Assembly: GCF_030418315.1 (NCBI RefSeq)
Contig: NZ_JAUHPV010000001.1
Coordinates: 248,001 to 312,000, forward strand
From: Demequina zhanjiangensis
GTDB lineage: Bacteria > Actinomycetota > Actinomycetes > Actinomycetales > Demequinaceae
Length of the DNA: 64,000 bases
Direction of reading: 5' to 3'
The position numbers were made by a program, and so were the translations under genes. Under the pieces are notes generated by a model. That model ran no database searches. It was not told where the DNA came from and saw nothing but the letters and a program-made list of their open reading frames with translations. Positions 1 to 64,000 of this stretch are shown one piece after another (the stretch's first letter is position 1; the number at the start of each line of letters is the position of its first letter).

Positions 1-1186
1 CGAGCTCGACGGCGACGAGATGACGAGGATCATCTGGCAGTTCATCAAGGACCGCCTGATCCACCCGTACCTCGACGTCGATCTGGAGTACTACGACCTG
101 GGCATCGAGTCGCGTGACGCGACCGACGACCAGATCACGATCGACGCGGCGAACGCCATCAAGAAGCACGGCGTCGGCGTGAAGTGCGCGACGATCACGC
201 CAGACGAGGCGCGCGTCGAGGAGTTCGGCCTCAAGCGCATGTACGTGAGCCCCAACGGCACGATCCGCAACATCCTTGGCGGCGTCGTGTTCCGCGAGCC
301 GATCATCATCTCGAACATCCCCCGCCTGGTTCCGGGCTGGACCAAGCCGATCGTGATCGGCCGTCACGCGCACGGCGACCAGTACAAGGCGACCAACTTC
401 AAGGTCCCGGGCGCGGGCAAGCTCACCGTCACCTTCACGCCCGAGGACGGCTCCGAGCCGATCGAGCACGTCGTCGCCAACTACGGCGAGGACGGCGGCG
501 TCGCGATGGGCATGTACAACTTCAACAAGTCCATCGAGGACTTCGCGCGCGCGTCCTTCGCGTACGGACTGCAGCGTGGCTACCCGGTGTACCTGTCCAC
601 CAAGAACACGATCCTCAAGGCGTACGACGGCCAGTTCAAGGACATCTTCGCCGACGTGTTCGAGAAGGAGTACAAGGCGCAGTTCGACGCTGCCGGCATC
701 ACCTACGAGCACCGCCTGATCGACGACATGGTCGCCGCAGCGATGAAGTGGGAGGGCGGCTACGTCTGGGCCTGCAAGAACTACGACGGCGACGTCCAGT
801 CGGACACGGTCGCGCAGGGCTTCGGTTCGCTCGGCCTCATGACGTCGGTGCTCATGACCCCGGACGGCAAGACCGTCGAGGCGGAGGCCGCGCACGGCAC
901 CGTGACCCGTCACTTCCGTCAGCACCAGGAGGGCAAGCCCACGTCGACCAACCCGATCGCGTCGATCTTCGCGTGGACGGGCGGTCTCAAGCACCGTGGC
1001 AAGCTCGACGGCACTCCCGAGGTCACCGGCTTCGCCGAGACGCTCGAGGACGTCATCGTCAAGTCCGTCGAGGGTGGTGCGATGACCAAGGACCTCGCGC
1101 TGCTCGTCGGTCCGGACCAGGAGTGGCAGACCACCGAGGAGTTCCTCGCCACGCTCGACCAGAATCTCGCAGCGCGCCTGGCGTAG
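1..1186 (+). CDS. icd: NADP-dependent isocitrate dehydrogenase, 5' end missing
   Basis: Oxidises isocitrate to 2-oxoglutarate and CO2 with NADP in the TCA cycle; cytoplasmic. The reading frame is open from base 2, and the first residues ([12 protein letters not shown]) are the usual start of the dimeric, eukaryote-like NADP-IDH family. Only about 15-20 N-terminal residues should be missing; some 394 of about 405 residues are visible. Substrate and cofactor motifs seen include [21 protein letters not shown] and [10 protein letters not shown]. Malate dehydrogenase follows 51 nt downstream. A TAGGCT hexamer at 1184-1189 overlaps the stop codon and could be the -10 of a separate mdh promoter. The annotated start is the window edge, not a start codon. 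Confidence 0.95.
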
Positions 1187-2242
<1,056 letters not shown>

Positions 2243-2266
2243 CGCCTTCTCTTCACACCTCTTCAC

Positions 2267-2302
2267 ACGAGCGCCTCGGACCGTCAGGCCCGGGGCGCTC
2301 GT
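2267..2302 (+). terminator. Hairpin after mdh
   Basis: Perfect 9-bp stem (ACGAGCGCC at 2267-2275 with GGCGCTCGT at 2294-2302), loop of 18 nt, 25 nt after the mdh stop. There is no T tract, as is common for actinobacterial terminators. Termination is inferred from position and stem only. Confidence 0.5.
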
Positions 2303-2353
2303 GCGTGTGCGGGCATGCGCGGGCCCGGCCGCGTGGCGCGCCTGAGGTGCACC

Positions 2354-2409
2354 CTGGCATCGCAGGAGTGCCGAGACCGGGGTCGAGATCGGCACTGGTG
2401 CGATGCCAG
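2354..2409. repeat. Long interrupted inverted repeat between mdh and the ROK regulator
   Basis: Outer arms CTGGCATCGCA (2354-2364) and TGCGATGCCAG (2399-2409) pair over 11 bp. After a symmetric 3-nt interruption, GTGCCGA (2368-2374) pairs with TCGGCAC (2389-2395). The core GACC-GG-GGTC (2375-2384) can fold further. This is far more self-complementary than needed for a terminator and lies in non-coding DNA. It may be a palindromic repeat, a structured RNA or a protein-binding site; function not known. Confidence 0.6.
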
Positions 2410-2485
2410 CGCGCGTGGGCCGCGTCCGCGGCCTCGTTCTCGGTCACGGAACTGTAACGGTTCCCTCACATCTGCGACTGAGGTC

Positions 2486-2517
2486 TTGCGCAACATTCGT
2501 TAGTAACCTTTACTAAC
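2486..2517 (+). promoter_or_regulatory. Promoter and palindromic operator of the ROK/amino-sugar operon
   Basis: A perfect palindrome GTTAGTAA-CCT-TTACTAAC spans 2499-2517 and ends 4 nt before the regulator ATG. A -35-like TTGCGC (2486-2491) and a -10-like TTTACT (2509-2514), 17 nt apart, place the palindrome over the -10, so bound repressor would block RNA polymerase. Transcription would begin almost at the ATG, giving a leaderless mRNA. Autoregulation by the ROK protein is inferred; I saw no second copy of this site in the window. Confidence 0.65.
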
Positions 2518-2521
2518 AAAC

Positions 2522-3712
2522 ATGACCACGGCGGACATGACCCCCACGGGGACCCAGGCGGGCGGCGACAAGGAGGCGCGTCGCACCGCGCTCGCGTCGA
2601 TGGTCCGCCCCGGCGCCCGCGTCCGCCCCGAGCACGCTCGCCGTCACAACCGTGCGCTCGTCCTCCAGGCGCTCTACCGCGCCGAGGGCCTCAGCCGCGC
2701 CGACCTCGCACGCGAGGTCGGCCTCACCCGCGTCACCATCTCCGACCTGGTCGCCGACCTGATCTCCGAGGACCTCGTCGTCGAGCTCGGGATCCGTGCC
2801 GACTCCCGGCCAGGCAAGCCCGCGACGCTTCTCGACATCAACCGCGCCGGCTTCGCGATCCTCGCCATGGACCTGTCCAAGGACGCGGTGTTCCGCGGAG
2901 TCATCGCCGACCTCGACGGCACCGTCGTCCACCGCGAGGAGCTCGACGTCACCGGACTGACCGGGGACGCCGCCGTCGAGGCTGCCGCGTCCGTCCTGGA
3001 TCGGCTCGTCGCCGCAGCCGCGGCGCCCGTGCTCGGCGTCGGCGTCGGATCCCCGGGAATCGTCGACGCGCACGGCACCGTCCTCCGCGCCCCCAACCTC
3101 GGCTGGCAGGACCTTCCGCTCCAGAGGATCCTCGCCGAGCGCACCGGCCTTCCCGTGCTCGTGGCCAACGACGCCAACACGGCGGCGCTCGCCGAGCGCA
3201 CCTTCGGGGGAGCGGACGAGAACATGATGCTCGTCCGTGTCGGCCGAGGCGTCGGCGCCGGCCTCGTCGTCGGCGGCGCCCTCATCCACGGGGCCTCCTC
3301 CGCCGCAGGCGAGATCGGCCACGTCGTGGTCGGCACCGACGGCGGCGAGCAGTGCGCGTGCGGCAAGCACGGATGCCTCGAGACCTGGCTCGCCATCCCG
3401 AGGCTCACCGAGCGGCTCGACGCCGCCGCGGACCCCACCGCCCACGAGGCGGTGCTCGTCGAGGCGGGCGAACGCCTTGGCATCTCCCTCGCGCCCGTCG
3501 TGGGCGCGCTCGACTTGGGGGAGGTCGTGCTGAGCGGCCCCCTCGATGTGCTGGACGGACCGCTGCTGGACAGCGCCGTGCAGACGCTCCGCAACCGGAC
3601 GATGGCCAGTGTCCACGGCCACCTGTCGGTGCGGATGACCGGGCTGGGGCGCGACATCGTCGTGCTCGGCGCGGCCGTCATGGTCCTCACGGACCAGTTG
3701 GGGGTCTCGTGA
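2522..3712 (+). CDS. ROK-family transcriptional repressor
   Basis: 396 residues. An N-terminal winged helix-turn-helix (about residues 38-95; LSRADLAREVGLTRVTISDL is the recognition region) is joined to a sugar-kinase-like ROK domain. The ROK zinc motif CACGKHGCLE (CxCGxxGCxE) is intact, and the DANTAALAE segment of the sugar site is present. Such NagC/XylR-type proteins release DNA on binding a sugar or sugar phosphate. The gene follows its own palindromic operator and heads the amino-sugar operon. The likely signal is GlcNAc or a phosphorylated derivative, which is an inference from the neighbours. Confidence 0.9.
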   Translation: MTTADMTPTGTQAGGDKEARRTALASMVRPGARVRPEHARRHNRALVLQALYRAEGLSRADLAREVGLTRVTISDLVADLISEDLVVELGIRADSRPGKPATLLDINRAGFAILAMDLSKDAVFRGVIADLDGTVVHREELDVTGLTGDAAVEAAASVLDRLVAAAAAPVLGVGVGSPGIVDAHGTVLRAPNLGWQDLPLQRILAERTGLPVLVANDANTAALAERTFGGADENMMLVRVGRGVGAGLVVGGALIHGASSAAGEIGHVVVGTDGGEQCACGKHGCLETWLAIPRLTERLDAAADPTAHEAVLVEAGERLGISLAPVVGALDLGEVVLSGPLDVLDGPLLDSAVQTLRNRTMASVHGHLSVRMTGLGRDIVVLGAAVMVLTDQLGVS

Positions 3713-3729
3713 CCCCTCCATCCACGGGT

Positions 3730-3748
3730 CGTAGCCGCTTCGGCTACG
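3730..3748 (+). promoter_or_regulatory. Intercistronic hairpin before the binding-protein gene
   Basis: CGTAGCCG (3730-3737), loop CTT, CGGCTACG (3741-3748): an 8-bp stem in the 62-nt gap between the ROK gene and the binding-protein gene. It could act as a processing or RNA-stability element, allowing more binding protein than regulator. I see no separate promoter of good quality in the gap. Confidence 0.4.
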
Positions 3749-3774
3749 GACGGAACACAGAGAAGGAACAGGCA

Positions 3775-5088
3775 ATGAAGAAGACCACGCTCTCCGCGGC
3801 CGCGTTCGTGGCCGTCGGGGCCTTGGCCCTCGCCGGATGCTCGTCGGCTGACGGCGACTCCGAGCCCACGACCTCGGCGTCCGACGCCGCGCCCGTGGCT
3901 GAGGACATCACGCTCTGGCTCGCAGGCACCGACACCCCCGACACGCTCATCGACTACCTCAAGACCGAGTACACCGCGGTCAACGGCGGTGCGCTGACCG
4001 TCGAGCAGATCGGCTGGGGCGACCTCATCTCGTCGCTCACCACCGCGCTGCCCGACTCAGAGAACACGCCCGACGTGTTCGAGGTGGGCAACACGCAGGC
4101 GGCGACCTTCACCACCGTCGGCGCCTTCGCGGACCTCACCGACCACTACGAGGACCTCGGCGGCGACTCGCTGCTTCCCGGCTTCGTCGAGGCCGGCTCG
4201 ATCGGCGACCAGATCTACGCGCTGCCCTACTACTTCGGCTCGCGCGCCGTGTTCTACCGCCAGGACATCTACGAGGCTGCAGGCGTCGAGGTGCCGACCA
4301 CGCTCGCCGAGTACACCGAGGTCAACAAGGCGATGTACGACGAGGGCGTCGGCGGTGCCTACCTGGCCGGCCGCGACTGGCGTTCGGGCATCTCCTGGAT
4401 CTTCGCCAACGGCGGAGACATCGCCACCTTCGACGGCTCCACCTGGACCGCGTCGCTGTCCTCGCCCGAGTCGCTCGCCGGCATGGAGCAGTGGCAGGAG
4501 CTCTTCGAGACCGCGAACGTCGCTCAGCCGACCGACGACGACACCACCACCTACTCGGCCATCAACGACGAGTTCCTCGCGGGCACCCCCGCGTCGTCCA
4601 CCATGGCGCCCTCGTGGGCCACCTGGACGCTCGGTGACTACGACGAGGAGTCGGAGTCGTACGTGTGGAACCCCGAGACCTTCGGCGTCTACGCCCTCCC
4701 CGGCGTCGACGGCGGCACCGCCCCGGTCTTCGCCGGCGGCTCGAACATCGGCATCTCGGCGGCATCGACCCACCAGGACGGCGCGATGGACCTCATGGAG
4801 ATCCTCTTCTCCGACGAGTACCAGACCATGCTCGCCGAGAACGGCATGGGCCCGGCGAACCTGGACTTCGCCGACATCTACGCCGAGAACAGCTACTTCC
4901 CGGGCGTCAACGCGATCGCCCTCGAGGCCGCCTCCAACGCGAAGCTCACCCCCGCCGCCGCAGGCTGGGCCAGCATCGAGGAGGCCGGGATCATGGAGGA
5001 CTACTTCCAGGCCGTGGCCGAGGGAGGCGATGTCGCGACGCTCGCCGCTGAGGCCGACGCCAAGATCAACGAGCTGATCAACGGCTAG
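3775..5088 (+). CDS. ABC transporter sugar-binding lipoprotein
   Basis: 437-residue extracellular solute-binding protein of family 1 (maltose/oligosaccharide type). It has a lipoprotein signal peptide with the lipobox LALAGC, so Cys22 is the predicted lipidation site. A Ser/Thr/Asp-rich linker follows at residues 23-42. The mature part begins EDITLWLAGTDTPDTLIDYL and holds typical SBP segments such as GQYALPYY-like IYALPYYFGSRAVFYRQD. The ATG is preceded by AAGGAA. Two permease genes follow, but no ATPase gene is present, so it probably shares an MsiK-like ATPase encoded elsewhere (inference from the family). GlcNAc oligomers are the likely cargo from the downstream enzymes. Confidence 0.92.
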   Translation: MKKTTLSAAAFVAVGALALAGCSSADGDSEPTTSASDAAPVAEDITLWLAGTDTPDTLIDYLKTEYTAVNGGALTVEQIGWGDLISSLTTALPDSENTPDVFEVGNTQAATFTTVGAFADLTDHYEDLGGDSLLPGFVEAGSIGDQIYALPYYFGSRAVFYRQDIYEAAGVEVPTTLAEYTEVNKAMYDEGVGGAYLAGRDWRSGISWIFANGGDIATFDGSTWTASLSSPESLAGMEQWQELFETANVAQPTDDDTTTYSAINDEFLAGTPASSTMAPSWATWTLGDYDEESESYVWNPETFGVYALPGVDGGTAPVFAGGSNIGISAASTHQDGAMDLMEILFSDEYQTMLAENGMGPANLDFADIYAENSYFPGVNAIALEAASNAKLTPAAAGWASIEEAGIMEDYFQAVAEGGDVATLAAEADAKINELING

Positions 5089-5102
5089 CAGCACACCCCT
5101 CC

Positions 5103-5148
5103 GGGTGGCCCGGCGCGCACACCTCCTCCCGCGCGCGTCGGGCCACCC
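5103..5148 (+). promoter_or_regulatory. Strong hairpin between binding-protein and permease genes
   Basis: GGGTGGCCCG (5103-5112) pairs with CGGGCCACCC (5139-5148), and GCGCGC at 5113-5118 pairs with 5131-5136. Hairpins at this place in sugar ABC operons typically stop part of the transcripts or protect the upstream mRNA, so that binding protein exceeds permease. Role inferred from position. Confidence 0.55.
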
Positions 5149-5173
5149 AGGGACCCACTCCCGAGAGGCAGTC

Positions 5174-6154
5174 GTGACCATGACCACCCCTGCGCCCGTG
5201 GCGGATCCTGCAGGCAGCACGCCGCAGTCCGAGCCCCCGGCCGCCACCCGCCGCCCGCGTCGACCGCGGCGCACGAAGCTTCCCTACTGGCTGATCATCC
5301 CGGCCGTCAGCACGCTGCTGATCGGCCTCGGATACCCCGTCACCTGGCAGATCATCAACTCCTTCAAGGAGTACGGGCTCGCCCAGCAGTTCGGCCAGCC
5401 TGCCGAGTTCATCGGCCTGCAGAACTACGCGAGCCTTCTCACCGACACCGTCTTCTGGACCATCGCCGCGCGCTCCGTCGCGTTCATGGCGCTCACCGCG
5501 CTCATCACCATGGCGATCGGCATCGCGTTCGCGCTGCTCATGAAGGCCATCCCCACCTGGTCGCGCATCGTCCTCCAGGTCGCGATGCTGCTGGCCTGGT
5601 CCATGCCGATCGTCGCGCAGATGACGGTCGCGAACTGGCTGATCGACGACCGCAACGGCGTCTTCAACTACATGCTCAGCTGGATCCCCGGCCTCGACAT
5701 GGTGGGGCACAACTGGCTCGTCGAGCCCCTCAGCTTCTTCGGCGTCGCGATGACGATCATCGTGTGGGCCTCGGTGCCCTTCGTCGCCTTCTCCGTCTAC
5801 GCGGGTCTGACGCAGGTGTCGGACGAGGTCCTCGAGGCCGCGCAGCTCGACGGGGCGGGGCGCTTCCAGACGCTGCGGCTCATCATCATGCCGATCATCC
5901 GGCCCGTGCTCGTCATCCTGCTGCTCCTCCAGCTCATCTGGGATCTCCGCGTGTTCGCGCAGATCCAGCTGCTGCAGGACTTCGGCGCCGCAGGCGAGCG
6001 CTACGACCTGCTCGGCACCTACATCTACGGTCTCGGCATCGGCCAGGGCCAGTTCGGCATGGCCTCCGCCGCGGCGATGGTCGTGCTCGTGCTCACCCTT
6101 GCCGTCAGCTGGGGCTACGTCCGCAGCATGCTCAAGGAGGACAAGGAGTCATGA
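5174..6154 (+). CDS. ABC sugar transporter permease 1
   Basis: 326 residues, MalF-like membrane subunit. A basic, Pro-rich cytoplasmic N-terminus precedes about six membrane segments. The cytoplasmic EAA loop that contacts the ATPase reads EVLEAAQLDGAGRFQTLRLI. I chose GTG 5174 because AGAGG lies upstream; ATG 5180 is the alternative. The stop overlaps the start of the next permease gene (ATGA). Confidence 0.9.
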   Translation: MTMTTPAPVADPAGSTPQSEPPAATRRPRRPRRTKLPYWLIIPAVSTLLIGLGYPVTWQIINSFKEYGLAQQFGQPAEFIGLQNYASLLTDTVFWTIAARSVAFMALTALITMAIGIAFALLMKAIPTWSRIVLQVAMLLAWSMPIVAQMTVANWLIDDRNGVFNYMLSWIPGLDMVGHNWLVEPLSFFGVAMTIIVWASVPFVAFSVYAGLTQVSDEVLEAAQLDGAGRFQTLRLIIMPIIRPVLVILLLLQLIWDLRVFAQIQLLQDFGAAGERYDLLGTYIYGLGIGQGQFGMASAAAMVVLVLTLAVSWGYVRSMLKEDKES

Positions 6155-6987
6155 GCCGTTCCCTGCTCCGAGGCGGAGGGGCCACCCTCGCCGTCGTCCT
6201 GGCCGCCGTGTGGGCGTTCCCCGTGTACTGGATGATCAACACGTCGTTCCAGACCCCTGCGTCCATCAACCGGCTGACGCCCACGTTCTTCCCGACCAGC
6301 GGCACCCTGTCCAACTACCAGTCGGTGCTCGCGGACAACGGCTTCCTCGCCGGGCTCGGGATGTCGCTCACGGTCACCGCGATCGTGCTCGTGCTCTGTG
6401 TCATCTACGCGGTGCTCGCCTCGTTCGCGATCGCCAGGTTCCGCTTCCGCGGCCGAACGTCGTTCGTGCTCGCGGTCATCATCGTGCAGATGCTTCCCGC
6501 CGAGGCGATGTTCATCGCGCAGTACAAGATGCTCGCGTCCGTGAACCTGCTGAACTCGATCATCGGCGTGTCGGTGATCTACCTGGCGATGGTCGTCCCC
6601 TTCACCACCTGGATGCTGCGCGGCTTCGTCGCGGGCGTGCCCGTGGACCTCGAGGAGGCGGCGATGATCGACGGCTGCACCCGCATGGGCGCCTTCCGCC
6701 GCGTCACCTTCCCGCTGCTCGCTCCCGGCATCGTCGCCTCCGGCGTGTTCGCGTTCGTGCAGGTGTGGAACGAGTTCGCGCTCGCGTCGATCATCCTGAC
6801 CGAGAACGACAAGGCGACCCTGCCGCTGTGGCTGCGCGACTTCGCACAGACCTCCAACCTCGGCGTCACCGAGTGGGGCCAGGTCATGGCCGGCTCCGTG
6901 CTCGTCGCGATCCCGGTGATCATCTTCTTCATGATCGTGCAGGGACGCATGGCGCAGGGCCTCGTCGGGGGAGCGGTGAAGGGATGA
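6151..6987 (+). CDS. ABC sugar transporter permease 2
   Basis: 278 residues, MalG-like membrane subunit with six predicted membrane segments. The EAA loop is EEAAMIDGCTRMGAFRRVTF. AAGGAG lies just before the ATG inside the upstream gene. The start overlaps the previous stop by ATGA and the end overlaps the next start the same way, so translation is probably coupled through the importer and the hydrolase. Confidence 0.9.
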   Translation: MSRSLLRGGGATLAVVLAAVWAFPVYWMINTSFQTPASINRLTPTFFPTSGTLSNYQSVLADNGFLAGLGMSLTVTAIVLVLCVIYAVLASFAIARFRFRGRTSFVLAVIIVQMLPAEAMFIAQYKMLASVNLLNSIIGVSVIYLAMVVPFTTWMLRGFVAGVPVDLEEAAMIDGCTRMGAFRRVTFPLLAPGIVASGVFAFVQVWNEFALASIILTENDKATLPLWLRDFAQTSNLGVTEWGQVMAGSVLVAIPVIIFFMIVQGRMAQGLVGGAVKG

Positions 6988-8426
6988 ACGCGCTCACCGT
7001 GCTCATGCCGGGCTTCGACGGCACCACTCTGCCGTCGTGGCTCGAGCAGCGCCTCCGCGACGGGCTGGGCGGAGTGTGCCTGTTCGGCACGAACGTGTCC
7101 TCGCCCGAGCAGCTGCGCGAGCTCACGCAAGCGATCCACGCCGCCAACCCGCACGCGATCATCGCGATCGACGAGGAGGGCGGCGACGTCTCACGGCTCT
7201 ACCAGGCCGAGGGCTCGCCCTTCCCGGGCAACGCGGTGCTGGGTCGCCTCGACGACCTCGCGCTGACCGAGCGCGTGGGCGCACAGGTGGGCTGGGAGCT
7301 CAGGGCGGCCGGCGTCGACCTGACGATGGCACCCGACGTGGACGTCAACTCCAACCCCCTCAACCCCGTGATCGGGGTCCGAAGCTTCGGCGTGGACGCG
7401 GGCAAGGTCGGCGAGCATGGTGCCGCCTGGATCCGTGGAGTGCAGAGCACGGGCGTGGCCGCGTGCGCGAAGCACTTCCCGGGACACGGCGACACCGCGC
7501 AGGACAGCCACGTCTCCCTGCCGACGGTCACCGCCGATGCCGACACCGTGCGCACCCGAGAGCTCGCGCCGTTCGCGGCCGCGATCGACGCGGGCTCGGC
7601 GACGCTGATGTCCTCGCACATCCTGGTGCCGGCGCTCGACGCGACGGCGCCCACCACCTTCAGCCGTCCTATCCTGCGCGACCTGCTGCGCGACGCGATG
7701 GGCTTCGACGGGGTCGTCATCTCCGATGCCCTCGACATGGCCGGGGCGAGCGGTGGGCGTGGGATCGCCGCGGCAGCGGTGCTGGCGATCCATGGCGGCT
7801 GCGACTTCCTGTGCTTCGGCACCCGGAACAGCGACGCGCAGGTCGAGGAGATCCTCACCGCATTCGAGGAGGCCATCGCTGACGGCGAGCTCGCCGCGGA
7901 GGACCTCGAGAAGGCGGCGGAACGCGTCAGCGCGCTGGGGGCGTCCCTCGCTGCCGTGCGCGCCGGACGCCCCGTGCCGGGCGACATGGTCTCGGGCGAG
8001 GTGCCCGGGCTCGACGCCGCGCTCGCCTCCCGCGCGGTGGAGGTCTCCGACGAGGCCGTAGCCGCGTTGCGGTCCTCGCGACAGGTCGTGTGGGTGCAGC
8101 TCGAGCCGTCCGCCAACATCGCCGTCGGGGTCAGCCCGTGGGGGCCGTTCGCGGTGGGCGTGTCCCCGGTGGCCGTCCTGGGTCCCGAAGGCGACCCGGC
8201 CGACGCGCTCGCGGCCGTCCCGGAGGGCGCACTCGTGCTCGTCGTGGGCAAGGACAACCACCGTCACGCCTTCGCGCGCGCCGCCATCGATGCGTTCAGG
8301 GCGTCCGGTCCCACGATCGCGGTCGACATGGGCTGGCCCGACCCGGACGCGGGCTATGCGGACGTCTCGACCGTCGGCGCCTCGCGACTCATGGGCTCAG
8401 CGCTCGTCCAGGCGGTGACGCCATGA
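6984..8426 (+). CDS. Glycoside hydrolase family 3 beta-N-acetylhexosaminidase (NagZ-like)
   Basis: 480 residues without a signal peptide, so cytoplasmic. Expected to cut terminal beta-linked GlcNAc from imported disaccharides such as chitobiose or cell-wall fragments. NagZ signatures are present: KHFPGHG at 163-169 followed by the Asp-His general-base loop D174-S175-H176, and nucleophile Asp248 in ISDALDM. An extra C-terminal region (about 340-480) follows the barrel, as in actinobacterial two-domain members; some of those are phosphorylases, so the reaction could be phosphorolysis. ATGA overlaps on both sides place it in the operon. Confidence 0.87.
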   Translation: MNALTVLMPGFDGTTLPSWLEQRLRDGLGGVCLFGTNVSSPEQLRELTQAIHAANPHAIIAIDEEGGDVSRLYQAEGSPFPGNAVLGRLDDLALTERVGAQVGWELRAAGVDLTMAPDVDVNSNPLNPVIGVRSFGVDAGKVGEHGAAWIRGVQSTGVAACAKHFPGHGDTAQDSHVSLPTVTADADTVRTRELAPFAAAIDAGSATLMSSHILVPALDATAPTTFSRPILRDLLRDAMGFDGVVISDALDMAGASGGRGIAAAAVLAIHGGCDFLCFGTRNSDAQVEEILTAFEEAIADGELAAEDLEKAAERVSALGASLAAVRAGRPVPGDMVSGEVPGLDAALASRAVEVSDEAVAALRSSRQVVWVQLEPSANIAVGVSPWGPFAVGVSPVAVLGPEGDPADALAAVPEGALVLVVGKDNHRHAFARAAIDAFRASGPTIAVDMGWPDPDAGYADVSTVGASRLMGSALVQAVTP

Positions 8427-9316
8427 CGCTCCACGTGGGCATGGACATCGGCGGCACCAAGACCGATGCCGTCGTGGTCGACGCCGAGGGACGTGTGCTT
8501 CACAGGCACGTGCTGCCCTCCGGTCATGGGGACGACGCGGTGGTCGCGAAGGCCGTCGCTGCGGTCGCGCATGTGTGCGAGGCGGCAGGCATCGCCCCGT
8601 CCGAGGCGGCATCCATCGGCGTCGGCATCCCGGGACTCGTGCTCGACGGCGTCGTGAGCCACGCGCAGAACCTCGGCATCACCCGCCTGGACCTGGCGTC
8701 CGCGCTCGAGAAGGCGTGGGGCGTGCGTCCCGTCGTCGACAACGACGTGAACGCGGGTGCCGTGGGCGCCTGGGTCGCCGCCGACGGAGGACTTCGCTCG
8801 ATCGCGTACCTCAACCTGGGCACGGGCCTCGCCGCCGGCCTCGTCCTCGACGGCAAGGTGTGGCGCGGCGCGCGCGGCGCCGCCGGCGAGATCGGACACG
8901 TGTCCGTCGACCCGCACGGGCCTCTCGGGCCCGACGATCTGCCCGGCGGTCTCGAGACCTATGCCTCGGGCAGCGGGATCGCGCTGCAGGCGGGAGGCGA
9001 GGCGGCAACGGACGTCCTCGCGCGTGCCGATTCAGACCCCGACGCCGCCGCGATCCGCGATGGACTGTTCTACGGCGTCGCCACCGCGGTGCGCCTGCTC
9101 GTCCTGACGCTTGACGTGGAGGAGGTGATCCTCGGAGGGGGCCTCACCCGCATGGGCGAGCCGCTGCTCGAGGGCGCCCGTCGCGTCATTCGAGGATGGG
9201 AGCGCACCAGCCGCGTCCTCGCCTCCGTCGACCTGACCGCACGCATCCGCGTGCTCGACCCTGAGACCCCGGTCGCAGCCCTGGGCGCGGCCATGAGAGG
9301 AGCCGGACGTGGCTGA
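8423..9316 (+). CDS. ROK-family sugar kinase lacking the zinc cysteines
   Basis: 297 residues. Phosphorylates a hexose or amino sugar with ATP; GlcNAc kinase is the best guess because NagZ-like, NagB and NagA genes flank it. The phosphate loop MDIGGTKT is at residues 7-14, the DNDVNAGA segment carries the catalytic Asp, and EIGHVSVDPHGP and LETYASGSGI are the usual ROK blocks. The CxCGxxGCxE zinc motif that normally links those two blocks is replaced by a cysteine-free GPDDLPGG stretch. No DNA-binding domain is present. Coupled by ATGA to the hydrolase gene. Confidence 0.87.
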   Translation: MTLHVGMDIGGTKTDAVVVDAEGRVLHRHVLPSGHGDDAVVAKAVAAVAHVCEAAGIAPSEAASIGVGIPGLVLDGVVSHAQNLGITRLDLASALEKAWGVRPVVDNDVNAGAVGAWVAADGGLRSIAYLNLGTGLAAGLVLDGKVWRGARGAAGEIGHVSVDPHGPLGPDDLPGGLETYASGSGIALQAGGEAATDVLARADSDPDAAAIRDGLFYGVATAVRLLVLTLDVEEVILGGGLTRMGEPLLEGARRVIRGWERTSRVLASVDLTARIRVLDPETPVAALGAAMRGAGRG

Positions 9317-10091
9317 GATCATCGTCGCCCGGGACAAGGCCGCGGCGGGAGAGATCGTCGCCGACCACATCGCGGAGCTCGTCCGCAGCAACCCTGAGAC
9401 CGTGCTCGGCGTGGCCACGGGCTCGACGCCGCTGCCCGTCTACGAAGCGCTCGGCGCGCGAGCCGACGCGGGCCTCGACTTCTCGCAGGTGCGCGCCTAC
9501 GCGCTCGACGAGTACGTCGGCCTCCCCGTGGAGCACCCGGAGAGCTACCGGTCCGTGATCACCAAGGAGTTCGTCGAGCGCGTGGGCGCGGACCCGTCTC
9601 GGGTGCATGTGCCCGACGGCTCGCTCGACCGCATCGAGACGGCGGGGGAGCGGTACGAGTCGCTGCTCGCGGAGTCGGGCGGCGTGGACCTGCAGATCCT
9701 CGGCATCGGCACCACGGGCCACATCGGCTTCAACGAGCCCGGATCGTCGTTCGGATCGCTCACCCGCGTCAAGACGCTCACCGAGCAGACACGGATCGAC
9801 AACGCGCGTTTCTTCGACTCGCTCGACCAGGTGCCGATCCACTGCGTCACGCAGGGCCTCGGCACCATCCTGCGTGCCAGGCACCTGGTGCTGCTCGCGT
9901 TCGGCGCGGGCAAGGCGGAGGCTCTCGCCGCGTCGGTCGAGGGGCCCGTGTCGTCGTCGATGCCGGGGTCAGCGATCCAGCTCCATCAGCACGTGACGGT
10001 CGTCGTCGACGAGGAGGCCGCCGCCCGCCTGGAGAACCTCGACTACTACCGTTGGGCGGCGGCGCACAAGCCGGCGTGGCAGGGTCTGTAG
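9309..10091 (+). CDS. nagB: Glucosamine-6-phosphate deaminase
   Basis: 260 residues. Converts glucosamine-6-phosphate to fructose-6-phosphate and ammonia, the step that feeds amino sugar into glycolysis. Family blocks seen: GVATGSTPLPVYEAL (phosphate loop), YALDEYVGL (catalytic Asp), GIGTTGHIGFNEPGS, and the TQGLGTIL segment. GTG start overlaps the kinase gene by 8 nt. Ends 2 nt before nagA. Confidence 0.95.
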   Translation: MAEIIVARDKAAAGEIVADHIAELVRSNPETVLGVATGSTPLPVYEALGARADAGLDFSQVRAYALDEYVGLPVEHPESYRSVITKEFVERVGADPSRVHVPDGSLDRIETAGERYESLLAESGGVDLQILGIGTTGHIGFNEPGSSFGSLTRVKTLTEQTRIDNARFFDSLDQVPIHCVTQGLGTILRARHLVLLAFGAGKAEALAASVEGPVSSSMPGSAIQLHQHVTVVVDEEAAARLENLDYYRWAAAHKPAWQGL

Positions 10092-10093
10092 GC

Positions 10094-10978
10094 ATGGAGC
10101 TCGTCGACATCCACTGCCACGGAGGTGGTGGGAACGCCTTCGGCGACACGGTCGACGGGACGCTCGCCGCGCTCGCCGCGCATCAGGCCGCCGGCACCTC
10201 CCGAGTGGTCGCCTCACTCGTCACCGAGCCGCTCGACGCGATGGTCGCGAAGCTTGCCGTCGTTCGCGAGGCGATGGCCCAGGCGCCCGCGCTGCTCGGC
10301 GTGCACCTCGAGGGCCCGTTCCTCGCGCCTTCGCGCAAGGGTGCGCACCCGCCGCACGCGCTCATCGATCCGACGCCGGACGCCGTGTCCAGGCTGCTCG
10401 ACGCTGGCGAAGGGATCCTGCGCCAGATCACGATGGCGCCCGAGCTGCCCGGCGCGCTCGACGCGATCGCGCGATTCGCCGACGCGGGCGTCGTCGTCGC
10501 CGTCGGGCACACCGAGTGCACTGCGGCGCAGGCGACGGAGGCCTTCGACGCGGGAGCGCGTCTGGTCACGCACGCCTTCAACGCGATGCCTCCGATCGCT
10601 GGTCGCGCGCCGGGCCCGCTGGGCGCCGCGCTCGCGGACGAGCGGGTCTTCATCGAGGTCATCGCCGACGGCTTCCACGTGGCGCCGGAGCCGCTCGCGC
10701 TGCTGTTCGCCGCTGCGCCGGGACGCGCCGTCCTGATGACCGACGCCATGGCCGCGGCTGCGTCGGCCGAGGGAACCTACATGCTGGGCGAGCTGGAGGT
10801 CACCGTCGCCGGTGGGAAGGCCGTGCTGACCGGAACCGACACGTTGGCAGGCTCCACGCTCGTGCTGTCCCGTGCCCTGGACGTGTGCGAGGCGGCTGGA
10901 GTGCCGCGGGACGTGGCCATCGAGGCCGCCACCGCGACCCCGCTCAGGGCGCTCGAGGCCTGCGGCTGGATGTCCTGA
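10094..10978 (+). CDS. nagA: N-acetylglucosamine-6-phosphate deacetylase, barrel-only form
   Basis: 294 residues. Removes acetate from GlcNAc-6-phosphate to supply NagB. Metal and catalytic blocks are present: HxH in DIHCHGG (residues 5-11), HLEGPF (metal Glu), VGHTECTAAQ and THAFNAM (metal His), and the catalytic Asp in MTDAM. The usual enzyme is about 380 residues, with N- and C-terminal strands forming a second beta-sandwich domain. Here the protein begins at the first metal ligand and ends soon after ATPLRALEA, so both sandwich parts are missing. NagB ends 2 nt upstream, leaving little room for a longer N-terminus. Confidence 0.88.
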   Translation: MELVDIHCHGGGGNAFGDTVDGTLAALAAHQAAGTSRVVASLVTEPLDAMVAKLAVVREAMAQAPALLGVHLEGPFLAPSRKGAHPPHALIDPTPDAVSRLLDAGEGILRQITMAPELPGALDAIARFADAGVVVAVGHTECTAAQATEAFDAGARLVTHAFNAMPPIAGRAPGPLGAALADERVFIEVIADGFHVAPEPLALLFAAAPGRAVLMTDAMAAAASAEGTYMLGELEVTVAGGKAVLTGTDTLAGSTLVLSRALDVCEAAGVPRDVAIEAATATPLRALEACGWMS

Positions 10979-11023
10979 GTCCGACAGGCCTGAGCCGCAC
11001 CCCGTCGCCGCCGGACGGTGTGA

Positions 11024-11100
11024 ACCACTCCGAAGCCCGACACCCCGCCGGCATGCCGCATCCTCCCGCGACACGCTGGCGCGTCGCGGTGGAGAGTGGT
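11024..11100. terminator. Inverted repeats between convergent nagA and purU
   Basis: In the 189-nt gap, ACCACTC (11024-11030) pairs with GAGTGGT (11094-11100), and inside it CCGCGAC (11066-11072) pairs with GTCGCGG (11083-11089). A two-way terminator for the convergent nagA and purU transcripts is plausible. Nothing else is seen in the gap. Confidence 0.35.
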
Positions 11101-11167
11101 GCGAACTGTCGGGGCGGTCAGGCGCGCAGACGGCGCAACACCAGAGGGACGACGCGCCCGCCGGGGC

Positions 11168-12028
11168 CTACTTGAAGACGATCGTCCGGTGGCCGTCGAG
11201 CAGCACGCGGTGCTCCGCATGCCAACGGACTGCGCGGGCGAGCGCACGACGCTCCACGTCCGCACCCGTCGCGGTGAGGGTCTCCGGCGTGTAGGTGTGG
11301 TCCACCCGGTCCACGTCCTGCTCGATGATCGGGCCCTCGTCGAGGTCCGCGGTCACGTAGTGCGCGGTCGCGCCGATCAGCTTCACGCCACGGTCGTGCG
11401 CCTGGAAGTAGGGGCGGGCGCCCTTGAAGCTCGGCAGGAACGAGTGGTGGATGTTGATGGCGCGGCCCTTGAGTGCGCCGCACATCTCGGGGGAGAGGAT
11501 CTGCATGTAGCGGGCCAGCACCACGAGCTCCGCGTCGGTCTCGTCCACGAGCGCGAGCACCTGCTGCTCGGCCTCCGCCTTGGTGTCGGCGGTCACGGGG
11601 ATGTGGTGGAACGGCTTGCCGTAGAACTCGGCGAGCGGCTTCAGCGTGGGGTGGTTGCCCACCACGGCGACGATGTCGACAGGCAGGGTCCCCGCGCGCT
11701 CGCGGAACAGCAGGTCGTTCACGCAGTGCGCTGCCTTGGACACCATGACGACGGTACGCATGCGGCGTCCGGCGACGTCGAGCCGCCACGTCATGTCGAA
11801 GCGGTCCGCCAGCGCGGTGAACGCCGCCTCGAGCTCGGCCTGCGGCGCGGGGCTCTCCACCTCGACGCGCATGAAGAACAGACCGGTGTCCGCGTCGCCG
11901 AACTGCTGCGACTCGGTGATGTTGCCCTCATGCTCGGCGAGGGTTCCGGAGACCGCGTGCACGATCCCGGGACGGTCGGGGCAGGAGAGGCTGAGCACGA
12001 AGCGGCTCGTGGACGGGGCGTCGTTCAT
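11168..12028 (-). CDS. purU: Formyltetrahydrofolate deformylase
   Basis: 286 residues. Hydrolyses 10-formyl-THF to formate and THF, balancing one-carbon units for purine synthesis. An N-terminal ACT domain (about 8-85; LSLSCPDRPGIVHAVSGTL) is followed by the formyltransferase-fold domain. Catalytic residues are in INIHHSFLPSF (Asn, His) and LDEGPIIEQD (Asp). Probably leaderless: a TACGCT -10 (complement of 12035-12040) ends 6 nt before the ATG. Convergent with nagA. Confidence 0.95.
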   Translation of the reverse strand: MNDAPSTSRFVLSLSCPDRPGIVHAVSGTLAEHEGNITESQQFGDADTGLFFMRVEVESPAPQAELEAAFTALADRFDMTWRLDVAGRRMRTVVMVSKAAHCVNDLLFRERAGTLPVDIVAVVGNHPTLKPLAEFYGKPFHHIPVTADTKAEAEQQVLALVDETDAELVVLARYMQILSPEMCGALKGRAINIHHSFLPSFKGARPYFQAHDRGVKLIGATAHYVTADLDEGPIIEQDVDRVDHTYTPETLTATGADVERRALARAVRWHAEHRVLLDGHRTIVFK

Positions 12029-12115
12029 GCCTCAAGCGTAGTGATTCGGCGAAGCGCTGACGGACCGGGACCACAGGAGTGGTCCGAGAGGCCTGTGACC
12101 TGTCACCATAGGCGT

Positions 12116-12628
12116 ATGAGCGAGGATGCAGAGGTCAGGATCGACGTCGTCGGCGCGGATCACGCCGGCGAGGTGCTCACGCTGCGACGCGCGGCGTTCG
12201 TGGTCGAGGCGCAGCTGTACAACGATCCGCACATCCCGGCGCTCACGCAGACGCTCGACGAGCTCATCGAGGACATGGAGTCCGGCGCGACCGTCACGCT
12301 CGGCGCATGGATCGGTCCGCGGCTCGTGGGCACCATCCGGGTCGGTATCGAGGGCACGAAGGCCACGATCGGACGGCTCGCAGTCGCGCCTGACGTCCAG
12401 GGCGTCGGCATCGGCGCGCAGCTCGTGTTCGCGGTGCTCGGCTACCTGCCGGAGGACACCTCGGAGGTGTGGGCCTTCACCGGCCAGAACTCCAAGCACA
12501 ACATCGCGCTCTACAACAAGGCCGGCTACGAGCACCAGTTCGACCAGGTGTCAGGCGACCTCACGTACGCCTACCTGCGCAAGATCCTCGAGTCCGGCGC
12601 GATCGTCGACGACGCGGCGAAGGGCTGA
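12116..12628 (+). CDS. GNAT-family N-acetyltransferase
   Basis: 170 residues. GNAT fold with the acetyl-CoA pyrophosphate loop at VAPDVQGVGIGAQL (Q/RxxGxG/A type) and the later NIALYNKAGYE segment. The acceptor cannot be told from the sequence. The ATG 6 nt after a CACCAT hexamer suggests a leaderless mRNA. It starts 88 nt from, and divergent to, purU. Confidence 0.85.
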   Translation: MSEDAEVRIDVVGADHAGEVLTLRRAAFVVEAQLYNDPHIPALTQTLDELIEDMESGATVTLGAWIGPRLVGTIRVGIEGTKATIGRLAVAPDVQGVGIGAQLVFAVLGYLPEDTSEVWAFTGQNSKHNIALYNKAGYEHQFDQVSGDLTYAYLRKILESGAIVDDAAKG

Positions 12629-12715
12629 GCCGAGCCACCGTCGGGCCGTTGACCGCGCGCGGCCGCGTCGCGTGGGCCACGATGGTCGTGGGTCACGCAC
12701 CGAGGGAGGCCGCCC

Positions 12716-13576
12716 ATGTCCTGGTACGAGCAGGCGTTCGTCGAGACCGGCCGCTCGCCCACGCTGTGGCTGCTCGTCGGCTTCGTCCTCACATTCGCCG
12801 CTACCAGGTGGGTGACGCGCCGCATCCGCGCAGCTGAGGCCGAGAGGGAGCGCACCGGGGCGCCCGAGCCGGAGGAGTCGGGCGGTCTGCTCTCCAACAT
12901 CCACATCGGGGGCGTCCACGTCCACCACCAGGTGTGGGGCATCCTCCTGGTCCTCACGACCGGGGTGCTGAACTTCCGATTCACCCCCGATTCGCCGTGG
13001 ATCGAGGTGCTCGCCCTGTTCTTCGGGGTCGGTGCCGCGCTCGCGCTCGACGAGTTCGCGCTGTGGCTCCACCTGGAGGACGTCTACTGGTCAGAGGAGG
13101 GCCGCAAGTCGATCGACGCGATCCTCGTCGCCACCGTCATCGGCGTGGCGCTGCTCTTCCAGGTCAGCCCGATCGGCCTGAGCCCGGAGGAGGCCGGCAA
13201 CGGCTGGTTGTTCGCTGCGGCCGTGATCGCGCACTTCGTGTGGGTCGTGATCGCGTTCCTCAAAGGGAAACGCCACCTGGGCCTCGTCGGGATCGTCGTG
13301 CCTGCGGTCGCGACGATCTGTGGTCTGCGGCTCGCCAAGCCGACGTCGTTCTGGGCGCACCGGTTCTATTCGCCGGCCAAGAAGGAGAAGGCACGACGCC
13401 GCTTCTCGGACCAGTACCAGGCGCGATGGGATCGTCTCAGAGACAGCATCGGCGGTGACCACGGGCAGCGGCTGCCGCGCGCGATCGACAAGCTGGTGAA
13501 GGAGGAGATCCAGCACGCGACCGTCGACGAGCCCGTGCCGGAACCCGAGAAGGGCCCCGACGCGAACCGCCCGTGA
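12716..13576 (+). CDS. Unknown membrane protein with a His-rich loop
   Basis: 286 residues, family not recognised by name. About five or six membrane segments are visible, beginning near residues 15-35, 72-92, 97-118, 132-152, 165-188 and 193-212. Between the first two lies NIHIGGVHVHHQVWG, with four His in nine residues, which could bind metal or heme. An acidic DEFALWLHLEDVYW loop follows the third segment. The C-terminus is basic and then Pro/Glu-rich, probably cytoplasmic. GGGAGG precedes the ATG. I infer only an integral membrane protein. Confidence 0.8.
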   Translation: MSWYEQAFVETGRSPTLWLLVGFVLTFAATRWVTRRIRAAEAERERTGAPEPEESGGLLSNIHIGGVHVHHQVWGILLVLTTGVLNFRFTPDSPWIEVLALFFGVGAALALDEFALWLHLEDVYWSEEGRKSIDAILVATVIGVALLFQVSPIGLSPEEAGNGWLFAAAVIAHFVWVVIAFLKGKRHLGLVGIVVPAVATICGLRLAKPTSFWAHRFYSPAKKEKARRRFSDQYQARWDRLRDSIGGDHGQRLPRAIDKLVKEEIQHATVDEPVPEPEKGPDANRP

Positions 13577-13601
13577 CGCGGGGCACACCCGTTGCTAGAC
13601 T
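13573..13601 (+). promoter_or_regulatory. Promoter for the ZTP riboswitch-glyA-folD transcript
   Basis: GTGACG (13573-13578), 17-nt spacer, TAGACT (13596-13601). Transcription would start near 13608, exactly where the folded riboswitch begins. Confidence 0.65.
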
Positions 13602-13607
13602 GGCGCG

Positions 13608-13684
13608 CGTCGTGACTGGCGCAGTGGGTCACCACGAGGGAGCGACACCTTTCTCGAGACTGTTGGTCGTACGCCTGGGCCAAG
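13608..13684 (+). ncRNA. ZTP (pfl) riboswitch
   Basis: The 5' half contains GTGACTGGCG (13612-13621), then a GTGG/CCAC hairpin, then GGGAGCGAC, and the 3' half contains the hallmark CGCCTGGGC (13672-13680). These are the conserved elements of the pfl RNA, which binds the purine-pathway alarmones ZMP and ZTP that build up when 10-formyl-THF runs short. GTCG (13609-13612) pairs with CGAC (13642-13645) to form the first stem. glyA and folD, which restore one-carbon folates, follow directly, as expected for this riboswitch class. Confidence 0.88.
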
Positions 13685-13699
13685 GTCACCGGACATACC

Positions 13700-13716
13700 G
13701 GCGACCCCCGGTCGCC
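13700..13716 (+). promoter_or_regulatory. Hairpin in the riboswitch expression platform
   Basis: GGCGACC (13700-13706), loop CCC, GGTCGCC (13710-13716) lies between the riboswitch and the GAGAGGAAA ribosome binding site of glyA. No T tract follows, so control of translation or early Rho-type termination is more likely than a simple intrinsic terminator. Confidence 0.5.
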
Positions 13717-13732
13717 TTCAGAGAGGAAAGCC

Positions 13733-15028
13733 ATGAGCACCGACTCCAGCGCCACCGCAGCGGTGATGAACGCCACGCTGCAGGACTTCGACCCCGAGAT
13801 CGCGCAGGTCCTCGACCGCGAGCTCGCCCGCCAGCAGACCTACCTCGAGATGATCGCGTCGGAGAACTTCGTGCCGCGCTCGGTCCTCCAGGCCCAGGGT
13901 TCCGTGCTGACCAACAAGTACGCCGAGGGCTACCCGGGCCGCCGCTACTACGGCGGCTGCGAGGAGGTCGACGTCGCCGAGAACATCGCGATCGACCGCG
14001 CCAAGTCGCTCTTCGGCGCCGAGTACGCGAACGTCCAGCCCCACTCGGGCGCGACCGCGAACGCCGCCGTCCTGCACGCGCTCGCCAGGCCCGGCGACCG
14101 GATCATGGGCCTCTCGCTCGCCCACGGCGGTCACCTCACGCACGGCATGAAGCTCAACTTCTCCGGCAAGCTGTACGAGGTCTCCGCGTACGGCGTCGAC
14201 GACACGACCCACCTGGTGGACATGGACAAGGTCCGCGAGCAGGCGCTCGCCGACCGTCCCGACGTCATCATCGCCGGCTGGTCCGCGTACCCCCGCCACC
14301 TCGACTTCGCCGCCTTCCGCGCGATCGCCGACGAGGTGGGCGCCAAGCTCTGGACCGACATGGCGCACTTCGCCGGCCTCGTCGCCTCGGGCCTGCACCC
14401 GTCGCCCATCCCCCACTCGGACGTGGTCTCCACCACGATCCACAAGACGATCGGCGGACCGCGCTCCGGCATGATCCTGTCGCGCGACGCCGAGGCGTAC
14501 GGCAAGAAGCTCAACTCCGCGGTGTTCCCCGGCCAGCAGGGCGGCCCGCTCATGCACGTCGTCGCCGCGAAGGCCGTGGCCCTCAAGGCGGCCGCCGGCT
14601 CCGAGTTCCGTGAGCGCAACGAGCGCGTCCTCGAGGGTGCGAAGATCCTCGCCGACCGTCTCACCTCGCCCGACGCGATCGAGGCGGGCGTCAACGTCGT
14701 CTCCGGCGGCACCGATGTCCACCTGGTGCTCGTGGACCTGCGCAACTCGCCGATGAACGGCCAGGAGGCCGAGGACCTGCTCCACGCCGTCGGCATCACC
14801 GTGAACCGCAACGCGGTGCCGAACGACCCGCGCCCGCCGATGGTCACCTCGGGTCTGCGCATCGGCACGCCCGCGCTCGCGAGCCGCGGCTTCGGCTCGG
14901 AGGAGTTCTCCGAGGTCGCCGACGTCATCGCGACCGCGCTCAAGGGCGGCGCCGACGTCGACGCGCTGCGCGCACGCATCGCGAAGCTCGCAGGCGACTT
15001 CCCGCTCTACGAGGGCCTCCAGCAGTAA
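13733..15028 (+). CDS. glyA: Serine hydroxymethyltransferase
   Basis: 431 residues. PLP enzyme that moves the serine hydroxymethyl carbon to THF, giving glycine and 5,10-methylene-THF. The PLP lysine is Lys238 in [10 protein letters not shown]. Other blocks are [18 protein letters not shown] and [17 protein letters not shown]. Good ribosome binding site (AGAGGAAAG). The TAA stop shares its last A with the folD ATG. Under control of the upstream ZTP riboswitch. Confidence 0.98.
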
Positions 15029-15915
15029 TGGCGGCGGAGCCTCAGCGCCTCGACGGCAAGGCCACCGCTGCCGCGATCAAGTCGGAGCTGGCCACCCGGG
15101 TCGCCGCGCTCGCCGAGCGCGGCATCACCCCGGGGCTCGGCACGCTCCTCGTCGGCGACGACCCGGGCTCCACCTGGTACGTCAACGGCAAGCACGCGGA
15201 CTGCGCCGAGGTGGGCATCGCGTCGATCCGGGAGGATCTGCCCGGCGACGCGACTCAGGAGCAGATCGAGGCCGCCGTGGACCGCCTCAACGCGGACCCG
15301 GCGTGCACGGGCTTCATCGTGCAGCTGCCGCTGCCCGACGGCGTGGACACCAACGCGATCCTCGAGCGGATCGACGCGGACAAGGACGCCGACGGCCTCC
15401 ATCCCACGAACCTCGGACGCCTGGTCCTCCGGGTGGCCGAGGACGTCACGTCCTCGCTTCCCTGCACGCCCAAGGGCATCATCGAGCTGCTTGAGCGTCA
15501 CGGCATCTCCCTGCGCGGCAAGGAGGTCGTGGTCATCGGCCGCGGCACCACCGTCGGCCGGTCGATCGGCCTGCTGCTGACCCGCAAGGCCGTCAACGCG
15601 ACGGTGACCCTGTGCCACACGGGCACGAAGGATCTCGCGGCTCACACGCGCAGGGCCGACGTGATCGTCGCCGCCGCGGGCGTCCCCGGCATCGTCTCGG
15701 GAGACATGGTGAAGGACGGCGTGGTGCTCGTGGACGTGGGCGTGAGCCGTGTCACCGACCCCGAGACCGGCAAGAGCCGGGTCGCCGGCGACATCTCGGC
15801 CGACGCTGTGGCGAAGTCCTCGTGGTTCTCGCCGAACCCTGGCGGAGTCGGGCCGATGACGCGCGCGATGCTGCTGGCCAACGTCGTCGAGTCCGCGGAG
15901 CGGGCCAGCGTGTAA
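15028..15915 (+). CDS. folD: Methylene-THF dehydrogenase / methenyl-THF cyclohydrolase
   Basis: 295 residues, bifunctional. Oxidises 5,10-methylene-THF with NADP and hydrolyses the product to 10-formyl-THF. Active-site Tyr51 and Lys55 are in [12 protein letters not shown]; the PLP-D loop QLPLPDGVD and the nucleotide loop [11 protein letters not shown] are present. The start overlaps the glyA stop (TAATG), so both enzymes are made from one riboswitch-controlled mRNA. Confidence 0.97.
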
Positions 15916-15928
15916 CGAGTGCTCTCAT

Positions 15929-15957
15929 GAGGCCCGGTCGCCACGCGGCCGGGCCTC
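15929..15957. terminator. Terminator between folD and the IclR gene
   Basis: GAGGCCCGG (15929-15937) and CCGGGCCTC (15949-15957), 9-bp perfect stem, 11-nt loop, between convergent genes. TCTGTCGTTCT follows on the plus strand. Likely works in both directions. Confidence 0.65.
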
Positions 15958-15964
15958 TGTCGTT

Positions 15965-16729
15965 CTAGTCGATCCTCATGGGGCGGGGTGGCCAGTCGGA
16001 CCCGCCCACCTCGCGGGAGATCGTGCGCGCGGTCTGGCGCAGGTCGTTGAGCACTTCGTCTGAGGGCGGGTACTCGGTGGTGGGCATGACGATCTCCACG
16101 GCGGCGACGACGGCGCCGGAGCGGTCGCAGATGGGTGCGGCGACCGCGGACTCGCCGAGCACGGCCTCGTCGCGCTCGGTGGCGATCGAGGCGGAGACGA
16201 CGCCTTCGAGCTCCTTGCGCAGGGCTGTGGGCTCGGTGACGGTGTCGCCCGTGAGGGGACGGAGAGCGCCCTCCAGGACCTTGTCGGCGAAGTCGAGGTC
16301 GTAGGCGAGCAGCACCTTGCCGAGCGCGGAGGCGTGCGAAGGGAGGGAAAGACCCGTCTCGTACATCTGCTGGCTGCCGTCAGGCCTGCGGTTGTGGTGG
16401 ATGACGAGCACCTCGTCGAACAGCTGTACGCCGAGCCTGATCGAGCACCCTGTGCGCCGTGCGAGCTCGCGGGTCCACTGCATGGCTCGCGCGCGCACCT
16501 CATGGGTGTCGAGGTAGACGTTGGAGAGCTTGAGCAGGGTGGGGCCGAGCATGTAGCGCTGGGAGCCGGGCTCCTTGACGACGAGGCCGTGTGCCTGGAG
16601 CGACTTGACGATGCCGTGCACGGTCGAGGGGGCGAGCCCGAGCTCGGAGGCGAGCTCGGTGATGCCGAGGTGTCGGGCGCCTTGGAGGGCGTGGAGCACG
16701 CCCGCGGCGCGGTCGATCGCCTGGATCAT
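15965..16729 (-). CDS. IclR-family regulator, probably of the glycerol/DHA cluster
   Basis: 254 residues. N-terminal winged helix (about 1-60; LGITELASELGLAPSTVHGIV) and C-terminal ligand-binding IclR domain (about 70-240). Similar in layout to the GylR/GlpR glycerol regulators of actinobacteria. It is divergent from glpF-dhaKLM across a 170-nt gap that holds palindromes over the promoter, so repression of that operon is likely. The ligand, perhaps glycerol-3-phosphate or dihydroxyacetone, is inferred. Confidence 0.9.
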   Translation of the reverse strand: MIQAIDRAAGVLHALQGARHLGITELASELGLAPSTVHGIVKSLQAHGLVVKEPGSQRYMLGPTLLKLSNVYLDTHEVRARAMQWTRELARRTGCSIRLGVQLFDEVLVIHHNRRPDGSQQMYETGLSLPSHASALGKVLLAYDLDFADKVLEGALRPLTGDTVTEPTALRKELEGVVSASIATERDEAVLGESAVAAPICDRSGAVVAAVEIVMPTTEYPPSDEVLNDLRQTARTISREVGGSDWPPRPMRID

Positions 16730-16790
16730 GCGTGCCTCCCTCCGTCGCGGGGCGTCGTTCCCTCATTGTCGGGCCTGTCGTGGTGACCGT

Positions 16791-16832
16791 TTGACAGACT
16801 CTACATTCGGAATACTATTCGATATTGTCGAA
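16791..16832 (+). promoter_or_regulatory. glpF-dha promoter with overlapping palindromic operators
   Basis: A near-consensus promoter: TTGACA (16791-16796), 16-nt spacer, TACTAT (16813-16818). The palindrome GAATA-C-TATTC (16810-16820) covers the -10, and TTCGA-TATTG-TCGAA (16818-16832) covers the start region. This arrangement fits direct repression by the divergent IclR protein. The promoter is AT-rich relative to its surroundings. Confidence 0.7.
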
Positions 16833-16899
16833 TGGCGTTCGAGGAAGAGCGCCGGCGGTGCGAGCCGCATCGACTGATCCGCTGTTCAAAGGAGCGCAG

Positions 16900-17634
16900 A
16901 TGGACGTCAACTCACGGTGGCAGCAGCTCGCCGCCGAATTCCTCGGCACCGCCTTCCTCGTCTTCGTGGGCGTAGGTTCGGTGCCCGCCACCCTCATCGT
17001 GAACGGCGATGCCCCGTTCACCATGGCCGACCTGGGAATGATCTCCCTCGCCTTCGGCACAATCGTGATGGTCACGGTCTACGTGTTCGGATACATCTCC
17101 GGCAACCACATCAACCCTGCCGTCACCGTGGGCCTCGCCCTCTCGGGCGACTTCCCGTGGCGGCGCGTCCCCGAATACATCGCCGCACAGGTGCTCGGCG
17201 CCATCGCGGGTGCCTTCGCGATCGTCGGGGTGCTCGGCACCGCGGCGTCCGACGTGGGCCTCGGCATCGCCGCCTACGGCGACATTCCCTGGTACCAGGC
17301 GTTCTTCGCCGAGTTCATCGGCACCTTCATCCTCGTGTTCGCCGTCTTCGGCGTCGTCTACCGCCGCGCGGCCGCAGGCTGGGCCGGTCTCGCGATCGGT
17401 CTCGTCGTCTTCGCCGCGATCATCCCCGTCGCGCCCACCACGGGCGCCTCCATCAACCCCGCCCGCACCACCGGCCCGATGCTCGTCCAGCAGATCCTCG
17501 GAGGCGAGGTGTCCTGGGAGCAGTGGCCCGTGTACGTCGGAGCCGAGCTCCTCGCGGGACTCGCCGCGGCCGCGCTGTTCGCCGTCATCGCGCACACCGC
17601 GAAGGATCGCGCGCCCGAGCCCGCGGACGCGTAG
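16900..17634 (+). CDS. glpF: Aquaglyceroporin (MIP family)
   Basis: 244 residues with six membrane segments and the two pore NPA loops: HINPAV near residue 70 and SINPART near residue 192. Start at ATG 16900, after AAAGGAG. In front of the dihydroxyacetone kinase genes it most likely lets glycerol or dihydroxyacetone into the cell. Glycerol specificity is inferred from context; a water channel cannot be excluded. Confidence 0.9.
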   Translation: MDVNSRWQQLAAEFLGTAFLVFVGVGSVPATLIVNGDAPFTMADLGMISLAFGTIVMVTVYVFGYISGNHINPAVTVGLALSGDFPWRRVPEYIAAQVLGAIAGAFAIVGVLGTAASDVGLGIAAYGDIPWYQAFFAEFIGTFILVFAVFGVVYRRAAAGWAGLAIGLVVFAAIIPVAPTTGASINPARTTGPMLVQQILGGEVSWEQWPVYVGAELLAGLAAAALFAVIAHTAKDRAPEPADA

Positions 17635-17645
17635 AAAGGAACATC

Positions 17646-18644
17646 ATGAAGAAGCTCATCAACTCTCCCGAGACCGTCCTCGCGGACGCACTCACCGGCA
17701 TCGAGGCCGCCGACCCGTCGGTGCGCGTCGACCACGTCAACCGAGTCATCTATCGGGCAGCTCCCAAGGTCGACGGCAAGGTCGCCCTCGTCTCTGGCGG
17801 CGGCTCGGGCCACGAACCGCTCCACGGCGGATTCGTCGGCTACGGCATGCTCGACGCTGCATGTGCCGGAGAGGTGTTCACCTCACCCACGCCGGATCAG
17901 ATGCAGGCCGCGACCAAGGAGGTCGACCGCGGCGCCGGCGTGCTGCACATCGTGAAGAACTACACCGGCGACGTCATGAACTTCGAGATGGCGGCGGAGC
18001 TCGCCGCCGCCGAATCGGGAGTCGAGGTCGCGACAGTCGTGACCGCCGACGACGTCGCGGTCCAGGACTCGCTCTACACCGCGGGCCGCCGCGGAGTGGG
18101 TGTCACCGTCCTGCTCGAGAAGATCGTCGGCGCAGCCGCGGAGGAGGGACGTGACCTTGCCGCAGTGAAGGCGATCGCCGACAAGGTCGCTGCGAACGGA
18201 CGCTCCATGGGCATGGCGCTCACCAGCTGCACGGTGCCGGCCGCAGGGAAGCCGACATTCGATCTGCCCGAGGACCAGATGGAGATCGGCATCGGCATCC
18301 ACGGAGAGCCAGGCCGTCACCGAGAGCCGCTCGCCTCGGCCAAGGACATCGCTGCACAGCTCGTCGAGCCGATCCTCGCCGACGCCGACTTCACCGGCGA
18401 CCCGGCGATCGTGATGCTCAACGGGATGGGCGGGAGCCCGCTGATCGAGCTCTACCTCATGTACGGCGAGGTCGCCGCGCTGCTCGAGAAGGCAGGCGTG
18501 AGCGTGGCGAGGACGCTCGTGGGCAACTACATCACGTCGCTGGACATGGCCGGATGCTCGGTCACCGTGCTGAAGGCCGACGACGAGATCCTGTCCCTGT
18601 GGGACGCACCGGTGGAGACCGCCGGGCTCCGCTGGGGACGCTAG
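17646..18644 (+). CDS. dhaK: Dihydroxyacetone kinase, substrate-binding subunit
   Basis: 332 residues. Binds dihydroxyacetone covalently as a hemiaminal on His219, in [13 protein letters not shown], and receives phosphate from DhaL. The [11 protein letters not shown] and [14 protein letters not shown] blocks are typical. AGAAAGGAA precedes the ATG, 11 nt after glpF. Part of the PEP-dependent (PTS-type) DHA kinase, as shown by the separate DhaL and DhaM proteins. Confidence 0.97.
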
Positions 18645-18666
18645 ACACATCAAGGAGGAAGAAGTC

Positions 18667-19302
18667 ATGAGCGAGACGTTCACCATCGCCCACGCCCGAT
18701 CCTGGATCGACGGGTTCGCCAGCCGCTGCGACGAGCAGAAGGCCTACCTCACCGAGCTCGACTCGGCGATCGGGGATGCCGACCATGGCGCGAACATGGC
18801 GCGGGGGATGGGGGCGGTGCGCGGTGCGCTCAGCGCCGACGAGCCGCAGGCGCTCGACGCGCTCTTCAAGGCCGTCGGCATGACGCTCGTGTCCTCGGTG
18901 GGTGGCGCGTCCGGACCGCTCTATGGCACCTTCTTCCTCCGCGTGGGCATGACGTCCGGCGCCGTCGACTCGCTCGACGGTGCCGGGCTGTCCGCCTCGC
19001 TCCATGCGGGCGTCAAGGGCATCGTCGACAGAGGCAAGGCAGAGGCGGAGGACAAGACGATGTTCGACGCCATGGCTCCCGCCCTCGATGCCCTCGACGC
19101 GTCGCTCGCCGAGGGAGGCGACCTCGCGGCCGCGGCCAGCGCCGCAGCCGAGGCCGCCGCCGCCGGCCGCGACGCGACCGAGCCTCTCCAGGCGCGCAAG
19201 GGGAGAGCCTCCTATCTCGGCGAGCGGTCGATCGGCCACATCGACCCCGGCGCCGCGTCGACGGCCCTGCTGTTCGACGCGCTGGCCGAAGCGCTGTCAT
19301 GA
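18667..19302 (+). CDS. dhaL: Dihydroxyacetone kinase, ADP-binding subunit
   Basis: 211 residues. Carries tightly bound ADP that is phosphorylated by DhaM and passed to DHA on DhaK. The Mg-binding aspartates Asp32, Asp37 and Asp39 are in ELDSAIGDADHGANM; SSVGGASGPLYGTFF is the nucleotide loop. AAGGAGG ribosome binding site. ATGA overlap with dhaM. Confidence 0.97.
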   Translation: MSETFTIAHARSWIDGFASRCDEQKAYLTELDSAIGDADHGANMARGMGAVRGALSADEPQALDALFKAVGMTLVSSVGGASGPLYGTFFLRVGMTSGAVDSLDGAGLSASLHAGVKGIVDRGKAEAEDKTMFDAMAPALDALDASLAEGGDLAAAASAAAEAAAAGRDATEPLQARKGRASYLGERSIGHIDPGAASTALLFDALAEALS

Positions 19303-21737
19303 CCGGCGACCCGCGCGTCGGGCTCGTCGTCGTCTCCCACTCTCGTCCGCTCGCGGACGCGGCGGTCGCGCTCGCGATGGAGATGGTCGCAGGCGAGCCT
19401 CCCCGTCTCGAGATCGCCGCGGGCACTCCTGACGGCGGCACCGGCACCGACGCGGCCGCGGTGGCCGCGGCGATCGAGGCCGCCGACGAGGGAGCAGGCG
19501 TCGCAGTCCTGCTCGACCTCGGCTCGGCGGTGCTCAGCTCTGAGATGGCGCTCGAGTTCATCGACCCGTCGCATGACGTGCGGTTGCTCGCCGCCCCCTT
19601 CGTCGAGGGCCTGCTCGCGGCGGTCGTCCGTGCCTCAGGCGGTGCGAGCCTCGACGAGGTCCAGGACGAGGCCTCTGCCGCGTTGGGCGGCAAGACGGAG
19701 CATCTGCGAGGCGACGAGGCGCAGTCTGGCGAGCGGGAGCCCGACGCGCCTGCCTTCGACACGGAGCGGAGCGTGCGCGTCGTCAACACGGTGGGGATCC
19801 ATGCGCGGCCCGCCGCCGCCATCGCTGGAACGGTCGCGGCATTCGACGCCGCGACCACGGTCGTCCTCGACGATCGCCGAGCGGACGCCCGCTCGCCGAT
19901 CGCGCTCGCCGCGCTCGGAGCGGCCGCGGGCGACACGGTGGTCGTGGGAGCGAGCGGCTCTCAGGCGTCGGACGCGGTCGACGCGGTCGCCGACCTCATC
20001 GAGTCAGGATTCGGCGAGGAGCTCGCGTCTGACCTGGCGCGCGAGGACGCCCAGCCTTCGGCCGCAGCCTCTGTGGAGTCCCGCACCGGCACCGAGGCGA
20101 AGCCCCGCGGAGTGAGTGCGGGCCGCGTCGTCGGTCGGGTGCTGCAGGTGGGTGCCCCGGTCGTTGAGCCGAAGTCGAGCGTCGTCCCGGAACCCGACCG
20201 TGCGGCCCAGGCGAGCCAGGTCAGAGAGGCCGCCGCGGCCGTCGCCGCGCGCCTTCGCGACAGAGCTGCGACAGTGACCGGTGCCCGCGCCGACGTCCTC
20301 GCGGCGACGGCCACGATCGCCGAGGACCCCATGCTGGTGGATGACGCGGTCTCACGCTGCGCCTCGGGAACCGCCGCCGACGCAGCCATCTGGGGCGCGG
20401 CCGAGACGGTCGCCTCCACCTTCCGCTCCGCCGGAGGTCTGCTCGCGGAGCGGGTGACTGACGTGCTCGATGTGCGCGACAGGATCGTCCGCGAGCTCCG
20501 CGGTGAGCAGGAGATCGTCCTGGCCTCGCTCACCGAGCCCACTGTCGTCGTCGCCCGAGACCTCGCGCCGGCCGACACCGTGGAGCTCGATCCGGCGACG
20601 TGCGTCGCGATCGTCACCGAGCTCGGCGCGCCGACCTCGCATACCGCGATCATCGCGCGCGAGCTGGGGATCCCTGCGGTGGTGGGCGCAAGCGGTGCGA
20701 CGGCGATCCCGTCGGGCACCCCCGTGCTGGTCGACGGAACCACGGGTGAGGTCGTGCCCGGCCCCTCCGACGAGCAGCGGGCGACAGTCGTGCCGCGAGC
20801 CGAGCGATCCCCTCTGAACGGGCCGGGCGTCACTCGGGACGGGGCGCGTGTCCGACTGCTCGCCAACGTGGCCGGCGCGCACGACGCGCAAGAGGCATCC
20901 CGGTGGGGCGCGGAAGGCGTCGGCCTGTTCCGCACCGAGCTCAGCTTCCTCGACCGAGGCATCGAGCCCAGCGTGGAGGAGCAGGCCGAGACCTACCTCG
21001 CGGTGCTGCGCGCGTTCCCCGGTCAGCGGGTGGTGATCCGCACGCTCGACGCGGGTTCCGACAAGCCGGTGCCGTACCTCACGCTTCCGGGGGAGCCGAA
21101 CCCGGCGCTCGGGGTGCGCGGCTTCCGCACCGCACGACGCGACCCCGACGTGCTCGCCCGGCAGCTGGAGGCGATCTCGCACGCCGCGATGCGTGCGGGG
21201 GAGGCCCCGTGGGTGATGGCGCCGATGATCGCGACCCGTGACGAGGCCGCCAGCTTCGCGTCGATGGCCCGCGGCGCAGGGATCGAGACGGTCGGAGTGA
21301 TGATCGAGACCCCGGCCGCAGCCCTCCTTGCCGACGCGATCGCCGCCGAGGTCGACTTCCTCAGCATCGGCACCAACGACCTCGCCCAGTACGTGATGGC
21401 AGCAGATCGTCAGGCGACGGAGCTCGCAGACCTGGGAGACCCCTGGCAGCCGGCCGTGCTCGCGATGATCGCGGCCGTCGGCCGCGCGGGACTCGCCCGA
21501 GGCATACCCGTCGGAGTCTGCGGCGAGGCCGCGTCGACGCCCGACCTGGCGCCCGTGCTCGTCGGCGCAGGGGCCACCAGCCTGTCGATGGCACCCCGAG
21601 CGCTCGCGCCGGTCGCCGCCGCACTCGCGGACGTGACCCTCGCGGAGTGCCGCGCAGCCGCCGACGCCGCGACATCTGCCGACTCCTCGGACGACGCGCG
21701 CCGGAGCGCCGCCGCCGCCCTCCGTGTGCGCGTGTGA
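19299..21737 (+). CDS. dhaM: DhaM-HPr-enzyme I fusion phosphotransferase
   Basis: 812 residues, three PTS modules in one chain. Residues 1 to about 130 are the EIIA-mannose-like DhaM domain, with phosphoacceptor His14 in VVSHSRPLA. About 155-245 is HPr, with His168 in GIHARPAA. About 265-812 is enzyme I, with phospho-His448 in GAPTSHTAIIAREL, a PEP-binding part (LFRTELSFLDRG, MIETPAA, FLSIGTNDLAQY) and the catalytic Cys in GVCGEAA. Phosphate can go from PEP to EI, HPr, DhaM and DhaL-ADP without separate general PTS proteins. E. coli DhaM carries only a shortened EI, whereas this EI looks full length. Confidence 0.93.
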   Translation: MTGDPRVGLVVVSHSRPLADAAVALAMEMVAGEPPRLEIAAGTPDGGTGTDAAAVAAAIEAADEGAGVAVLLDLGSAVLSSEMALEFIDPSHDVRLLAAPFVEGLLAAVVRASGGASLDEVQDEASAALGGKTEHLRGDEAQSGEREPDAPAFDTERSVRVVNTVGIHARPAAAIAGTVAAFDAATTVVLDDRRADARSPIALAALGAAAGDTVVVGASGSQASDAVDAVADLIESGFGEELASDLAREDAQPSAAASVESRTGTEAKPRGVSAGRVVGRVLQVGAPVVEPKSSVVPEPDRAAQASQVREAAAAVAARLRDRAATVTGARADVLAATATIAEDPMLVDDAVSRCASGTAADAAIWGAAETVASTFRSAGGLLAERVTDVLDVRDRIVRELRGEQEIVLASLTEPTVVVARDLAPADTVELDPATCVAIVTELGAPTSHTAIIARELGIPAVVGASGATAIPSGTPVLVDGTTGEVVPGPSDEQRATVVPRAERSPLNGPGVTRDGARVRLLANVAGAHDAQEASRWGAEGVGLFRTELSFLDRGIEPSVEEQAETYLAVLRAFPGQRVVIRTLDAGSDKPVPYLTLPGEPNPALGVRGFRTARRDPDVLARQLEAISHAAMRAGEAPWVMAPMIATRDEAASFASMARGAGIETVGVMIETPAAALLADAIAAEVDFLSIGTNDLAQYVMAADRQATELADLGDPWQPAVLAMIAAVGRAGLARGIPVGVCGEAASTPDLAPVLVGAGATSLSMAPRALAPVAAALADVTLAECRAAADAATSADSSDDARRSAAAALRVRV

Positions 21738-21768
21738 GGAGTCGGTCCCGGAAGGTAGCCTCGTCCGC

Positions 21769-22569
21769 ATGAGAATCGCGTCCGTCAACGTCAATGGGGT
21801 CCGCGCCGCCGCGCGCAAGGGAATGCACGACTGGCTCGACCCGTCGGGGAGCGACGTGGTGTGTCTGCAGGAGGTGCGCGCACCGCTCGAGACGACCGCT
21901 GAGCTGGTCGGCGAGGGCTGGCACGTGGTCGAGGATCCGTGCCTGATCAAGGGCCGTGCAGGCGTCGCGATCCTGAGCCGAAAGCCGCTGTCCGACGTCG
22001 TGGTCGGCGCCGACGTGCTCGGCGACGGCATGGACGAGCCGGTGCACACCGGCCGGTGGATCGAGGCGACCGTCGAGTCGCCTGCGGGGCCGGTGCGCGT
22101 GGTCTCCGTGTACATGCACTCGGGCACCGTCGGCACCCCCAAGATGGACCAGAAGTACGCGATGCTCGATGCGATGACGGCGCGCCTCGCCGCGCTCCGC
22201 GCCGCGCATGAGCGCGTGGTCGTCATGGGTGACATCAACATCGCCCACACCGAGAACGACATCAAGAACTGGAAGGGCAACCTCAAGTCCGCGGGATTCC
22301 TGCCTGAGGAGCGCGCCTACCTCGACCGCTGGTTCGAGGCCGGCTGGGTGGACGTGCATCGCACGCTCGAGGGTGCCAAGCCGGGTCCCTACACCTGGTG
22401 GTCGCAGCGAGGTCAGGCGTTCGACAACGATGCCGGCTGGAGGATCGACTATCAGCTCGCCTCTCCGGCGCTCGCGGACGCGGCGACGTCGGTGCAGGTG
22501 GACCGCCAGCCTTCGTGGGACGCCCGCTGGACCGACCACGCCCCGCTGGTCGTCGACTACTCGCTGTAG
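21769..22569 (+). CDS. xth: Exodeoxyribonuclease III family AP endonuclease
   Basis: 266 residues. Cuts DNA at abasic sites and trims 3' ends in base-excision repair. Metal and active-site blocks: ASVNVNGVRAA, CLQEVRA (Glu), GDINIAHTENDIKNWKGN (Asp, Asn), WRIDYQLAS and TDHAPLVVDY (Asp-His). Start at ATG 21769, 7 nt after a TAGCCT -10 (21756-21761), so leaderless and independent of the dha operon. Confidence 0.95.
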   Translation: MRIASVNVNGVRAAARKGMHDWLDPSGSDVVCLQEVRAPLETTAELVGEGWHVVEDPCLIKGRAGVAILSRKPLSDVVVGADVLGDGMDEPVHTGRWIEATVESPAGPVRVVSVYMHSGTVGTPKMDQKYAMLDAMTARLAALRAAHERVVVMGDINIAHTENDIKNWKGNLKSAGFLPEERAYLDRWFEAGWVDVHRTLEGAKPGPYTWWSQRGQAFDNDAGWRIDYQLASPALADAATSVQVDRQPSWDARWTDHAPLVVDYSL

Positions 22570-22630
22570 CCCGTCTCCTCGAGCGATGGCTTGGGAACAC
22601 CTGGGCCTCCACGCGCCTTGACGTGAAGGT

Positions 22631-22648
22631 GGGCGCGCACGCGCGCCC
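22631..22648 (+). terminator. Hairpin after the exonuclease III gene
   Basis: GGGCGCG (22631-22637), loop CACG, CGCGCCC (22642-22648), 62 nt past the stop and 31 nt before the next ATG. Short but very GC-rich; terminator or leader hairpin. Confidence 0.4.
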
Positions 22649-22678
22649 GTGACTCATCCAGTCGAGCAGGAGGACATC

Positions 22679-23632
22679 ATGACCGCGCACAGTGACGAGA
22701 CCATGCACGTGTGGCGCTACGCCGAAGGACGCACGGTCGAGGCCGGGACAGCGCCGGTGCCCACGCCCGGCGCGGACGAGGTCGCAGTCGCGCCGTCCGC
22801 GTGGGGCCTCAACAACGGAGACCTGCGTGCCGAGCCGGGAGGAATCGCCGGGTTCGAGTTCGCGGGCACGATCTCTGCGGTCGGCGAGGGGGTCGACCCG
22901 GCGCTCGTCGGCACGCGCGTGATGGGGCTCACGGGCGGAGCCTTCGCCGACGTCGTCGTCGCGCACCGGCGCCACGTGGTGGCGATCCCCGAGGGGCTCA
23001 CCGATGAGGCGGCCGCCAGTCTCACCACTGCGGTCATGACCGAGCAGGGGGCGCTCAACGCCGCCGACGTCAAGGAGGGCGACACCGTGCTGATCACCGG
23101 TGCGACCTCCGGGATCGGCCTCATGGGCATCCGGCTCGCGAAGCTGCGCGGTGCGGCGCTCGTGATCGCCACCACGCGTTCCGAGGAACGGAAGGGGATC
23201 CTCTTGGACGCGGGCGCGGACCTCGCGGTCGCGGGCGACTATGTCGATCAGGTCCTCGAGGCCACGGGAGGCGAGGGCGTGGACATCGTCCTCGACCATG
23301 TGGGCGGCGAGGCTCTCGGTCGCGCAGTGGACGCCGCTCGCTCCGGTGGGCTCGTCCTGAGCGTCGGACGGCTCGCGGGTGACGAAGGCGTCGTGAACCT
23401 CATGACGCTCGCACGCAGGCATGTCACGCTGCGTTCCGTGTCCTACGGCTTCTCCGACCCGGAGATCATCGGCGAGATCCTCGACACCCTCTCCGACCGG
23501 GTGCTTCCCGCCTTCGCCGACGGCACCCTCACGCCTGCGATCGACAGCGTCCACTCGTTCGCCGATGCCCCTGGGGCATTCGCACGGCTCGCCTCGGGCG
23601 ACGGCGCCGGCAAGGTGGTCCTCACCCGCTGA
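22679..23632 (+). CDS. Zinc-free NADPH:quinone reductase-like oxidoreductase
   Basis: 317 residues, medium-chain dehydrogenase/reductase of the quinone reductase type. GroES-like N-terminal half (about 1-120) and Rossmann half with VLITGATSGIGLMGI near residue 140. The zinc-binding Cys and His residues of alcohol dehydrogenases are absent. Substrate unknown. I chose ATG 22679 because AGGAGG ends 5 nt upstream. Confidence 0.88.
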   Translation: MTAHSDETMHVWRYAEGRTVEAGTAPVPTPGADEVAVAPSAWGLNNGDLRAEPGGIAGFEFAGTISAVGEGVDPALVGTRVMGLTGGAFADVVVAHRRHVVAIPEGLTDEAAASLTTAVMTEQGALNAADVKEGDTVLITGATSGIGLMGIRLAKLRGAALVIATTRSEERKGILLDAGADLAVAGDYVDQVLEATGGEGVDIVLDHVGGEALGRAVDAARSGGLVLSVGRLAGDEGVVNLMTLARRHVTLRSVSYGFSDPEIIGEILDTLSDRVLPAFADGTLTPAIDSVHSFADAPGAFARLASGDGAGKVVLTR

Positions 23633-23674
23633 CGCTCTGACGCGGACGGCGCTGCGCGCCTCAAGTCACGGGGT

Positions 23675-24898
23675 TCAGACCCAGAGGAAGCGCGGCTCGC
23701 GCATGCCGGCATCCACGAAGCCGTGCGCGATGTGCAGGGCAGCCAGGCGTGCCTGAGCCTTGCGCACAAGCGCGACCACGGCGCCGCCGTAGCCGGCGCC
23801 GCTCACGCGCGCTCCCAGCGCGCCCGCGCGGAACGCGGCCTCCACGGCCATGTCCAACGTCGGGTCCGAGGCCTCGTAGTCGAGCTCGAGCGACGCGTGC
23901 GAGCGGTAGATGGCCTTGCCGATCGCCACGAACCTCTCGTGCGCGGGCCCGGTGCCACCGAGCTCGTTCACGACGAGCCTGACCCGCTCGATCTCGGCGG
24001 TGACGTGGCGCGCACGTCTGCGCAGCGTGGGATCCATGATGCCCTCGACCCTGCGAGCCGCGAGTGGCGCGTCGGCGACCTCGCGCAGCGTGGTGGAACC
24101 GAGCGCCTCCGCCGCCGCCGCACACTCGGCGCGGCGGGTGCGGAACAGCTGTTGCACATCGCCTCGCGGCTTCTGCGTGTCGATCACCAGGAGGCCGAGT
24201 CCGTAGTCCCGGAAGTACATCGGGTAGGGGACCGCCGACGTCGGATGGTCGGCGAAGTCGAGCAGCAGCGCCTCGTCAGGCCCGCACCGCAGGATCGTGT
24301 GCGGGTCCAGAGCACCGCAGAGCGTGCCGACGGCGAGGTTCTCGGCGTCGAGGCACGCGTCGGCCAGCTCGGCACGGCCCTCGTCGCCGCCGAGCGCGAG
24401 CCGCCAGATGTCGTTGGCCACCAGTGCGGTCGCCGCCAGGATCGAGGCCGAGGATCCCAGGCCGGCGCGCGGAGGCAGGCAGGAGGCGAAGGCGAGGTCC
24501 ATGCCCGCGCCATCGAAGCCACGCTCCTGAAGCGCCCACAACAGGCCGAGGACGTAGCGGGGCCAGCCGTCGACCTCCTGAGGCGACATGTCGAGGTCGC
24601 CCTCCCAGATCGGGCCGGGGCCCTCCACGAGGTCGCCCAGGTCCGTGACGACGCGTACCCGCCTGTCCTCGCGCGGGCGAGCCGCCACGTAGATGGCGTG
24701 CGGCGTGATCGTGGGCAGCGCGAGCCCCTCCGAATAGTCGGTGTGCTCACCGATCACGGTCACGCGGCCTGGAGCAGACCAGGTGCAGGTGTGCTCCACG
24801 CCCCACTGCTCGCGCAGAAGTGCGGACGCCCGCGCTGCTCCTTCGGCAGGCGTCCACGCCTCGACCCAGGTGGGCCCGGTTTCGGCAACGACGCTCAC
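23675..24898 (-). CDS. galK: Galactokinase
   Basis: 407 residues, GHMP kinase that phosphorylates galactose at C1 (Leloir pathway). Signatures: sugar-binding GRVTVIGEHTDYSEG, ATP loop LPPRAGLGSSAS and C-terminal VSGAGYGGAVVAL. GTG start, 6 nt after a CACAAT -10 (complement of 24905-24910), so leaderless. No galT or galE nearby. Confidence 0.93.
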   Translation of the reverse strand: MSVVAETGPTWVEAWTPAEGAARASALLREQWGVEHTCTWSAPGRVTVIGEHTDYSEGLALPTITPHAIYVAARPREDRRVRVVTDLGDLVEGPGPIWEGDLDMSPQEVDGWPRYVLGLLWALQERGFDGAGMDLAFASCLPPRAGLGSSASILAATALVANDIWRLALGGDEGRAELADACLDAENLAVGTLCGALDPHTILRCGPDEALLLDFADHPTSAVPYPMYFRDYGLGLLVIDTQKPRGDVQQLFRTRRAECAAAAEALGSTTLREVADAPLAARRVEGIMDPTLRRRARHVTAEIERVRLVVNELGGTGPAHERFVAIGKAIYRSHASLELDYEASDPTLDMAVEAAFRAGALGARVSGAGYGGAVVALVRKAQARLAALHIAHGFVDAGMREPRFLWV

Positions 24899-24983
24899 AG
24901 GGCCATTGTGCCAGCCAAGTCCTTGGTCTCTCCAACCGTGAGAACATGTGGTAGCAGGCAATCCAGACCCGAAGGGGGCAGTC

Positions 24984-25523
24984 ATGGCCGAGACGCCCGA
25001 GTCTCACGGCGCCGAGAGCGCTCAGACCGCGGAGACTCCGACGATCGTGCCGGGCCAGCCGAGGTCCGTCCTCGACAGGCTCCGCCGCAACCGCATGGGA
25101 GCCCTCGCGGCGGGGCTCGTGGTGGCCATCGCCGTCGGGCTCCTGCTCTCAGTGCTGGTGCCTGGTGAGCCGAACCTGCTTGCGTACGCGCTCCTGGGGC
25201 TCCTGCTGATCGCAGCGGTCTCGGCGACGGTGCGCTTCCTCAGCCCCGATCGGGGGCTCGCGGCGCAGGGGAGCGCCTTCTTCGCCACGGCCGTGGGCGT
25301 GCACCTCATGCTGGTGACCGGCGCCGTCGACTCGGCGGGTTCTGAGCTGTTCGAGCTGATCGGCGGGAGCGGCGTGAGCTTCGACGACGCGCTTCTGGCC
25401 GCGCTCGCGGTTCCCATGGTGTCGACCGGGGTGCTGCTGAGCGGAGTCGTGGCAGCGGTCGTCGCGGGCTGGGGTCCGCGAGAGGCCGAGGAGCCGCGTC
25501 CGTCGCGTCCTGCCGGGTACTGA
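24984..25523 (+). CDS. Small membrane protein of unknown function
   Basis: 179 residues, not recognised. A polar N-terminus of about 40 residues is followed by four predicted membrane segments (about 50-72, 78-95, 102-125 and 142-168) and a short Pro/Arg tail. GAAGGGGG precedes the ATG. Divergent from galK across 85 nt; no link to its neighbours is evident. Confidence 0.72.
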   Translation: MAETPESHGAESAQTAETPTIVPGQPRSVLDRLRRNRMGALAAGLVVAIAVGLLLSVLVPGEPNLLAYALLGLLLIAAVSATVRFLSPDRGLAAQGSAFFATAVGVHLMLVTGAVDSAGSELFELIGGSGVSFDDALLAALAVPMVSTGVLLSGVVAAVVAGWGPREAEEPRPSRPAGY

Positions 25524-25553
25524 GGTGGCAAGACCCTCGTCCGTCTGAGGAGC

Positions 25554-25581
25554 GGTGGCGCCGTCTGGCTCCGGCGCCACC
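25554..25581. terminator. Two-way terminator between convergent genes
   Basis: GGTGGCGCC (25554-25562) and GGCGCCACC (25573-25581): perfect 9-bp stem, 10-nt loop, between the small membrane protein gene and mrp, which converge here. Confidence 0.65.
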
Positions 25582-25591
25582 GGCTACGAAG

Positions 25592-26719
25592 TCACCGTGA
25601 GACCGGCGTGACGCCGAGCGAGCGGCCGGCGAGCCCGCGCTGACGGCTCGACAGGCTCCGGGCCACGTCGCGGATGGCGGTCGCGGCAGGGGAGTCGGGA
25701 TCGGAGACGACGACGGGCACTCCGGCGTCGCCGGCCTCGCGAGCCGCGATGTCCAGCGGGATCTGGCCGAGCAGCGGCACCGTGGTGCCCAGCGTTGACG
25801 AGAGACGCTCCGCGACGCGCGTGCCGCCGCCTTCGCCGAAGACGTGCAGGCGGGTCCCGTCGGGCTGGTCGAGCCACGCCATGTTCTCGATCACTCCCAC
25901 GACCGACTGCGAGGTCTGGGTCGCGATCGCCCCCGCGCGCTCCGCGACGCCCGACGCGGCGGACTGCGGAGTCGTCACGACCACGAGCTCCGCGTGCGGC
26001 AGCAGCTGGGCGACTGAGATGGCGATGTCGCCGGTGCCGGGCGGAAGGTCGAGCAGCAGGACGTCGAGGTCGCCCCAGAACACGTCGGCGAGAAACTGCT
26101 CGATCGCGCGGTGCAGCATCGGACCGCGCCACACGACGGGCTGGCCCTCGGGCACGAACATGCCGATGCTGACCGCCTTGATCTCGTGCGAGATCGGCGG
26201 CAGCAGCATGTCGTCTAGCCGGGTGGGCTGCCCCTGCACACCCAGCATGCCGGGGATCGAGAAGCCGAAGATGTCGGCGTCGAGCACGCCCACCTTGAGG
26301 CCGTCCGCAGCCATCGCCGCGGCGAGGTTGGCCGTGACGGTCGACTTGCCCACACCGCCCTTGCCGGACGCGATCGCGTACACGCGCGTCATGTTGCCGG
26401 GCTGGGTGAACGGGATGACGGGCTCGGGCTTGCCTCCGCGCAGCTGGGAGCGCAGGTTCTCGCGCTGCTCATCGCTCATGACGCCCAGCTCGATGCGGAC
26501 GTCGCTCACACCGCTGACGCTTCGGGCCGCCTTGTCCACGTCGCCGGTGATCCGCTCGCGCATGGGACACCCCTGCGTGGTGAGGTCGATGCCGATGGTC
26601 GCGAGACCCTCGTCGTCGACCTCGACCGACCGCACCATGCCGATCTCGGTGATCGGGCGGCGGATCTCGGGGTCGATGACTCCGGTGAGTGCAGATTCGA
26701 GCTCGGTGAGGACTGGCAT
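25592..26719 (-). CDS. mrp: Mrp/ApbC-family iron-sulfur carrier ATPase
   Basis: 375 residues. N-terminal MIP18/DUF59 domain (about 1-95, with TQGCPMRERI) and a P-loop ATPase with the deviant Walker A motif SGKGGVGKST near residue 116. Such proteins carry Fe-S clusters to apoproteins; the CxxC seen in many family members is not obvious here. Start at 26719: a TACGAT -10 (complement of 26727-26732) leaves 7 nt, a leaderless layout. An ATG nine bases further upstream lies within that -10. Confidence 0.92.
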   Translation of the reverse strand: MPVLTELESALTGVIDPEIRRPITEIGMVRSVEVDDEGLATIGIDLTTQGCPMRERITGDVDKAARSVSGVSDVRIELGVMSDEQRENLRSQLRGGKPEPVIPFTQPGNMTRVYAIASGKGGVGKSTVTANLAAAMAADGLKVGVLDADIFGFSIPGMLGVQGQPTRLDDMLLPPISHEIKAVSIGMFVPEGQPVVWRGPMLHRAIEQFLADVFWGDLDVLLLDLPPGTGDIAISVAQLLPHAELVVVTTPQSAASGVAERAGAIATQTSQSVVGVIENMAWLDQPDGTRLHVFGEGGGTRVAERLSSTLGTTVPLLGQIPLDIAAREAGDAGVPVVVSDPDSPAATAIRDVARSLSSRQRGLAGRSLGVTPVSR

Positions 26720-26824
26720 GCCGTCCATCGTAGGCGTTCCACCAAGGCCGCAGGTGCGCTCGTGCGTGACGAATCGGGTGTCATTCCGCACGTTTGTGGG
26801 ATTCCGAGAAAACGTTTCAATCCC

Positions 26825-26853
26825 TTGCTCCAGCATTCCCGAATCGATACGGT
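26825..26853 (+). promoter_or_regulatory. Promoter of the small membrane protein gene
   Basis: TTGCTC (26825-26830), 17-nt spacer, TACGGT (26848-26853), in an unusually AT-rich 180-nt gap between divergent genes. A LacI-like near-palindrome, GAAAACGTTTC, lies just upstream at 26808-26818. Confidence 0.55.
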
Positions 26854-26902
26854 CGTAACCATTCCGTGACCTTCTTGTGAGTCCCCCTGAGCAGGAGAGT
26901 TC

Positions 26903-27454
26903 ATGACTTCCGCAGTGCCGTCGACGATGATCGTGCGAGCCGGGGACCGTGCCGAGAGCGCGCGCGGCCGGACCGCCGAGCTGCCTGTCGAGCACCCCCG
27001 CGCGCTCCGGCGCGGGACGCTCCTCGCGATGTCGGTCACGCTCCCGCTCGCCGTCGCAGCGTCTGCGGTCTCCTATCTGATGGCCTCGCAGCAGCGGAGC
27101 ATCGTGGTCGCGATCGGACTGGCGGCCGGCGCATCCATGGCGACGCAGGTGGTGCACCGCTGCCGCCGCGCGGGCCTGCGCGCGGTCGCCATCGGGCTCG
27201 TCGCGTCGGCGCTCGCGGTGATCGGCATGCAGCTGGGAGTTCTCGCGGCGGAGCCCGGCCCGTTCTGGCCCGCGCTCGTCGACCACGCCAGCATCGCGGG
27301 CCTCACCGACATCGCGCACACCTATGTGGACGGCGAGCCCGTCCGAGCCGGCCTCTCGATCGGTGCCGCGCTGCTCCTCGCGTACCTCACGGGCCGTGGA
27401 TTAGGGGCCTGCCGCTTCGAGCGGCGCGCCGCTGAGGCGCTGAACCGCCACTGA
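26903..27454 (+). CDS. Small membrane protein of unknown function
   Basis: 183 residues, not recognised. Basic N-terminus, then predicted membrane segments at about 43-62, 67-85, 92-113 and 150-168. The stretch about 118-148 is probably outside a membrane segment. GCAGGAGA precedes the ATG. It starts about 50 nt downstream of the promoter at 26825-26853 and converges with the DUF1003 gene. Confidence 0.72.
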   Translation: MTSAVPSTMIVRAGDRAESARGRTAELPVEHPRALRRGTLLAMSVTLPLAVAASAVSYLMASQQRSIVVAIGLAAGASMATQVVHRCRRAGLRAVAIGLVASALAVIGMQLGVLAAEPGPFWPALVDHASIAGLTDIAHTYVDGEPVRAGLSIGAALLLAYLTGRGLGACRFERRAAEALNRH

Positions 27455-27524
27455 ACGCGCGCCTTTCTGCGCGGCGGCAGGGGCGTTCGAGAGTTCAGGC
27501 GCGCGCTGGTCGGACGCCCGGTGG

Positions 27525-28055
27525 TCAGCGACTGCGCTTGCGGGGCTCGTCCTGCTCCGGCGCGTCGTCGTCCTCGTCGCGCAGCTCCTCGAGCAGCGCG
27601 CGCAGCTCGGACCTCACGAAGTCGCGGGTCGCGGTCTCGTTGATCGCCTGGCGAAGCGCCGCGACCTCACGCGCGAGGTACTCGGTGTCCGCGAGCGACC
27701 GCTCGGCGCGCTGGCGGTCCTGCTCGGCGGCCACGCGGTCACGGTCGTCCTGGCGGTTCTGCGCGAGCAGGATGAGGGGAGCGGCGTAGGAGGCCTGCAG
27801 CGACAGCATCAGGGTCAGGGCGGTGAACCCGTTCGCCGCCGAGTCGAAGCGGAGGTCGAACGGCGCCCACACGTTCCACGCGAGCCAGACGATGCAGAAG
27901 ACCGTCAGGTAGAAGATGAAGCGGGGGGTCCCGAGGAAGCGTGCGATCCCCTCGGAGATCTGGCCCGCCCTGTCGGGGCTGGAGGTCGAGCGCGAGCGGC
28001 GCCGGAACAGGCCCCGCTCCTCCGCCTTCGGGCGGTCGAGCCGGAAGTCAGCCAC
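27525..28055 (-). CDS. DUF1003 membrane protein
   Basis: 176 residues. DUF1003 domain with two membrane helices (about 45-66 and 75-98; the FLGTPRFI, WLAWNVWAPFD and PLILLAQNRQDDRDR blocks are typical). A charged coiled-coil region follows at about 104-150, with an acidic C-terminus. Its start overlaps the end of the upstream MgtE_N-CBS gene by 8 nt, so the two are translated together. Function unknown. Confidence 0.9.
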   Translation of the reverse strand: MADFRLDRPKAEERGLFRRRSRSTSSPDRAGQISEGIARFLGTPRFIFYLTVFCIVWLAWNVWAPFDLRFDSAANGFTALTLMLSLQASYAAPLILLAQNRQDDRDRVAAEQDRQRAERSLADTEYLAREVAALRQAINETATRDFVRSELRALLEELRDEDDDAPEQDEPRKRSR

Positions 28056-29337
28056 GGGCGACCTCCTGACCGGGGTCGGTCTCCTCGTCGATGTGCTCGC
28101 GCCAGTCGCTCGGCAGCAGGTGGTCCAGCACGTCGTCGATCGAGACGGCTCCCACGAGCCTGTGGTCGGAGTTCACGACCGGCAGGGCGAGGATGTCGTA
28201 CGCGGCCATGCGGCGCGCGACCTCTGGCAGGCGCGCCGCCGGGTCGAGCGGTGAGATCGCGGGATCCACGTACCCGCCGATCGCGTCGTGCGGGGGCTCG
28301 CGCAGCAGTCGCTGGATGTGCACGAGCCCGATGAACCGACCGGTAGGCGTCTCGAGCGGCGGGCGGACCACGAACACCATGGAGGCGAGCGCGGGCGGAA
28401 GCTCCTGCTTGCGGACCATGGCGAGGCAGCTCGCGACGGTGGTCTCAGGGCCGACGATCACGGGCTCGGTGGTCATGAGGCCACCTGCGGTGTCGTCCTC
28501 GTAGCCGAGCAGCTGCTCGACGTGCTTCGCGTCCTCCGGCTCCATCAGCTCCAGCAGCGCGGCGGCCTGATTCTCGGGGAGGTCTCCCAGCAGGTCGGCG
28601 GCGTCGTCGGGATCCATCGCCTCGAGGACGTCGGCCGCGCGCTCGGATCGCAGCGTGGACAGCAGTGCGATCTGATCCTCCTCGGGGAGCTCCTCGAGCA
28701 CGTCGGCGAGCCGCTCGTCGTCGAGCGCCGCGGCGATCTCGGCGGAGCGCGACGGCGACATCTCCATGAGCGCGGAGGCGAGGTCAGCCGGCTTGTGGTC
28801 CTCGAACGACTCGATGACCAGCGCGGCGCCCTGATTCTTGTCCCGGATCGACAGCCCGGTGACCTGGTCCACGTCGACTACGAGCGCCTCGCCGCGGCGG
28901 GAGAAGCCGAGCACTCCCTTGCGGCGCTCGGCTCGCCTCACGAACAGCTTCGAGACATGCCACGTGCGGGTGCGGTCCGGCTCGATCGCCAGGTCCTCGA
29001 TGTAGGCGGTGCTCTTGTCCGACTTGAGCTTGACGCTGCGCTCGAACATCTCCGCCACCGCGAGCGTCTCGCCGGGCCGCGCCTTGAAGCGACGCAGGTT
29101 GATGACGCCCGTGCAGATGACCTGGCCGGGGGAGATGGAGGTGACGCGGGTGAGCGGCATGAAGACGCGTCGGCGTCCTGGCACCTCGACCACCAGTCCG
29201 ACGGCGGTGGGGGCGCCTCCGCTACGGCGCACGAGCAGGACGACATCGCGGACGCGGCCCACGGCGTCGCCCAGCGGGTCGAAGACTGTGGTGCCGGTCA
29301 GCCGCGCCACGTAGACGCGCTCGGGTCCGGTGCTCAT
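28048..29337 (-). CDS. Soluble MgtE N-domain/CBS-domain protein
   Basis: 429 residues. A PRC-barrel-like N-terminal half (about 1-170) is followed by an MgtE_N helical repeat domain (about 185-295; LADVLEELPEEDQIALL and DPDDAADLLGDLP) and a pair of CBS domains (about 300-420). These are the Mg-sensing parts of the MgtE channel without its membrane pore, so this is probably a cytoplasmic sensor or regulator. Leaderless: a TACTGT -10 (complement of 29344-29349) ends 6 nt before the ATG. The DUF1003 protein is likely its partner. Confidence 0.88.
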   Translation of the reverse strand: MSTGPERVYVARLTGTTVFDPLGDAVGRVRDVVLLVRRSGGAPTAVGLVVEVPGRRRVFMPLTRVTSISPGQVICTGVINLRRFKARPGETLAVAEMFERSVKLKSDKSTAYIEDLAIEPDRTRTWHVSKLFVRRAERRKGVLGFSRRGEALVVDVDQVTGLSIRDKNQGAALVIESFEDHKPADLASALMEMSPSRSAEIAAALDDERLADVLEELPEEDQIALLSTLRSERAADVLEAMDPDDAADLLGDLPENQAAALLELMEPEDAKHVEQLLGYEDDTAGGLMTTEPVIVGPETTVASCLAMVRKQELPPALASMVFVVRPPLETPTGRFIGLVHIQRLLREPPHDAIGGYVDPAISPLDPAARLPEVARRMAAYDILALPVVNSDHRLVGAVSIDDVLDHLLPSDWREHIDEETDPGQEVARG

Positions 29338-29418
29338 GTGTCTACAGTAGCGGCGCGCGGAGGAAGGCCCCTGGAAGGGGACGTGGCCCGCCGGGGCCGC
29401 CAAGGTGCGGTTTGCGGG

Positions 29419-29477
29419 ACTGGCACCGCCTCGAAGGTGCCGAAGTCGGGTCCACTGGCACTTGCCGGAAGGTGCCG
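29419..29477 (+). promoter_or_regulatory. Direct-repeat operator of the MocR-type regulator
   Basis: Two 24-nt direct repeats, 29419-29442 and 29454-29477, begin 35 nt apart. Each reads ACTGGCAC, seven variable bases, AAGGTGCCG, and each is itself an inverted repeat (GGCAC/GTGCC). MocR regulators bind paired direct repeats of this kind. The second repeat ends 20 nt before the regulator ATG, so it should control its own promoter and perhaps the divergent MgtE_N-CBS gene. Confidence 0.75.
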
Positions 29478-29497
29478 GTTCGCGACACCATGTGCCC

Positions 29498-30898
29498 ATG
29501 CTCACGCCCGCGCAGCAGCTCACCGCCGTCCTCGACCACTGGCAGTCGGGGCGCGGCCCTCTGTACCAGCAGCTCGCCGACGCCATCGTGGCGCTCGCGG
29601 AGTCCGGCTCGCTCGAGCACGGCGCCAAGCTCCCCTCAGAGCGGGCGCTCGCCACCGAGCTCCACCTGTCCCGCAACACCGTGACCGCCGCGTACCAGCA
29701 GCTGCGCGAGGCCGGCTGGCTCGAGGTCAAGCCGGGCGCCGCGCCCAGGCTCGGATCCCTCTCCCGGGGAGTCATGGCGCTTTCGGCCCAGGACCGTTTC
29801 AGCAAGCTGCTCACCGACCGGTACGAGCCGCTCATCCCCTTCAGCACCGCCTCGCCGCCGCCCGCGCCCATCGTGACGCGTGCGCTCGCGGACCTCGGCG
29901 ACTTCATCGGAGGCAGCCCCGCCGTGGGGAACGGCTACGCGGCGCTCGGCGACCGCGAGCTTGTCCTCGCCGTGACCGACCACCTGCGCGCGCAGGGCGT
30001 CCCCGCCCGGCCCGACGAGGTCGTGATCACGTCGGGTGCCCAGCAGGCGATCTGGCTCATCGTCACGACCCTCGGCGGGCCTGCCAAGCCGGTCGCGCTG
30101 GAGTCGATCACCTATCCAGGGGTCTTCGATGCCGTCCAGGCGGCCGGTTCGCGTCCCCTCGCGCTCCCCATGCGCGACGACGGTCTCGACGCGCGCGCCG
30201 CCGCCAAGCTGCTGCGTGCGAGCCGCCCGGATCTCGCCTACCTCACGACCTTCCACAACCCGACCGGCACCGCTATGACCGAGGAGTCGGCGCTCGAGGT
30301 GCTGCGCGCCGCCCAGGCGGTCGACACCACGGTCATCGACGACCGCACGATCGGCGACCTCGCGCTCGACGGCCGCCCGAGACGTCCGCTCGCCTCCTAC
30401 GGCTCGGGTGCCTCGGTCATCACTGTCGGCGGCATGTCCAAGGTGTTCTGGGGAGGACTGCGCATCGGCTGGCTCCACACCAACGCGACTCTCGCAGCCC
30501 AGCTGCGGCACCGCCGCGCGGCCATGGACCTCGGCTCGCCTGCCGTGTTCCAGCGTATCTCGGCGCGCATGCTCCGCGAGCACTACCAGGAGACGCTCGC
30601 GTGGCGCATCGAGTCGCTGCGGGAGTCACTCGACGCCACGCGCGGTGCTGTGCGCGAGCACGGCCTCGACTGGACGTGGCACGAGCCCGAGGGAGGTCCC
30701 TCGCTGTGGGTGCAGCTGGGGGACGGAAGCGCTGACAGGTTCGCCGAGCGCTCCACCGCCGCGGGGGCACCCGTGGCACCGGGCTCGTCCTTCGAGGTCA
30801 TCCCCGGCGCCGCAGTCGGCCACTTCCGGCTGCCGTTCTACCTGCCGCCCGAGCAGATGAGGCTCGGGGTGAAGATGCTCGCGGAGCGGGCTGCCTGA
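29498..30898 (+). CDS. MocR-type GntR regulator with aminotransferase domain
   Basis: 466 residues. N-terminal GntR winged helix (about 10-85; GPLYQQLADAIVALAESG and LPSERALATELHLSRNTV) fused to a class I aminotransferase-like domain. The latter keeps the PLP lysine in GGMSKVFWGGLRIGW and the FHNPTGT loop, so it should bind PLP. Members regulate vitamin B6, GABA, D-alanine or taurine genes; the target here is not evident because no such gene is adjacent. Start chosen at ATG 29498, since the direct-repeat operator lies just upstream. Confidence 0.92.
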   Translation: MLTPAQQLTAVLDHWQSGRGPLYQQLADAIVALAESGSLEHGAKLPSERALATELHLSRNTVTAAYQQLREAGWLEVKPGAAPRLGSLSRGVMALSAQDRFSKLLTDRYEPLIPFSTASPPPAPIVTRALADLGDFIGGSPAVGNGYAALGDRELVLAVTDHLRAQGVPARPDEVVITSGAQQAIWLIVTTLGGPAKPVALESITYPGVFDAVQAAGSRPLALPMRDDGLDARAAAKLLRASRPDLAYLTTFHNPTGTAMTEESALEVLRAAQAVDTTVIDDRTIGDLALDGRPRRPLASYGSGASVITVGGMSKVFWGGLRIGWLHTNATLAAQLRHRRAAMDLGSPAVFQRISARMLREHYQETLAWRIESLRESLDATRGAVREHGLDWTWHEPEGGPSLWVQLGDGSADRFAERSTAAGAPVAPGSSFEVIPGAAVGHFRLPFYLPPEQMRLGVKMLAERAA

Positions 30899-30961
30899 AC
30901 CTACGCCCAGCACCGGCCTCGCCGCGCCCCTAGGCTCGGATCAGGCACAAGGAGGTGCGCG

Positions 30962-31831
30962 ATGCTGCTGTTCTACATCGACGAGTGCGGGGACACGGCG
31001 CCGATCGCCCAGCGGCATCGCGCGCACGGATCGCCGAGCGAGCTGTTCATCCTCGCCGCGGTGGGCATCCACGACTCGTCACGCGAGCTGCTGGCCCACG
31101 AGATCATCGAGCTCAAGCGCCTCTACTTCCCGGAGACGGTGGGGGACGAGGACTGGGGTGTCTCCGAGATCAAGGGGCGGTTCCTCACGCACTCGTCGCG
31201 GCTGCGGGGGCATGAGCGGGCGCGGTTCCTCCCTGCGGGATGGAGGGAGGTCGACGATCCTGCGCTCATGCGGCACCTCCTGAACGACCTGGGCAACCTC
31301 TTCGCCAAGTTCAGGCCGCTGATCTTCACCTCGGTGGTCGACAAGCGGGCGATGCGAGACGCGGGAGAGGAGACCGACCCGCTGGCCATCGCGTACACGC
31401 GGCTCTACGAGCGCGTCGCGCTCACGCTCCACCAGGTCAACAGGGGTGAAGGAGCGCTGTTCGTCGCGGACCAGCAGGACGAGCACGAGAAGTACTTCAA
31501 GTCAGGAGCCATGCATGCCGCCAGAGCCGAGCTGGAGAAGCGTGAACGCAACCGTCCGCGCTTCGAGCCGGTGCTCGACAAGCCGCTCTGGATCGACCCC
31601 CACTACAGCACGCTCGATCGAGAGATCATCCAGCTTGCGGACATCGTCGCCTACTCGGTCAACGAGTGGTTCCAGCGTGGGGAGCCGCCGACCGAGCACC
31701 AATACCTGTGGAGGGCGATCGCGCCGTGCTTCTCCGCGCACTGGAAGACGCAGAAGTCGCACGGCGCGGGCCTGATGATCCACCCCGAGCGCGACGAGTA
31801 CCCGCGGATCGAGCCGCTGCCTGAGGGCTAG
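30962..31831 (+). CDS. DUF3800 protein
   Basis: 289 residues. DUF3800 begins with the acidic strand FYIDECGDT (residues 4-12) and has later conserved FVADQQDEHEKY and REIIQLADIVAYSVNEW segments, the RNase H-like arrangement of this family. Many DUF3800 genes lie in defence islands or mobile elements, but this one stands alone. TAGGCT at 30931-30936 and AAGGAGG at 30949-30955 give a clear promoter element and ribosome binding site. Its TAG stop shares CTAG with the stop of the convergent gene. Confidence 0.88.
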   Translation: MLLFYIDECGDTAPIAQRHRAHGSPSELFILAAVGIHDSSRELLAHEIIELKRLYFPETVGDEDWGVSEIKGRFLTHSSRLRGHERARFLPAGWREVDDPALMRHLLNDLGNLFAKFRPLIFTSVVDKRAMRDAGEETDPLAIAYTRLYERVALTLHQVNRGEGALFVADQQDEHEKYFKSGAMHAARAELEKRERNRPRFEPVLDKPLWIDPHYSTLDREIIQLADIVAYSVNEWFQRGEPPTEHQYLWRAIAPCFSAHWKTQKSHGAGLMIHPERDEYPRIEPLPEG

Positions 31832-32823
31832 GCGGCTACCGCCATCGCCCCGCCCGTCAGGCGCACCGAGGCGACCCGCGCGTCGGCGTCGAGCGCCGCG
31901 TGCACGGTGATGACCTCGTCCGCCTGCGCCTCCTCGGCGAACGCCTCGATGCCCTCGCGCACCTGGGTCGGTGTTCCGACGGCGACGCGTGACATCATCT
32001 GCGCCAGCTGCTCGCCCTGTGGGGTGAGGAGGAACGCATCGATCTCCGAGTCCGAGTACTCGGGGGTGCTCGGACCGCGCTTCGCCATGCGGCGGACGCG
32101 CTCGCGGCGGGCGGCCGCGAACATGGTCGTCGCCTCCTCGCCGTCCTCGGCGGCGACGACGTTGAAGCCCGCGATGACGTACGGCTCCGGGTGGGCGTCT
32201 GAGGGCCTGTAGAGATCGCGGTAGACGGCGACGGCCTGGTGCAGCGCCTGCGGTGCGAAGTGCGAGGCGAATGCGTACGGCAGGCCGAGCGCTGCTGCGA
32301 GCTGAGCGCCGAAGAGTGAGGAGCCGAGCACGTAGAGCGGAACGTCGGTGCCGGCGCCTGGGGTGGCGCGCACGCCGTCGTCCCTGGCGTCACCGGCGAG
32401 GAGTCCGCGCAGCTCAGCGACGTCGTCGGGGAACCTGTCGGCGGCAGCGGGATCGGAGCGCAGAGCGGCGTAGACGGCACGGTCGCCGCCCGGCGCTCGA
32501 CCCAGTCCCAGGTCGATGCGCCCGGGGTGCAGCTCGGCGAGGGTGCCGAACTGCTCGGCCACGGTGAGTGGCGAGTGGTGGGGGAGCATGACGCCGCCGG
32601 CGCCCAGGCGGATGGTCGAGGTGTGCGCGGCGACGTGCGCCACGAGCACCGCGGGGGCGGACGAGGCGATGGACTCCATGTTGTGGTGCTCCGCGTACCA
32701 GACGCGCTGGTAGCCCGACTCCTCGGCAGCGCGTGCCAGGTCGACGGAGTGGTGCAGGCTCTCTCGTGCGCTCCCGTGGGGAGCGATGGCGGCGAGGTCG
32801 AGCAGGGACAGGGGGACGGTCAC
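31828..32823 (-). CDS. Luciferase-like flavin-dependent monooxygenase
   Basis: 331 residues, bacterial luciferase-like (LLM) family, YhbW/MsnO8 type. Blocks seen: LLDLAAIAPHGSARESL, RVWYAEHHNM, RLGAGGVMLPHHSPL, GRIDLGLGRAPG and YVLGSS. Substrate unknown. GTG 32823 is the first start in a family-like position; its ribosome binding site is weak. The frame stays open far upstream through the next gene, but that part has no homologous character. Confidence 0.9.
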   Translation of the reverse strand: MTVPLSLLDLAAIAPHGSARESLHHSVDLARAAEESGYQRVWYAEHHNMESIASSAPAVLVAHVAAHTSTIRLGAGGVMLPHHSPLTVAEQFGTLAELHPGRIDLGLGRAPGGDRAVYAALRSDPAAADRFPDDVAELRGLLAGDARDDGVRATPGAGTDVPLYVLGSSLFGAQLAAALGLPYAFASHFAPQALHQAVAVYRDLYRPSDAHPEPYVIAGFNVVAAEDGEEATTMFAAARRERVRRMAKRGPSTPEYSDSEIDAFLLTPQGEQLAQMMSRVAVGTPTQVREGIEAFAEEAQADEVITVHAALDADARVASVRLTGGAMAVAA

Positions 32824-32867
32824 GGAAGAGGGGCCTCTCGGTCGGGGATCTGAGGGGTCCAACGCGT

Positions 32868-32888
32868 CGGGAGCGGTGGTTACTCCCG
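32868..32888 (-). terminator. Hairpin after the thioredoxin-CcdA gene
   Basis: CGGGAG (32868-32873) and CTCCCG (32883-32888) with a 9-nt loop, immediately beyond the TAA stop of the minus-strand thioredoxin-CcdA gene. A short 6-bp stem, so tentative. Confidence 0.35.
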
Positions 32889-34232
32889 TTATCCGCCCTT
32901 GGCGGAGGAGGCGTGTGTCGCTCTGATGCGAGTGGTCACGAGGTGGATCACGCCCGCCAGCAGGAAGGCCCCCGCGAAGAGGGCGAGCGCCAGGAGCGGG
33001 CTCTCCATGAGCGTCGGGTCGATCAGCATGACCGCGGCGAGCACGAGCATGGTCACGCCCGCGAACAGCTTGAGCAGCTCGCCGTGCTTGTCCTGGAACT
33101 TGGTGGCGCGCATCGTCACGACCGCGAGGCCGAACACGACCAGCTCGTCCAGCAGGAACGGGATCATGTAGGCCACGAACAGGCCGACTGTCGCGGCGGG
33201 TCCCACGTCGTTGGCGTGCAGCATCCCCGTCCACAGGACTGGGAAGCCGGCGGTGCACGGGGTCTCGAGCAGGCTCACGCCTACCGCGAGCACGACCGTG
33301 GCGCCGAGCGCCGGGAGGAGCGCGTCCTGGCCTGCGATCGCACGCATGCGCTTGTAGATCCCAGGCTTCGCGGAGTCCGAGATGGTGAAGGACAGCCCTT
33401 GTTTGAACGCGAAGTAGTCCTTGACGCTGACGATGCCGAAGATGCCTGCGACCGCGGCCACGACCACCTGGATCCAGCCCATCCAGCCGATCACCGTGAG
33501 GGCCGAGTAGAAGGCCGCCATGTAGAGCGCGTACATGGCTGCGGTGACCGCGAGGAAGGTGCTGCCGACCACTAGCACGCGGCGCCGGCTGCCCGTGCGC
33601 AGCACGATCGCGAGCAGCACGGAGATCACCCACAGCGAGCACGGGTTCACGCCGTCGACGAAGCCGATGATGACGGTGGACACCAGCAGGCTGTGATCGT
33701 TGAGCGACACCTCGCCGACGAGGGGCACGTCGACAACGTCTCCCGCTGTCCCGGTGCCGTCGTCGGTTGGCCTGGCCGACGGGTCGAGCCCGGCCTCGAG
33801 CGCGGCCTGCACCTGTGCCTGGATGGACTCGGACCACCCGATCCACACGTTGTTGCCGACCATCGTGGTGGGCACGCCGCTCACCTCGAAGCCGTAGACG
33901 GCCGCGGTGTCCATGAGGAGCTGCTGGTTCGCCTCGTCGTACCAGACCTCGTAGTACGTGAGCGTGAGCTCGGGGTGCTGCTCGGAGTAGGCGGTGAGCC
34001 ACTCCTTCTCCGCGGCGCAATGGGGGCACCCGTCTCCCCAGAAGAGCACCAGGTCTGACGCCGGATCGAGGCCCGCCTCTGCAGCGAGGTCCGTGCCTCC
34101 GGTGATCCCTGGATCGTCGGCGTGCGCGGTCCAGGGAGTGGCGGCTAGCAGGGTGACCGCGAGGGCGAGCACGAGCAGCAGTCGTGGCATGGCGACGCGT
34201 CGGCGGATGGCCGAGGAAGCGGCGGTGCCCAT
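32889..34232 (-). CDS. Thioredoxin-CcdA fusion (thiol-disulfide membrane protein)
   Basis: 447 residues. Signal peptide (about 1-38), then an extracytoplasmic thioredoxin-like domain (about 42-160) with active site CPHC (Cys69, Cys72) and cis-Pro loop GVPTT. A DsbD/CcdA-like membrane domain follows, of six or more helices with paired cysteines in VNPCSLW and ETPCTAGFP. Electrons would cross the membrane to reduce disulfides outside. Having the thioredoxin part before the membrane part in one chain is unusual compared with separate CcdA. ATG 34232 follows GGGAGG by 3 nt; that site lies in a strong hairpin. Confidence 0.88.
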   Translation of the reverse strand: MGTAASSAIRRRVAMPRLLLVLALAVTLLAATPWTAHADDPGITGGTDLAAEAGLDPASDLVLFWGDGCPHCAAEKEWLTAYSEQHPELTLTYYEVWYDEANQQLLMDTAAVYGFEVSGVPTTMVGNNVWIGWSESIQAQVQAALEAGLDPSARPTDDGTGTAGDVVDVPLVGEVSLNDHSLLVSTVIIGFVDGVNPCSLWVISVLLAIVLRTGSRRRVLVVGSTFLAVTAAMYALYMAAFYSALTVIGWMGWIQVVVAAVAGIFGIVSVKDYFAFKQGLSFTISDSAKPGIYKRMRAIAGQDALLPALGATVVLAVGVSLLETPCTAGFPVLWTGMLHANDVGPAATVGLFVAYMIPFLLDELVVFGLAVVTMRATKFQDKHGELLKLFAGVTMLVLAAVMLIDPTLMESPLLALALFAGAFLLAGVIHLVTTRIRATHASSAKGG

Positions 34233-34235
34233 GAT

Positions 34236-34287
34236 CCTCCCGGTGAGGGCAGCACACGGCGATGCTGCTGCCCTCACCGTAGGGAGG
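34236..34287 (-). promoter_or_regulatory. Hairpin covering the ribosome binding site of the thioredoxin-CcdA gene
   Basis: GGTGAGGGCAGCA (34242-34254) and TGCTGCCCTCACC (34266-34278) are perfect 13-bp arms with an 11-nt loop. They extend through CCTCCC (34236-34241) paired with GGGAGG (34282-34287) across a 3-nt bulge. In the minus-strand mRNA the Shine-Dalgarno GGGAGG is the 3' arm of this 19-bp structure, ending 3 nt before the ATG, so the default fold should block translation. Confidence 0.65.
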
Positions 34288-34343
34288 CTTCCGTCGATGC
34301 GGCTGGGACCGGGGTCCCTTTCGCCTGCCTCGACGGTGATGTC

Positions 34344-35714
34344 CTACTTCGCGAGGCCTGCCATCCACGCCTCGACTGCGTCGGGGTCGCGGGGGAGGGC
34401 GGCCGAGAGGTTCTCCACGCCGTCCTCGGTGATGAGCACGTCGTCCTCGATGCGCACGCCGATGCCGCGCAGCTCGGCGGGCACCGTCAGGTCGTCGGAC
34501 TTGAAGTACAGGCCGGGCTCGATCGTGAAGACCATGCCGGGTTCGAGGATGCCCTCCATGTAGTGCTCGCGGTTCGCGAGCCCGCAGTCGTGCACGTCGA
34601 TGCCGAGGTGGTGCGAGGTCGAGTGCACCATCCAGCGGCGGAACAGCTTCGCGTCGGGGTCCTCGTGCTCGGGCACGATGCCCAGCTCCTTCAGTCGCTT
34701 CTCGATGACCTCCATCGCGGCCTCGTGCACGTCGAGGAAGCGCGCCCCGGGACGGGCGACCGCGAAGCCGGCGTCGGCCGCCTCGAGCACGATCTCGTAG
34801 ATCTTGCGCTGCGTGGGCGAGAAGGTGCCGTCGATGGGGAGGGTGCGCGTGATGTCTGCCGTGTAGAGGCTCTCCATCTCGACGCCCGCGTCCAGGAGCA
34901 GCAGGTCGCCGGTGCGGACCTGGCCATCGTTGCGGATCCAGTGCAGCGTGGTCGCGTGGGGGCCCGACGCGGCGATGGTCTCGTAGCCGACGGCGTTCCC
35001 CTCCTCGCGGGCGTGACCGTCGAAGGTCGCCTCGATGACGCGCTCACCGCGCTTGTGGGCGACGGCGCGGGGCAGCTCGGGGACCACGCGCTCGAAGCCG
35101 GCGATCGTCGCGTTCACCGCGTCGCGCAGCTGCTGGATTTCGTACTCGTCCTTGACGAACTTCATCTCGGCGAGCGCGACAGCGACCTTCTTCTTGGGGT
35201 GCTTGTCCACGTTGATGTCGCCGGGCAGGTCCGCGAGGTCGGCGGTCGCGATGCCCGTCATCGCCTCGAACTCGGCGAGGCCCGGGCGTCGGCCGATCCA
35301 GAACTCACCGGAGCGCGGATCCGCGTAGAAGCCCTCGTCTCCCGCGACTGCGGGCGGGATCAGGTACAGCGTCGCGTCGTGCCCGCCGCCGTCGATCGGC
35401 TCCAGGACGAGCACGGCGCCCGGCTCGTGATCGGCGCCCAGCCCGGTCAGATACGAGAAGTCCGAGGTGGGGCGGAAGCGATAGTCGGTGTCGTGCGAGC
35501 GCACCTTGAGGTCGCCCGCGGGCACCACGATCCGCTTGCCGGGGAACTGCGCGCTCAGCCTCGCGCGGCGGTCGGCCGCGTACGGGGCGGCTGCGATCAG
35601 CGTCGTCGCGTCGGCCTCCGGCTCCGCCCATCCGCTCGCCAGGAAGTCCTTGAACGCCTGGGAGGAGGGGCGGCCGGTGCGCGCCTTGTTGAGTTCTTCC
35701 TTGTCATCGCTCAT
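34344..35714 (-). CDS. pepP: Xaa-Pro aminopeptidase (aminopeptidase P)
   Basis: 456 residues. Removes N-terminal residues that precede proline. N-terminal creatinase-like domain (about 40-180) and C-terminal pita-bread metallopeptidase domain. The di-metal ligands are in LLLDAGVEMESLYTADITRT (two Asp), HSTSHHLGIDVHD (His), FTIEPGLY (Glu) and GVRIEDDVLIT (Glu). Probably leaderless: a GAACAT hexamer (complement of 35721-35726) ends 6 nt before the ATG. Confidence 0.95.
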   Translation of the reverse strand: MSDDKEELNKARTGRPSSQAFKDFLASGWAEPEADATTLIAAAPYAADRRARLSAQFPGKRIVVPAGDLKVRSHDTDYRFRPTSDFSYLTGLGADHEPGAVLVLEPIDGGGHDATLYLIPPAVAGDEGFYADPRSGEFWIGRRPGLAEFEAMTGIATADLADLPGDINVDKHPKKKVAVALAEMKFVKDEYEIQQLRDAVNATIAGFERVVPELPRAVAHKRGERVIEATFDGHAREEGNAVGYETIAASGPHATTLHWIRNDGQVRTGDLLLLDAGVEMESLYTADITRTLPIDGTFSPTQRKIYEIVLEAADAGFAVARPGARFLDVHEAAMEVIEKRLKELGIVPEHEDPDAKLFRRWMVHSTSHHLGIDVHDCGLANREHYMEGILEPGMVFTIEPGLYFKSDDLTVPAELRGIGVRIEDDVLITEDGVENLSAALPRDPDAVEAWMAGLAK

Positions 35715-35793
35715 GCGCTCATGTTCTCACTGCGCGCGAGCGGCTCCTCACGGCCGAGGACGCGTCATCGGCTGCCCCTGCCTGAACACTTCT

Positions 35794-35878
35794 TCACGCA
35801 CGCGTGACGCGAGGGAGCCACGGTGCGCACGGGGCTGCGCATGCGGCGCACGGTTCACGCCCGTCACAGGCGCGTGAA
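35794..35878. repeat. Two inverted repeats with the same TCACGC half-site
   Basis: In the 212-nt gap between pepP and the GlxA-type regulator gene, TCACGC-AC-GCGTGA (35794-35807) and TTCACGC-11 nt-GCGTGAA (35854-35878) share one half-site at different spacing. GTGCGC (35824-35829) and GCGCAC (35846-35851) form a third inverted pair between them. They could be operator sites upstream of pepP or terminators after the regulator gene. An exact tandem 10-bp repeat (35911-35930) crosses the regulator's stop codon. Confidence 0.45.
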
Positions 35879-35926
35879 GGGCTGCGCACGCGCGCCTGCC
35901 CGCTGCGCCTCTCGGGTCAGCTCGGG

Positions 35927-36910
35927 TCAGCGCGACCGCTGGAGCTCGAAGCGTCCGCGGTACTCGCCCGCAGGCACCCCCACCAGGCGTTTGAACGCGC
36001 GCTGCAACGTCTCGGGATTGCCGAAGCCGACCAGCTGAGCGATGCGGGACAGCGGGTCGTCGGTCATCTCGAGCATCCGCCGCGCCGCGTCCACGCGCAC
36101 TCGCTCGACGTGCCGAGCGGGGGTCGTGCCGAGCTCTGCCGTGAACAGCCGGTGCAGGCTCCGCTCACTCATCACGGCGCGCTCGGCGAGCGCGCGGATG
36201 GTGAGGTCCGACTGGAGGTTGTCGGCGATGTGCACCAGCAGGTCGTTGAGCGTCACGCTGTCGGTGCGCTGTGCCGCGAGGTGGGTGCTGTACTGCATCT
36301 GGCCGCCAGCGCGCTGCAGGTACACGACCAGGTGCCTGGCGGCCGCGGCCGCCATCGACGCGCCGTGATGCGTGCGGAGGAGTTGGAGCGCGAGGTCGAT
36401 CCCCGCCGTCACCCCTGCGGAGGTCCATACGCCGTCGTGCGCGTACAGGCGGTCGGAGTCCACGGAGATCTCCGGGTGCGTGGTGGTCAGCATCTCGGCC
36501 AGGGCCCAGTGGGTGGTGGCGGTGCGTCCCTTGAGCAGGCCGGCCTCCGCGAGGACGAGGGCGCCCGTGCAGACGGACCCGACCTCCTCGCTGCGCCTCG
36601 CGAGATCCGCGACGGCGTCGACGAATGAGCGGTCGAAGGCGGCGGGGATGACCTCGAGCCCGCCCGCGACGAGCAGCACATCCGGCCACAGGTCGGGGTC
36701 GTCGAGCGCGCGGTCCGCGACGATCGCAGGTCCGCTTGCGGTCCGTACCGGCCCCGCCTGCGCCGCCACGATCTCGACGGTGTAGGGCATCACTTCCTCG
36801 CCCGCCTGCTCGGCCAGGTAGTTGGCGAAGTAGAACACGTCTGCGGGTCCGAAGACGTCCAGGCCCTGCACACCGTCGAACACCGCGAGGACGATCCGGC
36901 GGTGGCGCAT
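35927..36910 (-). CDS. GlxA-family transcriptional regulator (DJ-1/PfpI plus AraC)
   Basis: 327 residues. N-terminal DJ-1/PfpI-like domain (about 4-190; VLAVFDGVQGLDVFGPADVF, GSVCTGALVLAEAGLLKGR with the nucleophile-elbow Cys). C-terminal AraC DNA-binding domain (about 225-320; ALAERAVMSERSLHRLF and RIAQLVGFGNPETLQRAFKR). Target genes are unknown. The adjacent membrane protein gene, 44 nt upstream on the same strand, may be co-transcribed. Confidence 0.9.
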   Translation of the reverse strand: MRHRRIVLAVFDGVQGLDVFGPADVFYFANYLAEQAGEEVMPYTVEIVAAQAGPVRTASGPAIVADRALDDPDLWPDVLLVAGGLEVIPAAFDRSFVDAVADLARRSEEVGSVCTGALVLAEAGLLKGRTATTHWALAEMLTTTHPEISVDSDRLYAHDGVWTSAGVTAGIDLALQLLRTHHGASMAAAAARHLVVYLQRAGGQMQYSTHLAAQRTDSVTLNDLLVHIADNLQSDLTIRALAERAVMSERSLHRLFTAELGTTPARHVERVRVDAARRMLEMTDDPLSRIAQLVGFGNPETLQRAFKRLVGVPAGEYRGRFELQRSR

Positions 36911-36954
36911 GCAGTCATGATCGAAGGCGCCACCGCCGGTGTCAACGGGCACGG

Positions 36955-37650
36955 TCAGCGGGCCTGCACCGGCTGAGTGGCCGCTGCTGTGCTCTGGTCC
37001 TTGCGGGCGCGGGACGTGAGGACGGTGCCCACGGCGGTGAACCACACGATCATGCCGATCCCGAACACGGCGCCGGCATCCGACGCTCCTGGGATCAGCG
37101 TCGCGAGACCCGCGGCGCCGGCGACCGCGCCGATCACGGCGATCCAGCGGGGGAGCGCCCGCGCCTGCCACGCGGCGACCGACGCGAGGATCACCCAGAT
37201 CGCCCCCACCACCTCGTTGCCCCCTCCCAGGCCGTCGCCGACGGTGTCGACCGTGCGCCAGAGCGCCCCTGCGGCGTCGGCGTCCTGAGCGGCGAGGTCC
37301 GACACCGCGTGGTAGCCCACGGTCCACACCATGCCGGCTGCGATGATCACCCCCGCCCAGATGAGTCCGAAGGGCGCGGCGACGCGGGCGAGCTCGCTTC
37401 CGTCGTCAGAGCCGGCGCCCTGCCTGAGCGCGAGCGACAGCGGCACGAGCGCCGCGCCGAACACGACTGTCGTGACGAGCACCCACACGGTGATGAGCGA
37501 CCCGTGGGTCGTCAGCTCCGCGACGGCATCGGCCGGCGTCGCGGGATCGGCGAAGTCGCCGAGCAGCAGCACAAGCATCAGCAGGCCGACGACGAAGGTG
37601 CCGCTGGCGATGTGCGCCGCGATGCCGCCGGCGCGTTGAAGTGAACGCAT
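36955..37650 (-). CDS. Membrane protein, DUF4386-like
   Basis: 231 residues with about six membrane segments (near 12-32, 50-72, 90-112, 145-165, 167-187 and 190-210). Resembles the DUF4386 type of small actinobacterial membrane proteins, but the family call is tentative. AGGAGAGATC before the ATG is a good ribosome binding site. Located just upstream of the GlxA-type regulator on the same strand. Confidence 0.75.
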   Translation of the reverse strand: MRSLQRAGGIAAHIASGTFVVGLLMLVLLLGDFADPATPADAVAELTTHGSLITVWVLVTTVVFGAALVPLSLALRQGAGSDDGSELARVAAPFGLIWAGVIIAAGMVWTVGYHAVSDLAAQDADAAGALWRTVDTVGDGLGGGNEVVGAIWVILASVAAWQARALPRWIAVIGAVAGAAGLATLIPGASDAGAVFGIGMIVWFTAVGTVLTSRARKDQSTAAATQPVQAR

Positions 37651-37789
37651 GATCTCTCCTCTGGGTCTTCACAGCGCAGGCCCCCGCGGACCCGCCATCC
37701 CAGGGTCGGCCAGCGACAGCGAGGCGAACAGGTCCGGGTCATGACGATCTCTGCCAGCCGTGACGCGAGGCCAGGCGTATGCCGCGGCC

Positions 37790-37801
37790 TAGGCTGGCGA
37801 C
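37790..37801 (+). promoter_or_regulatory. -10 element of the PHP gene (leaderless start)
   Basis: TAGGCT at 37790-37795 ends 6 nt before the ATG at 37802, so transcription should begin at or next to the start codon. No ribosome binding site is present. This is one of the clearest leaderless starts in the window. Confidence 0.6.
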
Positions 37802-38626
37802 ATGCGCATCGACCTCCACCTCCACTCGACCGTGTCCGACGGCACGGGCTCGCCTTCGCAGGTGATGCACGAGGCCGCGGACGCCGGACTCGACGTCGTC
37901 GCGCTCGCGGACCACGATGCGATGGACGGATGGGACGAGGCACAGGTGGCGGCGGATGAGCGCGGCATCCGCCTGATCCCGGCGATCGAGGTCTCGGCCC
38001 GTCACCGTTGGGTCTCCGTCCACATGCTCGCCTACTGGCCCGACAGGGACGATGCCGCGCTGCGGGAGATGCTCGCCCGCACCCAGGAGGCGCGCGTGGG
38101 CAGGGCGAGGGAGATCGTCGAGAAGATCGCCGTCGACTATCCCCTCACCTGGGAGGACGTCGAGGCGCGTGCGGGTGTGTCCGCCACCGTCGGACGCCCC
38201 CACATCGCCGACGCGCTCGTCGCCAGAGGAGCCTTCCAGACCCGGGACGACGTGTTCGCGCACGTCCTCAAGAACGGATCGCCCTACTACGTGCCCCACT
38301 ACGCACCCGAGGTGGAGGAGGCGATCGGCGTCATCCGCGCGGCGGGCGGCGTGCCGGTGTTCGCGCATCCCGGAGCGCACGCGCGCGGCAGGACCGTGCC
38401 GGATTGGGCCATCGCCGAGCTCGCGAAGGCGGGCCTCGCGGGGCTCGAGGTCGACCACCGCGACCACGACGACGCCACGCGGCTCCACCTCGCCGGGCTC
38501 GCTGAGCGATACGGGCTGCTGCGCACCGGGTCGTCCGACTATCACGGCACGGGCAAGTTGAACCGGCTCGGGGAGAACCTCACCGAGCCCGCGGTGCTCG
38601 CGGCCCTCGAGGCGCAGCGGGGCTGA
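37802..38626 (+). CDS. PHP-domain phosphoesterase
   Basis: 274 residues. Metal-binding blocks of the PHP fold: HLHS (residues 6-9), ADHDAMDG, PAIEVSA, PVFAHPGAHA, EVDHRDHD and SSDYHG. The closest known group is the YciV/RNase AM type, which removes phosphate from 3',5'-bisphosphonucleotides or trims RNA 5' ends; exact activity not certain. The last 13 codons and the stop lie in the 45-bp direct repeat that returns at the end of the acyltransferase gene. Confidence 0.92.
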   Translation: MRIDLHLHSTVSDGTGSPSQVMHEAADAGLDVVALADHDAMDGWDEAQVAADERGIRLIPAIEVSARHRWVSVHMLAYWPDRDDAALREMLARTQEARVGRAREIVEKIAVDYPLTWEDVEARAGVSATVGRPHIADALVARGAFQTRDDVFAHVLKNGSPYYVPHYAPEVEEAIGVIRAAGGVPVFAHPGAHARGRTVPDWAIAELAKAGLAGLEVDHRDHDDATRLHLAGLAERYGLLRTGSSDYHGTGKLNRLGENLTEPAVLAALEAQRG

Positions 38627-38629
38627 GGC
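38585..38629 (+). repeat. 45-bp direct repeat, left copy
   Basis: Exact 45-bp match to 40773-40817. It encodes the last 13 residues (EPAVLAALEAQRG), the stop codon and 3 further bases of the PHP gene. Internal CCGCG/CGCGG half-sites around a short spacer and a CCTCGAGG palindrome can be seen within it on either strand. Confidence 0.95.
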
Positions 38630-38735
38630 ATCGAGCCCGGACTTGCGCGCCGCATCCGCCGCTAGAGTGACCTCACGCGGAGCGTTCCAGGTCGAGGGGG
38701 TCGAGGGGCTGAACGGCGAGGGGAGGGCGCGTCAG

Positions 38736-40814
38736 ATGCGAGCTCGGTTGGCGGATTTCGCGGGCGCGGACCCGATAGTCGAGAACGGCTCGACTCCTGC
38801 TCGCGCGTCGAGACGTGACATCCAGGCCTTGAGAGCCTTCGCGGTGTTGGCGGTGATTGGCTACCACTACTGGCCCGAACTGCTTCCGGGCGGTTTCATC
38901 GGCGTGGACGTGTTCTTCGTCATCTCGGGCTATCTCGTGGGCGGCGCGCTGATGCGCGAGGCATCGCGAACCGGTCGAGTCGACATGCGCGGCTTCATGC
39001 TCCGCCGTGCCCGGAGGATCCTCCCGGCCGCGATGGTCGTCATCGCTGTCACCGTGGTCGGTGCGTCTCTGCTGTCATCTCCGGTGCGCAGCGCGCTCTG
39101 GAAAGTCCCGTGGAGCGAGGGGTCGTACTCCCGAGAAGCGCTGGCAGCAGTGGCCCAGGTGTCCAACCTGCTTTTCGCGGGACGGCACGTCGACTACGAC
39201 TCTGCGGTGCCCTCGCCCTTCCTCCATTTCTGGTCGCTCGGCGTAGAGACGCAGTTCTATCTCCTGATGCCTCTCGTGGCAGTCGGGGTCGCGGCTGCGG
39301 TGGCGAGAGCCTCGAACCGCTCCGAGCTCGTTGAGCCGTTGGTGCTCGCCGCATTGTCGATTGGCCTGATCGATCTGATGCTCGTCGTCGGTGGCACGGA
39401 CGGTGGGTTCTACAACCCGCTCGGCCGACTCGCGGAGTTCGTCGCCGGAGTCGTAGTAGCACGCGTGGCCTGGAGGTATCGAACCCGTGCTTCGACCGCG
39501 GTGGTCGCACTGGGATGGAGCCTTCTCTTCGCCACCTCGTTCCTCGTGGCTCTGTCGCAGCACTGGCCGAGCTTCGTGACGTTGCTTCCTGTCGTTGGCG
39601 CCATGGCGGTGCTGCTTCCTGGGTCCGCCCTCCGGGTCGCTGGCCTCGGGCGCTCGTCTCTTGTCCAGGGGTGCGGTGATCGCTCGTACTCCCTGTACCT
39701 CGTTCATTGGCCGCTGCTCGTGCTCGCAGGAATCCTTCTCGACCGAGAGCCCTCGAACCTGGAGCGCATCGTCATCCTCGCGATCGTCGCGGTCCTAGCT
39801 GAGGCGCTCTATCGGTATGTGGAGCAGCCTGCGCGTCGCCTGCCGATCGAATCGGTCAATGACCGCCGCCGTGCGGTCCTTCGGATCGCGTTCCCGACCG
39901 TTGTCGCGTTCTCATCCGCGCTCGCGATCGGGATCGCCTCCTCGCTCTCTCCAACAGTGGGTAGTCAGGTGGCCGAGAGATATGCGCCCATCGACCTCGC
40001 TGAACTACCCGGTCAGGTGGCAACCTCCGTACCGGTGAACGTGCGCCCCGCCCCCGAGGTGGCCAGTGTGGACCTGCCAGCGTTCTCACCGCCCCACTGC
40101 CACGAGACGTCGGGTCAGGACGAGCGTACGGGGCCGTGCATCGTTGGCGACGAGGGTGCACCGCTCGTTGTGCTCTGGGGAGACTCCCACGCGGCGCAGT
40201 GGTACCCAGCGCTCGCCCTCATGGCCGATCAAGGAACGATACGCCTCGAGTCCTATACCAAGGGAGGCTGTTCGCCGCTCGCCGGCATCACGGCGGACGA
40301 CTCCCTGTCGGGGCGGTGTCTCGAGTGGTTGGAGTGGTCGCTTGCGCAGATCGTGTCGAGTGAACCGGCCGCCATCGTCTCCACGAGCAAGCTCTCCTAT
40401 CACTGGGACGATTCTGAGGTAAGCCCCGAAGCCTACGTCGATGGGTTGGATTGGCTTGGCCGCCGCCTTCCCGCTGGTGTGCCCGTGGTGTGGATCTCCG
40501 ACAATCCGCGATTCCCGGAGTCGCCCGGTGAGTGCGCCGTCAGACACATCCATGAAGTGGAGCCGTGCAACGTTCCGCGTCTCGAGGCGTTCCCCCACGA
40601 GGTCCAGGCGGACGTCAACCACGCGGCACGCGAGCGAGGCTTCGGCGTGCTCGACATGACGGATCTGTTCTGCACTGAGAGTTCTTGCCCGATCATTCTG
40701 GGCGACATCCTGGTGTATCGGGACGACGACCACGTCACGGCGACGTTCGCGGAGGCATCGGCGCCGGTAGTGGAGCCCGCGGTGCTCGCGGCCCTCGAGG
40801 CGCAGCGGGGCTGA
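38736..40814 (+). CDS. OafA-type membrane acyltransferase with SGNH domain
   Basis: 692 residues. N-terminal acyltransferase-3 membrane domain (about 28-400, ten or so helices; DIQALRAFAVLAVIGYHYWP, GFIGVDVFFVISGYL, LHFWSLGVETQFYLL). Extracytoplasmic SGNH esterase-like domain (about 440-675) with Ser484 in WGDSHAAQW and the Asp/His block DDDHVTA at 663-669. Such proteins O-acetylate cell-surface glycans. The final 13 residues are encoded by the 45-bp repeat and equal the PHP protein's C-terminus, so the original C-terminus was replaced. Start chosen at ATG 38736 after GGGAGGG. Confidence 0.92.
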   Translation: MRARLADFAGADPIVENGSTPARASRRDIQALRAFAVLAVIGYHYWPELLPGGFIGVDVFFVISGYLVGGALMREASRTGRVDMRGFMLRRARRILPAAMVVIAVTVVGASLLSSPVRSALWKVPWSEGSYSREALAAVAQVSNLLFAGRHVDYDSAVPSPFLHFWSLGVETQFYLLMPLVAVGVAAAVARASNRSELVEPLVLAALSIGLIDLMLVVGGTDGGFYNPLGRLAEFVAGVVVARVAWRYRTRASTAVVALGWSLLFATSFLVALSQHWPSFVTLLPVVGAMAVLLPGSALRVAGLGRSSLVQGCGDRSYSLYLVHWPLLVLAGILLDREPSNLERIVILAIVAVLAEALYRYVEQPARRLPIESVNDRRRAVLRIAFPTVVAFSSALAIGIASSLSPTVGSQVAERYAPIDLAELPGQVATSVPVNVRPAPEVASVDLPAFSPPHCHETSGQDERTGPCIVGDEGAPLVVLWGDSHAAQWYPALALMADQGTIRLESYTKGGCSPLAGITADDSLSGRCLEWLEWSLAQIVSSEPAAIVSTSKLSYHWDDSEVSPEAYVDGLDWLGRRLPAGVPVVWISDNPRFPESPGECAVRHIHEVEPCNVPRLEAFPHEVQADVNHAARERGFGVLDMTDLFCTESSCPIILGDILVYRDDDHVTATFAEASAPVVEPAVLAALEAQRG

Positions 40815-40817
40815 GGC
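40773..40817 (+). repeat. 45-bp direct repeat, right copy
   Basis: Exact copy of 38585-38629, in the same reading frame relative to its gene. It supplies the last 13 codons and the stop of the acyltransferase gene. The bases next to the repeat differ on both sides, so its ends are sharp. Confidence 0.95.
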
Positions 40818-40833
40818 CCCACGCTGGAACGAC

Positions 40834-40871
40834 GAAGGCCGGGCCCCTCCCGAAGGAGGAACCCGGCCTTC
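40834..40871. terminator. Two-way terminator between the acyltransferase and DEAD-box genes
   Basis: GAAGGCCGGG (40834-40843) pairs with CCCGGCCTTC (40862-40871), with CCTCC (40846-40850) and GGAGG (40855-40859) forming an inner stem closed by a CGAA loop. It lies between convergent genes. Confidence 0.75.
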
Positions 40872-40886
40872 CGAGTCTTCTGGGCC

Positions 40887-42503
40887 CTACTCGGCCGCGG
40901 GCTGCGTCTGCTGGCCCTGGCCGCCACCCGAGCCGCCGCGACGGCGACGACGACGGTTGCGCTTGGGGCGCTCGCCGCCCTCGGCCGCGGGAGCGGAGCC
41001 CTCGGCGCTGCGGGGCGCCTCGGCGCGCTCGCCACGGCCCTCGCCGCTGCGCTCGCCGGAGCCTCCACCACGGCGACGGTTGCGACCGCCACCGTTGCGG
41101 CCGCCCTCTCCGCGCCCACCATCACGGCCGCCACGGCCGCCGTCACGACCACCGCGGCCTCCGCCGCGGTGGTCGCCGTGGCCCGCAGCCTTGCCGGTCT
41201 CGCCCAGGTCCTCGAGCTTCTCGCCCTCAAGGCCCTCGAGCACCTGCTTGTCCTTGGGCAGGCGGCCCTTGGTGCCGGCGGGGATGTCCAGGTCCTCGAA
41301 CAGGTGGGGGGACGACGAGTAGGTCTCGACGGGCTCGGGGTAGCCGAGGTCGAGAGCCTTGTCGATCAGCGACCAGCGCGGGATCTCGTCCCAGTCGACG
41401 AACGTGACCGCGGTACCGGTCTTGCCCGCGCGGCCGGTGCGGCCGATGCGGTGCAGGTAGGTCTTCTCGTCCTCGGGGCACTGGTAGTTGATGACGTGCG
41501 TCACGTCGTCCACGTCGATGCCTCGGGCCGCGACGTCGGTGGCGACGAGGACGTCGACCTTGCCGTGGCGGAACGCGCGGAGCGCCTGCTCGCGCGCGCC
41601 CTGGCCGAGGTCGCCGTGGATGGCGCCGGCCGCGAAGCCGCGCTCGCGGAGATCGTCGGAGACCTTCGCGGCGGTGCGCTTGGTGCGAGCGAACACGATC
41701 GTGCGGCCGCGTCCCTCCGACTGGAGGATCCGGGCGACGACCTCGACCTTGTCCAGCGCGTGCGCACGGTAGACGACCTGCTTGATGGCCTTCACGGTGG
41801 AGCCCGAGTCCTCGGGGTCGTTGGCGCGGATGTGCGTGGGCTGGATCATGTAGCGGCGCGCGAGGGTGACGACGGCGCCGGGCATGGTGGCCGAGAACAG
41901 CATGGTGTGGCGCGAGGCCGGGGTCGCGGCGAGGATCTTCTCGACGTCAGGCAGGAAGCCGAGGTCGAGCATCTCGTCGGCCTCGTCCAGCACGACCGTC
42001 TTGACGTAGCGAAGGTCGAGGTGGCCCTGGTTCAGGAGGTCGATGACGCGGCCCGGCGTGCCGACGACCACCTCGACGCCCTTGTTGAGCGTCTCGATCT
42101 GCGGCTCGTAGGCGCGGCCGCCGTAGATCTGCGCGATGCGGATCTTCCGCTTCCTCGACGCGGTCTCGAGGTCACCCGCGACCTGCACGGCGAGCTCGCG
42201 CGTCGGCGCGATGACGACGGCCTGGGGCTTGCCCTGCGCATCGTCGAGGCCGTCCCAGCCGTCCTCGCCCGGCGCGATCGCACGGTGGAGCAGCGGGACG
42301 CCGAAGCCCAGCGTCTTTCCCGTACCGGTCTTGGCCTGGCCGATGATGTCGTGGCCCGAGAGGGCGACGGGCAGCGTCATCGCCTGGATCGGGAACGGGG
42401 TCAGGATCCCCTTGTCGGCGAGCGCCTCGACGATCAGGGGATTGACGTCGAAGTCGGCGAATGTCTTGTCTGCGTGCTGCACGGATGCGTGCGTATCTGT
42501 CAT
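40887..42503 (-). CDS. DEAD-box RNA helicase with Arg/Gly-rich tail
   Basis: 538 residues, RhlE/DeaD-like. Core motifs in order: Q motif (FADFDVNPLIVEAL), AKTGTGKT, PTREL, GTPGR, DEAD, SAT, the ARGIDV region and HRIGRTGR. Residues from about 410 on are low-complexity, with RGG/GGR repeats and a final Arg-rich block, typical of RNA-binding tails. Roles in RNA unfolding, ribosome assembly or cold adaptation are inferred. ATG 42503 is preferred; another ATG lies 15 nt upstream. Confidence 0.95.
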   Translation of the reverse strand: MTDTHASVQHADKTFADFDVNPLIVEALADKGILTPFPIQAMTLPVALSGHDIIGQAKTGTGKTLGFGVPLLHRAIAPGEDGWDGLDDAQGKPQAVVIAPTRELAVQVAGDLETASRKRKIRIAQIYGGRAYEPQIETLNKGVEVVVGTPGRVIDLLNQGHLDLRYVKTVVLDEADEMLDLGFLPDVEKILAATPASRHTMLFSATMPGAVVTLARRYMIQPTHIRANDPEDSGSTVKAIKQVVYRAHALDKVEVVARILQSEGRGRTIVFARTKRTAAKVSDDLRERGFAAGAIHGDLGQGAREQALRAFRHGKVDVLVATDVAARGIDVDDVTHVINYQCPEDEKTYLHRIGRTGRAGKTGTAVTFVDWDEIPRWSLIDKALDLGYPEPVETYSSSPHLFEDLDIPAGTKGRLPKDKQVLEGLEGEKLEDLGETGKAAGHGDHRGGGRGGRDGGRGGRDGGRGEGGRNGGGRNRRRGGGSGERSGEGRGERAEAPRSAEGSAPAAEGGERPKRNRRRRRRGGSGGGQGQQTQPAAE

Positions 42504-42535
42504 GTGGTGTCCCAGCATCGGGGCGCCTCAGGGGG

Positions 42536-42645
42536 CGCGATCGGAGGCAGCCGATCGCGAATCCTCCAGTAGTGCGGGGCCGCCTCACGCGGGGCCCCAG
42601 CTCTTCACATGACGACCGGTCAGCCTGGTGTCGAGGACAAGTGTA
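42536..42645 (-). promoter_or_regulatory. Promoter element and structured leader of the DEAD-box gene
   Basis: On the minus strand a TACACT -10 (complement of 42640-42645) would start transcription near 42632, giving a leader of about 130 nt. It contains a perfect 9-bp hairpin (42536-42544 with 42551-42559, 6-nt loop) and a GGGGCC/GGCCCC pair near 42576-42598. Long structured leaders occur on cold-induced helicase genes; such control here is inferred. Confidence 0.45.
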
Positions 42646-42692
42646 CCGGAGGGTGTGGTTCGCGCCTCTGAGCCGTCGCTAGAGTGGGCCGC

Positions 42693-43184
42693 GTGCGGAT
42701 TGTGGTGATGGGCGTGACCGGGTGCGGGAAGTCCACCGTCGGCGCCAGGCTCGCGGAGTCGCTGGGCGCAGAGTTCGGTGACGCTGACGATCTGCACCCG
42801 CCGGAGAATGTGGACAAGATGGCGCGCGGCATCCCGTTGTCGGACGATGACCGTCGGCCGTGGCTCGCGCTGGTGGGCGAGTGGCTTGCGTCACGGGACC
42901 ACGCGGTGATCGCCTGCTCCGCGCTCAAGCGCGCCTACCGAGACCAGCTGCGCGAGGCCGCCGACGGAGTGTTCTTCGTGCACCTCGCGGCGCCGTTCAG
43001 CGCGATCTCGGCGAGGATCGAGGAGCGGACGCGCACCACAGACCACTTCGCGGGCGTGGACCTGCTCGTGTCTCAGTTCGCGGCGCTGGAGCCGCTGCAG
43101 GGAGACGAGGACGGGCTCACCGTCGACATCGCCAAGTCCACCCCGCAGCAGGCGGTCGACTACACGCGCCAGGTCATCGCCTGA
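42693..43184 (+). CDS. gntK: Gluconokinase
   Basis: 163 residues. Phosphorylates gluconate to 6-phosphogluconate for the pentose phosphate pathway. Walker A GVTGCGKST, DADDLHPPENVDKM and CSALKRAYRDQLR are family hallmarks. GTG 42693 chosen because TAGAGT (42680-42685) ends 7 nt upstream, a leaderless layout; another in-frame GTG lies within that -10. No gluconate permease is adjacent. Confidence 0.93.
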   Translation: MRIVVMGVTGCGKSTVGARLAESLGAEFGDADDLHPPENVDKMARGIPLSDDDRRPWLALVGEWLASRDHAVIACSALKRAYRDQLREAADGVFFVHLAAPFSAISARIEERTRTTDHFAGVDLLVSQFAALEPLQGDEDGLTVDIAKSTPQQAVDYTRQVIA

Positions 43185-43192
43185 CGATCCGG

Positions 43193-43215
43193 CGTCGGGG
43201 TGTCAGCCCCCGACG
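43193..43215. terminator. Terminator between gntK and the DUF3107 gene
   Basis: CGTCGGGG (43193-43200) and CCCCGACG (43208-43215), perfect 8-bp stem with 7-nt loop, between convergent genes. Confidence 0.6.
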
Positions 43216-43227
43216 GGTGGGTCCCGA

Positions 43228-43446
43228 TCAGGCCTCGAAGCCGACCCGGTGTCGCTCCTCCTGGCCGATCTCCACGTAGCCGAGCGCCTCGCCCGGGACG
43301 AGGATCCGTCGGCCCTTGTCCGCAGAGAGGTCGAGCATCGCGCCGGCGGAGGCTGCGGCGACTGCCTTGGCGACCTCCTCGGCTGTCATCGTCGTCTCGA
43401 ACGACAGCTCACGGGAGACGTTGCGCACGCCGATCCTGACTTCCAC
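43228..43446 (-). CDS. DUF3107 protein
   Basis: 72 residues, a small actinobacterial family (TB9.4-like). Begins VEVRIGVRNVSRELSFET and contains the conserved KGRRILVPGEALGYVEIG. Function unknown. GTG start with GGAGG upstream. It stands between a DEAD-box helicase and a DUF3152 gene, as in mycobacteria. Confidence 0.92.
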   Translation of the reverse strand: MEVRIGVRNVSRELSFETTMTAEEVAKAVAAASAGAMLDLSADKGRRILVPGEALGYVEIGQEERHRVGFEA

Positions 43447-43484
43447 CTGGCACCTCCGAGTACGGTCACGGGTTCTGCTGGCTC

Positions 43485-43491
43485 TATCGTA
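43485..43491. promoter_or_regulatory. Overlapping divergent -10 elements
   Basis: TATCGT on the plus strand (43485-43490) lies 6 nt before the DUF3152 ATG. TACGAT on the minus strand (complement of 43486-43491) is placed to serve the DUF3107 gene. The two -10 hexamers overlap within the 7-bp sequence TATCGTA, so one symmetric site may drive both genes. Confidence 0.5.
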
Positions 43492-43496
43492 GGGGG

Positions 43497-44420
43497 ATGG
43501 ATGGCGAGGACCGGGGCCTGTTCGCGGGCAGGGGAATCCCCGCGAACACCGTCCTCAAGGTCATCCTGCTGGTCATCATCGCCTTCACCGTCGGCATCGG
43601 AGCCGGGTGGGTGACGACGCAGGTGCCGGGGATCTACAGGGATCTCACCGCGCCTGAGGTGACCCCGTCTCCGCTGCAGTCGGCCAGCCCCATCCCGGCG
43701 CTGTCCGTGGAGCCGTCCCCGCCTCCGCAGATCACCCGCGCTCTCGATGAGGACGATGCGACGGCAGGGGTGATCGACCTCGACGTGCCGTTCCGCGCCG
43801 ACGAGACGTTCTCGCCGGTGATCGGCGCCGACGAGCCCAGCGAGGATGCGGGCACCGTCCGCTGGGTGCGGGTCGAGATGGAGGACGGGCTCGTGGTCAA
43901 CAGCGTCGCGTTCGCCGACTTCGTCATGGCGACGCTCAACGACAACCGCGGCTGGGCGAACGACGGCAAGGTGACCTTCGCGCGCACCGAAGGCGTGGCC
44001 GACGTGAGGCTCGTGATCGCGAGCCCTCGGACCGCGGCCTCGTTGTGCAGCGACCCTGAGGCTGTCGCTGCCTCCGGCGTGCTGGTGGAGAGCTCCACGG
44101 AGGCGAGCGCCGAGGACGAGGAGCCGACCCCGGCGGAGCTGATCTCGGAGTCGTGCGCGGCGCAGGGCCTGATCGTGGTGTCGCTCTACGACTGGGCGGC
44201 GGGCCTCGAGGTCTACGGAGACGCGCGTCAGGACGCGCGACGCTACCTGCTGACGCACTTCGCGGGCATCGTCCTGGGCAACCCCGATGAGCGATGCAGC
44301 GGCGGCGTCGCGGAGGTGATGGTCGACCAGACCGCGATGGGCGAGGGCTGCTCCGTGAACCCGTGGGCGTTCCCCGAGGCCGACCCGTCCCCGTCGCCCG
44401 AGCCCACCGCAGGCGGCTGA
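43497..44420 (+). CDS. DUF3152 protein with degenerate zinc motif
   Basis: 307 residues. One membrane helix near 20-42, a Pro/Ser linker, and a DUF3152 domain (about 95-290). In the family, a zincin-like HExGH motif follows the RYLxxH helix. Here it reads YLLTHFAGIVLG, keeping the first His but lacking the Glu and second His. The following DERC, MVDQT and NPWAFP blocks confirm the alignment. So this is probably a membrane-anchored, non-catalytic homologue. Leaderless start. Confidence 0.82.
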   Translation: MDGEDRGLFAGRGIPANTVLKVILLVIIAFTVGIGAGWVTTQVPGIYRDLTAPEVTPSPLQSASPIPALSVEPSPPPQITRALDEDDATAGVIDLDVPFRADETFSPVIGADEPSEDAGTVRWVRVEMEDGLVVNSVAFADFVMATLNDNRGWANDGKVTFARTEGVADVRLVIASPRTAASLCSDPEAVAASGVLVESSTEASAEDEEPTPAELISESCAAQGLIVVSLYDWAAGLEVYGDARQDARRYLLTHFAGIVLGNPDERCSGGVAEVMVDQTAMGEGCSVNPWAFPEADPSPSPEPTAGG

Positions 44421-44469
44421 CCCGCGCGCCTCGCCGGACCGTGTCGGACCCGCGTGATGGGATGTGGTC

Positions 44470-47400
44470 ATGACGCCGGCGAACCGCACCTCACCGTCGC
44501 TGGTCGCCTCTCCCTCGGCGGTGGAGCCTGAGCTCGACGCCGGGCAGCTGGCCGCGATCGATGAGGTCGGCGGCGCCGAGGGCACGGTCGTCGTCACCGG
44601 AGGCGCGGGAACGGGTCGGACCACGCTGGCCGTGGCGCTCGCGGCGGACGCGGTGAGGAACGGCATGCCCGCGGATCGGCTGCTGGTCCTCGCGCCCACC
44701 CGCGAGGCGGCGGGTGCGCTCCGCGATCGTGTGGCGCAGGCGATCGGAGGGCCGCTCGGGACCCCCGTCGTGAGGACCGCCGCTGCGGCGGCCTTCGCGA
44801 TCCTCAAGGCGCAGGCGGAGGCGCTCGAGCTGCCACGCCCCTCGCTGATCTCGGGCGCAGAGCAGGACGTCGTCCTCCGAGAGCTGCTCGAAGGGCATGC
44901 GGGTGGTCGCGTCGCTCCTCTCGACTGGGGCGGCACCGTGCCTCAGGAGGCCACGCTCCTGCCCGGTTTCCGCGAGGAGCTCCGCAACCTGCTCATGCGC
45001 GCCGCCGAGCGGGACATCTCTCCGGACCAGCTGGCCGAGCTCGGCCGCCTCTGCGGCCGACCGGAGTGGTCGGCCGCCGCGGCGCTGTACGCCGAGTACG
45101 AGGACGTCATGGTGCTCCGTGCGACGCCGATGGATCAGGGCGACAGATATGACCCGGCGACCGTGGTCTCGCGCGCCACGGGGGTGCTTGCGCAGTGGTC
45201 CGACGTCGTCGGCCCCTCGCCTGCGGCGCCGCGGTGGGACCTCGTGATCGTCGACGACGCGCACGACGCGACGGCGGCGACGTTCGGCTTCCTGCGACAG
45301 GTGGCGCGCGACGGTGCACGCCTCGTGCTGCTCGGCAATGCAGACGAGTCGGTGCAGGGATACCGAGGAGCCGTGCCAGACATGCTCGCCGAGATGGCGC
45401 GCGAGCCGGGTGCTGCCCGCCTCGAGCTCATCCACGATCACCGGCAGGAGGCCGCGCTCGCGGCGGTGAGCGCGCGCGTCGCGGAACGGATCGGCATGAA
45501 GGGGTCGGCAAGCGCGCGAGAGGCGACCAGGGCTGCCGGCATGCACGCGGGCAGCGGCGCACCGGTGACGATCCTCACCGCGCCTCACCGCTATGCGCAG
45601 TCCCGAGCGATCGCGGCGGAGCTGCGGCGTTCGCGGCACGGACTCGAGGGGTCCGCAGTGCCATGGGGACGGATGGTCGTGATCGCCCGCTCGGGCGCCC
45701 ACCTGCGCGCCCTGCGCTCCGACCTGCTGGCGGCCGACATCCCATGCGAACCGCTCGGCGACGGCACCGCGCTCCATCACGAGCCCGCGATCGCGCCGCT
45801 GCTGACGCTCCTCCGCGTGGGCCTCGGTCAGGAATGGGACGAGGAGTCGGTGCTGAGCGTGCTCGGGTCCAGGCTCATCGGGCTCGACCCCGTGGCGGTG
45901 CGGAGGCTTCGGCGCGCGCTGGTCCGTGAGGAACGTGCGGGAGGCGGCGCGCGCTCGAGCGCCGAGCTGCTGATCGAGGCGATGCAGGATCCGGCGCGCC
46001 TCGGCTCGCTCGAGGTGCCCGAGGCGCGCCGCGCGGCGAAGGCCGCGGCCGCGGCTGCCGCGGCACGCGACAGGGCGTCGCAGCCCGCGGCGGCTCCTGG
46101 CGCCGTCATCTGGGCGGCCTGGTCCAGCCTCGACGTCGCCGAGGACTGGCGTCAGGCGGCCCTTGCCGGCTCTGCACGGGACGATGCCGATCTCGATGCC
46201 GTCATCGCCCTCCTGCGCGCCGCGCAGACCTTCACCGAACGGCTGCCGCAGGCGCCGCTCGACTCGTTCCTGTCGTACCTCGAAGGCCAGGACTTCGCCG
46301 CCGACTCCCTCGGCGCGCGCGGACGCACCGCCGACTCCGTGGCGTTCTGCACCCCGGCCTCGGCCGCGGGTCGCGAATGGGACCTCGTCGTGGTCGCGGG
46401 TCTCGAGGAGGGCGTATGGCCCAACCTGCGGCTCCGCGACTCCGTCCTCGGCGCGCAGACGCTTGCTGACGTCGCTTCGGCCGGGGGAGCGGGCTCCGTG
46501 GAGGCGATCGCCCTCGCCCGTGGCCCGCGCGATCTTCACGCCGCCCGACGCGCGGTGCTCGACGACGAGACGCGTGCACTCCTCGTCGCGGTCTCTCGAG
46601 CACGCCACCGCCTCGTGCTCACCGCAGTCGACGACGGCGAGTCGCAGCCCTCACGTTTCGTCGCTCTGATCGAGGAGGCGGCCGGTGTCGAGCGGCAGGA
46701 CGCGTCCGCCGGAAGGGGAGTGGCGGACCTTCGTGCGGCCGTCGGATGGCTCCGTGCGACCGGGATCAGGGCGGCCGCACGTCTGGAGGACGACCCGCAG
46801 GACGCGTCGGCCCTCCGCGATCTCGAGGGCACGGCCGCTCAGCTCGCGGACCTCGCGGCTCGGGGCATCCCCGGCGCCGACCCGCAGCAATGGCATGGAG
46901 TTCCCGGACCCTCGACGGAGGCACCGTTCTGGGAGCCGGACGTCCCCGTGAAGGTGTCCCCCTCGCGGCTCGACGCGATCCGTACCTGCCCGCTCAAGTG
47001 GGCCCTCGAGACCGCCGGTGGCACCACCGAGAGCTCGGACGCCCAACAGGTCGGACTGCTCGTCCACGCGATCGCCGAGCAGTGCCCCGAAGGTGACGAG
47101 GAGCAGATGCTCGCGATGCTTGACGAGCGCTGGGGTGAGGTCGGCGGCCGCGACACCTGGATGGAGCAGGTCGCCTACGACCAGGCCCAGGAGATGGTGC
47201 GGCGTCTCGGCCGCTACCTCCGCGGCGTGGACGTGGACCGCGTGCTCCTGGAGCAGTACTTCAAGGTCGAGCTCGGGCGCGCGGTCGTCTCGGGCATCGC
47301 GGATCGGGTCGAGGTGCGCGGAGACGAGGCCCGCGTCGTGGACCTGAAGACCGGCCGGCCCATCACCAAGGCGGAGGCACCCGACCATGGGCAGCTGATG

Positions 47401-47676
47401 ATGTACCAGCTCGTCGCGCAGCACGGCGCCTTCGAAGGGGTCGAGCGGGCGAGCGACGCCGCGCTCCTGTTCGTGGGCAAGAGCTCCGCACGGGCTGGCA
47501 CGGTCGTGGAGCAGCCCCCGATCGAGGAGTCGGTGGCGCGCCAGGTGCTCGACGACGCCGTCGAGACGATGACGGCGCCGAGGTTCACCGCGCGACCGAA
47601 CCCCATGTGCGACCACTGCCCGATCCGGCGGTCGTGCCCCGCGCACGCCGCAGGGGCCCAGGTGAGCGGATCGTGA
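44470..47676 (+). CDS. adnA: AdnA-type helicase-nuclease subunit
   Basis: 1068 residues. UvrD-like motor (about 25-700) with a C-terminal RecB-like nuclease (about 800-1065). With AdnB it forms the actinobacterial enzyme that resects DNA double-strand breaks. Walker A is GGAGTGRTT, with Arg50 in place of the essential Lys; Walker B is IVDDAHD. The nuclease block VVDLKTGRP is intact. Cysteines in RTCPLKW and CDHCPIRRSC suggest a 4Fe-4S cluster. ATG 44470 is preferred (TGGGAT 6 nt upstream); in-frame GTG 44464 is possible. Overlaps adnB by GTGA. Confidence 0.88.
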   Translation: MTPANRTSPSLVASPSAVEPELDAGQLAAIDEVGGAEGTVVVTGGAGTGRTTLAVALAADAVRNGMPADRLLVLAPTREAAGALRDRVAQAIGGPLGTPVVRTAAAAAFAILKAQAEALELPRPSLISGAEQDVVLRELLEGHAGGRVAPLDWGGTVPQEATLLPGFREELRNLLMRAAERDISPDQLAELGRLCGRPEWSAAAALYAEYEDVMVLRATPMDQGDRYDPATVVSRATGVLAQWSDVVGPSPAAPRWDLVIVDDAHDATAATFGFLRQVARDGARLVLLGNADESVQGYRGAVPDMLAEMAREPGAARLELIHDHRQEAALAAVSARVAERIGMKGSASAREATRAAGMHAGSGAPVTILTAPHRYAQSRAIAAELRRSRHGLEGSAVPWGRMVVIARSGAHLRALRSDLLAADIPCEPLGDGTALHHEPAIAPLLTLLRVGLGQEWDEESVLSVLGSRLIGLDPVAVRRLRRALVREERAGGGARSSAELLIEAMQDPARLGSLEVPEARRAAKAAAAAAAARDRASQPAAAPGAVIWAAWSSLDVAEDWRQAALAGSARDDADLDAVIALLRAAQTFTERLPQAPLDSFLSYLEGQDFAADSLGARGRTADSVAFCTPASAAGREWDLVVVAGLEEGVWPNLRLRDSVLGAQTLADVASAGGAGSVEAIALARGPRDLHAARRAVLDDETRALLVAVSRARHRLVLTAVDDGESQPSRFVALIEEAAGVERQDASAGRGVADLRAAVGWLRATGIRAAARLEDDPQDASALRDLEGTAAQLADLAARGIPGADPQQWHGVPGPSTEAPFWEPDVPVKVSPSRLDAIRTCPLKWALETAGGTTESSDAQQVGLLVHAIAEQCPEGDEEQMLAMLDERWGEVGGRDTWMEQVAYDQAQEMVRRLGRYLRGVDVDRVLLEQYFKVELGRAVVSGIADRVEVRGDEARVVDLKTGRPITKAEAPDHGQLMMYQLVAQHGAFEGVERASDAALLFVGKSSARAGTVVEQPPIEESVARQVLDDAVETMTAPRFTARPNPMCDHCPIRRSCPAHAAGAQVSGS

Positions 47677-50600
47677 GCGACGCAGCACCCCTCGAGCCCG
47701 GAGTCGTGCGCCCGCAGGGACGGACGGTGGAACAGCTCGCCGAGATCCTCACCCCCGGGCGGCCGCCCACCGCCGAGCAGCACGCGATCATCGGCGCCGG
47801 CGACGAGCCCACGCTCGTGGTGGCAGGCGCAGGGTCCGGCAAGACCGAGACGCTCTCCATGCGGATCGTGTACCTGCTCGATCACGCGCACGAGCTGTTC
47901 GGGCGGCCCATCAGTCCCGACGAGATCCTCTGCCTCACCTTCACCAGGAAGGCCGCCGCCGAGATCGCGGAGCGCGCGGACGCGCGCATCTCGGCGGTCT
48001 GGGATCCGGAGGTCACGGGTGCTGACGGCAGGGTCCGCCGGATGCGCGACCCCGAGCGTCCGGCGCCCACCGTCGCGACCTACAACGCGTACGCCTCTGC
48101 GCTCGCGGCCGAGCATGGGCTGCGCGTCGGCGTGGACCCGGACTCGACCGTGCTCACCGATGCCGCGCTGTGGCAGCTCGCCGCGCGCACGCTCGAGGAG
48201 TGGACCGCCGGACTGGACTCCGACTCCGCGCCGAGCACCATCCTCTCCGCGCTTCCACGCCTCTCCGCCCAGATGAGGGAGCACGGTGTGCCCCCGCAGG
48301 TCATGCGGGACTGGCTCACCGGCGCGCTCGCGCAGCTCGACGCTCTCCCGAAGAAGGAGGGTGAGAAGGTGCCCGGGCCTATGACCAAGGCGCTCGCGGG
48401 CAGGGTCGGCAAGCTGCGCACCTTGCTGTCGATGCTCGACCTCGTCGATGACTTCCGCGCCAGGAAGCATGCGGGTGCGCTGCTCGACTTCTCGGATCAG
48501 GTGGCCATCGCTGTCGAGCTCGCCGAGCTGCCCGCGGTCCGCGAGGCCGAGCAGGCGCGATTCCGTGCCGTGCTTCTCGATGAGTTCCAGGACACCTCCC
48601 CGGCCCAGCTGCGGCTCTTCTCACGGATGTTCGGCACGGGGCATCCGGTGATGGCCGTCGGAGATCCGAACCAGGCCATCTATGGCTTCCGCGGTGCCTC
48701 GGCCGCGGCCCTCGAGGATTTCGTGACCGAGTTCGGAGGGCCGCAACGAGTCGCACAGGCGTCGCTGTCGGTCTCGTGGCGCAACGAGGCGAGCATCCTG
48801 CACGTCGCCAACACCGCAGCCGACCCGCTGCGCGACGCCACCGCGGTCCCGGTAGAGCGGCTCATCTCGCGCGGCGAGCACCTCGCGACACCCGAGCCCG
48901 TGCGTCAAGCGCCAGGCGTCAGCGCGCACATGGCGGCCACGGCGCAGGACGAGGCGGAGCATGTGGTCGAGTACCTGCTCGATCGCAGGCGGGAGCTCGG
49001 CCACGGCCTGGCCGAGCGCGCGGCCGACGGCAGCCTGAAGCGTGACGGCGCAGGCCGTCCCGCGGTGAAGATCGTCGAAGCAGCGATCCTGTGCCGCCGG
49101 CGCGCGACCATCCCCGCGATGGTCGATGCGCTCGCCGCCAGGGGAGTCGACTACGAGGTGGTCGGCCTCGGCGGGCTGCTCGACACCCCAGACGTCGCCG
49201 ACCTGGTCGCGCTTCTCGAGGTCGCACACGATCCCTCGCGCGGAGACTCGCTGATGCGCCTGCTCACCTCGGAGCGCATCGACCTGGGTCCCCGAGACCT
49301 GATGGCGCTCCAGGACTGGGCGGAGCACCTGGCTGGACCGCGGAAGCACCGCGAGTCCGGCCCCAGCATCGTCGATGCGCTCGCGCAGGAGCCCCCGCCC
49401 GACTTCGCCTCGGACGGCCGTGCCCTCACGGACGAGGCGCGGCGTCGCCTCGCCTCGCTGCGCCGGGCTGTCGACCAGATCCGGCAGCACACCTACCTGC
49501 CGCTCACCGAGCTGATCGCGTTCGCTGAGCGCGTGTGGGGGCTCGACATCGAGGCGGACGTGGCAAGTCCCGAGGGTCGCATCCGCCGCAACGTGGACGC
49601 GTTCCTCGATGCGGCGCGCACCTTCGCGCAGGGTGCCGAGCACGTCACGCTCGGAGCGTTCCTCCACTGGCTCGACGCCGCGCGATCCGAGGAGCGCGGG
49701 CTCGATGCTCCCGTCAAGGAGCCTGAGCCCGGAGCGGTGCAGCTCCTCACCGTCCACTCCGCCAAGGGGCTCGAATGGGACGTCGTCGCCGTGCCGGGCG
49801 CCGTCGACGGCGCCTTCCCCTCGGTCAACGGCAAGCGCGACGCCTTCGAGGACGGGGCGTGGCTCGCGGGAGACCCCGCACTGCCGTGGGAGCTCCGCAT
49901 GGATTCCCGATCGCTTCCCGACTGGCACTGGCGCAGCGCCGTCGACCACGCCACGCTCGCCGAGTCGATCCAGGAGTTCAGGCGGGCGGCCGGCGCCCAC
50001 GCCGTCGACGAGGAGAGACGTCTCTTCTACGTCGCCCTCACCCGGGCGCGCAGCCACGTGCTCGTCTCGGGCTCATGGTTCACGAGCGGCAAGACGATCC
50101 GTCGCCCCTCGCTCTTCATCGACGAGCTTGTCGACGCGGGCCTGGTCTCGCGCGAGGGGTGGGCGCCTGAACCCGATCCGGACGCCCCGCCACCAGATCC
50201 GCGGATCGAGGAGGGCGTGTGGCCGCGGCCCGAGACGGCACCGCAGCGTCGGCGCCGGCTGCTCGCGCGCGCCGTGCTCGGATCCGAGCCTGGCGCCCCT
50301 GCGCACGAGCAGAGCCTCCCGCTCGCGGACCAGCTCGCAGCGATGCTCGCCGAGGGGCAGGAGCGGCGCGGCGCAGCGCACGAGGTCCAGCTGCCCGCGC
50401 ACCTGTCGACCTCCGCGCTCGTGTCGATGCGGCGCGACCGCGACGAGTTCGCACGCCAGCTCCGACGCCCCGTGCCACAGGAGCCCACGGCCGCCGCTCA
50501 TCGCGGATCCGCCCTGCACGCGTGGATCGAGGCCCGCTACGGCCAGACCGCCCTGTGGGACGACGACGACCTCGGCCCGGGGGAGGACGACTCGGCGGAC

Positions 50601-50975
50601 CTGGACGAGCTCAAGCGAACCTTCGAGTCGTCGGAGTGGGCATCGAGGGTGCCCACGCATGTCGAGGTCGACGTCGAGCTCCCTGTCGGCGGACTGTCGG
50701 TCCGCTCTCGCATCGACGCGGTGTTCCCGGCAGGCGCTGGGCTCGACCGCATCACCGTCGTCGACTGGAAGTCCGGCCGTCCGCCGCGCGACCCGCAGGA
50801 GAAGGCCGCCCGAGAGGTCCAGCTCGCGATGTACAGGCTCGCGTGGTCCGCACGCACGGGGCTGCCGCTCGATCAGATCGACGCCGCGTTCTACTACGTC
50901 GCGGCAGACGTGACGGTGAGGCCGGCCTCGCTCATGGACAGGGCCGAGATCGAGCACCTCATCCGCGGCGCTTGA
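47673..50975 (+). CDS. adnB: AdnB-type helicase-nuclease subunit
   Basis: 1100 residues, close to the mycobacterial AdnB length. Complete SF1 motor: Walker A GAGSGKTET (Lys57), LTFTRKAAAEI, LLDEFQDTS, VGDPNQAIYGFRGA, TVHSAKGLEWD and VALTRAR. RecB-like nuclease near the C-terminus, with VVDWKSGR and EVQLAMYRLAW. Known work on mycobacteria makes AdnB the lead motor, in line with its intact Walker motif here. GTG start within the adnA stop. Confidence 0.92.
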   Translation: MSDAAPLEPGVVRPQGRTVEQLAEILTPGRPPTAEQHAIIGAGDEPTLVVAGAGSGKTETLSMRIVYLLDHAHELFGRPISPDEILCLTFTRKAAAEIAERADARISAVWDPEVTGADGRVRRMRDPERPAPTVATYNAYASALAAEHGLRVGVDPDSTVLTDAALWQLAARTLEEWTAGLDSDSAPSTILSALPRLSAQMREHGVPPQVMRDWLTGALAQLDALPKKEGEKVPGPMTKALAGRVGKLRTLLSMLDLVDDFRARKHAGALLDFSDQVAIAVELAELPAVREAEQARFRAVLLDEFQDTSPAQLRLFSRMFGTGHPVMAVGDPNQAIYGFRGASAAALEDFVTEFGGPQRVAQASLSVSWRNEASILHVANTAADPLRDATAVPVERLISRGEHLATPEPVRQAPGVSAHMAATAQDEAEHVVEYLLDRRRELGHGLAERAADGSLKRDGAGRPAVKIVEAAILCRRRATIPAMVDALAARGVDYEVVGLGGLLDTPDVADLVALLEVAHDPSRGDSLMRLLTSERIDLGPRDLMALQDWAEHLAGPRKHRESGPSIVDALAQEPPPDFASDGRALTDEARRRLASLRRAVDQIRQHTYLPLTELIAFAERVWGLDIEADVASPEGRIRRNVDAFLDAARTFAQGAEHVTLGAFLHWLDAARSEERGLDAPVKEPEPGAVQLLTVHSAKGLEWDVVAVPGAVDGAFPSVNGKRDAFEDGAWLAGDPALPWELRMDSRSLPDWHWRSAVDHATLAESIQEFRRAAGAHAVDEERRLFYVALTRARSHVLVSGSWFTSGKTIRRPSLFIDELVDAGLVSREGWAPEPDPDAPPPDPRIEEGVWPRPETAPQRRRRLLARAVLGSEPGAPAHEQSLPLADQLAAMLAEGQERRGAAHEVQLPAHLSTSALVSMRRDRDEFARQLRRPVPQEPTAAAHRGSALHAWIEARYGQTALWDDDDLGPGEDDSADLDELKRTFESSEWASRVPTHVEVDVELPVGGLSVRSRIDAVFPAGAGLDRITVVDWKSGRPPRDPQEKAAREVQLAMYRLAWSARTGLPLDQIDAAFYYVAADVTVRPASLMDRAEIEHLIRGA

Positions 50976-50982
50976 GCTGAGG

Positions 50983-51927
50983 TCAGTCCTGCGGCTCAGG
51001 CTCGCCGGGCTCGTCGAACAGCAGCGCCTCGAGGTCGGCCAGCATGCCCTGTCCGTCGGAGACGATCGCGTCGTCATCGGTGCGGACGCCGTACATCAGC
51101 CAGCGCAGCAGCGCCATCTCCGAGGCGAGCCGTGCACGGTCCAGGAGGTGTGGGTCCCGCGTCTCGCGGCGAGCCATCCCGTACGCCTCCACGACCGAGT
51201 CGAGCACGTCCTCAGGCGCCGAGGCGACGAGCCACGCGAGATCGTCGGCGGGATCCGCGACGCGCGCGTCCATCCAATCGACCACGCCCGAGACCTGCCC
51301 CTCGCGCACGAACAGCTGGTGCTCGCCCATGTCGCCGTGCACCACCGTCGGCTCGAAGCGCCACCAGGCCACGTTCTCGAGCTGGTGCTCCCAGCGGTCG
51401 GCGAGCCGCGGAGGGACGAGCCCCGTCTGCACGCCCGCGTCGAGCTCGGACAGCCTGCGCGCGCGGTGCTCGTCGGCCGAGTACGACGGCAGGCCGAGGT
51501 CCTCGACAAGCTGTACGGGAAGCTCGTGGATCGACGCGATCGCACGCCCGATCGACGCGGCGAGCCCGGGGCCGCCCACGACCTCGGCGAGCACCAGGGG
51601 AGCGCCAGGGGCCTCGCGGTACACGATCGCGCGGCCATCGCCGTCGGCTAGGGTCGCGGCGCCTGCGGGAGCCGGCACAGCGAAGTCGACGAGGCCCGCC
51701 TCCTTCGCACGGTTCAGCGCCTGCAGCAGGCCACGCTCCGCCTCCAGCGCGGCGCCCGCGGCGGGCCGCTTCGGGGCGCGCACGAGCCAGCGCCGGCCGG
51801 TGGCGTCCTTGACGACGACCACGTCGAAGTCAGAGTCGGAGTGCGGGGAGCGGAGAACGTCGTACACATCCAGTCCCGGCACCGCGACCGACGCCAGCGC
51901 CGCGAGGGCGAGTGGTGAACGAGGCAC
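50983..51927 (-). CDS. Aminoglycoside/macrolide phosphotransferase-like kinase
   Basis: 314 residues, APH fold. The catalytic loop reads VVHGDMGEHQLF and the metal Asp is in VVDWMDARVADPADDLAWL. The nucleotide-binding Lys is probably in the VVVKDATGRRWLVRAPK region. Proteins of this kind at the adnAB-nudC locus are common in actinobacteria; a resistance role is not implied. Leaderless GTG start: TAGTGT (complement of 51934-51939) ends 6 nt upstream. Confidence 0.85.
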   Translation of the reverse strand: MPRSPLALAALASVAVPGLDVYDVLRSPHSDSDFDVVVVKDATGRRWLVRAPKRPAAGAALEAERGLLQALNRAKEAGLVDFAVPAPAGAATLADGDGRAIVYREAPGAPLVLAEVVGGPGLAASIGRAIASIHELPVQLVEDLGLPSYSADEHRARRLSELDAGVQTGLVPPRLADRWEHQLENVAWWRFEPTVVHGDMGEHQLFVREGQVSGVVDWMDARVADPADDLAWLVASAPEDVLDSVVEAYGMARRETRDPHLLDRARLASEMALLRWLMYGVRTDDDAIVSDGQGMLADLEALLFDEPGEPEPQD

Positions 51928-52044
51928 GCCCCCACACTAGGCCGAACCAGGCACCATCACCATGTTCCACGCCGTGCGAAGCGGGGCGAAAGGGATCGTC
52001 TGTGCCGCACAGGGGTGGTGTGGGGCGGGAGTACGGTGGAGCCC

Positions 52045-52968
52045 GTGAGAGACCCGTGGAGCAGGCCTGACCCTCTGATCGTGGAGCGTGCGACCGAGCT
52101 GCGCGACTCCGTCGACCTCGATACCGCGACGGCGATCATCGTGTCCGAGGGGAGGCTCCTGGCCTCCGCGGGCCGGCTCGTGGAGCTGCCGCCGGAGGAG
52201 CACCCGGCCGCTTCGCTGCGCATCTACCTGGGCAGAGAGGTGGATCGGGACCTGGTGGCGATCGTCCCGTCCGATCCTTCCTTCGCCGAGGGGTACGACG
52301 GCATCGGCGGTGAGCGCCTGGTCGGCCTGCGCGATCTGCTCCAGCCCTTCACGGGGCACGGGCCGGAGGGCATGCGCGATCGCGAGCTCGGAGCCACGGC
52401 GGTCGCACTCGAGGCGTGGCACGCGTCCCACCGTTACTGCGCGCGTTGCGGCGCGGAGACCGAGCCTGCGAAGGCCGGCTGGGTGCGCCGATGCCCCGCG
52501 GACGGCCGGGAGCATTACCCCAGGGTGGATCCGGCGATCATCGTCGCGATCACCGATGCCGAGGACCGGCTGCTGCTCGCCCATGCGGCGCACTGGTCGC
52601 CCAAGCGCTTCTCGATCCTCGCGGGCTATGTGGAGCCGGGTGAGACCTTCGAGCAGGCGGTGCATCGGGAGGTGCGCGAGGAGGCGGGAATCTCGCTGAC
52701 CGAGGTGACCTACGCGGGCTCGCAGCCCTGGCCGTTCCCTGCGTCGGTGATGGTCGGTTTCACCGCCAGGACGACGGCCGACACCCTCCACATCGACGGC
52801 GAGGAGATCACCGAGGCCCGCCTCGTCTCGCGTGAGGAGATCGTCGCCCTGGTGGCCGACGGAGAGCTCGTCCTCGCGCCGCACGGATCCATCGCGCGCA
52901 GGCTCATCGAGTCGTGGTTCGGTGGCCCGCTCGCCGACCGCGTGCCCGACGAGCGCATCGACGTCTGA
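52045..52968 (+). CDS. nudC: NAD(+) diphosphatase / NADH pyrophosphatase
   Basis: 307 residues. Splits NAD(H) into NMN(H) and AMP and can remove NAD caps from RNA. Zinc-ribbon-like CARCGAETEP near residue 133, Nudix box GYVEPGETFEQAVHREVREE near 195-214 and the NudC signature SQPWPFPAS. GTG start is leaderless: TACGGT (52032-52037) ends 7 nt upstream. Confidence 0.95.
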   Translation: MRDPWSRPDPLIVERATELRDSVDLDTATAIIVSEGRLLASAGRLVELPPEEHPAASLRIYLGREVDRDLVAIVPSDPSFAEGYDGIGGERLVGLRDLLQPFTGHGPEGMRDRELGATAVALEAWHASHRYCARCGAETEPAKAGWVRRCPADGREHYPRVDPAIIVAITDAEDRLLLAHAAHWSPKRFSILAGYVEPGETFEQAVHREVREEAGISLTEVTYAGSQPWPFPASVMVGFTARTTADTLHIDGEEITEARLVSREEIVALVADGELVLAPHGSIARRLIESWFGGPLADRVPDERIDV

Positions 52969-53063
52969 CGCGTCGTCCCCTGGCTCTCGTGCCGGGTCGA
53001 CGCATCCCCGAACGCGGCACCGCGCGGTGAGCGCTGTCACCCGCGGCTGACACAATGCTCGTG

Positions 53064-55046
53064 ATGTCAGCCGACCAGATCCTCGAAGCCCTCGACCCCG
53101 AGCAGCGTGAGGTCGCCACCGCGCTCCATGGCCCTGTGTGCGTCCTCGCGGGTGCAGGCACGGGCAAGACGCGCGCGATCACCCATCGCATCGCGTACGG
53201 CGTGCGCGTGTCCGCCTACAACCCCCAGTCGGTGCTGGCGGTGACGTTCACCGCGCGGGCTGCGGGTGAGATGCGTCAGCGACTCCGTGCCCTCGGCGCG
53301 GGTGGCGTGCAGGCGCGCACCTTCCACGCGGCGGCGCTGCGGCAGCTCAGCTACTTCTGGCCGCAGGTGGTGGGCGGGCAGATCCCACAGCTCGTGGAGC
53401 ACAAGGCCCCGCTCATCGGTCGTGCCGCGCGCAACGTCGGGCTCAGCCTCGATCGACTGGCGGTGAGGGACCTTGCGAGCGAGATCGAGTGGGCCAAGGT
53501 GTCGCTCGTCGCGGCCGAGGACTACGTGCGCGTGTCCGCGGATCGCGGTCGGCCGGAGCCTGCGGGTATGAATCGCGCGCAGGTGGCCGACGCGATGCGC
53601 GCCTACGAGGAGGCGAAGACGGACGCGGTCGTGCTCGACTTCGAGGACATCCTTCTTCTGCTCGCCGACATCATCGGACGTCACCCCGAGGTGGGCGACA
53701 CGATCCGCCGGCAGTACCGCCACTTCGTCGTGGACGAGTACCAGGATGTCTCCCCCCTGCAGCAGTTCCTGCTGGACCAGTGGCTCGGCGGTCGCGAGGA
53801 TCTGTGCGTCGTCGGCGATCCCGCGCAGACCATCTACTCGTTCGCGGGAGCGTCCCCGCGGCATCTGCTCGACTTCTCCCGCCGCTACCCGGCCGCGCAG
53901 ACCGTCCGGCTCGTGCGCGACTATCGATCGACGCCGCAGGTGGTGAACCTTGCCAACGGGCTGATGGCGCGACGGGGAGCCGCCGACTCGGGCGTGGAGC
54001 TGGTCGCGCAGCGGCCTTCGGGACCGGCGGTGGGCTTCAAGGCCTACCCCGACGATGCGGCGGAGGCGGGAGGCGTCGCGGATGCGGCGCAGGCGCTCAT
54101 CGCGTCGGGAGTCTCGGCCAGTGAGATCGCGATCCTCTACAGGACCAACAGCCAGTCGGAGGCCTTCGAGGAGGCGCTCGCGGAGCGCGGCGTCGGCTAT
54201 CTGGTGCGCGGCGGGCAGCGCTTCTTCGACCGTGACGAGGTCAAGCGGGCGATGGTCCTGCTCCGTGGCGCCGCCGTCGCCCCGGACGACGCGCCGCTGG
54301 GAGAGCAGGTGCGCGTCGCGCTCACCGACATCGGCTGGGCCGAGCAGCCCCCCGCCGAACGTGGCGCGGTGCGGGAGCGCTGGGACAACCTGCAGGCGCT
54401 GGTCCAGCTGGCCGACGATCTCGACACCGACGCGGGGGGTGAGGCGACCATGCGCGAGCTGGTCGAGCACCTGGTGGAGCGCGCCCAGGCGCAGCATGCG
54501 CCCGCGGTCGAGGGGGTGACGCTCACGACCATCCACGCGGCCAAGGGCCTCGAGTGGGACGCCGTGTTCGTCGTGGGGTTGTCCGAGGGGCTGATGCCCA
54601 TCTCCATGGCGGAGACCGACGAGGCCGTCGAGGAGGAGCGCCGCCTTCTGTACGTCGCGATCACGCGCGCCCGAGAGCACCTGTCGATGTCGTTCGCGCG
54701 GGCGCGTCGTGAGGGCGGCAAGGCGACGAGGAAGCGCACCCGCTTCCTCGAGCGCTGGTGGCCGGATGCGGCCCCGTCGAGGGCGCCGCGACGGTCCGCG
54801 AAGGCTGAGCTCGCGGAGCTCGACGTGGATCAGCTGCGCCTGTTCGACGCGCTCAAGCGCTGGCGGCTGGAGACGGCCCAGGCTGTCGGCAAGCCCGCGT
54901 TCACGGTGCTGGTGGACAGCTCGCTCGTGCAGATCGCGAAGGATCGCCCCGGGACGCGTGGAGACCTGGCCAGGATCGGCGGCATCGGCGCCTCGAAGCT
55001 CGAGAAGTACGGACTGGACATCCTGGAGATCGTCGCCGAGCACTGA
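53064..55046 (+). CDS. uvrD2: UvrD2-type DNA helicase with HRDC domain
   Basis: 660 residues, SF1A helicase. Walker A GAGTGKT (Lys35), DFEDILLLLADI, VVDEYQDVSPLQ, VVGDPAQTIYSFAGA, TTIHAAKGLEWD and VAITRARE. C-terminal HRDC domain (about 585-660). In M. tuberculosis UvrD2 a four-cysteine knuckle joins the motor to HRDC. Here the joining segment FLERWWPDAAPSRAPRRS and what follows contains no cysteine. ATG 53064 is 7 nt after CACAAT (53051-53056), so leaderless. Confidence 0.92.
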   Translation: MSADQILEALDPEQREVATALHGPVCVLAGAGTGKTRAITHRIAYGVRVSAYNPQSVLAVTFTARAAGEMRQRLRALGAGGVQARTFHAAALRQLSYFWPQVVGGQIPQLVEHKAPLIGRAARNVGLSLDRLAVRDLASEIEWAKVSLVAAEDYVRVSADRGRPEPAGMNRAQVADAMRAYEEAKTDAVVLDFEDILLLLADIIGRHPEVGDTIRRQYRHFVVDEYQDVSPLQQFLLDQWLGGREDLCVVGDPAQTIYSFAGASPRHLLDFSRRYPAAQTVRLVRDYRSTPQVVNLANGLMARRGAADSGVELVAQRPSGPAVGFKAYPDDAAEAGGVADAAQALIASGVSASEIAILYRTNSQSEAFEEALAERGVGYLVRGGQRFFDRDEVKRAMVLLRGAAVAPDDAPLGEQVRVALTDIGWAEQPPAERGAVRERWDNLQALVQLADDLDTDAGGEATMRELVEHLVERAQAQHAPAVEGVTLTTIHAAKGLEWDAVFVVGLSEGLMPISMAETDEAVEEERRLLYVAITRAREHLSMSFARARREGGKATRKRTRFLERWWPDAAPSRAPRRSAKAELAELDVDQLRLFDALKRWRLETAQAVGKPAFTVLVDSSLVQIAKDRPGTRGDLARIGGIGASKLEKYGLDILEIVAEH

Positions 55047-55089
55047 GCGCTCGCTTCGCGGGCGCTGCAGGTGGATCGGGCGAGCCGCG

Positions 55090-56013
55090 TCATGAGCCTG
55101 TGCGCATGCCCGGCAGCAGCCGCAGGCTGGGTGGCGCGGAGCGGTGAGCTGCGCGCGTGTCCTCATCGTCCTGCCATGCTCCGCAGCCGCAGTCGGGGTG
55201 AGCCGACATGTGGGTCGCCTCCGGTGTGCCGTCCAGGCTGATCCTCCAGGCCGCACCGGTCTCGGGTCCGCCGTCCAGGTGCGCGACGATCATGGGGAGC
55301 GCCGCGGCCACCACTCCGGGCACGAGCGCGGCGGGGACGCGCGGCCGGCGCGACGACAGCTGGTCAAGCAGGAGCGGCCACGCGGGGTCCGCCTCCGTGC
55401 GCGCAAGCGCCATGCAGCGTCCGCATGCGGTCAGCCCGGGAACCACCATCGGCCCGACGGTGGCGCCGCGTTCGTCGAGGCAGATCACGAGGTGGGGCAG
55501 CCCGTCGTGCTCCCAACGCGTGGTGTGGTGTCGCGCCGCGCCGCCCACGGAGATGATGACCGCGAGCGCGGGGTCCGACGGGTCGGTGACCGTCGCGGAG
55601 GGGTGGCGCTCGCGTACGGCCCAGGCGGCGCCGCCCGCGCACGTCGCGATGAGGGCTCGCGCCGGGTAGAGCGACGGTTCCTCTGAGGCGGGCCTCGGGT
55701 CGACGAACCCGACGGTGATCCCTGCCGCCGCCAGGGCGGCGCCCAGTTCCACGCCGAGCCTGCCACCCGAGTGGATGGCGACGATCCCCGCCTCAGAGGG
55801 CATGTCCGGGACCAGCAGACCTGCGCGGATGAGCCGCTCGCCGGACTCGCCGAGCTCAGTGAGCGCCTCGCGTCCGAGGGGAGTCGTCTCGGCGGAGGCG
55901 AGGAGGAGTCTCTGCTTGTCCGTCAGGTCGCTGAGGATCAACGGCTCCGCGACGCCGATCTGCGTGGAACCGTCGGGCCTGGCGAGCACCGGGGTGCAGG
56001 GGGAGAGGCGCAT
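55090..56013 (-). CDS. TOMM leader-binding/E1-like protein (ThiF superfamily)
   Basis: 307 residues. Rossmann-like core with VAIHSGGRLGVELGAALA, then VVPGLTACGRCMAL with DPAWPLLLDQL, and HPDCGCG near the C-terminus. These cysteine pairs and the DPAWP...QL block are hallmarks of the E1-like proteins that bind precursor peptides for thiazole/oxazole modification. No YcaO enzyme or precursor peptide gene is nearby. A similar protein sits near uvrD2 in mycobacteria, as I recall, so it probably has a conserved role. ATG 56013 with a weak GAGCAT -10. Confidence 0.78.
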   Translation of the reverse strand: MRLSPCTPVLARPDGSTQIGVAEPLILSDLTDKQRLLLASAETTPLGREALTELGESGERLIRAGLLVPDMPSEAGIVAIHSGGRLGVELGAALAAAGITVGFVDPRPASEEPSLYPARALIATCAGGAAWAVRERHPSATVTDPSDPALAVIISVGGAARHHTTRWEHDGLPHLVICLDERGATVGPMVVPGLTACGRCMALARTEADPAWPLLLDQLSSRRPRVPAALVPGVVAAALPMIVAHLDGGPETGAAWRISLDGTPEATHMSAHPDCGCGAWQDDEDTRAAHRSAPPSLRLLPGMRTGS

Positions 56014-56145
56014 GGCCCGATGCTCGCATCGCGGCGGCACCTGGATGCCTCTGTCCACAGCATCGCGGAGGATCGAGCGGCGGACGTCCGGCTGTGGACC
56101 GCGCCCGCGAGGGTCGCCCGCGTTCTCCGCGCGCAGAGGGATGCA

Positions 56146-56183
56146 CGAAGGCGGGCCGCCCCCGAGGGGACGGCCCGCCTTCG
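56146..56183 (-). terminator. Terminator of the DUF5679 gene
   Basis: Perfect 13-bp stem (56146-56158 with 56171-56183) and 12-nt loop, 17 nt after the minus-strand stop. One of the strongest hairpins in the window. Confidence 0.8.
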
Positions 56184-56200
56184 ATGAGTCTTCGGGGCGC

Positions 56201-56356
56201 TTACGCCTTGCCGAGGATGCGGTTCAGCTTGGTGCCGCAGACGGGGCAGATGCCCTTCGCCATGCGACGGTCGTTCGCGACGACGACGTCGCCCTCGGTC
56301 TCGCGCTTCTCCTTGCACTTCACGCAGTAGAACTCGCCCTGGTACTTCTCGCCCAT
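56201..56356 (-). CDS. DUF5679 zinc-ribbon protein
   Basis: 51 residues. Two CxxC knuckles, FYCVKCKEKRE and GICPVCGTKL, form a probable zinc ribbon. DUF5679 proteins are small and widespread in actinobacteria; function unknown. AAGGAGG, 3 nt before the ATG, and the 13-bp terminator after it mark a single-gene transcript. Confidence 0.88.
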   Translation of the reverse strand: MGEKYQGEFYCVKCKEKRETEGDVVVANDRRMAKGICPVCGTKLNRILGKA

Positions 56357-56579
56357 GAGCCTTCCTCCTTGATAGGGCGCGGCCCCCTGGCCGCACGTCG
56401 ATCGGTCTCGTGGACCTTTCGTCCCCCAGCGTAGACGTGAGGTGCGACGAAAGGTCGTCATCCCCGCACGCCGTGTCGCGAAGCCGGGATCGACCGCTAG
56501 AGCCTACGACACGCGTGGGCCTTGCTGCGACGTGAGCGTTCTCGGCGCGTCGCAGCGCCCCACGGGGCGCGAGGACGCG

Positions 56580-57968
56580 TCAGTCCTGCTCCCCTTCACC
56601 AGCGTCGCCGGACGCCTCGCCCCCGAGCAGCCGTTCGAGCTCGCGGTCCATGTCGTCCTCGTCGTCGCCGGCGACCCGTCGGTCGACCCAGGCCGACCAG
56701 TCCGCAAGGTCCTCGGCGGTCGGGAGGAGGTCGGGGTGCGACCAGACCTGGTCTCTCGCAGCAGGCCCCGCCTTGGAGGCGAGCGCGGCCCACAGCGCCG
56801 CGGCGTCGCGCATCCTGCGCGGCCGCAGCTCGAGGCCGAGCAGGGTCGCGAAGGTGTCCTCGGCCGGTCCTCCGGCGGCGCGGCGGCGTCGCATCATCTC
56901 GCTCAGCTGGCCGAGCGAGGCGAGGTGAGGTGCCGCGGCGCGCATCGTGACGTCCTGCACCCAGCCCTCGATGAGGGCGAGCAGCGTCTCGATGGACTCG
57001 AGGGTGGCGGACTGCTCCTCGGAGTGCTCGGGGGCGAAGATTCCGCGCGTGAGCGCCTTCTGGAGCTTGGCGGGGTCGCCGAAACCGGCCTCGCGCACCG
57101 CCTCGTCGAGCGACTCGGCGTCGATCCTGATGCCCTGCGCGTATCGCTCGATGAGCGAGTGGAGGCTCGCCTGGAGCCACGGCGCGGCCTGGAAGAGGCG
57201 CACGTGCGCGGCCTCGCGCAGCGCGAGGAACGACTTCACCTCGCGCTCATCGACGCCTTCCAGGCCCTGCGCGAAGTCCTCGATCGCCTGGGGCACCATC
57301 GCGACCCGCGGCTCGGGCAGCAGGGGGATCCCCAGGTCTGTGCCGCCGAAGGCCTCGCGCGCCATCTCGCCGGCTGCCTGACCGACGTGCATGCCGCACA
57401 CGGTGGGGCTCACGGAGCCGAGCATGGCCTTGCCCTGCACGCCGAGGAGGGCGTTGGCGGGGTCGTCCGGGTCCTCGTCGCCGGTGAGCTCGCGTCCCAG
57501 GACGCTGCCGAGCGCCTGGGAGACGCTGATCGCCACGGGGCCAGCGAGCGACCGCCACGTGGGCAGGGTCGCCTCGACCCATTCGGCTCGGCTCCACACA
57601 CGCGGCTCGAGCCGTGACGGGTCGAGCTCGGTGGCCGCGTCGAGCCACAGCTCGGCCTCGGACACGACGGCGCGGTGCTCGGAGGCGATGTGCGCGGTGA
57701 CGGTCGGGTCCCCGCCCTGGGCGGCCACTCCGCGAGCCACATCGTGCGCGAGCTGCCAGTTGACGTCCTGACCGTCGGATTGAGACAGGAGCGTGCGGAT
57801 CTGGCGCAGCACGTGGTCCATCATCGCGGGCGACGCGCCCATGCCGGAGGCCTGTGCCAGCGCCTGCGGGTCCATCCCCATGCGCTGCAGCTCCTCGAGC
57901 GCCTCCTCAGCGTCGTCTCCGAAGAGCTCGCGCAGCAGGCGCATCCAGGGGGTCTGGTCGTCGGTCAC
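56580..57968 (-). CDS. DUF2342 putative zinc-dependent metalloprotease
   Basis: 462 residues. COG5282/DUF2342 family, with the block FLALREAAHVRLFQAAPWLQ near the middle that serves as its proposed metal site. Helical, acidic at the C-terminus, no signal peptide. GTG 57968 follows GAGGAG by 5 nt. Divergent from the Lon-like protease gene, as in other actinobacteria (Rv3195/Rv3194c region). Confidence 0.88.
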   Translation of the reverse strand: MTDDQTPWMRLLRELFGDDAEEALEELQRMGMDPQALAQASGMGASPAMMDHVLRQIRTLLSQSDGQDVNWQLAHDVARGVAAQGGDPTVTAHIASEHRAVVSEAELWLDAATELDPSRLEPRVWSRAEWVEATLPTWRSLAGPVAISVSQALGSVLGRELTGDEDPDDPANALLGVQGKAMLGSVSPTVCGMHVGQAAGEMAREAFGGTDLGIPLLPEPRVAMVPQAIEDFAQGLEGVDEREVKSFLALREAAHVRLFQAAPWLQASLHSLIERYAQGIRIDAESLDEAVREAGFGDPAKLQKALTRGIFAPEHSEEQSATLESIETLLALIEGWVQDVTMRAAAPHLASLGQLSEMMRRRRAAGGPAEDTFATLLGLELRPRRMRDAAALWAALASKAGPAARDQVWSHPDLLPTAEDLADWSAWVDRRVAGDDEDDMDRELERLLGGEASGDAGEGEQD

Positions 57969-58058
57969 GGCGTCTCCTCGCCACTCGAGGCCGACGCGGG
58001 ATGCGGGGCCTTTCACCAACGTAACGTTCGAGGGGGCGGATTGGGTCTCACGTTCGCT

Positions 58059-59249
58059 ATGAGCAATGATGGTGCGGTGACCGACGAGACGCGCCCCGCC
58101 CGGGAAGGCTCGACCGCCGAGGTCGCCCCGCCGAGGGAACCGGCTGGAGGCGACGTGTTCGCCGACCTCTACCAGGTGGAGCGCCCGGTGATCACGCGCC
58201 GGGAACGACTGATGAGCGTGACCGGCCTTGTCACGAGCGCGCTCGTCGCGGTGATGGCGCTTCTGCCGTCGGCGTATGCGATCGGTGGGCCCGGGCCCAC
58301 CTATGACACGCTGCAGAACGACGAGGCGGGTGCCCTGGTGTCGATCTCCGGCGCTGAGACCTTCGAGCCGTCGGGAGAGCTGCGGCTCACGACCGTGTCG
58401 GTCCAGGACGGCGGCTCCCAGATCATGACGATGGGCTCGGTCCTGCGGGGATACCTCTCCGAGGGGCAGTACACGACGCCGCGCGAGCTGGTCTTCGGCA
58501 CCACCGAGGAGGAGGCCGAGCAGCAGCAGGAGCAGTCGCGTCAGCAGTGGGTGACGTCTCAGGAGGCGGCGACCGTGTCGGCGCTCGAGGCGCTGGGCAC
58601 CGAGGTGCCCGCGGTGCTCGAGGTCGCGGAGGTCGCGCCGGAGTCCGACGCCTTCGGCGTGCTTGAGAAGGACGACATCCTGCTCGCGGTCGACGGCGAG
58701 GGGCTGGACGGTTTCAGCGACCTGACCGCCGCGGTCGAGTCCGGCACGATCGGGCAGGTGCTGACGGTCACGATCGAGCGTGACGGGTCTCAGCAGGACG
58801 TCGACTTCTCGCTCGTGGACAACGGCTTCGGAGAGCCCATGATGGGCGTCTACATCGACCCAGAGTTCGACCTGCCGATCGACGTGGAGGTCGCCATCGA
58901 CTCCGTGGGCGGCCCGAGCGCCGGCCTGATGTTCACGCTCGCGATCATGGATCTCCTCACCGAGGAGGACGAGCTCAACGGTGCGGCCGTCGCGGGCACG
59001 GGCACCATGAACTCGACCGGCGATGTGGGCGCGATCGGGGGCATCGACCTCAAGATGATCGGAGCCGAGCGGGACGGGGCCGACTGGTTCCTTGCGCCCG
59101 TGGCGAACTGTGCCGAGGTGGTCGGGCACATTCCTGAGGGTCTGTCCGTTGTCGCCGTAGAGGACATCGACGACGCCTACGACGCCATCGTCGCCATCGG
59201 AGCAGGTCAGACCGCGAGCCTGCCTACGTGCGAGGCTGTGGCAGGCTAG
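58059..59249 (+). CDS. Membrane-anchored PDZ/Lon-like serine protease
   Basis: 396 residues. One membrane helix (about 52-74), PDZ domain (about 180-265) and C-terminal Lon (S16) protease domain. Catalytic Ser287 is in SVGGPSAGLMF and Lys332 in GGIDLKMIGAE, the spacing usual for the Ser-Lys dyad. The catalytic part faces outside. An alternative GTG start at 58077, 6 nt after AATGAT, would be leaderless and remove six residues. Confidence 0.88.
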   Translation: MSNDGAVTDETRPAREGSTAEVAPPREPAGGDVFADLYQVERPVITRRERLMSVTGLVTSALVAVMALLPSAYAIGGPGPTYDTLQNDEAGALVSISGAETFEPSGELRLTTVSVQDGGSQIMTMGSVLRGYLSEGQYTTPRELVFGTTEEEAEQQQEQSRQQWVTSQEAATVSALEALGTEVPAVLEVAEVAPESDAFGVLEKDDILLAVDGEGLDGFSDLTAAVESGTIGQVLTVTIERDGSQQDVDFSLVDNGFGEPMMGVYIDPEFDLPIDVEVAIDSVGGPSAGLMFTLAIMDLLTEEDELNGAAVAGTGTMNSTGDVGAIGGIDLKMIGAERDGADWFLAPVANCAEVVGHIPEGLSVVAVEDIDDAYDAIVAIGAGQTASLPTCEAVAG

Positions 59250-59309
59250 TTCGCAGCACCTTCGAGCCGTCGTGCGGCGGCTCGACCGACAAGCTCGTGA
59301 GGACCGACA

Positions 59310-62306
59310 GTGACGTTCGCCGCAGACGGCCAGCCCCAGCCACCACGCCAGATCAGGGTTCCGCGCAAGCGAAGTCCGCTCGCGATCACCGCGATCGTTC
59401 TCGGTGTGCTCGTCGTGATCGCCGTGATCGCGGCCAACATCTGGACGGAGATCGCCTGGTACCGCCAGGTGGGATTCGTCGATGTGGTGTGGACCCAGTG
59501 GCTCGCGCGCGGCGTGCTGTTCGCCGTGTTCGGAGGCATCGCGGCTCTCGCGGTGTGGGGATCGCTGCAGATCGCGAAGCGCGCCCGTCCTGCACGTTCT
59601 GACGGCCGCTCGAGCCTCGACCGCTACCGCGAGCAGATCCAGCCGCTCGAGAAGGCGGTCACGATCATGCTGCCGATCCTCGTGGGTCTCGTGGCCGGTG
59701 GCGCGATGGCGTCGCAGTGGCAGGACTTCCTGCTCTACCTGAACCGTGCCGACTTCGGCACGTCCGATCCGCAGTTCGGCCTCGACGCGAGCTTCTACGT
59801 GTTCGAGCTCCCGGTCTACCGCTCGATCGTGGCGTACGTGCTGTCGATCGCGATCCTGTGCGCGATCGTCGCGGCGTTCATCCACCTGCTGTACGGCTCC
59901 ATCTCCGGCGGCGGGCGCAAGTTCATCGCGTCCCGCGGTGCGCGCGTGCAGCTCGCCGTGCTCGGTCTGATCGTGATGATCGGCGTCGCGGCCAACTACT
60001 GGCTCGACCGGTTCAGCCTCCTGACGGCGCAGGGCGAGCTGATCTACGGCGCGTCCTACACGGACGTCAACGCGGTCCTGCCCTCGCGAGGGATCCTTGC
60101 GGGCATCGCGATCATCGTCGGCCTGATGTTCCTGGTCGTGATCTGGCGTCCCGACTGGCGGATCCCGATCATCGGCGTGGGCCTCATGGTGATCGCTGCG
60201 GTCACCATCGGTGGGATCTACCCGTCGATCGTGCAGCGCTTCCAGGTGAACCCGAACGAGCAGGAGCTCGAGACGGAGTACATCCAGCGCAACATCGACT
60301 CGACGCTCGTGGCCTATGGCCTCGACGACGTGGAGTTCACGCCCTATGACGCGACGACGCAGGCCGAGGCGGATGCGCTTCGCGCGGACGCGGAGACGAC
60401 GGCGCAGATCCGTCTGCTCGACCCGAACATCGTGGGCCCCGCCTTCCAGCAGCTCCAGCAGAACAAGCAGTACTACACGTTCAACGACCAGCTGGTCGTG
60501 GACCGCTACGACGTCGGGGGAGAGAGCCAGGACACGGTGATCGCGGTGCGCGAGCTCAACCTGGACGGCCTGGACCAGAGCAGCCGCAACTGGGTGAACG
60601 ACACCACCGTGTACACGCACGGCTTCGGCGTCGTCGCCGCGTACGGAAACGTCGTCACCTCGGACGGTCAGCCGTCGTTCTACGAGGGCGGCATCCCGTC
60701 GTCCGGTCTGCTCGACGACTACGAGCCTCGCATCTACTTCGGCCAGAACCTTCCCCCGTACTCGATCGTCGGCGCTCCCGAGGGCACGACGCCGTGGGAG
60801 CTCGACTACCCCGACGACGGCTCGACCACCGGGCAGCAGAACACGACCTACACCGGTGACGGCGGCCCGTCGATCGGCAACATCTTCCAGTCGGTGATGT
60901 ACGCGATCTCGTTCGGCGAGGAGCAGATCCTCTTCTCGGACCGCGTCACCTCGGAGTCGCAGATCCTCTACCACCGTGACCCGCTCGAGCGCGTGGCGCG
61001 CGTCGCCCCCTACCTCGAGTTCGACTCGACGGCCTACCCGGCCGTGGTCGACGGCCGCGTCGTGTGGGTGGTCGACGGCTACACGACCACCTCGGAGTAC
61101 CCGTACTCGTCGCAGGTGAACGCCTCCGCGGTGTTCGCCGGCCAGGTCGACGAGCTGCAGCCCCGTCTGCTGAACTACGTGCGCAACTCGGTCAAGGCGA
61201 CCGTCGACGCGTACGACGGTTCGGTCACGCTCTACGCGTGGGACGAGGAGGACCCGATCCTCCAGGCGTGGCAGTCGGTCTTCCCGACCGAGTACCACTC
61301 GATCTCGGAGATCTCCTCGGACCTCATGAGCCACCTGCGCTACCCCGAGGACCTGTTCCAGATCCAGCGCTACCAGCTCGCGCGGTACCACGTGACCGAT
61401 GCGGCGTCCTTCTTCTCGCAGGGTGACTTCTGGCAGGTGCCGGAGGACCCGAACGACGCGAGCTCGCTGCAGCCCTCGTACTACCTGACGCTGCAGATGC
61501 CTGGCCAGGACGACCCGACGTTCTCGCTGACGTCGAACTACATCCCGGCAGGCACGAGCCCGCGCAACATCCTCACCGGCTACCTCGCCGTGAACTCGGA
61601 GACGGGCAACGCGGAGGGCGAGGTGGACCCGGACTACGGCACGCTGCGCCTGCTCGAGCTGCCGCGTGACACCACGATCCCCGGACCGGGCCAGGTGCAG
61701 AACAACTTCAATGCCGACTCGGACGCGCAGACGGTCCTGAACCTGCTGCGCTCCGGTGAGTCGACGGTGGAGAACGGCAACCTGCTGACCCTCCCGGTCG
61801 GCGGGGGCCTGCTCTACGTGCAGCCCGTCTACGTTCAGGCGAGCACCGGTACCCAGGTGCCGCTGCTGCGCAAGGTGTTCGTCTCCTTCGGTGATGAGGT
61901 CGGCTTCGCAGACACACTCGGCGAGGCGCTCGACCAGGTGTTCGGCGAGGGCGCGTCCGACGGCGCGACCGACCCCGACGCCGGCGTGGACGGCGACGCC
62001 GTCGACGATGGGCTGACGGACGGCGGCACCGACGACGGTTCCTCCGAGACCCCGGACGCGACCCCGGACCCCGAGCCGACCTCAACCCCGGACGCGACCG
62101 AGGCCCCTGACGTCGCCGAGGCCCGTGCGGCTCTCAACGAGGCGCTCGACCGGGCCCAGCAGGCCATCGATGACGGCAACGCCGCACTCGCGGACGGCGA
62201 CTTCGCCGCCTACGGCGAGGCGCAGGCCGCGCTCGACGAGGCGCTTCAGGACGCCGTCACCGCGTCCGACCAGCTCGACGCGGCGCTCGCCGCCGCTGGA
62301 GCGTAA
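59310..62306 (+). CDS. UPF0182 membrane protein
   Basis: 998 residues. The N-terminal 300 residues hold about seven membrane helices (first near 24-45). A large extracytoplasmic domain follows (about 310-880; RNIDSTLVAYGL, EPRIYFGQNLPPYSIVG, HYPEDLF-like LRYPEDLFQIQR). Residues about 890-930 are an acidic Asp/Thr/Pro-rich linker, and 935-998 an alanine-rich helical, probably coiled-coil, tail. Function unknown; conserved in actinobacteria (Rv3193c). GTG start after GTGAGGA. Confidence 0.93.
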   Translation: MTFAADGQPQPPRQIRVPRKRSPLAITAIVLGVLVVIAVIAANIWTEIAWYRQVGFVDVVWTQWLARGVLFAVFGGIAALAVWGSLQIAKRARPARSDGRSSLDRYREQIQPLEKAVTIMLPILVGLVAGGAMASQWQDFLLYLNRADFGTSDPQFGLDASFYVFELPVYRSIVAYVLSIAILCAIVAAFIHLLYGSISGGGRKFIASRGARVQLAVLGLIVMIGVAANYWLDRFSLLTAQGELIYGASYTDVNAVLPSRGILAGIAIIVGLMFLVVIWRPDWRIPIIGVGLMVIAAVTIGGIYPSIVQRFQVNPNEQELETEYIQRNIDSTLVAYGLDDVEFTPYDATTQAEADALRADAETTAQIRLLDPNIVGPAFQQLQQNKQYYTFNDQLVVDRYDVGGESQDTVIAVRELNLDGLDQSSRNWVNDTTVYTHGFGVVAAYGNVVTSDGQPSFYEGGIPSSGLLDDYEPRIYFGQNLPPYSIVGAPEGTTPWELDYPDDGSTTGQQNTTYTGDGGPSIGNIFQSVMYAISFGEEQILFSDRVTSESQILYHRDPLERVARVAPYLEFDSTAYPAVVDGRVVWVVDGYTTTSEYPYSSQVNASAVFAGQVDELQPRLLNYVRNSVKATVDAYDGSVTLYAWDEEDPILQAWQSVFPTEYHSISEISSDLMSHLRYPEDLFQIQRYQLARYHVTDAASFFSQGDFWQVPEDPNDASSLQPSYYLTLQMPGQDDPTFSLTSNYIPAGTSPRNILTGYLAVNSETGNAEGEVDPDYGTLRLLELPRDTTIPGPGQVQNNFNADSDAQTVLNLLRSGESTVENGNLLTLPVGGGLLYVQPVYVQASTGTQVPLLRKVFVSFGDEVGFADTLGEALDQVFGEGASDGATDPDAGVDGDAVDDGLTDGGTDDGSSETPDATPDPEPTSTPDATEAPDVAEARAALNEALDRAQQAIDDGNAALADGDFAAYGEAQAALDEALQDAVTASDQLDAALAAAGA

Positions 62307-62312
62307 GGGCGA

Positions 62313-62343
62313 GGCGCGGTGCGGCCCCGAGTCGCACCGCGCC
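62313..62343 (+). terminator. Terminator of the UPF0182 gene
   Basis: An 11-bp GC-rich stem (62313-62323 with 62333-62343, 9-nt loop) begins 7 nt after the stop. A second hairpin, CCCGATC/GATCGGG (62352-62370), follows. Confidence 0.75.
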
Positions 62344-62399
62344 CGACCCGGCCCGATCAGCGCGATCGGGAGCGAGTGGTCATCGGGGCTCTGAAACCC

Positions 62400-62408
62400 T
62401 GATAGAGT
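62400..62408 (+). promoter_or_regulatory. Extended -10 promoter of the initiator tRNA
   Basis: TGATAGAGT, an extended -10 (TG at 62400-62401, TAGAGT at 62403-62408), ends 15 nt before the tRNA. No good -35 is seen at the expected distance, as extended -10 promoters allow. Confidence 0.55.
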
Positions 62409-62423
62409 TGTAACTCGCAACGA

Positions 62424-62500
62424 CGCGGGGTGGAGCAGTTCGGTAGCTCGCCGGGCTCATAACCCGGAGGTCGCAGGTTCAAATCCTGTCCCCGCTACCA
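62424..62500 (+). tRNA. Initiator tRNA-fMet (CAT anticodon)
   Basis: 77 nt with the CCA end encoded. The anticodon CAT is at 62458-62460. Two initiator marks are present: positions 1 and 72 are C and T and cannot pair, while pairs 2-71 to 7-66 are intact, and the anticodon stem ends in three G-C pairs (CCGGG/CCCGG). The T arm is GCAGGTTCAAATCCTGT. Confidence 0.97.
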
Positions 62501-62503
62501 CTC

Positions 62504-62537
62504 CAGAAGGCCCGGACCGCAAGGTCCGGGCCTTCTG
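62504..62537 (+). terminator. Terminator of the initiator tRNA
   Basis: Perfect 15-bp stem (62504-62518 with 62523-62537) closed by a GCAA tetraloop, starting 3 nt after the tRNA and followed by CATTTCCC. Confidence 0.88.
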
Positions 62538-62733
62538 CATTTCCCGGGCGAGCTCCCGGCGAGCCGCGCGGAACGCGCGCCGTCGCGACGGCGACTCACG
62601 TGGGCCCCCGCGCACGCGTCCTCCGAGGTGCCCCCGTCGCACCTGAGGCGTAGCGTGGAAGGCGAGAGCCGTTCTCTTCGGGACGGCGATGTGGCCGCCC
62701 CGAGCGCTGTGCGCGTGACAGAGGGGAGTTGCC
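62538..62733. other. Intergenic region upstream of the aldolase gene
   Basis: 196 nt without a gene. Contains a 14-bp perfect palindrome GCCGTCGCGACGGC (62579-62592) and a TAGCGT -10-like hexamer (62651-62656). The latter would start transcription about 70 nt before the aldolase ATG. No RNA structure that I recognise. Confidence 0.4.
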
Positions 62734-63621
62734 ATGTTCACCTCACCGCAGCTGACCAGATTCGAGACCGAGGCGGGGTTCATCGCCGCGCTCGATCAGA
62801 GCGGGGGCAGCACGCCTGGCGCGCTCGCCCGGTATGGGATCGACGAGTCCGCGTATGCGTCAGAGGACGAGATGTTCGACCTCGTCCACGCGATGCGCAC
62901 CCGTGTGATCACCGACCCGGCGTTCTCGAGCGACCGCATCCTGGGCACGATCCTCTTCCAGGGCACGGTGGACCGCGAGATCGAGGGCAAGGGGGTCGCC
63001 GACTACGTGTGGTCGGTGAAGGGCGTCCTGCCGTTCCTCAAGATCGACAAGGGTCTGGAGGAGGAGCGCCGTGGCGTCCGCATGATGAAGGACATCCCGA
63101 GCCTGGAGGCGACCCTTGCGGCGGCCAAGGCCAAGGGCGTCTTCGGCACCAAGGAGCGGTCGGTGATCCGGGCCGCTGACGCGGAGGGCATCGGCGAGAT
63201 CGCCGTGCAGCAGTTCGCCCTCGGCAGGCGCGTGCTGGAGGCGGGGCTCATGCCCATCCTCGAGCCGGAGATCGACATCCGCATCCCCGACAAGGAGGAG
63301 GCGGAGTACCTGCTCGAGGCGGAGCTGCGCGCGCACCTGGACGACCTCGGTGACGCCAAGGTCGCGCTGAAGCTCACGCTCCCGACGCGCCCCGGCCTCT
63401 ATGACGATGTGGTCGCGCATCCGAACGTGGCGAGGGTCGTCGCGCTCTCGGGCGGCTACACGCGGGACGAGGCGAATGCGCTGCTGGCCCGGAATCACGG
63501 CATGATCGCGAGCTTCAGCAGGGCGCTGCTGGAGGGTCTGCGGGTGGAGCAGACGGATGACGAGTTCCACTCGATGCTGGATGTCTCGATCGAGTCGATC
63601 TTCCAGGCGTCGAAGACCTGA
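62734..63621 (+). CDS. Fructose-bisphosphate aldolase, class I
   Basis: 295 residues, the length of the short bacterial class I aldolases (Staphylococcus Fda type). Splits fructose-1,6-bisphosphate through a Schiff-base lysine. Blocks: AALDQSGGSTPGALARYGI near the N-terminus, GVLPFLKIDKGL and VALKLTLPTRPGLY. Class I enzymes need no metal. GAGGGGAG precedes the ATG. Confidence 0.94.
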   Translation: MFTSPQLTRFETEAGFIAALDQSGGSTPGALARYGIDESAYASEDEMFDLVHAMRTRVITDPAFSSDRILGTILFQGTVDREIEGKGVADYVWSVKGVLPFLKIDKGLEEERRGVRMMKDIPSLEATLAAAKAKGVFGTKERSVIRAADAEGIGEIAVQQFALGRRVLEAGLMPILEPEIDIRIPDKEEAEYLLEAELRAHLDDLGDAKVALKLTLPTRPGLYDDVVAHPNVARVVALSGGYTRDEANALLARNHGMIASFSRALLEGLRVEQTDDEFHSMLDVSIESIFQASKT

Positions 63622-63685
63622 TCCGGCATCTCGGACAGGTGAGACGTCGGCGGCGCGCAGGAGCGCTCGTCGATAGGTGTCGCGT

Positions 63686-63740
63686 CAGAGTCTGTCGCGG
63701 GACTCTGGTCCCTGAGGGCGGATCCCGACGAGCGTAGGCT
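63686..63740 (+). promoter_or_regulatory. Hairpin and possible promoter before the last gene
   Basis: CAGAGTC (63686-63692) pairs with GACTCTG (63701-63707), a 7-bp hairpin that may end the aldolase transcript. TAGGCT at 63735-63740 could be a -10 for the following permease gene, about 60 nt upstream of its GTG. Confidence 0.4.
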
Positions 63741-63801
63741 CGCCCTTCGTGTGCATGACGATCCTCCCCCGGAACTGTGCGCCGCGCGTGGGAGCGCTCT
63801 C

Positions 63802-64000
63802 GTGAGCGCGCCGGCCCGCGGCAACGGATGGCTTCACGGCCGTACCGCGCTGCTGATCGCGTTCGCCTTCTCCGTGATGGCGGACCCGGTCTCGTCGGTC
63901 GCGTATGCGATCGAGGCGGCGCTCCACGCGCTCGACGGCCACCTGGGCCTCCTGCTCGCGGCCATGTCGCTCGTGGTGATCGTGGTCGCGCTGGTGGTGA
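63802..64000 (+). CDS. APC-type permease, 3' end cut by the window
   Basis: 66 codons visible. A polar N-terminus (VSAPARGNGWLHGR) leads into a membrane helix with FSVMADPVSSVAYAIEAAL, a motif seen at the start of amino-acid/polyamine (APC) permeases, and a second hydrophobic stretch reaching the window edge. GTG 63802 is the likely start, without a strong ribosome binding site. Substrate cannot be told. Confidence 0.65.
   Translation, partial: MSAPARGNGWLHGRTALLIAFAFSVMADPVSSVAYAIEAALHALDGHLGLLLAAMSLVVIVVALVV

Follow-up and report, generated by a model that had tools for sequence, protein, structure and literature searches.

An acyltransferase gene of Demequina zhanjiangensis lies between two exact copies of a 45-bp sequence, which ends both this gene and the unrelated PHP-domain phosphoesterase gene upstream. 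It appears rather likely that an AT3-SGNH gene was horizontally acquired together with its leader and inserted once, recently, by illegitimate recombination that duplicated a 45-bp target. The window, by which we mean the whole 64-kb stretch of DNA analysed, contains the PHP gene, the insert and a convergent DEAD-box helicase gene (Table 1). We identified the PHP gene in all 44 genus genomes, the one under study included.

Table 1. Features at the PHP/DEAD junction, in positions of the window.
Feature	Position	Strand	Description
PHP-domain phosphoesterase gene	37802..38626	+	Target; intact, 274 aa; PF02811, 42.3 bits
45-bp repeat, copy 1	38585..38629	+	Last 13 PHP codons, stop TGA and GGC
Unique insert	38630..40772	+	2143 bp: 106 bp before the likely start, and the acyltransferase gene up to its putatively borrowed tail
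AT3-SGNH (OafA-type) acyltransferase gene	38736..40814	+	Last 13 codons are the putatively copied PHP tail
45-bp repeat, copy 2	40773..40817	+	End of the acyltransferase gene; the ancestral downstream sequence of PHP follows
Terminator-like hairpin	40834..40871	+	Between PHP/acyltransferase and DEAD; -31.1 kcal/mol, z -4.75
DEAD-box helicase gene	40887..42518	-	Convergent; marks the right side of the junction; PF00270, 161.3 bits

The two repeat copies are spaced 2188 bp apart, and the bases flanking them differ (C versus G on the left, A versus C on the right). Both encode EPAVLAALEAQRG followed by TGA in frame, and the PHP and acyltransferase genes have their last 13 codons and stop in common. 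Within the window, this pair was the only direct repeat of at least 26 bp found from a 24-bp exact seed, and the only exact repeat of at least 18 bp at a spacing of 300-12,000 bp. At this spacing, no other exact repeat exceeded 24 bp among PHP loci totalling 690 kb across the 44 genus genomes, a sample that includes 14 kb of the window. A repeat of 45 bp is far more than expected by chance. The exact 45-mer occurs twice in its own genome and was absent from the viral contigs searched. As it folded no better than its shuffles (z 0.14), a structured attachment site or attC-like repeat was rejected.

The insert carries one long gene and no recombinase. The encoded protein matched both domains of OafA-type AT3-SGNH acyltransferases far above the cut-off (PF01757, 112.5 bits; PF19040, 109.4 bits), and differs from these enzymes in that its last 13 residues are common to an unrelated PHP gene. 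The alignment to the SGNH model ran through its final position and ended at residue 712 of the 723-aa frame, which is the second residue inside the repeat. The best NCBIfam model, SucT, scored 185.5 bits, far under its cut-off of 1275. The product probably decorates the cell surface. The listed frame begins at TTG 38643; ATG 38736, preceded by a GGGGAGGG stretch read by eye, is the likely start. A sigma-70-type promoter scan of positions 38560-40960 gave no match. The GC content of the gene is 65.7% versus 70.5% for the window, and its GC3 is 0.78 versus 0.87-0.95 in seven neighbouring genes; a second AT3-SGNH gene of the same genome has a GC3 of 0.907. Since GC3 ranges from 0.59 to 0.98 across 26 AT3-SGNH stretches and is also low in relatives of the acyltransferase, composition alone is no proof of transfer. 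The gene looks foreign and horizontally acquired. These observations bear out the original prediction as far as it described the locus: an exact repeat with differing flanks forming a common in-frame C-terminus of two unrelated proteins, and a single-gene, lower-GC insert lacking a recombinase.

Members of the acyltransferase family were matched in 26 of the 44 genus genomes (47 matches, with C-termini compared at 30 loci). Our donor search covered the 44 genus genomes, 47 family genomes and 396 sampled order genomes, among which the nearest acyltransferases were only 35-39% identical. Relatives at 13 loci in genome_contigs had 26-33% identity, and the sole viral relative found had 30% identity over part of the protein. 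Protein matches in five plasmid and 71 phage records were all below 60% identity, and around 26-38% among the matches listed (5 plasmid, 20 of the 71 phage). These low identities, with the absence of the 45-mer from viral contigs, led us to reject a phage or plasmid origin of the cargo. In a phylogenetic tree, the window gene sits on a long branch and groups with the genes of G047a and G009a at a modest support value (89/89). The latter adjoin pyrB/pyrC-like genes, as named by eye. The acyltransferases of G021 and G058 pair with each other (100/99), apart from the window gene. Upstream of the genes, a comparison of five loci revealed no convincing match to the leader.

The insertion is real, because the PHP stop in relatives G001 (88% PHP identity) and G012 (73%) leads directly into sequence homologous to position 40818 onward. 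This is the empty site that the original prediction had proposed to look for at the PHP-to-DEAD junction. The relatives nearest by PHP (G048, G004, G001 and G012) all have no acyltransferase at this junction, and sequence similar to the hairpin was recognised by eye in G001 and G048. A terminator scan requiring a run of T listed no site at the hairpin. The junction is variable across the genus; distances run to the aligned portion of DEAD and may be too large, by as much as about 300 bp, where the match stops near DEAD residue 443. Acyltransferases of the same subfamily lie exactly at the PHP/DEAD junction in G021 and in G058, which belongs to another genus of the family; neither locus has the repeat, and the gene start overlaps the PHP stop in both (by eye in G058). 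A purely accidental placement does not by itself explain these same-junction genes. In 38 of the 43 other congeners the junction was readable; left out were G042, with a partial PHP match, and G055, G007, G005 and G020, whose contigs end before DEAD. None of the 38 had a PHP tail copied beyond cargo. Exact matches between the PHP tail and the DNA that follows it reached 10 bp in G001 and G012 and no more than 15 bp in every other genome compared, the window's own aside.

The insertion would be recent, as the two repeat copies are identical while the same last 39 nt of the PHP gene differ by 20-23% in the close relatives G001, G004 and G048. This difference is within the normal range of the gene, of which 18-42% of equal stretches are as divergent or more, and it therefore speaks neither for nor against a conversion of the PHP tail by the acyltransferase gene. 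The similarity of the PHP gene to its relatives in 60-nt blocks revealed no abrupt step. In G039, the PHP 3' end has been re-duplicated as a 56-bp tandem array of 3.1 copies.

PHP tails were compared with the acyltransferase genes of the two nearest relatives. The native tail of the nearest relative, G047a (37-39% identity), reads APVLEPEVLKISRRQ. PHP-tail 15-mers of G001, G048 and G012 scored best or second best in the 2.1-kb G047a gene at the junction-homologous position (1-2 of 2103 registers at or above), and the count was 8 of 2103 for G004. The match was weaker with 24-mers (17-106 of 2094 registers for the four congeners). The second-nearest relative, G009a, had no such match to the four 15-mers (226-840 of 2064 registers at or above), and the window's own 15-mer gave 94 of 2064. 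The PHP tails of the four congeners are related, so they are not independent tests of the match.

We infer an insertion between the PHP gene and the hairpin that it shares with the convergent helicase gene. DNA copying would have passed the PHP tail, changed to a donor template right after TGAGGC, and continued through the donor leader and acyltransferase gene. It may then have re-entered PHP some 45 bp further upstream, where the 3' ends of the acyltransferase and PHP genes have a short match (Glu-Pro-x-Val-Leu codons), so that the PHP tail, comprising the last 13 codons, the stop and GGC, was copied a second time. The PHP gene would remain whole, and no dedicated recombinase would be needed. 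The acyltransferase would have kept a complete SGNH domain, lost a few residues of its original end in exchange for the PHP tail and gained the PHP downstream hairpin. Taken this way, the tail duplication has the look of a copying or repair accident and not of a new kind of mobile gene.

A two-step history is rather unlikely. Here, the acyltransferase was already at the locus, as in G021 and G058, with the empty sites representing losses, or came from a conspecific, and the 45-bp copy arose later, through recombination between the 3' end of the acyltransferase gene and that of PHP in an empty-site allele. Of the two junctions, the one in PHP would be homologous and the one at the acyltransferase tail illegitimate. 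A single illegitimate junction would suffice, G021 and G058 do have acyltransferases between PHP and DEAD, and the repeat extends from the short match to the point at which the downstream sequences of donor and recipient would diverge. However, the four relatives nearest by PHP have none there, the window gene groups with those of G047a and G009a and not with those of G021 and G058, it has a 106-bp leader instead of an overlap with the PHP stop, and its GC3 deviates from that of its neighbours.

The CIMEs and integrative elements found at gene 3' ends have a direct repeat at the regenerated gene end. The locus resembles them in this respect, and differs in that we saw no integrase in the insert and no second element or alternative cargo. 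The original prediction had proposed a one-gene cassette at the PHP 3' end, mobilised by an enzyme acting from elsewhere. The insertion, the PHP tail on both sides and the empty sites agree with that proposal; site-specific mobilisation is not supported, and we regard a site-specific cassette with an integrase in trans, CIME-like or satellite-like, as improbable. The exact repeat at a gene 3' end, the regenerated target and the single-gene cargo would fit it, and the genome does encode a large serine integrase of 529 aa, along with two more resolvase-type frames that have no internal stop. However, the only two tyrosine recombinases found are XerC/XerD-like, and the serine integrase adjoins a truncated ChlI/ComM-like gene and shares at most 13 nt with the 45-mer across its 18.5-kb surroundings; no integrase candidate in the genome could be tied to the PHP site. 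The first 42 bases of the repeat, allowing up to 3 mismatches, were found in none of the 43 other congeners, and no other cargo ended in the PHP tail at the 38 readable junctions. The unremarkable folding of the repeat and its absence from viral contigs also count against a cassette, and a left edge coinciding with tail residues common to G047a is unexpected for an att core. With no recombinase in the insert, no alternative cargo at the readable junctions and no match to those 42 bases in the other congeners, a recombinase-driven cassette was rejected as the main reading. Recombination-mediated duplication, named as the alternative at the outset, fits better. It seems quite improbable that surface-acyltransferase genes in the family have a genuine attachment site in the PHP 3' end, used by an unrecognised enzyme; if they had, the three lineages G000, G021 and G058 would be separate captures of one kind of gene at one junction, and the 45-bp repeat the fresh scar left by the latest.

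Transposition of DNA or Ku-dependent joining of a staggered break would each formally leave a target duplication, and we give them very little credence. Compared by eye, the ends of the insert are not inverted repeats, and its long gene is not a transposase, which led us to reject a DNA transposon. Ku-dependent joining was rejected as a Ku search of the 99.55%-complete genome gave no match (B. subtilis was the sole match among 14 control genomes). An assembly artefact is just as remote. The assembly is an 18-contig draft and 45 bp is shorter than many assembly k-mers, but the repeat is internal to a contig of 584 kb, the insert holds a full-length gene whose family was matched in 26 of the 44 genus genomes, and a false join would still require a true 45-bp match.

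Among known systems, the closest kind is insertion with long target duplication (Nobusato et al. 2000, Gene 259:99-108, as cited in PMC1643837, PMC3154945, PMC3031569 and PMC4978471). As outlined in those citing papers, it was first described for restriction-modification genes from two H. pylori genomes. The present locus is like those examples in that a gene absent in relatives is flanked by a repeat of a single-copy target; it is unlike them, as outlined there, in that the cargo is an acyltransferase and the repeat forms its in-frame C-terminus and stop. We took restriction-modification cargo as a feature of the founding examples and not as defining the kind. In a survey of small variable segments (PMC2884548), 10-18% of segments were flanked by direct repeats, 66-94% of which were under 30 bp, unlike the 45 bp found here. 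That survey considers short-repeat slippage (short-homology-dependent illegitimate recombination) likely, and regards such repeats as sites of deletion too, not just as insertion scars. Homology-facilitated illegitimate recombination, as described in PMC3240628, joins a homologous and an illegitimate junction and would give the anatomy of the two-step history, with the homologous side putative here.

The locus would show, in well-preserved form, that a foreign surface-modifying gene can enter a chromosome without a recognisable mobile element and with its neighbours unharmed. Through copying of the target's last codons, the incoming gene would obtain an end in frame, a stop codon and a hairpin downstream. 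Should the short match prove general for such junctions, gains of single genes at gene 3' ends may be predictable from short C-terminal codon matches between unrelated genes. The PHP/DEAD junction offers a variable, genus-wide site for comparing such gene gains.

The two 45-bp stretches ending the target PHP-domain phosphoesterase gene (PHP) and the acyltransferase gene are exactly identical and lie 2188 bp apart, with the ends that had been predicted. Both encode EPAVLAALEAQRG-stop in frame, which bears out the claim of a common C-terminus and stop. Allowing up to three mismatches, the 45-mer occurs twice in the whole genome. A search of the window for direct repeats of at least 26 bp, seeded with 24 exact bp, found no other; in 690 kb of PHP loci from the 44 genus genomes, of which the window contributes 14 kb, the longest exact repeat after it with copies 300-12,000 bp apart measures 24 bp. 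The same 39 nt are 20-23% divergent from those of congeners G001, G004 and G048, whereas the window's two copies are identical, and the duplication is therefore recent, unless conversion keeps the copies alike. In congener G039, a 56-bp tandem array (3.1 copies at 93%; locus L129, 13985-14155) crosses the 3' end of the PHP gene. This independent duplication hints that the end is prone to re-copying.

Coordinates of the genes at the junction and of the large serine integrase
Feature	Position	Genome
PHP-domain gene, target	37802-38626	window
AT3-SGNH acyltransferase gene	end at 40814	window
AT3-SGNH gene, start overlapping PHP stop codon	L156 7650-10600	G058
AT3-SGNH gene, start overlapping PHP stop codon	L036 8845-11792	G021
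Large serine integrase (529 aa) next to truncated ChlI/ComM-like gene	L166 12377-14591	own genome C15, ~246.4-248.6 kb

PHP is present in all 44 genus genomes. The original prediction had proposed searching relatives for an empty site between PHP and the convergent DEAD-box helicase gene (DEAD), and one was seen in G001 and G012: sequence homologous to 40818 onward directly follows the PHP stop and runs up to DEAD. Copy 2 of the repeat with its right flank is thus the ancestral junction, and the addition to its left consists of 2143 bp of new sequence and a further copy of the PHP tail. The window stretch from 40818 onward contains a hairpin (-31.1 kcal/mol, z -4.75), and similar hairpin sequence was seen by eye in G001 and G048. 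The G048 junction has only ~270 nt between PHP and DEAD, without a long gene; within it, just after the PHP stop (L081), we noted by eye an inverted repeat around CACGTCCTGCACAC / GTGTGCAGGACGTG. The inserted DNA deviates in composition. As predicted, GC is lower between the repeats: the acyltransferase gene has 65.7% GC and a GC3 of 0.78, against 0.87-0.95 in seven neighbouring genes. GC3 is 0.907 in the genome's second AT3-SGNH gene, is also low (0.70-0.74) in the nearest and second-nearest relatives of the window gene (G047a and G009a) and in the G021 relative, and ranges from 0.59 to 0.98 over 26 AT3-SGNH stretches.

Several observations speak against a recombinase-moved cassette at the PHP 3' end. 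Neither the other cargo nor the recurrent 45-mer that the original prediction had suggested looking for turned up: a second cargo with the PHP tail was found in 0/38 readable congeners, and the repeat's first 42 bases (up to three mismatches) in 0/43 other congeners. The insert, as had been stated, encodes no recombinase. Two tyrosine recombinases were found in the genome, one closest to XerC and the other to XerD or the general tyrosine-recombinase model; neither reaches the XerC or the XerD equivalog cut-off, and the second does exceed that of the general model. Of four resolvase-type matches, one is a frame interrupted by two internal stops and another is the large serine integrase, whose surrounding 18.5 kb share no more than 13 nt with the 45-mer. 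Left of this integrase lie smaller genes with lower GC3 and a second resolvase. An element has probably integrated here into a comM-like gene, with a dprA-like gene (dprA named by eye) nearby.

Given a short match between the two genes, an exact 45-bp repeat would arise most simply through a copying error. We infer a template switch out and back: synthesis would run past the PHP stop, switch to donor DNA, copy the acyltransferase and return upstream at the short match, copying the PHP tail again. The residues at the repeat's left edge are Glu-Pro; G047a has the native C-terminus APVLEPEVLKISRRQ, and the window protein ends in APVVEPAVLAALEAQRG. In a register test, PHP tails from congeners without this insertion were compared, as 15-mers and 24-mers, with the relatives' acyltransferase genes. 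Along the G047a gene, the 15-mers found their best or nearly best match exactly at the junction-homologous position, with 1-2 of 2103 registers at or above that score for G001, G048 and G012 and 8 of 2103 for G004; the 24-mers matched more weakly (17-106 of 2094). For G009a, the tails of the four congeners fail the test (226-840 of 2064 registers at or above for 15-mers, 38-429 of 2055 for 24-mers). The right junction may thus have been set by a short match that the two unrelated genes already had before the event. Ku had no match in the genome. DNA uptake appears possible because a ComEC-type competence domain was found.

We measured PHP-to-DEAD distances, up to the aligned part of DEAD, in 40 of the 44 genomes; in G055, G007, G005 and G020 the contig ends before DEAD. 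The distance is 74-457 bp in 12/40 and at least 649 bp in 28/40, the window's genome among them; in G004 it is ~8.4 kb. A Pfam scan of seven occupant proteins from six congeners identified an S4-domain protein, a GNAT acetyltransferase, a UPF0176/rhodanese protein, a glycerate kinase and two ABC transporter permeases; one had no Pfam match. An acyltransferase of the same subfamily lies exactly at the junction in G021 and in G058, from another genus of the family, and its start overlaps the PHP stop (in G058 by eye). In these two genera, the PHP-acyltransferase pair looks translationally coupled. The PHP-tail repeat is absent from both loci. In the tree, G021 pairs with G058 (support 100/99); the window gene sits on a long terminal branch (1.17) and joins G047a and G009a with a support of 89/89, which does not earn the tool's star. 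The latter two adjoin pyrB/pyrC-like genes (named by eye), and the 11-kb stretches around them gave no PHP or DEAD match. A 582-585 aa protein without a Pfam match (L083 7098-8846 and L082 2434-4191; GC3 0.73-0.76) also adjoins these relatives. In our reading, the junction is permissive and the window gene arrived there separately; a shared, older history of the locus is conceivable.

Elsewhere in the window, a ZMP/ZTP riboswitch (13602-13687, 48.7 bits) lies upstream of a glyA-like gene (by eye) at 13733. ARAGORN reported a tRNA-Ala (ggc) at 19101-19198 that Rfam did not at its gathering threshold; it lies across the ends of protein-coding frames and is likely a false call. A DUF3800 gene (30962-31831) was without a match in PHROG and PADLOC searches.

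The window case belongs to a known kind, 'insertion with long target duplication' (Nobusato et al. 2000, as cited in passages of PMC1643837, PMC3154945, PMC3031569 and PMC4978471, and in the reference list of PMC3874152), though in a slightly unusual form, since the copied target sequence has here become the cargo's in-frame tail. Passages of PMC2884548 report direct repeats flanking 10-18% of small variable segments, 66-94% of repeats being <30 bp, and also discuss deletion between such flanking repeats. One-sided illegitimate recombination and duplications through single crossover appear in a passage of PMC3240628, and moved plant genes with similar flanking repeats in one of PMC2869330.

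The window's acyltransferase is probably intact, as both its AT3 and its SGNH domain were matched and the SGNH model stops two residues inside the repeat. Its translation shows the GDSH and DxxH motifs. As a member of the AT3-SGNH family, the enzyme is likely to carry out an O-acyl modification of a cell-envelope glycan.
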